Source: an uncultured Desulfosporosinus sp. (GTDB lineage: Bacteria > Bacillota > Desulfitobacteriia > Desulfitobacteriales > Desulfitobacteriaceae). From it: a stretch of 36,216 nt of DNA. The DNA is taken from the NCBI GenBank assembly GCA_927405585.1, contig CAKMJS010000025.1, forward strand, positions 1-36,216. Reading direction: 5' to 3'. Below the pieces are notes generated by a model. The model searched no databases. It was not told the origin of the DNA and saw only the letters and a list, made by a program, of their open reading frames with translations. This document shows, piece after piece, positions 1 through 36,216 of this stretch. Position numbers and translations under genes: made by a program. Position 1 is the first letter of the stretch; each line of letters opens with the position of its first letter.

Positions 1-122
1 TCAGCAAACCCGATTTCTTTTAAGCCTCGGCGTGACGCTTCTTCTAAATACTCACGAATGGTATCCCGGGTTGCCTCTTGTGGATTGTTGTGCCCGATAA
101 GATGAACATGCATATCTAACAT
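1..122 (-). CDS. PHP-domain phosphoesterase, N-terminal fragment (HisJ-like), cut by window edge
   Basis: Only the first 40 codons lie in the window; the gene runs off the left edge. The reading begins MLDMHVHLIGHN and ends near EASRRGLKEIGFA. The early HxH (MHVH) followed by an EYLEEASRRGLKEIGFAEH-type segment is the metal-binding start of PHP-family phosphoesterases such as histidinol phosphatase HisJ. The start at 122 is chosen because a GGGGAGG ribosome-binding site lies about 12 nt upstream; an inner ATG at 113 is too far from it. The exact substrate cannot be told from the fragment. Two REP-like palindromes lie in the gap before the upstream pmbA gene. Confidence 0.7.
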   Translation of the reverse strand, partial: MLDMHVHLIGHNNPQEATRDTIREYLEEASRRGLKEIGFA

Positions 123-147
123 CTCTAAAAAGCTACCTCCCCAATGT

Positions 148-224
148 GTGTTAAAGGGACGGTCCTTTTAACACGTATCTAACTGATTCTCATAAGAGTG
201 TTAAAAGGACCGTCCCTCCAACAT
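148..224. repeat. Two REP-like palindromes with GGGACGGTCC core
   Basis: Positions 148-174 form a near-perfect palindrome (GTGTTAAAGGGAC / GGTCCTTTTAACAC), and 198-224 is a second, slightly diverged copy of the same sequence. Each could fold as a hairpin in DNA or RNA. The core resembles the GGGACGGTTC motif of the other REP-like elements at 3117-3153, 5573-5636 and 14057-14089. They lie 3' of pmbA and could also act as an mRNA end structure. Confidence 0.7.
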
Positions 225-243
225 TCCTTTTATAATTTTAAAC

Positions 244-1563
244 TTAAAGTGTTTGCACCCCTGTCATTATCATCAGATAGGGATGTGTATCCAGCTCCGA
301 CTGAGCCGTCTTTGTTGTGGCTGCCGCCAAATCTGCCAGGAAGTTACCCGTTAATTTCACATCCGTTTTCCCGACGATTTTACCCTTAATAATTCGCAAA
401 CTGTGAGGCGCACTGAGTGAATACGACCCAGAAACTGCCTCCTGAGCATGTAAACCCAGCACCGATAGAATTAAGACACCGTCCTCGACGCCTTGTAAAG
501 CCTCGACCCAGGGAACCTCGGCCTTATGCGTAAGGTATAATCCAGCGGTACCTTGCGGAATGGCAGTCGGTTTCGCGCCCCATCGCACCGAATCTTTAAC
601 CCGGAGAAAAGGGGTCTGAAGTTTTCCTTCATGAACCAACACCGTTCGATCCGAGGGAACTCCCTCAGGCGTCACCAGATAAGACCCCAATTCCAGCGGA
701 CGGAGAGGATCAATGCATAAGGAAAAATTAGTGTGGAACACGAGTTTATTCTCAATAAAACTCTCCTTTGAAAAGGCTCCCTGTCCCTCGCTCACTCTGT
801 CTCCTGCAAAATTTGGTAGAATAAACTGCCCAAGCATATCCTCCGTCATAGAAGGTGCGAGGATTACTTGAGTCTTGGCCCCAACGGGTGGAGCAACCAT
901 ATGCATTGCCTCATACAGATTCAACGTCCGTGCCCATAGTTTTTCCTGTTCTTCCGGTCGGGATAGTCGGCGCTTAGCAAATCCTCCACCCACCAAGCTA
1001 TCGAAAGAAAACCACGTCACAAACTGAGATTGTTGATATGTAACAGCAAGACCTGTTGAAGTGCGAACATGTCGATACCCCCAAGCCGTCTGAATACTTC
1101 CCTGCATCTTCGCTTGAGAGGGTTTATCCGTGAGCCACTGCTTGACTTGATCAAATAAAATCTGATCTTCTCCGGCAATAATTTTTTGAATTGCTCGGTC
1201 CTCAACTGCAACAAGAGGTAAAGACTCCGGGGCAGGGATATGCGCAGCATCTGGGTCTTCATAGGAGGCCTGTCTCCACTGTTCTAATTCTTGCTGCCAA
1301 TATTCCCTATCATCCTGGAAGCCCAATTGGACCATAGCCTGACTGCATTTTCCATCTGCCCATACCAAGAAAACTTCACCGTTTTCACTCTGACGATAAC
1401 TGGGTGGCGTATAAACACCCCCAGAGGAATTATCTTTTATACCTAAGGAAACCGCTTCCGATTCATGAACCAAAATTCGCCAACCCGAGAGCCGCAACTC
1501 CTCTTTGTTTGGAGTATGTTGAGACTGATAGAGAAGGTCTTCTAATTGTGCAACGAGTTTCAT
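244..1563 (-). CDS. pmbA: TldD/PmbA family protein, PmbA (TldE) subunit
   Basis: A 439-residue protein of the PmbA/TldE family, the partner of TldD in a heterodimeric metalloprotease known from E. coli microcin B17 maturation and CcdA turnover. It has the family's barrel-like C-terminal half (segments SLCIDPLRPLELGSYL and GLYLTHK) but no HExxxH zinc motif, as expected for the non-catalytic subunit. The start at 1563 (MKLVAQLEDLL) follows a strong GGGAGGGG site; longer upstream reading frames are unlikely. Its ATG overlaps the tldD stop by 4 nt (ATGA), so the two subunits should be translationally coupled. The physiological substrate in this organism is unknown. Confidence 0.9.
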   Translation of the reverse strand: MKLVAQLEDLLYQSQHTPNKEELRLSGWRILVHESEAVSLGIKDNSSGGVYTPPSYRQSENGEVFLVWADGKCSQAMVQLGFQDDREYWQQELEQWRQASYEDPDAAHIPAPESLPLVAVEDRAIQKIIAGEDQILFDQVKQWLTDKPSQAKMQGSIQTAWGYRHVRTSTGLAVTYQQSQFVTWFSFDSLVGGGFAKRRLSRPEEQEKLWARTLNLYEAMHMVAPPVGAKTQVILAPSMTEDMLGQFILPNFAGDRVSEGQGAFSKESFIENKLVFHTNFSLCIDPLRPLELGSYLVTPEGVPSDRTVLVHEGKLQTPFLRVKDSVRWGAKPTAIPQGTAGLYLTHKAEVPWVEALQGVEDGVLILSVLGLHAQEAVSGSYSLSAPHSLRIIKGKIVGKTDVKLTGNFLADLAAATTKTAQSELDTHPYLMIMTGVQTL

Positions 1564-3053
1564 AGATGTTCCCCTCCCAAACTGACTTGTTGATCCGCGT
1601 CCATCAACAGGTAACGATGGCTTCCTCCGCTTGAGGCAACAGCTTGACCACCCTTTCCACAAGTTCCGATCGCGTCATAACACCCTTCACCAAGCCCTCC
1701 GCGAATCGCCTCCAAAGCTGAAAGAATTTTCCCACTGAAAATAGAGGGTTGATAAATTGGAAGAGCTGGATCAGCAACATCAATAATCCCGTCACATTGA
1801 AAGACAAAATCTCCAGTTTTCGGATTAACTTGACCCCCACGGTACCCCAAAAGCAGTAAGTTTTTCTCCCCCTTAATCAACTCACTATGTTCTAGGAGAG
1901 TATCTCGCACAGCTTTTACTTCATCCATTAAATGCTCTGCTGATGATAAAGGAAGCATGCGGTCAACTAACAACCGAATATTACTCATGCGTGGCAGCGG
2001 AATATGTCCATAACTCTCCGACCTTCCTGCTCCGGTGACAGGCATTCCCGCTTCTTCAGCAGAGAAAATATCACCCAGCCCAGCTTCTAGCACCCCATCT
2101 CGTACGATCGTCACTGTCTGTCGGATAAGCCCATTGGCTGAATACGGTTGATAAGCCCAATCCCCGGGGAGCGGTCCATCGATAATATTGACGCCCGGTC
2201 TAGCTACACGTAGGCCCTTTCGGAGTTTCCCAGCTTCGCCCAGTACCGATTCATTCATATGATCGGACTCGACGGCATGCCCGAAAGCCTCGTGTGCCAA
2301 CCCTTTTGCTAGTCCATAATCAATAATCAAAGGATAATGACCGTTTGGAAGCTGAGGCGCTCCACATACTGCTTTGGCAAATCCAGCCCGGTCTAAGGCT
2401 TTTCGTTCTAGGACATGATCCTCTAATTCTTCGATGAGTACACTAGCATCCATCCCACTGCGATGAACCAGAGTACTCTGCGCCTTGCCCTGATCCCGAA
2501 CCGTCCCTTGATGCATCAGTACCGCTCTGGAAACGACAAAAGACACGATGGACCCATCCGTCCGCCCGATACACCAAACCTCTTCTACCTGACGATAACT
2601 CGTTTGCCAAACCCCCTCTTGGAAGGCATCCCTCAAACGAGAATGCAAAGTCATCACCATTTCTTCAAGTTCAACCAAGGGGATTTCTCCAAAACTCTTA
2701 TGAGCAGGATTCCCCTCCTCAGCCTGAACTAGAGGGGCTTCCCAAATCTTGCTATTTAGCTTCGTCCCGATCGCTTCATTTCTACGGGCTAACTGAATAG
2801 CCTTTTCAACTAGTTTCAGACCCACCCCTTCTGCTAAAACATCGGATGTGGCAAAGCCTGATGCCCCGCCCTTTGTGAACGCTTGAACTCCAAAGCCGCT
2901 GTCCGCTCCAGTGGATACCCTCTCAAACCGTCCGTTACTTAAGCGCATGCCCCATTCCCTGCGCGACTGAGCCCGTACAATGATATACCCATCAAAACTT
3001 CGTGCCTCAGATAGCACAGAGAGAACTAACGCCTTAATCTCCATCTGTTCCAC
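1560..3053 (-). CDS. tldD: Metalloprotease TldD
   Basis: A 497-residue TldD-type zinc metallopeptidase. The catalytic HExxxH is seen as HEAFGH at residues 254-259, followed by AVESD with a likely further ligand; the C-terminus carries the glycine-rich GTCGKGGQAV segment typical of TldD. The start is taken as GTG at 3053 (EQMEIKALVLSVL), because GAGGAGG sits about 6-7 nt upstream; the in-frame ATG at 3044 is too far from that site. Longer in-frame readings run into the upstream repeats and would give a non-homologous N-terminus. It is translationally coupled to pmbA. A TATAAT-like -10 box lies upstream at 3087-3092 without a clear -35 box. Confidence 0.92.
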   Translation of the reverse strand: MEQMEIKALVLSVLSEARSFDGYIIVRAQSRREWGMRLSNGRFERVSTGADSGFGVQAFTKGGASGFATSDVLAEGVGLKLVEKAIQLARRNEAIGTKLNSKIWEAPLVQAEEGNPAHKSFGEIPLVELEEMVMTLHSRLRDAFQEGVWQTSYRQVEEVWCIGRTDGSIVSFVVSRAVLMHQGTVRDQGKAQSTLVHRSGMDASVLIEELEDHVLERKALDRAGFAKAVCGAPQLPNGHYPLIIDYGLAKGLAHEAFGHAVESDHMNESVLGEAGKLRKGLRVARPGVNIIDGPLPGDWAYQPYSANGLIRQTVTIVRDGVLEAGLGDIFSAEEAGMPVTGAGRSESYGHIPLPRMSNIRLLVDRMLPLSSAEHLMDEVKAVRDTLLEHSELIKGEKNLLLLGYRGGQVNPKTGDFVFQCDGIIDVADPALPIYQPSIFSGKILSALEAIRGGLGEGCYDAIGTCGKGGQAVASSGGSHRYLLMDADQQVSLGGEHL

Positions 3054-3086
3054 AATTATCCTCCTCGTAGTCAATTCAATAGGGAT

Positions 3087-3092
3087 ATTATA
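3087..3092 (-). promoter_or_regulatory. Possible -10 box upstream of tldD
   Basis: Reading the minus strand, TATAAT occurs 34 nt before the GTG start of tldD. No good -35 hexamer is seen at 16-18 nt, so this is only a candidate. The REP-like palindrome at 3117-3153 lies immediately upstream. Confidence 0.35.
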
Positions 3093-3116
3093 CCACGGAA
3101 GAAAAAACCTAACACC

Positions 3117-3153
3117 CATGCAAGATTTGGAGACGGTTTTTCCTTCTTGCATG
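3117..3153. repeat. REP-like palindrome upstream of tldD
   Basis: CATGCAAG at 3117-3124 pairs with CTTGCATG at 3146-3153, enclosing a GGAGACGG-type core. The arm sequence matches the REP-like hairpins at 4369-4413 and near 5573-5636. Confidence 0.6.
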
Positions 3154-3193
3154 GTGAAACTGCACAATTTTTGAAAGCATATTTGCTCGCCAA

Positions 3194-3304
3194 GACTCGA
3201 ATAAGGACGTTCGAGATTAGAACACTCCATGACTCGAACATGAATGTTCGAGATTAGACACCGCCATGACTCGAACAAGGATGTTCGAGATTAGAACACC
3301 GCCA
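3194..3304. repeat. Three tandem copies of a 37-bp palindromic repeat
   Basis: Copies begin at 3194, 3231 and 3268, so the period is exactly 37 bp. Each begins GACTCGAA, contains the inverted pair CTCGAACA / TGTTCGAG around a 4-nt loop, and continues through GATTAGAACACCGCCAT. There is no unique spacer between copies, so it is not a CRISPR array. Related copies lie at 7793-7860 and 14217-14252. The region has no convincing gene. Confidence 0.8.
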
Positions 3305-3306
3305 TG

Positions 3307-3536
3307 ACGATAAGTGGATGAGCTTATCGCCACACTGCAACTCATTACGCATACTCCTGCAGTGTGGATTGGCTAGGTGTCGTGATTCAAGATCAAAAAA
3401 TATTTCCCGAATCCAGTGTATATATGATAACGCCTCGGGACACAATTTAATTAGTCTCACGTTTTCTTTTTATCCCCACTCCTCTCTTTACTTCACTTGC
3501 GACGAATACCTTGTCGCAAGTTTTTTTTATTTTTTA
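3307..3536 (+). terminator. Structured non-coding stretch ending in a Rho-independent terminator with no gene upstream
   Basis: This stretch holds a GATAAG/CTTATC hairpin, a 10-bp perfect stem (3330-3339 with 3358-3367), and then a plus-strand terminator: ACTTGCGAC at 3495-3503 pairs with GTCGCAAGT at 3513-3521, followed by a run of eight T and a second T run. No convincing plus-strand protein gene precedes the terminator. It may end a short RNA or be left from a lost gene. A second hairpin (AGCAGCGGT/ACCGCTGCT, about 3607-3632) has no strong T run and may mark the end of the acetyltransferase transcript. Confidence 0.6.
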
Positions 3537-3682
3537 AGAGACCTATTTTTAAGTAATGGTTCCATTTTGGAGTTAGAACCATAAATTCATAAGTATTAGT
3601 ATGGAAAGCAGCGGTATCTTACACCGCTGCTTCCCTTTATCGCCTTGTTTAATGATAAGTTTGTAAAAAAGCCTAGACGAGT

Positions 3683-4201
3683 TCACTCCGATTTACCCAA
3701 TGGTTTGACCATAAGCTTTCGTTCCTCTGCAAATCCGAACTGCTCATAAAGATGGAGTGCTCTCACATTATGACTGCTTACTGCAAGACCTAGGTATGGA
3801 ATTCCTTGTTCACGACAGTGTTTTTCCGCTGCTATCAGTAACTCTTTCCCCACTCCTTTGCCCCTCCACTCCGGAAGGACAGCTAAATCCATGATCCACC
3901 CTTGAGAAATACCCGTTAACTCTTCCCTTGAAGAAGTTTGTAAAACCAAATAACCAATCGATCGGTTTTTTTCAGTTTTCAAACCAGACTTACCCTCTTC
4001 TTCAACTGATGCCTCCGCAATAAAAACTACAGATCCAGACTGCTCAATCCAAGCCCAAAATCCTTTGAGAATACTCTCTCTGTATTTCAGGGTTTCGTCC
4101 ATGGACTGTTTACGCCATGGAGAAATGCTATAAGGAATCCCTATTTTTCCCATAGCATAAATAAAAGGCCAATCACGAACACTCCCAAAACGAACTCGCA
4201 T
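3683..4201 (-). CDS. GNAT family N-acetyltransferase
   Basis: A 172-residue Gcn5-related acetyltransferase that would move an acetyl group from acetyl-CoA to an amine. The acetyl-CoA loop is clear: MDLAVLPEWRGKGVGKELL, with RGKGVG at about 113-118. It is followed by the conserved end NVRALHLYEQFGF typical of RimI-like members. The substrate cannot be inferred; resemblance to RimI is general only. The start at 4201 has AAGAGGTGA about 5 nt upstream. The gene stands alone and is divergent from the Na/phosphate cotransporter gene. Confidence 0.85.
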   Translation of the reverse strand: MRVRFGSVRDWPFIYAMGKIGIPYSISPWRKQSMDETLKYRESILKGFWAWIEQSGSVVFIAEASVEEEGKSGLKTEKNRSIGYLVLQTSSREELTGISQGWIMDLAVLPEWRGKGVGKELLIAAEKHCREQGIPYLGLAVSSHNVRALHLYEQFGFAEERKLMVKPLGKSE

Positions 4202-4368
4202 AATCTCACCTCTTAAACTAACTTATGCATAGGTCACTTAGGTGCCATCGTTAAGCCATAAAATTTTTTAAAATGAAATTTAAATGTTCTTTTTTCACAT
4301 TATAAAACTATGTATTGTGATGAACAATTTTCATTTCTTTTTTATCTTAGTAACCCAAGCGGATCACT

Positions 4369-4430
4369 CTTGCATGCAAGTTTTAAGAACAGTCTCTTAA
4401 ACTTGCATGCAAGTCCAAGAACCATCCCTA
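4369..4430. repeat. REP-like hairpin in front of the phosphate transporter gene
   Basis: CTTGCATGCAAG occurs at 4369-4380 and again at 4402-4413. Each copy is itself palindromic and the two can pair with each other across TTTTAAGA/TCTTAAA. An AAGAACCATCCCT motif follows, close to the REP core seen elsewhere. This argues that the open frame upstream of 4475 is not coding. Confidence 0.65.
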
Positions 4431-4474
4431 AAATTTGCACTTTCTCTCCACTGATACTGAAGGAGGTGACCCAA

Positions 4475-5389
4475 CTGTATTTATTTACCCTGGTGCTAGG
4501 CCTATGTCTTCTTCTTTGGGGTATGAAAGTTTTGCGTCTGGGTCTACAATCGTTTGCAGGACTTCGCCTCCACCAAGTACTGTGTTGGATGACTGCAACT
4601 CCATGGCGGGGATTTTGGAGTGGGTCAATTTCAACTGCCCTGCTTCAATCAAGCACTGCTTTAACCGTGATGGCCGTATCTTTCGTCGATGCTGAGCTTC
4701 TCCCCTTTGAAAATGCCCTAGCACTGATCTTAGGGAGTAATATTGGAAGCACGCTGACCAACCAACTACTCGCATTTCCTTTAGATCGCCTAACCCCCTA
4801 CATCTTAATTTTTGGCGCCTTGGGATACCTCTTCATACCAACTCAATGGCGCTTTCTTACCCTATCAATCTTCGGCCTTGGCCTTCTATTTTTCTCATTA
4901 AGCTTACTCGAAGCAGGTATGGCGCCGCTCGCCGACCGTCCGGCAGTCCAACATTTTCTTCGTCAATTGGGTGACAACCATCTTCAAGGAGTCCTAGCTG
5001 GCACTGTGCTCTCAGCTCTACTTCATTCCTCCAGTGCCACGACGGGCATTGTCATGTTGCTCACTCAGGATGGCTGGATTACCCTCCCTACCGCGCTCGC
5101 TTTCATCTTTGGCGCCAATATTGGCACCTGTTTTACCGCCGTTTTGGCATCGTTAGCCACTACCCAAGCTGCAAAACGGATAGCCTTGTTCCATGTATTA
5201 CTGAACGTTTTTGGGGTTCTACTCTTCTTACCCTTTGTGGGTACCTTGGCTTCTGGACTCACTCTGATGGGAGGAAGCCTTTCTAGGCAAGTAGCTAACG
5301 CCCATACCCTCTTTAATCTCTTATCCTCCCTCTTGGCCTTTCCCTTGTTACCCTGGGCAACTCGGTTCCTTAAAAAAGTTCTCCCGTGA
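4475..5389 (+). CDS. Na+/phosphate symporter family protein (NptA/YjbB type)
   Basis: A hydrophobic protein of about 304 residues with the two repeated halves of the Na/Pi-cotransporter family (PF02690). The first half has LLQSSTALTVM and GSNIGSTLTNQ; the second has LLHSSSATTGIVML and GANIGTCFTA. The QSS/HSSS signatures form the ion and phosphate path in this family. It would sit in the cytoplasmic membrane with about eight membrane segments and no PhoU-like tail. The start is unusual: a strong AAGGAGGTGA site at 4460-4469 is followed at normal spacing by CTG (4475) rather than ATG, GTG or TTG. The open frame extends to 4310, but that part covers a REP hairpin. It is the only clear plus-strand gene in the first 16 kb. 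Confidence 0.85.
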   Translation: MYLFTLVLGLCLLLWGMKVLRLGLQSFAGLRLHQVLCWMTATPWRGFWSGSISTALLQSSTALTVMAVSFVDAELLPFENALALILGSNIGSTLTNQLLAFPLDRLTPYILIFGALGYLFIPTQWRFLTLSIFGLGLLFFSLSLLEAGMAPLADRPAVQHFLRQLGDNHLQGVLAGTVLSALLHSSSATTGIVMLLTQDGWITLPTALAFIFGANIGTCFTAVLASLATTQAAKRIALFHVLLNVFGVLLFLPFVGTLASGLTLMGGSLSRQVANAHTLFNLLSSLLAFPLLPWATRFLKKVLP

Positions 5390-5445
5390 AACCCCGTGAC
5401 ACGAACCGTTCCTTCTCCCTCGCATCTCCCTCGACCCCGGAGACA

Positions 5446-5572
5446 AGACGGTGCACATGAAATGTGCCGTCTCCCTAGACGTCTCACTGCTCCTCGTTCC
5501 GTTCCCCGTTCCAAGCCCGGGACGCTGTGTCACACGCCGCGACGACTTTACGTAAGCAGCCCAGCAAACTTC
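5446..5572. repeat. First copy of a ~127-bp direct repeat
   Basis: It opens with the palindrome GACGGTGCACAT/ATGTGCCGTC (5447-5471) and continues through CCTAGACGTCTCACTGCTCC to CAGCCCAGCAAACTTC. It is repeated with few changes at 5637-5765. Nothing coding is seen in 5390-5913; the whole stretch consists of repeats. Confidence 0.75.
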
Positions 5573-5636
5573 AGCATGCAAGTGGGAACCGTCCCCACTT
5601 GCATGCCCACTTGCATGGTCCCGCACTTGCATTCAT
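5573..5636. repeat. REP-like palindrome between the two direct repeats
   Basis: Contains GCATGCAAGTGGG followed by GAACCGTCCCCACTTGCATGC, which folds into a hairpin, plus a further CACTTGCATGGTCCC half-copy. It belongs to the same REP-like family as 14057-14089. Confidence 0.65.
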
Positions 5637-5765
5637 AGACGGTGCACATGAAATGTGCCGTCCTCCCTAGACGTCTCACTGCTCCTCGTTCCGTTCCCAC
5701 GACCTAAGCTCGGGACGCAGTGTGACACGGCGCGACGTCTTTACGTAAGCAGCCCAGCAAACTTC
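5637..5765. repeat. Second copy of the ~127-bp direct repeat
   Basis: Nearly identical to 5446-5572, offset by 191 bp. Its right part overlaps the left arm of the inverted-repeat element at 5720-5919. Confidence 0.75.
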
Positions 5766-5919
5766 CGTGAAAGCGACCCCAAATACGGGGCTGAGCACAG
5801 GACGTGCGAAGCCGGCAACTGAGCCAAGGATGGCGAATTTGCCGGGAACCCCGTTCTTACTTTAGGAGCTTACGCGGTTAGTTTGCTCTGCGTCGTAAGT
5901 ACCGAGCGCTGTGTCACAC
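5720..5919. mobile_element. MITE-like 200-bp element with long imperfect inverted arms
   Basis: The ends are GTGTGACAC (5720-5728) and its complement GTGTCACAC (5911-5919). The arms continue inward for about 45 bp with imperfect pairing: CGACGTCTTTACGTAAGCAG...CAGCAAACTT on the left against TTAGTTTGCTCTGCGTCGTAAG on the right. The core contains two further stems, CCCC/GGGG near 5781-5795 and CCGGCAA/TTGCCGG around 5815-5850. There is no open reading frame. Its right end supplies the stop codon of mobB. It could equally be a structured RNA; no known RNA family was recognised. Confidence 0.6.
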
Positions 5920-6435
5920 AAGTCCCACTCCATATTTCGCTTCGATCAAATCACAAATTCCTCGGGCATCATCCAACCCAAAGCAGGGAATCCCGTTATT
6001 AAATGTAATATCACTCGCTATAGCAATAAGATCCTCCGGTTTAGAGAAAAGCTCCTGATGCACAGCTGAACGAAAAACCTCAATCTTTGGCTTATTACCG
6101 TGCTTATATCCCTCGGTAAAGATTACATCTACCCCCTGAATTCTGGCGAGAACCTCATCGAGAGGCTGATCTCCCGAGACACTCTCCAAGATGGCAAGCT
6201 TATGAGGTGAGCTTATTACAACAACATCCGCACCCGCTTGGGCATGGCGCCATGTATCTTTGCCAGGTTGATCCATTTCAAAGCCATGCACATCATGTTT
6301 CAAGGTAGCGACCCTCCACCCACGTTGCTTCGCTTCACGGATAATCTTTTCTAAGAGTGTAGTCTTACCTGAATTGGACTTTCCGCCCACAATTGAAATG
6401 ACGGGGATTTGAGAACGTGTTGAATGAATTTGCAT
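5914..6435 (-). CDS. mobB: Molybdopterin-guanine dinucleotide biosynthesis protein MobB
   Basis: A 173-residue P-loop GTPase of the MobB family, which assists attachment of the nucleotide to molybdopterin to make the guanine-dinucleotide cofactor. The Walker A is GGKSNSGKTT at about 17-26; ATLKHDVHGF and the downstream FTEGYK segment are typical of the family. The start at 6435 (MQIHSTRSQ) is preferred because GGGAGGG lies about 6 nt upstream, embedded in the last codons of moeA; an upstream ATG at 6456 lies inside moeA and has no such site. The last residues (GLV and stop) fall inside the inverted-repeat element at 5720-5919, so the natural C-terminus may have been slightly altered by the insertion. 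Confidence 0.9.
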   Translation of the reverse strand: MQIHSTRSQIPVISIVGGKSNSGKTTLLEKIIREAKQRGWRVATLKHDVHGFEMDQPGKDTWRHAQAGADVVVISSPHKLAILESVSGDQPLDEVLARIQGVDVIFTEGYKHGNKPKIEVFRSAVHQELFSKPEDLIAIASDITFNNGIPCFGLDDARGICDLIEAKYGVGLV

Positions 6436-6436
6436 A

Positions 6437-7651
6437 TTAACCCTCCCAATCCGCAATCCAAGTCGCCATCAGGAGTTCTCCCGGTTCTACAGACCCATGG
6501 TTTGCTGGCACATCCACTAATAGATGAGACCCAATCATGGAACGGAGAATTCCCGATCCTTGAGCAGGAGCAGGATCAGCCCAAATTTCTCCATTTTTAA
6601 ATACTGCCTGAGCACGCAGAAAGCGCCGTTGTTTCCCTGTTTTTCCAAAACCACTTGCCATTTTAACCTGAAATTGTTCCGTAGCTGCCATAGTACGTCC
6701 CGCTAATTTGCGAAGTGCCGGTCGAACTAAAAGTTCAAATGTCACCATAGCCGCCGCAGGATTCCCGGAAAGGGAGAAAAAGAACTGCTTACCTTTGAGT
6801 CCGACAGATACCGGAGTCCCTGGTTTCAGATTCAATTTCCAAAACAACATCTCACACCCAAACTGGGCGAGTGCATGGCGCATAATATCATAATCCCCTA
6901 CAGATGCTCCGCCAGTTGCTATGACCATATCAGTGTCTGCAAGCATATCTAAAACTTCAAGGGTATCATCGATTTGGTCAGAAACGATAGGGATAACCGA
7001 AACCTCGCAGCCTGATTCTTGGAGCATTCCGCGCAGGGTATAACTGTTACTATTATAAATCTTAGCTGGGAGTAGAGGTTGTCCTACCTCAGTCAGTTCA
7101 GAACCCGTAGAGAGCAACCCCACGCGCGGTCGACGATATACGGTTACTTGATCCCGGCCAACTGCGGCTAAAAGCCCAATAGCTGGTGGAGTTAAAAAGA
7201 AACCCTGTCTAAGGAGGAGATCCCCCTCTTTGATCTCCTCCCCTCTTGGTATAATATTGGAATCTGGTGATACAGGATGCATTATAGTCACTACATCACC
7301 GACTTGTTCAGTGTCTTCCATCCTCACAACACAGTTTGCACCCGCCGGAATAGGTGCGCCCGTGAAGATCTTTGCGGCCTCACCAGGGCCGATAACCTGC
7401 TCTGAAAACGTCCCAGCTGGGATCTCACTCACTACGTTAAGCTGGAGTGGTTGAGGGTCACTGGTCGTTGCTAGATAAGCATACCCATCCAGAGGAGAAC
7501 GGTTAAACGGTGGCATAGCAATTTGGGATGTTACATCCACAGCCAACACACGTCTATAGGCATCTTTAATTGAAATACACTCCGTCTCAATCGGTTGGAT
7601 ACGGCTAAGCACTAATTCCAAAGCCTCTTCTAGTTCAATCATTATTTTCAT
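6437..7651 (-). CDS. moeA: Molybdopterin molybdenumtransferase MoeA
   Basis: A 404-residue MoeA, the enzyme that inserts molybdate into adenylylated molybdopterin. Family marks seen are PPFNRSPLDGYA (47-58), IFTGAPIPAGANCVVRMEDTE, LLSTGSEL, the GGASVGDYD active-site loop, and SLSGNPAAAMVTFELLVRP near the C-terminal domain. The ATG at 7651 follows GGAGGAATATAG. It forms an operon with mobB, whose ribosome-binding site lies in the moeA 3' end. With selA/selD nearby, it fits a need for Mo/W enzymes such as formate dehydrogenases, though none is in the window. Confidence 0.95.
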   Translation of the reverse strand: MKIMIELEEALELVLSRIQPIETECISIKDAYRRVLAVDVTSQIAMPPFNRSPLDGYAYLATTSDPQPLQLNVVSEIPAGTFSEQVIGPGEAAKIFTGAPIPAGANCVVRMEDTEQVGDVVTIMHPVSPDSNIIPRGEEIKEGDLLLRQGFFLTPPAIGLLAAVGRDQVTVYRRPRVGLLSTGSELTEVGQPLLPAKIYNSNSYTLRGMLQESGCEVSVIPIVSDQIDDTLEVLDMLADTDMVIATGGASVGDYDIMRHALAQFGCEMLFWKLNLKPGTPVSVGLKGKQFFFSLSGNPAAAMVTFELLVRPALRKLAGRTMAATEQFQVKMASGFGKTGKQRRFLRAQAVFKNGEIWADPAPAQGSGILRSMIGSHLLVDVPANHGSVEPGELLMATWIADWEG

Positions 7652-7728
7652 GCCGTTCTATATTCCTCCCACAGTAAGTTCTAAATAACCATGCAAAATT
7701 TACATAAGTATATCATAATTCGCTGTCC

Positions 7729-7910
7729 AAGACCCGAGCAAGGACACCCAAGTAGAGCCCTGCCCCAGGATGGACGAGTGTCTCTGAAGTCAAGACTCGG
7801 GCAGGACGTTAGACCCCGCCATGACTCGAACAAGGATGTTCGAGATTAGAACACCGCCATGGATGGCTAGGTGTCGTGATGGCAAGATGCCGTGATGGCA
7901 AGATGCCGTA
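7729..7910. repeat. Repeat cluster between fapA and moeA
   Basis: The 306-bp gap 7652-7957 contains no gene. It holds a degenerate (7793-7821) and a full (7822-7860) copy of the 37-bp CTCGAACA/TGTTCGAG repeat, followed by GATGGCTAGGTGTCGT and two exact 16-bp copies of GATGGCAAGATGCCGT at 7879-7910. The same GATGGCAAG.GCCGTGATGG sequence follows the 37-bp repeat at 14217-14275, so the two modules travel together. Confidence 0.7.
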
Positions 7911-7916
7911 CACAAC

Positions 7917-7946
7917 AAAAAAGAACCCACTAATCCAGCAGGTTCT
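7917..7946 (-). terminator. Rho-independent terminator of fapA
   Basis: On the minus strand AGAACC and GGTTCT pair around a 13-nt loop and are followed by six T (complement of 7917-7922). It lies 11 nt after the fapA stop codon. Confidence 0.7.
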
Positions 7947-7957
7947 AGGTTCGGGTA

Positions 7958-9892
7958 CTAAAGGGGATTTGCCCGAATTTTTTCGACTTCGACCCGGCCA
8001 TTCTCCCGATAGATTTCTAGTTTTCGATAGGCTTCTTCGATATGAATAATTTCCTTCCCCACAGCGATGATGGCATTAGGATGGCAATAATCCACCATAA
8101 GACGGCTATTACGACTGATTTGGACAAAGGTCGAACTGACCTCCGAGCCACCCAGTTCGCGAATTCTCACGTTTCCCCCGGCGATGATTTTTCCACCTCG
8201 GCAAACACCTTCAATTGTAACGTCTCCCTCTACCCGAATATCAGAATTATAGACTCCCTTCTGACACTCAAACGATCCACCACACTCTACCGTAGCTCCT
8301 TGTACATAACTCACTACTAAGCTAAGTTTTTCCGGAATTTCAACGGACATATTTTCTATGAATTGTTCAAGCGCTCGATCCACCCGTTGCAAAAAAGGTA
8401 AAGATTGGAGCTCCAAGGGTCCTAACCCGGCCAAAAAGTGTTTTGCAGTTCGGGTAGATACAATTAAGCCCTCCGTAACTATTTCGTCGTTTTTATGCTC
8501 TAAAACAAACGTTTCCACTCGATTAGATAGTTTCGGGAGCTCTGGAAATTGTTTTTCAATGACTAATTTTAGACACTGTCCTGGTTTATAATTAACTGCT
8601 CGGGGAGAATTAACCAACTCAGCCGTCTGACGTAGACAAACGCTCAGTTGATCATGCAACTCAGACACACATCTAAGGAGTTCAGAGCGAACCACGAATT
8701 TTTCTCCAACAATAATCTTTCCACCCAGGAGATTTTGATAAATCTTGGCCCCTCTTTCTGCCCTAAGTTCTGCATGAGATACTGATCCCTTAATTTCCAG
8801 CCTTCCCCCAGCATAAATTCGGAGTCCGTCTTGAACGTTACCCTGTATTAAAACATCCCCCGGGAACTCGATACTTCCAGTTGCCAGATCGACATCCTTA
8901 TAAAGAACATAGACATTCTCAACCATATAGGTTTTCTCATCCAAACGTAGAGGCTGACCTGCACATGCCGCTAATACTTCAAGTCCATCCTCTGAAAGAT
9001 AGACATTTTTCTTTAAACGAAATTGGAAATCCTTAACCGCAGCGGCTGGAAACACCTTGCCTAAAACGTCCATTCCTGGAATCCCAGGCTTGCCTGGAAT
9101 TTTTCGCGCCAAGACAGCACCCTCATGAACTATTTGTATTTTGGAGGCAAAAAAGTCAACATTTTTTTTCTCAGTCTCCGAATGCTCCTGAATCCTGCCT
9201 ACAAAATCTTCTAATATGGCAGGTTCGGACGGTACCACAGGCGTTGCAACAGCAACTATTACTTCACCAACGCCCTGAACCGCGATGATCTCCGACCAAC
9301 ACTCGTGGCGTCGTCCATGAACTACTTTTAATTGCTCAAGGTCTGCATTCAACCTTGTCTCATTCCATATCTCTCCGAGTGCCGGTAGTCTCTCCCAGGT
9401 CGCAACTTGGGCTAAATCGATCTCTTCTCTTTCTGGAAGGTCCTTCGGAATTATATAATGCCCTGGTTGTTCATGCCGCACTTTAGCTACGACCGACAAT
9501 CCGTGAAAGCGGACTTGTAATTCCCAGGTCAACAAACCTCCATGAGAGTAGGGATAGTATTCCACCTGATCTCCAAAACTTATTGGGAAAGGCTTGTCCT
9601 TCATCACACCGTTTAATCGAACTTCTCCAGCCTGAATAAAGGGATGGAACAGTTTGACGCCTTCTCCCAAGTTAATGATGTATTTGGTGCTGTCCCAGAT
9701 GGCTTGACTAGCAGTGAGAAGAGGTTGTACTATTTGATCCGTCCAAATAACACGAACTTTCCACTGACTAGAAAAAATACCGGGCTCATCCACTACTTCA
9801 ATTGTGATCTTTTCCGGTGAAAGCTTGAGCTTAAGCGCCCATTGTTGCCGAATTTCTTCCACGGAACGTCCCCGTACGATCTCTTCTGGCAC
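7958..9892 (-). CDS. FapA (DUF342) family polymer-forming protein with Jag-N-like start
   Basis: A 644-residue protein. The first ~50 residues (RGRSVEEIRQQWALKLKLSPEKITIEVVDEPG) resemble the Jag-N domain found on several cell-envelope and RNA-binding proteins. The rest matches the FapA/DUF342 family: a charged head ending in ARKIPGKPGIPGMDVLGK, then a beta-helix of repeated turns (GSIEFPGDVLIQGNV, GGRLEIKGSV, ECGGSFECQKGVYNSDIRVEGDVTIEG). A coiled-coil-like stretch lies between the two halves of the helix. The family is linked to flagellar placement in Vibrio, but the role in Firmicutes is not settled. The start is GTG at 9892 with a GGGGCGG site. A candidate promoter TTGATA-N18-TAATAA lies in the 9893-10026 gap. 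It is monocistronic, with its own terminator. Confidence 0.85.
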   Translation of the reverse strand: MPEEIVRGRSVEEIRQQWALKLKLSPEKITIEVVDEPGIFSSQWKVRVIWTDQIVQPLLTASQAIWDSTKYIINLGEGVKLFHPFIQAGEVRLNGVMKDKPFPISFGDQVEYYPYSHGGLLTWELQVRFHGLSVVAKVRHEQPGHYIIPKDLPEREEIDLAQVATWERLPALGEIWNETRLNADLEQLKVVHGRRHECWSEIIAVQGVGEVIVAVATPVVPSEPAILEDFVGRIQEHSETEKKNVDFFASKIQIVHEGAVLARKIPGKPGIPGMDVLGKVFPAAAVKDFQFRLKKNVYLSEDGLEVLAACAGQPLRLDEKTYMVENVYVLYKDVDLATGSIEFPGDVLIQGNVQDGLRIYAGGRLEIKGSVSHAELRAERGAKIYQNLLGGKIIVGEKFVVRSELLRCVSELHDQLSVCLRQTAELVNSPRAVNYKPGQCLKLVIEKQFPELPKLSNRVETFVLEHKNDEIVTEGLIVSTRTAKHFLAGLGPLELQSLPFLQRVDRALEQFIENMSVEIPEKLSLVVSYVQGATVECGGSFECQKGVYNSDIRVEGDVTIEGVCRGGKIIAGGNVRIRELGGSEVSSTFVQISRNSRLMVDYCHPNAIIAVGKEIIHIEEAYRKLEIYRENGRVEVEKIRANPL

Positions 9893-10026
9893 GTCAACCG
9901 CCCCACTTTGTCTGAATTCTCTTATTATTTATATAATATCAAGAATATCAAACTATCCCCATAGGTCTTTAGTCCCAAAAAAATATGTCTCAATTTTCGA
10001 CTTTAAGCTCAAATTGTTCAATTCAC

Positions 10027-11082
10027 TTACGGTTGAATTACTTGATGTCCCGGAGATTGTTGCCCATTCGGATCTTGACTACTACCAGGAACTTTAGGCA
10101 ATGGCTTTGTCGGAGTAACTATGATAGGTTTTAACAAATCCACGTCATGTTGGTCAATTACTTTCGTAGTGGTTATTCCTAATAATAAGTTTTTAACCAC
10201 TTCCTTTACATCAACTGGATCGACTGCCCAGTAACTAATCCCATTTATATCCTTAAACGTTCCTGGTAGCGTCTGAGTAATTACATTTGCGCTATCAAAT
10301 CCAACGGCCGCTTTAGCTAACACTAAAATATCCTTAGCCGATAAATTCGTGTTTACCGCCTCCATCAATTGAGGAATGAGCCAAGGTAGCTTTGGTAGAG
10401 TGCTTAGCTTAAACATCTCTTTGGCAACTGCTTTGAGAACGACCTGTTGCCTTGCTGTGCGAGAAATATCCCCTAAGGCATCGTTACGAAAACGGGCATA
10501 CTGGAGCGCTTCGGAACCATCCAAGCGTTGAACTCCTTTACGCAGGTCAATATAACCATCCTCAGTATCACCTGTCTCATAGTACATATTCTTCTCGACA
10601 TCGACCGTAATTCCACCTAACGTGTCAATGATTTTCTTAAATCCTGCAAAGTTAGTTTGAACATATCCCGCAATTTTTTCCCCAGTGAGTTGTTCGACGT
10701 TTTTTTGCAGTGTCCGCAGATCCGTTAAGGCTGCGACCTCATTTATTTTAACATGGCCATGCCCCGAAAGGGCAACTCGCGTATCTCGAGGAATTGAAAG
10801 CAGGCTAATTTGCTCAGTTTCTGGATCAACACTGGTAAAAATAAGGGAATCGGTATTAAACTTTATCTGATCAGGACGCTGATCTGCTCCGATGAGTAAA
10901 ACACTCACCCGATTTTCGAGTCCTCTTGAATCGTTGAATACAGCATCCATAATACTTGCTCTATCAAACGTCCTTTGCCCACCGAAAAAGCCGTTATACC
11001 ACAGAAAACCCGCAGCCATTGTTCCCAATAAGGTTAATGCCATAAGGGTTATACTTATTCTACGTCTCGTTGAACGCTTCAC
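10027..11082 (-). CDS. LCP family (LytR-CpsA-Psr) glycopolymer transferase
   Basis: A 351-residue membrane-anchored protein. After a basic start (KRSTRRR) there is one membrane segment at about 9-29, then an extracellular LCP domain. Family marks are LLIGADQRP, FNTDSLIF, LLSIPRDTRV with the conserved RD pair at about 99-100, GHVKINE, and the RFRNDALGDISRTARQQ segment. LCP enzymes link wall teichoic acid-like or capsule polymers from lipid carriers to peptidoglycan. The C-terminus is a proline/glutamine-rich tail. The start is GTG at 11082 with GGAG 8 nt upstream; an upstream extension to 11154 is open but has no ribosome-binding site. It lies downstream of bshC with a 169-bp gap. Confidence 0.9.
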   Translation of the reverse strand: MKRSTRRRISITLMALTLLGTMAAGFLWYNGFFGGQRTFDRASIMDAVFNDSRGLENRVSVLLIGADQRPDQIKFNTDSLIFTSVDPETEQISLLSIPRDTRVALSGHGHVKINEVAALTDLRTLQKNVEQLTGEKIAGYVQTNFAGFKKIIDTLGGITVDVEKNMYYETGDTEDGYIDLRKGVQRLDGSEALQYARFRNDALGDISRTARQQVVLKAVAKEMFKLSTLPKLPWLIPQLMEAVNTNLSAKDILVLAKAAVGFDSANVITQTLPGTFKDINGISYWAVDPVDVKEVVKNLLLGITTTKVIDQHDVDLLKPIIVTPTKPLPKVPGSSQDPNGQQSPGHQVIQP

Positions 11083-11251
11083 ATTATCATCTCCGTTATC
11101 CAATTTCCAGACCTTCACATAATAAGGGGGGTAGATCCTTTCGCAAATGGACATTTAGTAATCTTAAATATTATCCACAAATAATGAAAGGTAAATAAAA
11201 TATTATAAAATATCTATGACATGTAAAGGCACAATTAAATCAAACCATATG

Positions 11252-12841
11252 TCATAAGAGTATCTGCTTTTCTGAAAAATCACCCGTCATCGGAAGGTCA
11301 GCAATCCGGTCTACAAAACTAAGCCCATATCGAGCTACGAAGCTCAAGGGATTTATTACGCGCTCTTGTCTAGAGTTATTTGGAGCTATTCCATCCTCAA
11401 GTTCTTGCAAGCGAAGCAGCTTCTCTCGACATCGTTTCCTCTGCGCCTGCCATACCTTTTTCTTTAAGTAATCCACTTGAAAACTAACCTTTTCTTCATT
11501 TCGAATCAACCACTCCGGGACATTGGCGTGAATCTTCTTTAAGGGTTCAAGCTCTGCATAGGCCATTTCGATCTGCGAGCGCAAACGCTCAATGCGTTCG
11601 TCAATATGTTGATCATCTCGATCCCGAATACAGCGTTCCTGATGTTTCTCCAACCCACGATAAACATCTTCCAGGGTCAACGCTTCCTTGTTTAAGGATT
11701 TTTGCCAGGAAGCAGTTAGTACCACAACTGACATACGCGGATATAGAATCGGCATGACGAATCCGAACGTATTAAACACTTTCCCTAACTGAGCCCAATA
11801 ATTTAATTCTCCAGGCCCAGGAACATAGGCCAGGGTCGGAAAAAGGTATTCCTGAACAACTGGACGAGCAACCACATTGGGAGAAAACCGTTCCGGTGCT
11901 TTTGCTAATAACTCGTTAAGGGCATCTAGATCCCACGAAGCCTCCTGACCCTTTAAATAAAAGCCCCGATCAACGTATTGAATCAGCTTTCGCTCGGGTA
12001 CGGAAAGAAAAAGATTGACGTCGATACCCGTTTGCTGGATTTGAGCCTCGAACCCCAGCTTCACCCATTCCTCAGTCCGTTGCTTCAAAGCATCACGTAC
12101 ATCAGAGTGCATCTTTAAAATCTGCTCATACATTGGGGCTGCCAGCCGCTTGAATTCTGGTAGCAAGGGATCAAAGAAAATAAGCCCCCACTTTTTGACA
12201 AGCCACTGAAGCGTTAGAGCAAACCACTGTGTAAGATTTTCAGCTTGCTCGTTAAACTGTTTACATTGCTTCAGGACAGAGGATCGGAATTCACTGTCCG
12301 GCATCGCCTCCCTGAGTTGGACTTCAATTTTATCCCAAGAGGGCACACGTTGATTTCCAACAGATTTCCCTCCCCCATCACCAGGTAGACGACAGTTGGC
12401 CAATTTTCCCTCTGTATTCAGTATAAATGTTTCTCGAATCTCTAACCAATCATGGTCTTCACCGGCAATCCAAAAAACCGGCACGACTGGACGACCAAGC
12501 TTTTCTCGTTGCTCCTTGGCCAAGCGAATGGTGGTCATGGCTTTATACAAAGTATACATGGGACCCGTCAAAATCCCCGCTTGTTGACCAGTAATGACGA
12601 CCAGCGTTTCTTTAAGTCTCAGCTCTTCGATCATCCGCTGAGTTTCTGAGCTTGCCCCTAACTTCTCATGATACGGTTTTAAGATATCTGCCAAACTTTC
12701 CCGGGAATAATTTCTAGTATCTAAATAAGTCGCACGCCGCTCAAAGTTTTCTTGAAGCTTGGGATTACCGCTCGGAAAGAATAAGGCCACTTGTTCAAAA
12801 CAAGTAGCCATAGTTTGCATTGGATTTCTCATTTCTTTCAT
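11252..12841 (-). CDS. bshC: Putative cysteine ligase BshC (bacillithiol biosynthesis)
   Basis: A 529-residue BshC, the last enzyme of bacillithiol synthesis, which joins cysteine to glucosaminyl-malate. Family marks are VITGQQAGILTGPMYTLYKA (82-101) and PVFWIAGEDHDW (121-132), part of the Rossmann-like active site, plus the helical coiled-coil insertion rich in E, K and R at about 400-480 (IDERIERLRSQIEMAYAELE). The start at 12841 (MKEMRNPMQ) follows GGGGGGATAAAT. Its stop is 169 bp before the LCP gene and it begins 39 bp after selD, so it may share the selD transcript. No bshA or bshB is in the window. Confidence 0.92.
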   Translation of the reverse strand: MKEMRNPMQTMATCFEQVALFFPSGNPKLQENFERRATYLDTRNYSRESLADILKPYHEKLGASSETQRMIEELRLKETLVVITGQQAGILTGPMYTLYKAMTTIRLAKEQREKLGRPVVPVFWIAGEDHDWLEIRETFILNTEGKLANCRLPGDGGGKSVGNQRVPSWDKIEVQLREAMPDSEFRSSVLKQCKQFNEQAENLTQWFALTLQWLVKKWGLIFFDPLLPEFKRLAAPMYEQILKMHSDVRDALKQRTEEWVKLGFEAQIQQTGIDVNLFLSVPERKLIQYVDRGFYLKGQEASWDLDALNELLAKAPERFSPNVVARPVVQEYLFPTLAYVPGPGELNYWAQLGKVFNTFGFVMPILYPRMSVVVLTASWQKSLNKEALTLEDVYRGLEKHQERCIRDRDDQHIDERIERLRSQIEMAYAELEPLKKIHANVPEWLIRNEEKVSFQVDYLKKKVWQAQRKRCREKLLRLQELEDGIAPNNSRQERVINPLSFVARYGLSFVDRIADLPMTGDFSEKQILL

Positions 12842-12880
12842 ATTTATCCCCCCGCTACCTTTCCAGTACAAGACATTTTA

Positions 12881-13954
12881 TCATGCATGGCGGGAAACCG
12901 CAATTTTCCCTGGCTCACCTTCATGGATTTGGCCAACAACTGCAGCTGCAAGGGTCTTATTCTCCATTAATCGTTTAATCAGTACATTAACTCGTTCTTC
13001 TGGTACGGCCAACAGTAATCCTCCCGAAGTTATCGCATCAAAGAGCACGATTTGGACTTCCTCAGAAACATCCTGAGCGAATACGACCTTGCCTTCTAAA
13101 TGACGTCGATTGGCTTGTGTTCCCCCAGGAATGGCCTTTTGTTTAATACACTCCCAGACACTCTCGATAATCGGTACAGCATCGGCATATACTTCCGCAC
13201 AACATTTGCTGGCCTGAAGCATTTCATGCAAATGACCCAGAAACCCAAAGCCTGTCACATCAGTAACAGCATGGACTCCCACTTCAATGGCTGCCTCTGC
13301 GGCACCCTTGTTCAAGGTAATCATTACTTTAATTACTTCTGCTTCCGCTTCCGGTGAGACAATCCCTCGTTTAATCCCGGTAGTGATAATCCCTACCCCA
13401 AGCGGTTTCGTAAGAATTAAGACATCCCCTGGCTCTGCTTTAGCGTTCGAAAGCACATGGTCTGGATGCACGATACCCGTGACCGATAACCCGTATTTTG
13501 GCTCCGCATCATCGATCGAGTGTCCTCCGACCAGAACGGCGCCAGCTTCCCTAATTTTCTCACTCCCACCTTGAAGGATCTTGGCCAGAATCTCCATTTT
13601 CAGCTTCCCTACTGGAAACGACACGAGATTCATAGCTGTTAACGGTTTAGCCCCCATTGCGTAAATATCACTTAAAGCGTTAGCTGCAGCAATCTGCCCG
13701 AACGCATAAGGATCGTCTACCACAGGAGTAAAAAAATCTACACTTTGAACGATCGCCTGTTCATCATTTATTCGGTAGACACCAGCATCATCCGAAGTTT
13801 CCATACCAACCAGTAGGTTAGCATCCTCGATATTTGGAGGCAAATAGCGCAAAACTTGCGCCAGGTCCGCAGGACCTATCTTGCACCCTCAGCCCGCCTT
13901 AGTCGAAAACTGAGTCAACCGAACTTTATCTTGAATCGGATTCAGATCCATCAT
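12881..13954 (-). CDS. selD: Selenide, water dikinase SelD with selenocysteine at residue 22
   Basis: A 357-residue selenophosphate synthetase, which makes the selenium donor from selenide and ATP. A plain reading gives a start at 13852 (MRYLPPNIED), but that lacks the catalytic N-terminus. From ATG 13954, with GGAGG 8 nt upstream, the frame is open except for one TGA at 13891-13889, and reads TKAGUGCKIGPADLAQVL. This matches the conserved G(C/U)GCKI loop, so the TGA encodes selenocysteine at the position of E. coli Cys17, with the catalytic Lys at 25. Other family marks are VDFFTPVVDDPYAFGQIAAA, VGGHSIDDAEPKYG and DVTGFGFLGHLHEM. A SECIS-type hairpin follows the TGA. Confidence 0.96.
13850..13891 (-). 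promoter_or_regulatory. Bacterial SECIS element in selD mRNA
   Basis: Directly after the UGA, bases 13877-13863 form a perfect 6-bp stem AGGUCC/GGACCU with a UGC loop. UGC (13885-13883) and GCA (13859-13857) can extend the lower stem. The hairpin tip lies about 18-20 nt after the UGA, as expected for SelB recruitment. SelB and tRNA-Sec are not in the window. Confidence 0.75.
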
Positions 13955-14013
13955 CGCCAACACCTCCAATCCTTAATCATTACTATTTTTACACCTTAAT
14001 ATATCACTCTTTT

Positions 14014-14042
14014 ATTATACTGCTATTGTCAATGAATGCAAA
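14014..14042 (-). promoter_or_regulatory. Candidate sigma-A promoter for selD
   Basis: On the minus strand TTTGCA and TATAAT are separated by 17 nt, 60 nt before the selD start. The -10 is perfect and the -35 is only partly matched. Confidence 0.4.
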
Positions 14043-14056
14043 TCAGAGGAAGCATC

Positions 14057-14089
14057 GCGTGCAAGTGGGGACGGTTCTTTCTTGCACGC
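14057..14089. repeat. REP-like palindrome upstream of selD
   Basis: GCGTGCAAG (14057-14065) pairs with CTTGCACGC (14081-14089), with GGGGACGGTTCTTT in the loop side. It is the cleanest copy of the GGGACGGTTC family in the window. Confidence 0.7.
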
Positions 14090-14095
14090 CTCACA

Positions 14096-14390
14096 GAGCA
14101 GAGCTTTGCGTTACAAAAGCGATTCTTCTTTGATCGAGCAGAAATCGAACTTGACTCAAGAGCGCATTCATACGCGGGGCAGTGAACAAGGACGTTCACT
14201 GCCGGCATCCGGCCAAGACTCGAACAGGACGTTCGAGATTAGAACACCGCCATAGATGGCAAGGCGCCGTGATGGCCGGTCTTCCGAAACACATGTGTTT
14301 CGCCCCGCACTCTAGCGAAGCAAGCTCTTGAGTCGTAGTTCGATCTGCGAGAGCAAGCAAGATCGCGTTGTAACGCAAAGCTCGCTTAAA
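14096..14390. mobile_element. MITE-like element with ~85-bp imperfect inverted arms between selA and selD
   Basis: The left arm (about 14098-14180) runs from GAGCTTTGCGTTACAA through ATCGAACTTGACTCAAGAGC to CGGGGC. The right arm (about 14309-14388) is its reverse complement with scattered mismatches and ends TTGTAACGCAAAGCTCGC. The centre holds CAGTGAAC/GTTCACTG and one copy of the 37-bp repeat (14217-14252). No gene or tRNA is seen in the 431-bp gap. The right arm overlaps the selA stop codon region. Confidence 0.65.
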
Positions 14391-16128
14391 CACGTTCTAA
14401 CGAGCTAAGCCGCCTCACAATCTCCTCCAGATCCCCCTCCAACAGCGTTCTCACATCAATGTGCACCCAATCCTTGTGAATCCGAGCTAAAATCGCGACT
14501 GGCCCTAAGCGCAAAAACCTTTCCAACTCAGTAGTACTTCCGCCTTTCAGGCGAATGGCGCATACCCAAGTAGGGAGATCAACTGTAGGCCATGCACCCC
14601 CTCCCACCTGTGAAACATCTTCTTTTAATGTAACGTCAATGGCCTTGTTCCCCTCTAAGAGTGACACAAGCTCAGTTGCAGTCATTTTCAGGGTATCTAT
14701 TGGGAGAGAGAGCATCCTCCAGACGGGAATATCCTCTATTCCTCCATTTTTATATAAGCGGAGGGTCCCTTCGAGGGCTGCTAAGGTCAATTTATCGACC
14801 CTCAAAGCTCGGGTTAATTGATTCGCCCTTAAACGTTTGACATAAGCTTGCTTTCCAACGATGATCCCTGCTTGGGGGCCACCTAGTAATTTATCTCCGC
14901 TAAAGGAAACGAGGGAAAGACCTGCTTTGACGGTTTGCTGAATAGTCGGTTCGAGAGGAAAACCTAGGTTTGTCCCATCGAAAAAGCTGCCACTCCCTAA
15001 GTCTTCCATCACGGGCAAGCCATGAGCCTCTCCGAGTTCCACCAAATCGGCTCCAGAAACAGAATGAGTGAACCCTTCGACCCGATAATTACTCGTATGC
15101 ACTTTTAATATCACGGACGTTTCCGGTCCGACAGCTGCCTCATAGTCTCTGAGCCAGGTTTTATTAGTGGATCCTACTTCGACGAGCTTGGCCCCTCCGG
15201 CTTTCAAAACCTCAGGAATTCGAAAGGAGCCACCCACTTCCACCAGTTCGCCGCGCGATACAATAACTTCTTTACCTTGGGCAAATGTACTCATCATCAA
15301 TAGTACTGCTGCTGCGTTATTATTGACTACCATAGCAGCTTCTGCCCCTGTGAGCTGACAAAGTAGCTCTTCAACATGGACATAGCGCGAGCCCCGCTCC
15401 CCTGTCTCAATATTCAGCTCAAGGTTACTGTACCTTTCAGCTTGTTCTGCTACGAACCGCGCAACCTCTGGTGCTAGCAAAGCCCTACCGCAATTAGTAT
15501 GTAAAACTACTCCAGTCCCGTTGATTACACGTCTCAAACTCGTCTCAGGATGGGTCATCACCTGTAAGAGCTCTGTTTTCAACCACGACCAGAAGGAGGT
15601 TTCAAACTCCGCAAGTGAACTCGTCCAACTAAAGTTGAACATCGAGACTTCGGTAGGGGACTCTACCCCTTCGCCGCTAAGTGTTTCTATTGGGAAGGCG
15701 GCTCGGCGAAACCCTATCCTACGCCGGTGAGTATTTCTTATGGGATCACGGCTTCGGCGATAGTCTATCCTTCGCCGGTAAGTATTTCTCTTGGGATCAC
15801 GGCTTCGGCGATACTCTCCACCGGAGACTATCGTACTGGAGACTATCGCACTGGAGGCTTTCGTACTGGAGGCTTTCGTCACCGAAGCGGAGTACGGGGT
15901 ACCACTCCCACTTGTAGAAGTGGGAGTCTTGCGCTTGGGTGAATCTGTAAAGTTTCGATTAATATTTTCCCTCGCTTTTTGTAGAACCTGTCGTACTCCC
16001 TGCGTTAAACGATGCAGGTGCCTCTCATTCGTCAAAAACGGACTGAATTCTTCCTCATGCTCCAGTCGAGAAATTACTTCATGTACCGCAGGAAGGGCCC
16101 GTAAACGCCGTTGTTTCTCTTGATCCAC
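14386..16128 (-). CDS. selA: L-seryl-tRNA(Sec) selenium transferase SelA with an in-frame repeat-derived insertion
   Basis: SelA converts seryl-tRNA(Sec) to selenocysteyl-tRNA(Sec) using selenophosphate from SelD and a PLP cofactor. The product is 580 residues, while the family is usually about 460-475. The N-terminal tRNA-binding segment (LRALPAVHEVISRL, to about residue 64) and the PLP core from RRVINGTGVVLHTNCGRALL (about 199 onward) are normal; the PLP lysine lies in SFSGDKLLGGPQAG. Between them, residues about 65-172 are encoded by repeat DNA: 5-residue repeats (KASST/IVSST type) and 17-residue Arg-rich repeats beginning YRRSRDP. The frame stays open. The start is GTG at 16128 with AAGGAG upstream. 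Whether the insert is tolerated in the decameric enzyme is unknown. Confidence 0.93.
   Translation of the reverse strand: MDQEKQRRLRALPAVHEVISRLEHEEEFSPFLTNERHLHRLTQGVRQVLQKARENINRNFTDSPKRKTPTSTSGSGTPYSASVTKASSTKASSAIVSSTIVSGGEYRRSRDPKRNTYRRRIDYRRSRDPIRNTHRRRIGFRRAAFPIETLSGEGVESPTEVSMFNFSWTSSLAEFETSFWSWLKTELLQVMTHPETSLRRVINGTGVVLHTNCGRALLAPEVARFVAEQAERYSNLELNIETGERGSRYVHVEELLCQLTGAEAAMVVNNNAAAVLLMMSTFAQGKEVIVSRGELVEVGGSFRIPEVLKAGGAKLVEVGSTNKTWLRDYEAAVGPETSVILKVHTSNYRVEGFTHSVSGADLVELGEAHGLPVMEDLGSGSFFDGTNLGFPLEPTIQQTVKAGLSLVSFSGDKLLGGPQAGIIVGKQAYVKRLRANQLTRALRVDKLTLAALEGTLRLYKNGGIEDIPVWRMLSLPIDTLKMTATELVSLLEGNKAIDVTLKEDVSQVGGGAWPTVDLPTWVCAIRLKGGSTTELERFLRLGPVAILARIHKDWVHIDVRTLLEGDLEEIVRRLSSLERV
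15615..15935. repeat. Family-3 hairpin element inserted within selA
   Basis: Both ends match the stand-alone element at 18497-18676 in the opposite orientation: CAACTAAAGTTGAACATCGAGACTTCGG at 15625-15652 and the CTCCCACTT/AAGTGGGAG hairpin at 15905-15926. Between them lie 51-bp units at 15676-15726, 15727-15777 and 15778 to about 15820, then four 15-bp units at 15821-15880. All unit lengths are multiples of three, which keeps selA in frame. Confidence 0.8.
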
Positions 16129-16263
16129 TCTATTATCACTCCTTATTGGCCACTCCTAATGTCGACCAATTCTCCCGAAACAAGCCCGCAAGCTTTTTAG
16201 GATTTCGACAACCCAATTAGCATATGATAAAGGAAATTTCACAGTCTTTGAGGAGGTAGATCC

Positions 16264-16470
16264 ATGTCTAGCATCATCAGCGCAACTCTCCCACTAACTC
16301 CGCCAGATCGCCTAGCAGTAATTATACCCTTTGAAAGCCTCTCTCATAATATTGCACGGTTCCAGCCTTGTATCTTTTGTGGTAAAACTATGAAAATTCA
16401 AAAGTTCAAAGGCAAAACCGTTTGCATTCAATGTCTGCTCCAAATTCCGGATATCTTTTCCTGTAGCTAA
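16264..16470 (+). CDS. Small two-CxxC protein, possibly Gin-like (anti-sigma-G)
   Basis: A 68-residue protein with an excellent ribosome-binding site (GAGGAGGT, 8 nt before ATG). The C-terminal half has CIFCGKTMKIQKFKGKTVCIQC, a CxxC-14-CxxC zinc-ribbon-like knuckle; the N-terminus is hydrophobic and proline-rich. The size and cysteine spacing resemble Gin/CsfB, which holds sigma-G inactive in the forespore of Bacillus, but the flanking residues are not clearly conserved, so this is only a suggestion. It is transcribed away from selA and ends before a strong bidirectional terminator. Confidence 0.6.
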   Translation: MSSIISATLPLTPPDRLAVIIPFESLSHNIARFQPCIFCGKTMKIQKFKGKTVCIQCLLQIPDIFSCS

Positions 16471-16536
16471 TTCTCAGTTCTAATAAAGTCGGAGGATTTA
16501 TAAGTATAGGCTCTGGTCTAAGAAACTTTGATACGT

Positions 16537-16572
16537 TAAAGAAAAGGGAAGCGATCGCTTCCCTTTTCTTTA
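16537..16572. terminator. Bidirectional terminator, 36-bp perfect palindrome
   Basis: TAAAGAAAAGGGAAGCGA and its exact reverse complement meet at GCGATCGC. The stem ends in an A run on one side and a T run on the other, so it can stop both the plus-strand small gene and minus-strand mecA. Confidence 0.85.
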
Positions 16573-16651
16573 CTCCTACTCTCTCCGCTTTAGCTTTGTA
16601 GAAGTTCTCTTCTCGCAATCCATGACAACAAGGACACTCTCGCCACCCTTG

Positions 16652-17239
16652 CTACAGCGTCTTTTTAAAAGCAGCATTAAGTGTTTGCACAGCTTTTATT
16701 GGTATGATAATCTTCCCATGTTCAGATAGAAAAACACCGGTTGTCGCTACGATTTCTCCGTATTCATCAAGAATCGCCTCTGCTAGTAGCCTCTTCTTAC
16801 CAGTTCCCATCCGGTTCAGGACTAGGTAATACTCTTTTTCGAACAGAAAGAGTCCTGAACGCAACTGATTAAATTCGGGTAAACGTCCAACTGCAGCTAA
16901 AACATCCTCGAAATCAGCAAACACATAAACTAATTCCGTCACTCGGCCTTTAGTCGACTTACGTGCAGCCTTTTCCTTATTCGAGGCTTCATGTTGCTCT
17001 TCTTGTTTCATGATCGTAATTACGAATTCGTCATTTGACGCTACAGTTGCTTGAATCCAGAAGGGCTGATCCAAATTAAACTCAACTTCTTCTCTAGCCT
17101 GTGCAATGAGCTCCCAAAACAATTGCTCCGTCTTCGCTGAGCGCTGAAATAAATCAGCCATTGTAATATCCCTGTCAGACAGTTCTGTCAAAGAGATAAA
17201 AATGCGGATGGTATGCTCGTTAACTTTTTGAACACGCAT
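16652..17239 (-). CDS. mecA: Adaptor protein MecA
   Basis: A 195-residue MecA-type adaptor that delivers substrates to the ClpC unfoldase; in Bacillus it targets the competence regulator ComK and others. The N-terminal substrate domain opens MRVQKVNEHTIRIFISLTEL and contains LFWELIAQAREEVEF, the usual family pattern. A charged linker (KQEEQHEASNKEKAARKSTKG, about 78-98) leads to the C-terminal ClpC-binding domain, with YVFADFEDVLAAVGRL and YYLVL. An extended -10 promoter (TGC-TATAAT) lies at 17288-17296. The gene stands alone. Other bacteria of this type use MecA for general proteostasis; the target here is unknown. Confidence 0.88.
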   Translation of the reverse strand: MRVQKVNEHTIRIFISLTELSDRDITMADLFQRSAKTEQLFWELIAQAREEVEFNLDQPFWIQATVASNDEFVITIMKQEEQHEASNKEKAARKSTKGRVTELVYVFADFEDVLAAVGRLPEFNQLRSGLFLFEKEYYLVLNRMGTGKKRLLAEAILDEYGEIVATTGVFLSEHGKIIIPIKAVQTLNAAFKKTL

Positions 17240-17287
17240 ATCCCCACTCTCCTTTCCGCATTCAAGCCCATACCCTATCTTATTCCC

Positions 17288-17296
17288 ATTATAGCA
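17288..17296 (-). promoter_or_regulatory. Extended -10 promoter of mecA
   Basis: The minus strand reads TGCTATAAT, 49 nt before the mecA start. The -35 region is poor, as is often seen with extended -10 promoters. Confidence 0.55.
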
Positions 17297-17349
17297 TATT
17301 ACGCCATAGCTTTTTCTGTGAAATATTAGGAATTATACCATGTTTCTCA

Positions 17350-18450
17350 TTAAATACGAATTAACTGATACTCCCTGCTCCCTAAACCAATCATTTCACC
17401 ATAGGAAAGTTGAATCGTCCAGTCCACATTCGGAAATAATACTCTGAATTTATCGGGTTCGCCATGACGTTCGCCAAGCTCGGAAAGCGGGTTCCCGTGC
17501 GCTTGGTTAATGAGGTCCACCGCCGCCTGATCAATCGCAATCGGATCTTTGGACGCTAGAATACCAATATCTCCTACAATGGGTACGTCGTTCCAGCCAT
17601 AACAATCACATTGGGGGGAAACATTCGTCACAAACGTTATAAACCCAGTTTTACCCTCTTTGCCTTTTAGCACACCCACGGTGTACTCAGCAATCTTTTC
17701 TTGCATAGTGTCGGCTTCAGTTTTCCAATTAATCGCAATGGCGCGTTCAGGGCAAGTAACCGTACATTCAGCACACCCAATGCATTTATCTTGTGATATT
17801 TTAGCCTTACCTTCTATGACAATAGCAGCCGCTGGACACCATTTAACACACTTACCACAGGCTATGCATTTCTCTTCATTGACCTGAGGCAATAAATCCG
17901 AGTGTTGCTGCTGCTTGCCAGCACGGCTCCCTAGACCCATTCCCAGATTTTTCAAGGTACCTCCGAATCCAGTTGCTTCATGCCCTTTGAGGTGGGAAAT
18001 GGCCAATAGTACATCTGCCTGGACCGCTGCACTCCCAATCTTCACGTCTTTAAAGTGTTTGAGGTTGACCGGCACTGAAGTATAGTCTTTCCCATTTAGA
18101 CCGTCAGCAATCACTAAAGGAGCCCCCACGACAGAGTAATCAAAACCGTTCTCGATTGCCGTCTCTAAATGGTCAACCGCATTCGAACGGGAACCTACGT
18201 AAAGGGTATTGGCGTCCGTTAAGAAAGGACGACCCCCTTTCTTCTTAACCAGATCCACAAGGCGTCGCACATACTGCGGACGAACATAGGCAAGATTGCC
18301 GCGCTCACCAAAATGCAGTTTGATCGCAACGAGGTCTTTAGGTGAGATCGCCTCAAGTAATCCCGCACGTATGATCAAATGCTCAAGTTTCGTTAAGAGG
18401 CTTTCCCCTCGTTTTATTTTCATACTGGTGAAAAAGACTTCTGAACTCAA
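17350..18450 (-). CDS. DUF362 domain protein with two 4Fe-4S clusters
   Basis: A 366-residue protein of the DUF362 family. The DUF362 core (LVAIKLHFGERGNLAYVRP, TDANTLYVGSR, ISHLKGHEATGFGGTLKNLGMG) surrounds a ferredoxin module with two full CxxCxxCxxxC sets: Cys 195/198/201/205 (CIACGKCVKWCP) and 223/226/229/233 (CIGCAECTVTCP). No signal peptide is seen, so it is likely a cytoplasmic electron-transfer or metalloprotein-assembly factor; the family's reaction is not established. The start is TTG at 18450 with AAAGGAG about 9 nt upstream. The gene is flanked on its 5' side by the family-3 hairpin element. Confidence 0.88.
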   Translation of the reverse strand: MSSEVFFTSMKIKRGESLLTKLEHLIIRAGLLEAISPKDLVAIKLHFGERGNLAYVRPQYVRRLVDLVKKKGGRPFLTDANTLYVGSRSNAVDHLETAIENGFDYSVVGAPLVIADGLNGKDYTSVPVNLKHFKDVKIGSAAVQADVLLAISHLKGHEATGFGGTLKNLGMGLGSRAGKQQQHSDLLPQVNEEKCIACGKCVKWCPAAAIVIEGKAKISQDKCIGCAECTVTCPERAIAINWKTEADTMQEKIAEYTVGVLKGKEGKTGFITFVTNVSPQCDCYGWNDVPIVGDIGILASKDPIAIDQAAVDLINQAHGNPLSELGERHGEPDKFRVLFPNVDWTIQLSYGEMIGLGSREYQLIRI

Positions 18451-18496
18451 TACAAAGCACTCCTTTTAACCCAACAAAAAATACTTACCCTTATGT

Positions 18497-18676
18497 TATT
18501 CAATCATAAGACTCCCACTTCTGCAAGTGTAAGTGGTTACCCCACTCTGCTTCGGTGTTCATCCAATCGTGAGACTCCCACTTCTATAAGTGGGAGTGGG
18601 ACCTCGTGCTCCGCTTCGGTGGGGGTAGAGTCCCCCACCGAAGTCTCGATGTTCAACTTTAGTTGAACGAGTTCAC
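18497..18676. mobile_element. Stand-alone family-3 hairpin element (non-autonomous IS200/IS605-like?)
   Basis: The gap 18451-18677 holds two copies of a CTCCCACTT/AAGTGGGAG hairpin (about 18511-18531 and 18574-18597), a palindrome GGTGGGGGTAGAG/CCCCCACC, and a TTCAAC/GTTGAA hairpin near 18652-18667. There is no open frame. Hairpins of this kind at element ends are typical of Y1-transposase (IS200/IS605) elements and their non-autonomous derivatives. The same sequence is found within selA and in part within fliK. Confidence 0.6.
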
Positions 18677-18677
18677 T

Positions 18678-19124
18678 TTAATGCAAACTTCCCACAAGCT
18701 CACAGCGTACAACTTCTCGTCTTACCGGGAGATACATCAAGCTTACTTGGTCTTCAATATTTAAATGCTCATAAACATTATGATCGACAAAGAACTGGTT
18801 TTGTACTGATCCAGAACGAACATCTACTACATAGGAACCCGATCCAGAATCAAAGGCCTTCCCCTGAACCGACCCTTGGATATAACCCGGTTTAGCCAAC
18901 CAATCGGGTTGACTAAAAAATAGTAGTTCTGTGTATATCCCTAAGATTCCAATCCAAATTAAAGTTTTCCCAGCCAACATTATGAAGCCCCATGCATCGT
19001 GGGCATATCGCCAAGTCTTTGCAACTTTCCAGACCAAACGTGTGAGGACAACCGCCCATATCAAAAAGAGCACGATCAAATTAGGCCAAGTCGTGCTCCA
19101 AAGATAACTATAGTACTCTAACAT
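18678..19124 (-). CDS. Membrane protein of unknown function
   Basis: A 148-residue protein that I do not recognise. It has two membrane segments (about 15-33 and 48-69, LIVLFLIWAVVLTRLVW and GFIMLAGKTLIWIGILGIY) followed by a domain of about 75 residues rich in beta-type sequence (YIQGSVQGKAFDSGSGSYVVDVRSG), which may lie outside the membrane. The start at 19124 has TGAGGTAG upstream. It follows the RCKP mini-protein by 16 nt, so the two are probably one unit driven by the promoter at 19296-19324. Confidence 0.7.
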   Translation of the reverse strand: MLEYYSYLWSTTWPNLIVLFLIWAVVLTRLVWKVAKTWRYAHDAWGFIMLAGKTLIWIGILGIYTELLFFSQPDWLAKPGYIQGSVQGKAFDSGSGSYVVDVRSGSVQNQFFVDHNVYEHLNIEDQVSLMYLPVRREVVRCELVGSLH

Positions 19125-19140
19125 ATTCTACCTCATTGTA

Positions 19141-19251
19141 CTACTCCGCTTTAACGATTTGCTCTTTGCCAGCACCACAACTTGAACATACTTTCGGACG
19201 GCAACGACCTTCCGAGGTTGTACTACACTGTGAACATTTCCATATCGCCAT
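19141..19251 (-). CDS. RCKP-type rubredoxin-like mini-protein
   Basis: A 36-residue protein reading MAIWKCSQCSTTSEGRCRP and then KVCSSCGAGKEQIVKAE. Two CxxC pairs separated by RCRPK match the short RCKP-type rubredoxin-like domain of anaerobes, expected to bind one Fe or Zn. It has a clear GGAGG site 9 nt before ATG and its own promoter. Partners and function are unknown; the co-transcribed membrane protein is the best clue. Confidence 0.82.
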   Translation of the reverse strand: MAIWKCSQCSTTSEGRCRPKVCSSCGAGKEQIVKAE

Positions 19252-19295
19252 AGTAATCTGCCTCCTTGATTAGTAATAATTCCTATATTAATCAG

Positions 19296-19324
19296 ATTCT
19301 ATAGATTTCCCATATTAAAGTCAA
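19296..19324 (-). promoter_or_regulatory. Sigma-A type promoter for the RCKP/membrane-protein unit
   Basis: TTGACT and TAGAAT are separated by exactly 17 nt on the minus strand, 44 nt upstream of the RCKP start codon. Both hexamers differ from consensus by one base. Confidence 0.7.
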
Positions 19325-19381
19325 TATTTTTGTCGAATGCCCATCCAATTTTCTAAGAAAAATTGCACAATTGAGTAATCC

Positions 19382-21286
19382 CTACAAACTGAAATCCTTA
19401 CTATCCAGATTCTTATAATATAATCTGACTGGGCTATAATCGGGAGTATAATCTGGAGTAGGGGTTAAGGGCACATTATCCTCCAAATAAAGTGTGGTTA
19501 ACCGAATGAAATTTTTCAAGGGTCCAAAATCTTTAATATAGTTCTCAGAGATGTCAAGATAAGTAAGAGAGGTTAATCCTTTTATGGCCGTCAGGTCTTT
19601 AAGTTCACTATTATTTAACTTTAATGTTCTTAGATTCGTTAGCTTAGTTAGTGCAGTAAGTTTAACTAACTCATTATTGCCTAGATAAAGGGTTTTTAGG
19701 TTAGTAAAGTACTCCAATCCGGTTAAATCAGTGATTTCTGACCCGCTCGCATCTAATTTAGTAAGGTCAATTACATCACTCTTATAGATTGTTTCGTCAA
19801 GATCTTTGCCTACTCTATCTCCAACCACCGCTTTTAAGTTCTGATCCAGAAAACTGATCATGGCATCTTCGGATACTTTAAGCGTTAAACTTCCCTTTTG
19901 AGTTAAACCTTGAACAGTTCCTTGAAAGGTGTAAGTACCTACCTTATTCAGAGAGATAATACTACTAGCCCAAGTAACAGGGAATTCTCTAATTGACCCA
20001 TCACTCATGGTAGCATCAACTTTACTGGGAAAACTAAAGTAATCGCCTTGGATTATTTCCTCAGTAATACTGTCTAATTTAAGTACAATTGGCTTGACAG
20101 TCAAACTTAAGTTTACATAACCACTATAATTTTTTATCTGTCCTTCGAATTGATATACACCCGAGCGCAGGGTATACACCGAGGATAGACTCCAGATTAC
20201 TGGCACTTCCTCTTTTAACCCGTTTGTTTTCGTCACTGTGACAGTCTTCGGCGGTTCATATTTCTGATTCTCATCGACACTGTCGCTTATGTTAGTAACA
20301 GCCACGATCTGGGCTGGTGATTTTCCGAGTGTTGCTCCTGTCGAATCACTAATAATGCTCTTGCCACCCAAAATATTGAGTTTGGAAATTACTTTTGATT
20401 GAATAAAGGAGAGTACAGGGTACGGAATAGTATTACCCTTCAGCAAGACAATGGCGTTTTGGCCCTTTTGGGCTATAGCTGAAGCTGTAAGAGCATCTGG
20501 AAAATTCTCACCAGTCGCTATATAAATTGTTTCAAAATCCACACTACTCATGAACCGCTTAATCAGATTGATATTCCGCTCGTAAGGGTCTGCTCCGCCA
20601 ATAACTTCATAATTCGGAAATTGATGAACCACGTTGTCACTTAGTTCAGAATTTCCTTTCAAGATGTAACTAGCTGGGATTTCGTTCTCCTTCAAAAAAC
20701 TTTTCTGAAGCGGAGTAAGGTCGTCGGGAGGGACCAAAATAATCGGCATTCCTTTTGCTGCTGCAATGGGCCCGACTGACAAAGCATCGGGGAAATCTAA
20801 TCCGGTTGTTACAAAAACCCCCAAGCCCACGCCCACTTCTCGAGCAACGTTCAGAGCGGTTTCATAACGATCCAGACCGGCAAACCGTACAACTTTAATA
20901 TTCATCACGAAAAGCTGCTGCTCTACCACTTTTGAGACAACAGCGTCACCGCCAATGATATAAACATTTTTCACTTTTAGTCGTTTCAACTCCGTGGCAG
21001 TGTCACTATTTAAATAACTAGAACCCGTCAACAAAATTGGTGCACTATATTTATGGGCTAACGGTCCAGCACTTAATGCATCTGGAAAATTCTCTCCGTA
21101 GGCAAGAATTGCATCATTTGCCCCATCCGGCCACCCACTTTGACTAGCAGCAATAGCCGTTTGATATCGGTCATGGCCTTCAATTCGGTGAACAGATGTT
21201 GCGGCGTTTGCCGAAGGAGTGTAAGCCAATATCAAAAAACTAATCCAAAATAAGGAGAAAAAGAAGTACTTTTTATTAGCGATCAA
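19382..21286 (-). CDS. Secreted cell-wall-binding protein: CWB2 repeats, Ig-like domains and leucine-rich repeats
   Basis: A 634-residue exported protein. A signal peptide (about 1-28, ends SANAA) is followed by three CWB2 repeats (PF04122, about 30-318), each marked by HDRYQTA/LDRYETA, YGENFPDALSAGPLA-like and YIIGGDAVVS-like motifs. Two bacterial Ig-like domains follow (about 330-473, VPVIWSLSSVYTLRSGVYQFEG and PVTWASSIISLNKVGTYTFQG patterns), then an internalin-type leucine-rich repeat region (about 505-605, TLYLGNNELVKL, TLKLNNSELKDL, YLDISENYIKDF). CWB2 repeats anchor clostridial proteins to anionic wall polymers. The start is TTG at 21286 with GGGAGG 7 nt upstream. It is 36 nt downstream of the lytic transglycosylase and is the last gene of the flagellar run. 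Confidence 0.9.
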   Translation of the reverse strand: MIANKKYFFFSLFWISFLILAYTPSANAATSVHRIEGHDRYQTAIAASQSGWPDGANDAILAYGENFPDALSAGPLAHKYSAPILLTGSSYLNSDTATELKRLKVKNVYIIGGDAVVSKVVEQQLFVMNIKVVRFAGLDRYETALNVAREVGVGLGVFVTTGLDFPDALSVGPIAAAKGMPIILVPPDDLTPLQKSFLKENEIPASYILKGNSELSDNVVHQFPNYEVIGGADPYERNINLIKRFMSSVDFETIYIATGENFPDALTASAIAQKGQNAIVLLKGNTIPYPVLSFIQSKVISKLNILGGKSIISDSTGATLGKSPAQIVAVTNISDSVDENQKYEPPKTVTVTKTNGLKEEVPVIWSLSSVYTLRSGVYQFEGQIKNYSGYVNLSLTVKPIVLKLDSITEEIIQGDYFSFPSKVDATMSDGSIREFPVTWASSIISLNKVGTYTFQGTVQGLTQKGSLTLKVSEDAMISFLDQNLKAVVGDRVGKDLDETIYKSDVIDLTKLDASGSEITDLTGLEYFTNLKTLYLGNNELVKLTALTKLTNLRTLKLNNSELKDLTAIKGLTSLTYLDISENYIKDFGPLKNFIRLTTLYLEDNVPLTPTPDYTPDYSPVRLYYKNLDSKDFSL

Positions 21287-21322
21287 TACTATTCCTCCCA
21301 TTTGCGCAGTATCGCACTTTTC

Positions 21323-21979
21323 CTAAGCTTTATGATCGACACCCAGTCCTGCCATAATCTTTTGCACATAGTCCTGAGTTTCTTTATACGGTGGTACACC
21401 ATTGTATTTATCTACTGCCCCTGGTCCGGCATTATAAGCTGCTAAGCTCAACGGAATACTCCCCTGAAAACGGTCTAATAAATCCTTCAGAAAATGTGTT
21501 CCCCCATCTAAGTTTTGTGTCGGATCGTAAGCGTTCTTTACCCCATAAGAAGCAGCAGTCCCTGGCATCAACTGCATTAAGCCCATAGCACCAGCAGAAG
21601 ACGTTGCTTTCGGATTAAATCCAGATTCTGCCTTGACGACCTGCTGAATCAGATTCGGATCAACCCCGTACTTTTGAGCCATCGAATATATAACATTGTT
21701 TATAGAGCCTACGTTTCCACTCTTTTCAGGAGGAGCCTGTGGCTCTATGTACCCATTATTTTGAGTTGTCCCAGGTAATTCTTTCATTAGCCCATTAAGC
21801 CCTTGGGAAGCATCCATCCCTTCCCCCAGAGCCGCCTGAAGTATGGCCGCGAAAAGTTGCGAACTGGAATTACTCATTCCATCAATATTAGTCGAATCTG
21901 TCTGATCATTTTTAACGATCTGCCAAGAAGTATTCATTTGTTGCAATTGAAATATCAGAAGCATCTGGGCGGCATTCAT
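21323..21979 (-). CDS. Lytic transglycosylase, SLT domain
   Basis: A 218-residue protein. The C-terminal half is an SLT-type lytic transglycosylase: [21 protein letters not shown] with the catalytic Glu at 118, then [15 protein letters not shown] and [13 protein letters not shown]. The N-terminal ~90 residues are Gln/Ser/Gly-rich with no signal peptide seen, so export may use the flagellar system or a non-classical route. Being in the hook-basal-body region suggests it opens peptidoglycan for the rod, like the FlgJ/SltF role elsewhere; this is an inference. The start has AAGGAGG about 7 nt upstream. Confidence 0.9.
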
Positions 21980-22013
21980 GCAATCGCCTCCTTACACAGC
22001 TTGTTAGAAAACC

Positions 22014-22481
22014 TCACGACTGTGTTGCTAGATCGCTTAGTCCAAGCAATTCGTTATTATCCAAAACGCGGTCAGGAACCAAAAGCATAATAATCCTATC
22101 GGGCAGGTTTATAAGTCCTCTAATAAATGGCGCTGTAATTAAAGGTGGAGGTGGTGCCACTTCATCGATTGTCCTTACTTCTATGACCTTATCGACTGCA
22201 AAACCCACTAAATTTTGATGAATTTCCGTAATTAAGGCGAAAGAATTCGTATTTAAAGCTGCGTCGTCTGAATCTTCGTGACCTACACTTGAAATTCCGA
22301 AGCGAACGTGCAAATCGATAAGAGGAATTGCCTGACCGCGTAAATTTATTAACCCAAGAACATGAGGTGGGGCCTGAGGAATTGAGCGTGTTTCTTCAAG
22401 ACGAGTAATCTCCCTTACAACGTCAATGGGCATTCCATATTCTTCTGCCCCTAAGGCGAAGATAACAACCTGACCGACCAA
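22014..22481 (-). CDS. cheW: CheW-like chemotaxis coupling protein
   Basis: A 155-residue CheW-domain protein, which bridges chemoreceptors and CheA. Family marks are GQVVIFALGAEEYGMPIDVVREI, IPQAPPHVLGLINLRGQAIPLIDLHVRFG and GFAVDKVIEVRTI, then the PFIRGLINLPDRIIMLL end. The start is read as TTG at 22481 with only a weak AAGAAAGAG site, so translation may depend on upstream reading. It lies between the last rod/hook gene and the lytic transglycosylase. Confidence 0.88.
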   Translation of the reverse strand: MVGQVVIFALGAEEYGMPIDVVREITRLEETRSIPQAPPHVLGLINLRGQAIPLIDLHVRFGISSVGHEDSDDAALNTNSFALITEIHQNLVGFAVDKVIEVRTIDEVAPPPPLITAPFIRGLINLPDRIIMLLVPDRVLDNNELLGLSDLATQS

Positions 22482-22541
22482 AAATAATCAACTCTTTCTT
22501 AACTTAATTAGCTTTGCTCATATAGGCATTTTATCCGACGA

Positions 22542-23294
22542 TTATACTTTGCCGACTTCATTAACCGCTTTATCTAAAGCTTGGTCTTGGATCTGTAGAA
22601 TTCTTTGGTTTGCTTCATAGGCGCGCATAGCCACAACCATCTTAACCATTTGGTCGTTGACGCTGACGTTTGACTCTTCTATTGCACCCTGTCGCATTTG
22701 GATAGCGTCCCGTGCTATAGGAGTCGGAATTTCAGTGGTGTTGTAAAGTGTCGTTTTTCCTTCACGTTGCAATTCGGTACCCTTTATATCGACAATCCTC
22801 AAACGATCAACGACCTGTCCATTATCCATAATCGTTCCATCATATTCCACCAAAAAGTTCGGCCCTAATGGGCCAATCTCACCATTTTCCCCAAGCACAA
22901 GATTTCCAGCCGTCGTTCGAAGTCGATTAGTCTCATCTAACTCAAAATGGCCGTTTCGGGTAAAACGCTCACCCGCCAGCGTTTGCACAACAAAAAATCC
23001 CTCAGAAACTAACGCCACATCAGTTGGCTGATCCGTTTCAACCACCAATCCCGGACTGAGCTTCATGGCTATACGGTCAGCTTGCACGCCAGTCCCCATT
23101 CCACCAATCGACACTTTTTCTGCGCCATTTCCCGATGCGAGTCGTTGTAAAAGCAATGAGGGAAATGAGGTCACGATGTTTTGTTCTTCCCGATACCCCG
23201 GGTTACGAATATTATCCATATTCTCCCCGATCGTCCCTGTTTGTTTCTGGGTCGTGAGCATGCCTGTCGCGGAACTATAAAGTCCTCGAATCAT
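22542..23294 (-). CDS. Flagellar rod/hook-basal-body protein, FlgF/FlhO type
   Basis: A 250-residue axial flagellar protein. It opens MIRGLYSSATGMLTTQKQTGTIGENMDNIRNPGY, the flagellar rod signature with NIRNPGY in place of the usual NVNTPGY, and ends with ESNVSVNDQMVKMVVAMRAYEANQRILQ, the coiled C-terminal hook/rod motif. The middle carries GFFVVQTLAGERFTRNGHFELD. This pattern resembles B. subtilis FlhO and FlgF rather than the hook protein. GGAGG lies 6 nt before ATG. It follows flgB after 28 nt. Confidence 0.88.
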   Translation of the reverse strand: MIRGLYSSATGMLTTQKQTGTIGENMDNIRNPGYREEQNIVTSFPSLLLQRLASGNGAEKVSIGGMGTGVQADRIAMKLSPGLVVETDQPTDVALVSEGFFVVQTLAGERFTRNGHFELDETNRLRTTAGNLVLGENGEIGPLGPNFLVEYDGTIMDNGQVVDRLRIVDIKGTELQREGKTTLYNTTEIPTPIARDAIQMRQGAIEESNVSVNDQMVKMVVAMRAYEANQRILQIQDQALDKAVNEVGKV

Positions 23295-23322
23295 ATCTTA
23301 CCTCCGAACTGCTTCACTCTCG

Positions 23323-23721
23323 TCACTTGATAACCATGCGCAGCATTCCTAACTGCGACGAAATAGTGCGTGTTAGTGAGTTGTAATACAGCCCATTTTT
23401 TGCTACATTGACCATTTCGCTGTCAATATCAACATTATTTGCATCATTACGAAAACTCGTACTACGGTCCGTCTGAACTATCGAGTTATTCTCTGCACTA
23501 CCGCTCGTAATATGGCCGGGAACCGTCGCTTTAAGTGAAAGTGCCGATCCGGTTCTACCTAACGCAGCTTTAAGTGCCAGCTCAAAATCAACATCCGATC
23601 GCTTAAATCCTGGTGTATCCACATTCGCAACATTGTCAGCCAGAACTTGTTGCCTTAAGCTAGAAGCATTTAGGCCCCTTTCGAGAACTGACAAGACAGG
23701 AGTGTCTAACCATCCAGACAT
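23323..23721 (-). CDS. flgB: Flagellar basal-body rod protein FlgB
   Basis: A 132-residue proximal rod protein. Seen are LADNVANVDTPGFKRSDVDFE near the N-terminus, NNVDIDSEMVNVAKNGLYYNSL, and the TRTISSQLGMLRMVI end, all typical of FlgB. It has GAGGAGGT 6 nt before ATG. The usual partners flgC and fliE do not follow; instead a FlgF-type gene and cheW come next. It may be an extra flgB copy or a rearranged gene order; the window cannot tell. Confidence 0.9.
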   Translation of the reverse strand: MSGWLDTPVLSVLERGLNASSLRQQVLADNVANVDTPGFKRSDVDFELALKAALGRTGSALSLKATVPGHITSGSAENNSIVQTDRSTSFRNDANNVDIDSEMVNVAKNGLYYNSLTRTISSQLGMLRMVIK

Positions 23722-23725
23722 TGAA

Positions 23726-24499
23726 TTACCTCCTCAATGCATTTGCTTTCTCCCACATTTCGTCGCCTTGTTTAAGTAACCGTGCATCCATTTGGTACGC
23801 TCTTTGGGCTTGAACCAAATTCGTCATAGCGGTCCCTAAGTCGACATTCGACTGTTCAATAAATCCCGCTTTAACTTCTCCTAAATTATTCGAACCCGGT
23901 TGGCCCGTCTGTACTTCACCAGACTCCAGCGTCTCTAGAAAAAGATTATTGCTTATTTGCTTAAGTCCATCGATATTTGTGAAATTAGCTAGCACGACTT
24001 GACCTATCACTTCTTGCTTTCCATCGACCATGGTCATGATGTCCCCATTTGGCTTGACTTGAACCTCACCTGAATCTGGTGGGATGATCACATTTGGTTG
24101 CATAATATAGCCATGTTGATTAACAAGCAGTCCGTCCTTGTCTAATTGAAACATTCCCGCCCTAGTATAAGCTAGGTCTCCATTGGGGACCTTCACTTGA
24201 AAAAAACCTTGACCATCAATGGCTAGATCCCAAGGATTATTTGAATTTGTTAATACTCCTTGCGACATGTCGATTCTCTCACCGTGATATAAAGCTCCTG
24301 TCCCTACTCCTAAAGCAGCACCATCAGGAATTCCACCGTATAAGGATAGATTAGCTGATTTTTCTTGAGCATCATAGGCCTCAGCAAGATTAACCACACT
24401 GGCCTTAAATCCAGCTGTACTGATATTGGCAATATTATTAGCTAATATATCCACTCTTTCTTGCTGAGTACGAAGCTGAAATTCTGAAGTTAGGCGCAT
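23726..24499 (-). CDS. flgG: Flagellar basal-body rod protein, FlgG type
   Basis: A 257-residue rod protein. Family marks are DILANNIANISTAGFKA, the GFFQVKVPNGDLAYTRAGMF beta section and the C-terminal SNVDLGTAMTNLVQAQRAYQMDARLL motif. The N-terminus (MRLTSEFQLRTQQERVD) differs from the usual MMRSLYTAASGM, so it could also be the FlhP/FlgF type. Two ATGs overlap the site; the second (24499) is 7 nt from GGAGG and is preferred. It ends 4 nt before flgB and follows flgE. Confidence 0.85.
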   Translation of the reverse strand: MRLTSEFQLRTQQERVDILANNIANISTAGFKASVVNLAEAYDAQEKSANLSLYGGIPDGAALGVGTGALYHGERIDMSQGVLTNSNNPWDLAIDGQGFFQVKVPNGDLAYTRAGMFQLDKDGLLVNQHGYIMQPNVIIPPDSGEVQVKPNGDIMTMVDGKQEVIGQVVLANFTNIDGLKQISNNLFLETLESGEVQTGQPGSNNLGEVKAGFIEQSNVDLGTAMTNLVQAQRAYQMDARLLKQGDEMWEKANALRR

Positions 24500-24584
24500 C
24501 ATCTTACCTCCGCTGAACTTTTCGAGACTTAATTTCATCGCTTAGCCAATTACCGAATACTTCATAACACGTTTAACGTTTCAC

Positions 24585-26018
24585 TTACCGCTTGAGGTCA
24601 ATCAGCTCCTGGAGCAACGAGTCGGAAACTGTAATAACACGAGAATTAGCTTGGAAACCCCTTTGAGTAACGATCATGTCCGTAAACTCTTGGGATAAAT
24701 CCACATTGGACATTTCTACCGCACCAGGAACAATCGAAGCACGTCCATCTTCTGCTGCAGATCCAATCGAGGCATCCCCGGAGTTATTCGTTGTATTATA
24801 AAAATTTCCGCCTAGTTTATTCAAGCCTGCATCATTGGAAAATTTAGCAATCGCAATTTGAGCAATCTTATGAGTAGCCGAGGTATTCCCATCACTATAG
24901 ACCCCGGTGATAATCCCTGTTTGATCAATACTAAAACTAGTTAGGGTTCGGGGAAGGTTTAAAAAGTCATAACCCACAGAATCCGTAACTCCTGGCATAG
25001 CGGGAGCAGCTGGAGAGTCTGTCTTCTTCGAAAAGGTAATTGAATATGAACCATTGGTATTTTCCGCCCAATAATAAAGAGGGTCATCATCTACTTCTGC
25101 TAAACTTGGAGCCATTGTATATGCATTGACAACCCCTCCAACTATAGTATAGATTTTCGCGCCCGCAGACGGCATATAATCAACTGTAATCTTGTGGTCG
25201 TTAGTAGGATCAATTTTGGGATTTGAGGCAGCGACATAGCTTATATATGAAGCGGTAGAAGACGTTCCGTCGTTTGGCCGGATATATCCAGGGGCGAATG
25301 ATATTTTTCCAGCTTCTGGGTTAAACGTAAATTGACCTGACTTCGGATTACTTTCCACCCTGGTCATTCCATCAATTATTACATTCCCAGCTCCCTTTAA
25401 GTTGTCAGATGTTAAAGTAACTGGATCAATACCTGCACCACTTTCGGTGTAATCACCATCAAGAGGATTAGCATTTAGTTGGACTTTCTCAGGCTTAATT
25501 GGCATGTTCTTATCTTGAGGCAAAGCATCACCCAACGAAAATTTTATGGCCCCATACCCTGGTCCAGTCCAATTCACCTTCGTTGAATCATCCGCTCCCC
25601 ATGAATAACCCATTACCCGGGCTCCAGACGCTGGATCTTCTAAATGTCCATCACGATCAAAGCCAAATCCACCTGCCCGAGTATAGACAATTTGTCCACC
25701 ATTATCCATCACAAAGAATCCCGGTCCCTGTAACATAAGGTCGGTATCCTTGCCTGTTGATTGAGAACTCCCTTGAGTCATAATTTTATCTACTGAACCC
25801 AGAACTGCCCCTAGTCCCACTTGAATTGCATTCGTCCCCCCTTGAGTCGCCGAAGGAGACGATGCACCCTTCATAGTCTGACTAAGCATCGTGGAGAAAC
25901 TAGCCCTACTCCGTTTAAAACCTAAAGTATTCACATTCGCTACGTTATCCCCGATCACATCCATCTTAACTTGGTGGTTTTTTAGACCCGAAATGGCCGA
26001 ATATAGAGAACGCATCAT
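24585..26018 (-). CDS. flgE: Flagellar hook protein FlgE
   Basis: A 477-residue hook subunit. N-terminal MMRSLYSAISGLKNHQVKMDVIGDNVANVNTLGFKRSRASFS, GPGFFVMDNGGQIVYTRAG, a long variable middle, and C-terminal SNVDLSQEFTDMIVTQRGFQANSRVITVSDSLLQELI are all standard. Length is normal for the family. The start has GAGGGGGA about 10 nt upstream. It follows flgD, which caps the growing hook. Confidence 0.95.
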   Translation of the reverse strand: MMRSLYSAISGLKNHQVKMDVIGDNVANVNTLGFKRSRASFSTMLSQTMKGASSPSATQGGTNAIQVGLGAVLGSVDKIMTQGSSQSTGKDTDLMLQGPGFFVMDNGGQIVYTRAGGFGFDRDGHLEDPASGARVMGYSWGADDSTKVNWTGPGYGAIKFSLGDALPQDKNMPIKPEKVQLNANPLDGDYTESGAGIDPVTLTSDNLKGAGNVIIDGMTRVESNPKSGQFTFNPEAGKISFAPGYIRPNDGTSSTASYISYVAASNPKIDPTNDHKITVDYMPSAGAKIYTIVGGVVNAYTMAPSLAEVDDDPLYYWAENTNGSYSITFSKKTDSPAAPAMPGVTDSVGYDFLNLPRTLTSFSIDQTGIITGVYSDGNTSATHKIAQIAIAKFSNDAGLNKLGGNFYNTTNNSGDASIGSAAEDGRASIVPGAVEMSNVDLSQEFTDMIVTQRGFQANSRVITVSDSLLQELIDLKR

Positions 26019-26063
26019 GGCGCATATTCCCCCTCTTTTTTTATCATTCTTCCAACTACATCA

Positions 26064-26627
26064 CTATGGAGTCGTCGTCGTTGTTGGTGGTTCGATACTA
26101 TCATCTGCTTCGGTTATTTCGGATGTATTGCTTACATCCGTTGTTGTTTCGGTTGTTGTATCAGGAATTACTGGAGCTTGCTCCTTTATCAAGGTGACAA
26201 GATTCAGTTCTAACTCAGCCAAACTCCCGTCAGATGTTCGAATCTGCACCATGGGTTCGCCATCAAGCCACTTCACGGCTTCAACGATTCCTTCCATAGG
26301 TGTCGAGTTATTAACATTAATACCACCGACCCATTTACCGATCATAGCAGCCCCTTGGGTGAGTGAAGCCTGTTGAGCGAAGTTGAACATGCTTGTGCTC
26401 AAACTGTCCATGGACTTTGCGACATTATTCATTTGCTCCAAAGAGCTGAATTGAGCCATTTGAGCGATAAAAGCACTATTATCCATCGGTTGCAAGGGAT
26501 CCTGATTTCTTAATTGCACCGTGAGCAATTTTAGAAAATCATCTTTGCCCAAGGCGTCATTGACCGCTGTTGTTATAGCTTTATTTCCGCTCGTGACGTT
26601 ATTTATTCCATTGATTGTATTGCTCAT
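26064..26627 (-). CDS. flgD: Flagellar hook assembly scaffold FlgD
   Basis: A 187-residue hook-capping protein. The conserved N-terminal part contains KDDFLKLLTVQLRNQDPLQPMDNSAFIAQMAQFSSLEQM. The C-terminal tail (about 155-187) is low-complexity, rich in Thr, Pro and acidic residues (DTTTETTTDV and PPTTTTTP), which is unusual but not rare for clostridial FlgD. Its GGAGG overlaps the fliK stop (TAGGAGG). It lies between fliK and flgE, the usual arrangement. Confidence 0.93.
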   Translation of the reverse strand: MSNTINGINNVTSGNKAITTAVNDALGKDDFLKLLTVQLRNQDPLQPMDNSAFIAQMAQFSSLEQMNNVAKSMDSLSTSMFNFAQQASLTQGAAMIGKWVGGINVNNSTPMEGIVEAVKWLDGEPMVQIRTSDGSLAELELNLVTLIKEQAPVIPDTTTETTTDVSNTSEITEADDSIEPPTTTTTP

Positions 26628-26642
26628 ACTTGATAGTTCCTC

Positions 26643-28721
26643 CTAAGCGGTGACATTAATTCGATTATTTCCGTCCTGTCCAGGCGAGAAAGCGTTAAAG
26701 CCTAAGCTTGCTTCTTCATCTTCACTAAGGCTCGGGGTCGCTTCTAATGTCCCTCGGGATTCGTTCCCTTGGCGATTCTGCTGCTGATCTCCACCCTGCT
26801 GCCCCATTTGCAACGTACCACAGTTTACACCCTGATTGGTAAGCGTATGACGCAACTCTAAGAGTTGATTCTGAAGCATCTGACCCGTGGCTGGTTCTGA
26901 AGCATGAACTATGAGATGTACCTGACCATTTTCCCAACGCAAGCCAATTTGAATTCGTCCCAAGTCTGCCGGATGTAACTTAATCTCCAGTTCCTTCAGC
27001 TCTTGATTTCGGCTGGTAACTTGCTGCCGAAATACGTTAGAGATCTGTTCATACACTGGAATGGCAACTGTTTTTCCGTCAGCAACATTGCCCGTTGTGA
27101 TGTTCCCCACAGCACCAATACCCAAGCTTAGGTTTTGATCCTGAGTGACCTTCACACTGGAAACTCCAGAGGCTTCCACTAAAGCACCTTTGCTGCTCTC
27201 CTCGTTAGAAATCCCCTGAATATTTTTTAATGGGTTACTATTTCCTATGTCCACCCCAGCTAATTTCGGCTTAAGGTCTGACTGGAATAAAACATCTTTA
27301 CCTGGCGTTACAGCAGTTTCTGAGACTTGACTGCTACTCTTTGGCCAACTCAAGAGTGTATCGAGCCGATCATTTTTTGTCGGGAGCATTTCCTTGATGA
27401 CTTCTTGAGGAATGTTTCTTTCGTGTATTTGATTTAATATTTGATTCAGTATTACTCCCAACGGGAGAGCCTTCGTGTTAAGCTCTCTGTTGCCCGTACT
27501 CAGTTCTGTTGCTAGGAAATCTAACACTCGCTTAATGACCTTCTCTACTCCAGGTTGAAGTAGTATCCCTAACTCTGTTTCGTTGACGATAGACTTCCCC
27601 ACCGAAGCCTCGATGTTCAAAGTCTGTTGAACCCTTTCGTTCACCAATGAAATCGAATATGGCATAGAAGTCTGGATACTGGAACTAGGCTGATCGACTG
27701 CAGCTTTATCTGTTCCCAGTATCAAGCCCTGTACTATCCTTGCTATAACCTGCCGGAGATCCTCGACCCCTGTATTTGAACTTATGTAGTTCAAATTTTT
27801 AGAATGTGCTTGATCCACTACGGTCTCAAAATCACCTTGAGGAAGTGGTATATACTCCTCTAAGTTACCCACTGTTCGTCCATGGCTACCTTGAACAACG
27901 ATGCCTTGTCCATTGTTATCTTGACCAACATTTCCTTGTCCAGAGGTACCTTGACTAACGTTTTCTTGTCCAGAGGTACTCTGAGAAACGATGCTTTGAG
28001 CACTCGGAGCTCCCAGTCCATTATTCAGCACGTCCTCCGTCACTGTGACCGTCAGCCAATTTTGTATGATTTTCATTATTCCCTGACGTTCACTAGTTCC
28101 AGGTTCCAAAACCAATGGAGTTCCTTCTGGAGATAAGTCCGTAATTTTTCCAGAGAGTGCTACTAAAAGATCTGCGATTACCTGTCTATATTGATCCAAT
28201 TCCATCCTTACGGGGTTAGCCCCCTGAGGATTCGGCGTCGTCATCCCTGTCGACGTAAAAACCTCGTCTGAGACCAGAGAAGAGTCCTTCAGCATAGCTA
28301 ATTCAAAATTGTTACCCGAAATATTCGGTACCTTGGTCAATAATGCATTAGCAGTTGCTAAACCTCCAATACCCTGGCTCACATCATTTCCGGAATTGGC
28401 CTCCTTGCCTGCCGGAAGCGTTGGCTTAAAATAATTTGTGAGTACAAACTGTCCATACCCTAACATACTTCCCAATTCGTTCTGATTTTGTATGCTTGGA
28501 ACGGGCTTGTCTGCGCTTTGCGTCTCGTCTGATTCTAAGCTCGCTTTAAAGTTCTGCCCTTTCGAATCACCCTTGGAATTCATCAAGCCACTAAGCATCG
28601 ATGCAAATACTTCTGCAACGTTTCCAGGGCTGTCTGAGCTATCTTTTCCCTCAGGGTTCACTGTCTTCTCCACTGCACTGCCACCCTTTAAGATATCCGA
28701 AAGGACATGAATACCTGACAT
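26643..28721 (-). CDS. fliK: Flagellar hook-length control protein FliK
   Basis: A 692-residue hook-length ruler, longer than many relatives. The C-terminal Flg_hook domain is clear: LKELEIKLHPADLGRIQIGLRWENGQVHLIVHASEP. The N-terminal and central parts are low in conserved motifs, rich in Ser, Gly, Gln and Asn, as is normal for the ruler. Two oddities lie inside: a 10-residue tandem repeat (ENVSQGTSGQ/GNVGQDNNGQ types; DNA 27891-28000) and a 36-bp stretch at 27597-27632 that matches the family-3 element. The C-terminus is Gln/Gly/Asp-rich. Start at 28721 has GGAGG upstream. Confidence 0.92.
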   Translation of the reverse strand: MSGIHVLSDILKGGSAVEKTVNPEGKDSSDSPGNVAEVFASMLSGLMNSKGDSKGQNFKASLESDETQSADKPVPSIQNQNELGSMLGYGQFVLTNYFKPTLPAGKEANSGNDVSQGIGGLATANALLTKVPNISGNNFELAMLKDSSLVSDEVFTSTGMTTPNPQGANPVRMELDQYRQVIADLLVALSGKITDLSPEGTPLVLEPGTSERQGIMKIIQNWLTVTVTEDVLNNGLGAPSAQSIVSQSTSGQENVSQGTSGQGNVGQDNNGQGIVVQGSHGRTVGNLEEYIPLPQGDFETVVDQAHSKNLNYISSNTGVEDLRQVIARIVQGLILGTDKAAVDQPSSSIQTSMPYSISLVNERVQQTLNIEASVGKSIVNETELGILLQPGVEKVIKRVLDFLATELSTGNRELNTKALPLGVILNQILNQIHERNIPQEVIKEMLPTKNDRLDTLLSWPKSSSQVSETAVTPGKDVLFQSDLKPKLAGVDIGNSNPLKNIQGISNEESSKGALVEASGVSSVKVTQDQNLSLGIGAVGNITTGNVADGKTVAIPVYEQISNVFRQQVTSRNQELKELEIKLHPADLGRIQIGLRWENGQVHLIVHASEPATGQMLQNQLLELRHTLTNQGVNCGTLQMGQQGGDQQQNRQGNESRGTLEATPSLSEDEEASLGFNAFSPGQDGNNRINVTA
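27597..27632. repeat. Fragment of the family-3 element within fliK
   Basis: CCCCACCGAAG(C/T)CTCGATGTTCAA at 27597-27620 matches 18633-18656 with one difference and continues with a TGTTGAAC similar to AGTTGAAC. It lies in frame and encodes LNIEASVGKS. Confidence 0.55.
27891..28002. repeat. 30-bp in-frame tandem repeat in fliK
   Basis: Units begin at 27891, 27921, 27951 and 27981. The second and third units are the most alike (CCTTGTCCAGAGGTAC type). They encode a 10-residue repeat in FliK, and a change in copy number would alter the ruler length without breaking the frame. Confidence 0.75.
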
Positions 28722-28795
28722 TGCTTCACCTCCAACAAAGACTTCTATAAGTTATATCGGCCAATTCCCTATAAAACATTAGGACGATTATATTC

Positions 28796-29548
28796 TTAGA
28801 ACAAGTTCTTCTTTTGTCGGCTTAGCCTGCCCCTTAAGCGCAAGACGGCTTGGGAATGTAGTTGGGATATTCTGGATTCCGATAGTTTTAAGACCGCTGC
28901 AATCTCTTTTAAGGTTAGTTCCTCTTGATAATACAGCGCCACCACCAATTTTTCTTTGTCGGGTAATTTTTCTACTGCAATAGCCAGTATCCGTTTTTGT
29001 TCCTCTTTTTCTACCGCTTGATATGCTTCCTGTGCCTCAGTATCTATCAGTAAATTGAGCGGTGTGCCGCTACTGTCCCCTTCTTGATCGACAGAGGTTT
29101 CATCGAACGAGGTTAGGGTTAATATTTGAGCTTGAGCTAACACCCCTTCAATTTCTCGCACCTCTACTTTTAGCAGTTCTGCAACGTCTTCCACCGTGGC
29201 AGCCCTTCCCAGTCGATATTCCAACTCAGCAAAGCCGTCTTGAACCCGCTTCACTTTCTGTCTGGCCGAATGAGGAACCCAATCCATTGTTCGGAGTCCG
29301 TCAATCATCGCTCCGCGAATACGAATCGAGGCATACGTTTCAAATTTGAACCCTCTGGCCGCTTCGAACCGTTCTAAAGCATCGAGTAACCCAAAGACAC
29401 CATAGCCGATGATATCATCCTCATCGACATGGGGTGGAAGGGACATAGCTAAACGACCGGCAATACGCTTAACCAAAGGCAAGTATTGTTCGATCTGTTC
29501 TTGTTTCCACGGTCCGCGAGCGGCGGTTTCATATGCGTTAGGTATCAA
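28796..29548 (-). CDS. fliA: RNA polymerase sigma factor for flagellar genes, FliA/SigD (sigma-28)
   Basis: A 250-residue sigma-28. Region 2 is seen as YLPLVKRIAGRLAMSLPPHVDEDDIIGYGVFGLLDALERFE and FETYASIRIRGAMIDGLRTMDWVPHSARQK; region 4 as LPDKEKLVVALYYQEELTLKEIAAVLKLSESRISQLHSQAVLRLR. It should drive late flagellar genes such as flagellin. The start is TTG at 29548 with a G-rich site (GGGGGG, 6 nt). A 7-bp repeat array (29566-29611) lies just upstream of that site. Confidence 0.95.
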   Translation of the reverse strand: MIPNAYETAARGPWKQEQIEQYLPLVKRIAGRLAMSLPPHVDEDDIIGYGVFGLLDALERFEAARGFKFETYASIRIRGAMIDGLRTMDWVPHSARQKVKRVQDGFAELEYRLGRAATVEDVAELLKVEVREIEGVLAQAQILTLTSFDETSVDQEGDSSGTPLNLLIDTEAQEAYQAVEKEEQKRILAIAVEKLPDKEKLVVALYYQEELTLKEIAAVLKLSESRISQLHSQAVLRLRGRLSRQKKNLF

Positions 29549-29565
29549 GACTTACCCCCCTTTAT

Positions 29566-29611
<46 letters not shown>

Positions 29612-29688
29612 TTTGGTAGTTAGTAGTTCCAACTTCAAACTTCTATATCAAAATTGTTGCCCCAAATTTTGGTATACAATTCCTAGTC

Positions 29689-29728
29689 CTTCGTTCGAAT
29701 ATCGAACCTCGAACCTCGAACTTCGATT
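29689..29728. repeat. Companion 7-bp array in opposite sense
   Basis: About five units of TCGAACC/TCGAACT with a 7-bp period, on the other side of the fliA leader and reaching the 3' end of the upstream gene. Partly complementary to 29566-29611, so the leader could fold into a hairpin. Confidence 0.7.
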
Positions 29729-30116
29729 ACTCCCAGCCCATACGGCGTACGATATCGGCTTGTTGTTTACTACCTGGTAGCCCAGCACTTAGACTCGGGT
29801 TAACTTGTCCGGGAAAACTTGAGGATTGAATTTGAGGACTAGTCTCATCGTCTCCCACAGAAAAATCAACGACCCCTCCACGACCCCCATCCGTTATAGA
29901 GTACGGCTTTACCTCTTCTTGGGATGCGGTCTTTTCAAACAAGCTACGGATTCCCGCCATTAAAAAATACATTACCAGAAAAGATGTTCCACCCCGTACA
30001 AGGATCTCTAGAATCCTTACTTGATTAAGCCAACTAAGGAGAACAACTATTGAAGTCGTGGTTAAAGTGATACGCATTGCCCAGTTCTGATACCCTACAA
30101 TGTTATCGACAGCCAT
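29727..30116 (-). CDS. Hypothetical membrane protein of the flagellar operon
   Basis: A 129-residue protein with two N-terminal membrane segments (about 14-30 and 40-59, ITLTTTSIVVLLSWL and SFLVMYFLMAGI) and a Gly/Ser/Asp-rich tail of about 70 residues ending QADIVRRMGWE. I do not recognise the family. It lies between cheD and fliA; in B. subtilis a membrane protein SwrB lies on the other side of sigD, so a regulatory link is possible but not shown. The ATG overlaps the cheD stop by 1 nt (TGATG), with AAGGTGG upstream. Confidence 0.75.
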   Translation of the reverse strand: MAVDNIVGYQNWAMRITLTTTSIVVLLSWLNQVRILEILVRGGTSFLVMYFLMAGIRSLFEKTASQEEVKPYSITDGGRGGVVDFSVGDDETSPQIQSSSFPGQVNPSLSAGLPGSKQQADIVRRMGWE

Positions 30117-30598
30117 CAAACCACCTTTTCTCCATGATTTATAGTTCGGATTCGCAATTCCCCTGTCCCTACATCAAAATGAATGGTGCGCCCAAAACTT
30201 CCTCCTACATCTGTAACCAGGAGCGGAATCCCTCTCTTTTTCAGTTCCTGTTGCACAGCTTCAGCATTGCGATCCCCAATTTTAAGAATTGGAGGTTTCC
30301 CAGGAAAAGAAAACATCTGAGCACCACCAGCGATTTTGGCCCTTAGGCGGGTTCTATTGGCACCCATCTCAGCAATTTCCTTCAGTAATAATTCGAGTGC
30401 TGTATCCGCGTATTTCGCCGGATTCCCCCCTAAACTACCACTAGCTGTGGGGAGCATTATATGGGCCATCCCACCCACCTTCAGAAACGGATCATGGATG
30501 CAAATTCCGATACACGATCCTAATCCAGCGGTTAGTAAAAGGTCGGGTGACTTTGCAGTTTTAAAATCTGCCATACCAACACTGATAACCACACTCAT
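30116..30598 (-). CDS. cheD: Chemoreceptor glutamine deamidase CheD
   Basis: A 160-residue CheD. The catalytic set is visible: Thr23 and Cys29 in LLTAGLGSCIGICI, and His46 in GGMAHIMLP. CheD deamidates glutamines on chemoreceptors and binds CheC, which then activates CheY-P dephosphorylation in B. subtilis. The ATG overlaps the cheC stop by 4 nt (ATGA), so the CheC:CheD ratio is probably kept by coupling. Confidence 0.95.
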   Translation of the reverse strand: MSVVISVGMADFKTAKSPDLLLTAGLGSCIGICIHDPFLKVGGMAHIMLPTASGSLGGNPAKYADTALELLLKEIAEMGANRTRLRAKIAGGAQMFSFPGKPPILKIGDRNAEAVQQELKKRGIPLLVTDVGGSFGRTIHFDVGTGELRIRTINHGEKVV

Positions 30599-31191
30599 AA
30601 TCCCATGGCCTCCAACATTTTTTTCAGTGAACCCTCGTCCGGTAAAAAGATAAACTGACCTTCGATTTTAGGTAATCCCGTGAGTTGTGTGTCGATGAAC
30701 AACACCGTGTCCTCAAGCATACCCTCTTCGAGAAAAATTGCGTCTAAACTCGCACCAATCATATCCACAGCTAGAGCAGGCACTGAAGGTTGAAAGGATA
30801 TCCCCGAAAACTGAGTTAAAGCGATAAGAAAGGAACTCACCAAGATATTCCCGACCTCTTTCAGCGCCGATTGCGCCATCTCATCGGTATAGAGATCTAC
30901 TGGCTTATCCGACCCGAACAGGGCTTGAACCATAATCTCAGCACTTTCTACCGGGAAGAAAAAAACGGCTTTTCCCGGGGCCTCCCCTTCTGCTTTAACA
31001 TAGATGGTAGCCTGAGGCATGTCCAGTTGACCCACAATGCCGGATACTTGTTCAAAAGGGACTGCCCAAACCTTCGGCACAGACATATCGATTCGACGTT
31101 GTAATAGTGTTGACAAGGCTGTAGCGGCATGTCCTGAGCCTATGTTACCTATTTCCCGCAAAGCGTCTAGTTGGAACTGAGTAATCTCCAT
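30595..31191 (-). CDS. cheC: CheY-P phosphatase CheC
   Basis: A 198-residue CheC. Both phosphatase-type motifs of the (D/S)xxxExxN pattern are present: D9-E13-N16 in DALREIGNIGSGHAATAL and S108-E112-N115 in SALKEVGNILVSSFL. CheC dephosphorylates CheY-P and partners with CheD. The start has an AAAGGATTGG site and lies 3 nt after the PilZ gene. Confidence 0.95.
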   Translation of the reverse strand: MEITQFQLDALREIGNIGSGHAATALSTLLQRRIDMSVPKVWAVPFEQVSGIVGQLDMPQATIYVKAEGEAPGKAVFFFPVESAEIMVQALFGSDKPVDLYTDEMAQSALKEVGNILVSSFLIALTQFSGISFQPSVPALAVDMIGASLDAIFLEEGMLEDTVLFIDTQLTGLPKIEGQFIFLPDEGSLKKMLEAMGL

Positions 31192-31194
31192 TGT

Positions 31195-31839
31195 TTATAC
31201 CAATCCTTTCTTACGCATTGCCCTTTGAATATCAAAAACGCAGCGAATGATTTGATCGCGCTCTCGTTCTGCGATGTCATGAAATTCGACTGAAACTGTG
31301 TAGTGTTTACTATCCTCTATCTTTTCAGCTCGGCAAACACGAACCGGTGTCTTCAGTTCTCCTACTGGTAACTCTATAAGGACATAAAGTAGGTCTTTGT
31401 TCTCCACCCGCTCCTTTGTCAAAAACCGCAACCCTCCGCCACTTAAATCAACCATCGTTCCTTTCTGAAGATCGCTGAGACCTTCCTTGGTTACAGCTCG
31501 AAACGATACCGGGTAAAAGGCCGGAACTCGGACATAGTTTCGGCGTTGGACTTTGTCTACCGAATCTGGCAGTTCTAAAACAAACATCGGGATCGGGACT
31601 GCGATTCTTTGCATAATCTTCCCCTCAAATGAGTAGGCAGCTGCTTCGTCCCAAAATGTCAATTTCACCGTCGTTCCTTCGCGCAAAGGAACAATCTCGC
31701 CATGATCATACGGTGCACCAACAGCGATGATTCTTTCTCCCACCTCTTCAATACGCGTTCGATAGATTCCTTCATACTCTCCCTCCGAAACGACAAGTTC
31801 CACTGCAAGCCCCAGTATAAGCTTCTTCTTATACGACAA
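31195..31839 (-). CDS. PilZ-domain flagellar brake protein, YcgR/MotI type
   Basis: A 214-residue protein. The N-terminal YcgR-like domain (GLAVELVVSEGEYEGIYRTRIEEVGERIIAVGAPY) is followed by a PilZ domain with both c-di-GMP marks: RNYVR at 100-104 (RxxxR) and DLSGGG at 131-136 ((D/N)xSxxG). Such proteins slow or stop the motor when c-di-GMP is high (YcgR in E. coli, MotI/DgrA in Bacillus). The start is TTG at 31839 with a G-rich GGGGGGTGGAG site. A 7-bp array (31852-31935) lies just upstream. Confidence 0.9.
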   Translation of the reverse strand: MSYKKKLILGLAVELVVSEGEYEGIYRTRIEEVGERIIAVGAPYDHGEIVPLREGTTVKLTFWDEAAAYSFEGKIMQRIAVPIPMFVLELPDSVDKVQRRNYVRVPAFYPVSFRAVTKEGLSDLQKGTMVDLSGGGLRFLTKERVENKDLLYVLIELPVGELKTPVRVCRAEKIEDSKHYTVSVEFHDIAERERDQIIRCVFDIQRAMRKKGLV

Positions 31840-31851
31840 ATCTCCACCCCC

Positions 31852-31935
31852 CGTAGTTCGTAATCTGTAGCCCGTCGTTTGTCGTTCGTGGTCCGTAGTA
31901 CGTAATTCATGGTTCGTGGTCCGTGGTCCGTGATT
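31852..31935. repeat. Twelve-unit degenerate 7-bp tandem array
   Basis: Twelve 7-bp units of the general form CGTRGTY run without a break from 31852 to 31935; the clearest are three exact CGTGGTC units at 31887, 31915 and 31922. It fills almost the whole gap between flhG and the PilZ gene. The sequence differs from the CGATGTT array upstream of fliA, but period and position are the same. Confidence 0.8.
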
Positions 31936-31938
31936 AGT

Positions 31939-32799
31939 TTAGAACGAACGAAGCAACTTGCTCAAAAAGCCCCTGACTCCGCCGGCTTGACGTGGTGGAC
32001 GATGATAAATTCCTACAACAGTACTGGCAATCCACTGAATGCATTTATAAGCTGGACTTTCAGGATAACTAATGCCTAATGGCTCTTGCTGCATCACAGA
32101 CCGTCCAACGAGCGGATCATCATAAACCCATCCCATAAAATCAAGCGACCCATCCAGAAATTTATGCACAGCCATTTCTAAGCGTTTAAAAGTCGCCTGA
32201 GCGTCAGTTTCATTACGCACCCGGTTAATTACCACATGGATGGGCACCTCACCCGCTTCTTTCCTCAACGTTTTCAGCAGTCCATAGGCATCCGTTAACG
32301 CAGTCGGTTCGGGCGTTGTCACCATGATAATATCATCTGCTGACTTTAAAAAGTTAATCACCGTATGTCCTAGACCCGCTCCAGTGTCAATAATCAGCAG
32401 ATCAGCCATCTTTTCTAACCGCCCAAGATTAGCTATGACATTCGCCAGCTTATTCCGTTCTAGGTTAGCTAGACCTTGTACACCAGACCCACCCGGAATG
32501 ATTCCGATTCCCCGTGGACCGGTCAGCATAATCTGTTCAATCGTTTTTTCCCCGGATAATAAATGCTCAATGGTATACCGCGCTGTCAGTCCAAAGGCGA
32601 TATCCACGTTAGCCAGACCCAAATCTCCATCGAGAATGATAATGCGTCGACCATATTCGGATAAGGCGAGTGCTAGGTTAACTGTAAAACTAGTTTTACC
32701 AACTCCCCCTTTACCACTGGTCACCGCGATAACTCTCATTCTGCTATTATTATTTTCCTTGGAAGCCAACTTTCTCAAGACGCTAGCTTGATCATGCAT
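31939..32799 (-). CDS. flhG: Flagellum number regulator FlhG (MinD/ParA family ATPase)
   Basis: A 286-residue P-loop ATPase. The deviant Walker A is KGGVGKTS (about 30-37), followed by IIILDGDLGLANVDIAFGL and LLIIDTGAGLGHTVINFL. FlhG works with FlhF to set flagellar number and place. The ATG overlaps the flhF stop by 8 nt, so the two are coupled. The short N-terminal extension (MHDQASVLRKLA) resembles the FlhF-activating segment of FlhG. Confidence 0.94.
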   Translation of the reverse strand: MHDQASVLRKLASKENNNSRMRVIAVTSGKGGVGKTSFTVNLALALSEYGRRIIILDGDLGLANVDIAFGLTARYTIEHLLSGEKTIEQIMLTGPRGIGIIPGGSGVQGLANLERNKLANVIANLGRLEKMADLLIIDTGAGLGHTVINFLKSADDIIMVTTPEPTALTDAYGLLKTLRKEAGEVPIHVVINRVRNETDAQATFKRLEMAVHKFLDGSLDFMGWVYDDPLVGRSVMQQEPLGISYPESPAYKCIQWIASTVVGIYHRPPRQAGGVRGFLSKLLRSF

Positions 32800-33952
32800 G
32801 GGGCATCTCCTCTCCTAAGACGTGTCGCGCCATACGGAGAGGCGTAGCTGCCTCTATGTCATCCGGAACATTTTGACCGTTCGTTAGGTAGGCTGTAGGA
32901 AGGGTTGTCTGACCCAATAGATTGAGTATGGACCCTGCACTCCCAGTCTCGTCTAACTTTGTGAAGATGAGATGCGTCGTTAAGCCTTCAAAACGTTGGT
33001 ATATTCTAAGTTGGTCAGCAAATTGTGTGGTTGCGCTCAAGACCAACATTGTGAAATCCGGTTTTGCCTTATCCAAAAAAGCGCGTAGCTCGGACATATG
33101 TATATCATGTTGAGGACTTCTGCCCGCCGTATCAATAAAAATAAGTTCTTTATCCGCATGAAGCTCAAGTGCCTCGCGCAACCCGGTAGGGGTCATGACC
33201 ACTTCAACAGGCACTCCGATGATCTCACCAAACGTTTTAAGCTGCTCTACAGCGGCGACCCGATAGGTGTCAGCCGTAATCAAGGCAACCTTGCGTTTAT
33301 CCACAATACTAAAACCGGCTGCCAGTTTACCAATCGTCGTGGTTTTCCCTACTCCAGTCGCTCCGATTAAGGCGACAATCCTCGGCTTGTCAATCCCCGG
33401 CTGAATTAGCCCTATTTGTCCGCAGATCTGGCGAACATTAGCTTCAATTCGGGCGTAAACCTGGGCATCATCGACCCACTCCTCTGGTAACAACGTTTGT
33501 TGCACGTGGCTAATCAAGCGCTTAACTAGGTTTTCGCTGATCCCTCGACCGTGTAAGTGATCTGCCCATCTTTGCAGCATCGGTGGCCAAGAACTTTTTT
33601 CCTCTCCGAGCCCCTCCATCTGGTGATTCATCTTCTCCAGCATCCGACGCATAGAGGTAAGTTCTTCTTGAAGATTTGGGGTCTCTTCGTTAGACTCCGA
33701 AAAAGGCCGAACTACAGGCGACTTAGCTTCCTCGACATAATACCCATAATTGGAAACGGGAGTTTTCTGTACTGCCACTGGTTTTTCCTCAATAGCCGCT
33801 GTGATTTCCACTCGTAGCTTGCCAAAGAAGCCCAAGAAACCACCCTCTCGAAACTCACGTGTCTGGAGGATGACCGCTTCGGATCCCAGTTCCCGCTTGA
33901 CTTTTCCCATGGTTTCTGCCACATTATCTCCTACAAATCGTCTAACTCGCAC
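32792..33952 (-). CDS. flhF: Flagellar placement GTPase FlhF (SRP-type)
   Basis: A 386-residue SRP-GTPase. Domains in order: N-terminal B domain (MRVRRFVGDNVAETMGKVKRELGSEAVILQTR), linker and N domain, then the G domain with GATGVGKT (197-204), DTYRVAAVEQL, DTAGRSP (274-280) and TKLDETG (331-337). It sets the pole or site of flagellum assembly. The start is GTG at 33952, inside the 3' end of flhA (11-nt overlap). Confidence 0.95.
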   Translation of the reverse strand: MRVRRFVGDNVAETMGKVKRELGSEAVILQTREFREGGFLGFFGKLRVEITAAIEEKPVAVQKTPVSNYGYYVEEAKSPVVRPFSESNEETPNLQEELTSMRRMLEKMNHQMEGLGEEKSSWPPMLQRWADHLHGRGISENLVKRLISHVQQTLLPEEWVDDAQVYARIEANVRQICGQIGLIQPGIDKPRIVALIGATGVGKTTTIGKLAAGFSIVDKRKVALITADTYRVAAVEQLKTFGEIIGVPVEVVMTPTGLREALELHADKELIFIDTAGRSPQHDIHMSELRAFLDKAKPDFTMLVLSATTQFADQLRIYQRFEGLTTHLIFTKLDETGSAGSILNLLGQTTLPTAYLTNGQNVPDDIEAATPLRMARHVLGEEMPHA

Positions 33953-36011
33953 GATCCATCCCCACCATTCCTACAGCTTGTACTTGTACACCTTGAACTA
34001 ATTCATTATATGAGAGCACCATAAGTTGAGGAAGTTGACGCTCTGTCACACGTTTTAGGTTAATTCTCACCAGTGGAGCGCAGACAATCACCGGCGTTAG
34101 CCCTTTAAGCATAACCTTCTCTACCTCTCGCGTAAGGTTTTGAACGAGGACTTGTAGCATCTTCGGATCCAGCGCTAAATAAGTACCATAATCAGAAGGG
34201 TGAATACTATCCAAAATTTGCTGTTCAATCTGTGGATCGAGTGTGATCACGGGTAAGGTTTTATCTTTGCCGAGTAGTGGCTGTAAGATTTGTCGAGCTA
34301 AAGCCTGGCGGACATGTTCCGTCAAGCGGTCAAGATCCTTGGTGCTCTGCGCTTGGTCGGCAAGAGTTTCGAGGATTGACACCATATCTCGAATTGAGAC
34401 CCTTTCACGGAGTAAATTTGATAGAACCTTTTGCACTTGACCCAGACTTAGCAGTTCTGGAATTAACTCATCCACGACAGCAGAGGCTTTTTCCTTAGCA
34501 TGATCGATGAGAGTTTTGACGTCTTGACGATTGAGAATTTCCCAGGCTTGCGCCTTAATCACTTCAGTAATATGGGTCGCCAGAACGGTTGGCGCATCCA
34601 CCACCATCCACCCGCTTAGCTCCGCTTGTTCTCGGTACATCGCATTAATCCATTTAGCATCCAGTCCAAAAGCTGGTTCCTTGGTCGGCGTACCCGGTAT
34701 GGAATCACTGTCAAAACCACTGCTCATAGCCATGTAATGGTCCGCTAAAATCTCACCTGCGGCGATTTCTGCTCCTCGAATCTTGATCACATAATGGTTG
34801 GGCTGTAAATTCATATTATCGCGAACCCGTATCACAGGAACGATAAAACCCATTTCACTGGCAATTTGACGTCGAATTAGGACAATCCGATCGAGTAAAT
34901 CTCCCCCTTGCTGAACATCGACCAAAGCGATCAGCGCGTAGCCCAGTTCAAGTTCCATATGATCAATATTTAGAAGGTTTAGGACATTTTCCGGTTTCTT
35001 GCTCTCCTCGATTTCCGACTCCCTAGCTGCGGCCGATTCCTCAACGCCTGACACCTTGGAGTTTTTTTGGAGCATGTATCCTGCAACGAGTAACGCTACA
35101 GCCACAAGAAACAACGGGAATTTTGGCAAACCGAGGAAGGCTAACATGAACAACACTCCAGCAGTAATGAACAAGGCCTTCGGCTTTCGAAACAGTTGCT
35201 TAGTCAAATCATTACCCAGATTGTTTTCCGAGGCTGCCCGGGTGACGACTAAGCCAGTTGCCGTTGAGATCAGGAGCGCCGGGATCTGGGAAACGAGTCC
35301 ATCCCCGATGGTCAGCAAGGTATATTTATGGAGCGCTTCTAGCAAAGGCAGCCCCTGCATCACGACCCCGGTTATAAACCCTCCGATAATATTGATAAAT
35401 AAAATGATAATAGCGGCGATGGCATCCCCTTTGACGAACTTGGTAGAACCATCCATGGCACCATAGAAATCTGCTTCCTGTTGAATCGAGCTACGACGTT
35501 CGCGAGCCTGTAGTTCAGTGATCATCCCCGCATTGAGATCAGCATCGATGGACATTTGCTTTCCTGGCATGGCGTCCAAGGTGAACCGCGCAGCCACTTC
35601 CGAAACACGCTCTGCCCCTTTGGTAATCACGATAAATTGAACGAGGACTAAAATAATAAAGATAATAAATCCAACCACCGCATTGCCACGTATAACAAAT
35701 TCACCAAACTGCTGAATAACCTCTCCAGCATGACCGTCCAGTAAAATGAGACGAGTAGCCGAAATGTTCAAAGACAAACGAAACAACGTCAAGGTCAGTA
35801 AGAGGGAAGGAAGAGCTGAAAACTCCAAAGGGTCCTTAGCGAAAACTGCCAGCATCAGAGTTAGGACCGAAGCCGTAATATTTAAGGTAATTAATATATC
35901 CAGCAATCCAGCAGGCAATGGAATAATCATCATGACTACGATGCCCACGATTCCGATAGCCGCTAAAATGTCCATATTATTCAGAAACCGATTCTTCATC
36001 GATTCAGCCAT
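33942..36011 (-). CDS. flhA: Flagellar export gate protein FlhA
   Basis: A 689-residue export apparatus protein. About eight membrane segments lie in the first ~320 residues, with the FHIPEP-type conserved stretch around FTLDAMPGKQMSIDADLNAGMI and the following cytoplasmic loop. The C-terminal cytoplasmic part (from LLNIDHMELELGYALIALVD) binds substrate-chaperone complexes. Length is normal. The start at 36011 has AAGGAGG 7 nt upstream. It is the first intact gene of the run; the expected neighbour flhB is not seen. Instead an MttB-like fragment and a repeat lie directly upstream. Confidence 0.96.
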   Translation of the reverse strand: MAESMKNRFLNNMDILAAIGIVGIVVMMIIPLPAGLLDILITLNITASVLTLMLAVFAKDPLEFSALPSLLLTLTLFRLSLNISATRLILLDGHAGEVIQQFGEFVIRGNAVVGFIIFIILVLVQFIVITKGAERVSEVAARFTLDAMPGKQMSIDADLNAGMITELQARERRSSIQQEADFYGAMDGSTKFVKGDAIAAIIILFINIIGGFITGVVMQGLPLLEALHKYTLLTIGDGLVSQIPALLISTATGLVVTRAASENNLGNDLTKQLFRKPKALFITAGVLFMLAFLGLPKFPLFLVAVALLVAGYMLQKNSKVSGVEESAAARESEIEESKKPENVLNLLNIDHMELELGYALIALVDVQQGGDLLDRIVLIRRQIASEMGFIVPVIRVRDNMNLQPNHYVIKIRGAEIAAGEILADHYMAMSSGFDSDSIPGTPTKEPAFGLDAKWINAMYREQAELSGWMVVDAPTVLATHITEVIKAQAWEILNRQDVKTLIDHAKEKASAVVDELIPELLSLGQVQKVLSNLLRERVSIRDMVSILETLADQAQSTKDLDRLTEHVRQALARQILQPLLGKDKTLPVITLDPQIEQQILDSIHPSDYGTYLALDPKMLQVLVQNLTREVEKVMLKGLTPVIVCAPLVRINLKRVTERQLPQLMVLSYNELVQGVQVQAVGMVGMDRAS

Positions 36012-36216
36012 GAGTATTCCTCCTTCCGAGAGTCAGTGTCTTGGCCCGGACGCAGCAGCCTTCGGCGATACTCTCCCCTTCGCCGATAGGTATTCCTATG
36101 GGCAATTTGGACTGCTGCAGCAATGATCCAGGCTCCCTCGGGCGAGCCGATACTTAACGACCCGTTGCGCATCTCAGTAATTGAAGAGGCTGACCCATAC
36201 ACTACCGGGGTTCCCT
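35996..36216 (-). pseudogene. MttB-like (trimethylamine methyltransferase family) fragment cut off by a repeat
   Basis: The frame enters from the window edge as GTPVVYGSASSITEMRNGSLSIGSPEGAWIIAAAVQIAH. In MttB-family corrinoid methyltransferases the segment G.P..YG..SS..DMR.G..S.GSPE....AA..Q.A is followed by a YGLP-type continuation and some 150-200 more residues. Here the homology stops after QIAH and the frame reads the repeat (RNTYRRRGEYRRR), then stops at 35996 inside flhA. The rest of the gene is missing. The call is from motif recall only; the part beyond the edge is unknown, so it may be a truncated gene or a contig junction. Confidence 0.55.
36059..36105. repeat. Family-3 CTTCGGCG module at the flhA/MttB junction
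   Basis: CTTCGGCGATACTCTCC...TTCGCCG followed by AGGTATTCCTATGGG matches the 51-bp unit in selA (15727-15820). It lies exactly where the MttB-like homology ends. Confidence 0.7.

What the first reader, a model, noticed from the sequence alone, without database searches (positions are those of the whole stretch)
15615..15935. A palindromic mobile repeat has become an in-frame ~105-residue insert inside SelA
The segment between the N-terminal domain and PLP core of SelA is made of DNA that matches the stand-alone element at 18497-18676 at both ends. Inside it are 51-bp and 15-bp tandem units, all multiples of three, so the frame is kept. The product gains Arg-rich 17-residue and Ser/Thr-rich 5-residue repeats. 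A non-coding element turning into a protein linker in an essential step of selenocysteine synthesis is unusual and may be an example of repeat domestication.
Basis: partly seen in the sequence, partly recalled or inferred. Interest (0 to 1): 0.78.

Follow-up and report, generated by a model that had tools for sequence, protein, structure and literature searches.

The report
Mobile repeat translated inside SelA
A small mobile DNA repeat common in this bacterial genus has landed inside the gene for the enzyme that makes selenocysteine and reads as about 108 extra amino acids; the same repeat sits in frame in several other proteins, much like a phenomenon known from Rickettsia.

Summary
Window 15615-15938 (324 bp, 108 codons) is a long copy of a dispersed palindromic element inside selA. 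The insert DNA gives 66 matches in its own genome, itself included, and the element's consensus hits 35 of 60 relatives. Of 29 SelA orthologues compared, none has the insert; one, the sister on the SelA tree, keeps a 24-bp remnant at the same site.

The basic element is 114 bp (52 of 91 copies with both ends), i.e. 38 codons, usually after TTNAT or a near variant. The one base-exact junction found shows no target duplication (GvpL). Such a landing does not shift the frame; one antisense frame of the consensus is open, and the sense frame is closed by one TGA that reads TGG in selA.

SelA is not unique: in-frame copies lie in IspH-S1 and a TPR protein of this genome, and in TcdA, GvpL and others in relatives; empty alleles were seen for four of these.

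It works like Rickettsia palindromic elements, in a free-living Gram-positive genus. 'Domestication' is not supported: no function is shown, and 152 bp of the insert are 96% identical to an apparently non-coding copy. Transposase not found; translation not shown.

The parts
14386..16128 (-). selA (L-seryl-tRNA(Sec) selenium transferase), 580 codons, GTG start; Pfam SelA at residues 201-562
   Evidence: no second SelA among the 11 of 19 own-genome matches that one search lists (the other 8 are weaker than about 1e-8)
15615..15938 (-). mobile element, long version, 324 bp = SelA residues 64-171; begins CCAAGCG, ends GAGTTCAC
   Evidence: not in 29 of 29 orthologues compared, a 24-bp remnant in one of them
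15939..15943 (-). target motif left of the element (TTCAC here; TTCAT inferred for the ancestor)
   Evidence: TTNAT in 41 of 91 copies, AT or ATC at the junction in 83 of 91
15904..15927 (-). left-end hairpin ACTCCCACTTCTACAAGTGGGAGT
15823..15879 (-). 15-bp tandem array (Ser/Thr-rich 5-residue repeats)
   Evidence: such units are also in other long copies
15660..15817 (-). 51-bp tandem array, 3.1 copies (Arg-rich 17-residue repeats)
   Evidence: the unit occurs without the element's ends at several other loci
15615..15669 (-). right-end module with palindrome GTTCAACTTTAGTTGGAC and terminus GAGTTCAC
15625..15627 (-). TGG codon in the right palindrome where most copies have TGA (stop) in this frame
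   Evidence: census of 28 own-genome right ends, selA included: 18 TGA, 8 TGG, 2 other
18563..18676 (+). stand-alone full-length copy (114 bp), TTCAT to its left
18508..18557 (+). partial copy (left half) abutting the full copy

Best explanation
The insert is a copy of a small, probably non-autonomous, mobile palindromic element. It inserts 3' of TTNAT-like sites, apparently without duplicating the target, and its basic form adds 114 bp (38 codons), so a landing inside a gene does not shift the frame; whether it is read through depends on orientation and phase. It landed in selA in the sense frame, in the hinge between the N-terminal tRNA-binding helices and the PLP core, where extra chain is tolerated. 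The copy there reads TGG at the one conserved sense-frame stop. The long version carries 15-bp and 51-bp tandem units, which bring the linker to 108 residues; the sister lineage has only 8 codons of it. The protein is probably made with the linker and still works. Shown: the element family, presence/absence, the open frame, purifying selection on the core. Inferred: translation, tolerance, a single ancestral insertion, mode of transposition. The transposase is unknown.
For: Many genomic copies. No element in 28 of 29 SelA orthologues and a 24-bp remnant in the other, G011, which is sister on the SelA core tree (95/84). Base-exact empty/filled junction in GvpL, and empty alleles for TcdA, IspH-S1 and a small G013 protein. 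52 of 91 copies are exactly 114 bp, and 89 of 91 have T next to the right end. In-frame copies in several other proteins. SelA core dN/dS 0.083-0.109 on window pairs against 0.067-0.090 on pairs of relatives. SelD of the same window has an in-frame TGA in a GUGCK motif and a SelB over the cut-off is present, so the Sec pathway looks in use, and no second SelA was listed. In the AlphaFold model residues 62-163 have pLDDT under 50, between two helices.
Against: No transcript or protein data. No transposase gene whose flanks carry both ends was found. The insert's right half is 96% identical to another copy although the insertion appears to predate a dS 0.92 split; this needs gene conversion, recent re-insertion or two independent insertions. 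In the own genome only 2 of 20 census copies are 114 bp and 9 of 20 are multiples of three, so copies there are much altered. TcdA and SelA junctions fit an exact insertion only if one or two bases changed; IspH-S1 fits less well. Window dN is slightly higher than between relatives (0.078-0.093 against 0.057-0.074). The AlphaFold model is weak (mean pLDDT 54.5, pTM 0.40, 22 sequences).
Confidence: 0.82

Rival explanations
1. The insert has been domesticated: the Arg-rich repeats help SelA bind tRNA(Sec) or tune its activity, and selection keeps them.
For: It lies next to the N-terminal domain, which binds tRNA(Sec) (passages of PMC4607533); it is rich in Arg (YRRSRDPKRNTYRRRID repeats); it is open over 108 codons; G011 keeps a remnant.
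Against: 28 of 29 orthologues compared do without it and G011 has only 8 codons. The sequence is near-identical to a copy without sign of coding. The element lands in unrelated proteins.
Confidence: 0.08
2. Assembly artefact: the assembler joined a repeat copy into selA.
For: The element is a high-copy repeat and the genome is a draft of 181 contigs; no reads could be checked.
Against: The junction falls at a TTNAT-type site, the frame is kept over 108 codons with the usual stop replaced, and a relative has a remnant at the same place. Similar in-frame insertions occur in other genomes.
Confidence: 0.03
3. The insert is removed or skipped (RNA splicing or ribosome bypass), so SelA is made at normal length.
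For: The element is highly structured as RNA (minimum free energy -57.9 kcal/mol for the 120-nt consensus).
Against: No Rfam match in the window at gathering thresholds. The in-gene copies read keep a length in multiples of three and have no stop, which neither splicing nor bypass requires (these loci were partly picked for open frames). The long ORF in L049 shows the same.
Confidence: 0.03
4. selA is decaying and the insert is an early lesion.
For: Slightly raised dN on window pairs.
Against: dN/dS 0.083-0.109 on window pairs; K413 in SGDK, by recall the PLP lysine, is among the invariant columns; selenoprotein SelD and SelB are present and no second SelA was listed.
Confidence: 0.03

Closest known systems
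Rickettsia palindromic elements (RPE; Ogata et al. 2000, 2002)
   Same: Short palindromic mobile DNA (about 150 bp) found in frame in unrelated genes, with an ORF for a conserved peptide (passages of the review PMC10969869).
   Different: Another phylum and a free-living genus. Here a basic length of 114 bp, a TTNAT-like target, one exact empty site and a tandem-expanded long form. RPE sequences were not compared; the two element peptides match no Pfam family at E 0.01.
Protein-coding palindromic repeats of Wolbachia and Methanocaldococcus jannaschii
   Same: Same idea; a passage of PMC2996958 cites them as palindromic coding sequences integrated in assorted genes.
   Different: Known here only from that passage and reference titles; no sequences compared.
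IS200/IS605 palindrome-associated elements (PATE)
   Same: Hairpin near each end, insertion 3' of a short motif, no target duplication at the one exact junction, no gene of its own (family description in passages of PMC7290912).
   Different: No tnpA or tnpB with both ends found in the loci examined; T is nearly always present at the right junction (89 of 91).
PARCEL repeats (PMC2996958)
   Same: Palindromic DNA read as protein repeats.
   Different: A 25-residue amphipathic motif in tandem arrays in ORFs without assigned functions (abstract read), not an insert in housekeeping enzymes.

Membership tests
Rickettsia-palindromic-element-like (as a kind, not the RPE families) | Dispersed palindromic element present both between and inside genes | tested here: met
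Rickettsia-palindromic-element-like (as a kind, not the RPE families) | In frame in genes whose homologues lack it | tested here: met
   SelA; TcdA, IspH-S1, GvpL and the L208 protein
Rickettsia-palindromic-element-like (as a kind, not the RPE families) | Sequence homology to a named RPE family | not tested
   RPE sequences were not fetched; Pfam has no match to the two element peptides
Rickettsia-palindromic-element-like (as a kind, not the RPE families) | Insert present in the mature protein | not testable with these tools
   needs proteomics
IS200/IS605 PATE | Subterminal hairpins at both ends | tested here: met
   fold: left ACTCCCACTT/AAGTGGGAGT, right GTTCAAC/GTTGAAC
IS200/IS605 PATE | No target duplication; insertion 3' of a tetra- or pentanucleotide | tested here: inconclusive
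   one exact junction (GvpL); TTNAT in 41 of 91 copies, AT or ATC in 83 of 91; SelA and TcdA fit only if one or two bases changed
IS200/IS605 PATE | Matching ends on a TnpA/TnpB element | tested here: not met
   not found at 30 Y1 loci nor at 30 TnpB loci (3 own, 27 of 46 rows in relatives), except one copy about 0.4 kb beyond the TnpB match of L097
SelA | Pfam SelA domain, N-terminal domain and PLP lysine | tested here: met
   PF03841 E 9e-143; residues 1-63 aligned in relatives; K413 invariant (its role is recalled)

The most novel reading that the evidence does not exclude
The element is adapted to live inside genes: its 38-codon length and duplication-free insertion make it frame-neutral, and an open frame is kept by selection, so it spreads through coding DNA as a harmless peptide, and its tandem-expanding long form supplies new, evolvable linkers (SelA, the TPR membrane protein) in important proteins.
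Probability: 0.25. Interest if true: 0.82.

Novelty: new variant of a known kind. Interest (0 to 1): 0.6.

Why it matters
In-frame palindromic elements are reported, in what was read here, from Rickettsia, Wolbachia and one archaeon. A family with hundreds of matches across a free-living, partly cultured Gram-positive genus, with empty alleles, one exact junction and a frame-neutral basic length, would make it possible to test how such DNA moves and how proteins tolerate and grow new linkers. SelA, a ring of ten subunits that must bind tRNA, is a demanding host for a 108-residue insert.

Tried and rejected
Autonomous partner: own TnpB and Y1 loci (3 and 2), 27 TnpB loci of relatives (of 46 rows) and 28 Y1 loci of five genomes were checked for the element's ends. 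Only L097 carries a copy, about 0.4 kb beyond its TnpB match; taken as coincidence. Rfam gave nothing in the window at gathering thresholds. No match of the stand-alone copy in the phage or plasmid records. No Pfam match to the element peptides.

Counts depend on how loci were chosen. Of the 91 copies, some loci were fetched because one search showed a long open frame. In less selected sets, 20 own-genome copies had 2 of 114 bp and 9 in multiples of three, and 29 copies from the 40-locus G013 sample had 25 and 26; the own-genome set leaves out copies filed under later locus ids. Of the 11 copies whose joined flanks gave an ORF of 200 codons or more, 8 were in frame and open, 2 kept the frame but had a stop, 1 shifted it; that ratio is biased upward by the choice of loci. 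In one search, 22 loci were examined and 20 gave an ORF match; L211 and L214 gave none; L209 is probably not a real gene.

Papers: RPE facts come from passages of a review (PMC10969869) and of PMC2635572; the original RPE paper asked for is not held. Searches listed no paper that, by title and abstract start, describes this element; this covers the held library only, and the listed papers were not all read.

Full report
What is there. selA lies at 16128..14386 on the minus strand (580 codons). Residues 64-171 are encoded by 15615-15938, 324 bp. The insert DNA hits the own genome 66 times, itself included (40 of 173 first-look candidates scored), and the 120-nt consensus hits 35 of 60 relatives (7 of 19 genera). 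Titles of matching records name the closest relatives as Desulfosporosinus; the window's own record has no name.

Anatomy. Aligned copies give CCAATCGTGAG-hairpin...palindrome-GAGTTCAC. A census over fetched loci found 91 distinct copies with both ends: 52 of 91 are exactly 114 bp and 69 of 91 are multiples of three, 57 of these 69 not in an open frame across the site; 89 of 91 have T right of the element; the left flank is TTNAT in 41 of 91, and 83 of 91 end in AT or ATC. In the own genome only 2 of 20 copies are 114 bp. Long copies (172-324 bp) carry 15-bp and 51-bp units in the middle, and the 51-bp unit also occurs without the ends, so the long form looks composite.

SelA with and without. 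Of 29 orthologues compared none has the long insert, and in a DNA comparison of the linker region only L010 shows a trace of the element. L036 and L037, from other genera, have longer linkers without a match; L021 and L022 have two extra residues. Many genus members read D-S-F-x-E-F there; GAT TCA TTT GCT as ancestor would give an insertion exactly after TTCAT. On the core tree, which leaves out the insert, the window and L010 are sisters (95/84), so one ancestral insertion is the simplest reading. Against a quiet old insert: 152 bp are 96% identical to another copy (L039), while window and L010 cores differ at dS 0.92. Gene conversion, re-insertion or two separate landings remain open.

Does SelA still work? 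No second SelA appears among the 11 of 19 own matches that one search lists. Core dN/dS on window pairs is 0.083-0.109, on pairs of relatives 0.067-0.090; window dN is slightly higher. SelD in the same window has an in-frame TGA at GUGCK, and SelB is present over its cut-off. AlphaFold with 22 sequences is weak overall (pLDDT 54.5) but leaves 62-163 without structure between helices 35-61 and 172-192. The N-terminal domain binds tRNA(Sec) and the enzyme is a homodecamer (passages of PMC4607533).

Not only SelA. The consensus is open in one antisense frame (SELVQLKLNIETSVGDSTPTEAEHGVPLPLVEVGVSRLDE) and in one sense frame but for a TGA. In 28 own-genome right ends, selA included, 18 have TGA and 8 have TGG there. 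A search for the antisense peptide matched 25 of 28 genus genomes, the own one included. Reading candidate loci (22 loci, 20 with a match) showed in-frame copies inside IspH-S1 (own genome), a TPR membrane protein (L206 in G011; in the own genome L049, a long diverged copy), a two-domain ABC ATPase, TcdA/ThiF, an MptE-like/methyltransferase protein, GvpL and a small protein (names). Others are near N-termini (copper ATPase, ECF ATPase; and, on weak matches or by eye, radical SAM, cytochrome, deacetylase, lipoprotein) or at C-termini (L207, L210, L212, L213 and the ABC ATPase L073). Among the proteins read, only SelA, L073 and L207 use the sense frame.

Empty alleles (11 genomes). TcdA: filled in G013; its flanks abut in nine others; G024 gave only a distant match. 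IspH-S1: filled in G000; flanks abut in eight others; in G011 and G022 the insert and a further stretch of about 70-75 residues are absent. GvpL: filled in G021; empty in G017 and G011, and by spacing in G013. The L208 protein: filled in G013; empty in G015. At DNA level GvpL is base-exact: TTCAT|TAGC becomes TTCAT[CCAATCG...GAGTTCAC]TAGC. TcdA differs at two bases and IspH-S1 at more; the L208 case was not read at DNA level.

Known or new. RPEs are the precedent (review passages), with Wolbachia and M. jannaschii cases cited in a passage. The geometry resembles IS200/IS605 ends-only elements, but no partner with these ends was found, so membership is not claimed. Paper searches listed nothing that describes this family in the held library.

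Verdict. The wider finding is an RPE-like element family in Desulfosporosinus and neighbours whose basic length keeps a host gene in frame.

Noticed in passing
window 12881-13921 (-): SelD appears to be a selenoprotein: in-frame TGA in GUGCK; the plain ORF list starts it downstream.
   Followed up: partly
L049:715-1791 (-), L206:994-1977 (+), L164-L181: The linker of a TPR membrane protein is hypervariable across the genus: element-derived in two genomes, other, often Glu/Val-rich, sequence in the rest.
   Followed up: partly
   Followed up: partly
L044, L047, L050, L051, L052, L057, L065: The 51-bp middle unit occurs without the element's ends, suggesting a second repeat family nested in the long form.
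   Followed up: no
window 3188-3308, 27878-27979, 29565-29611: Other tandem arrays with periods 37, 30 and 7 bp.
   Followed up: no
G009:C262 3420-4726: SelA of this draft genome matches in two frames with a gap between query residues 315 and 379.
   Followed up: no
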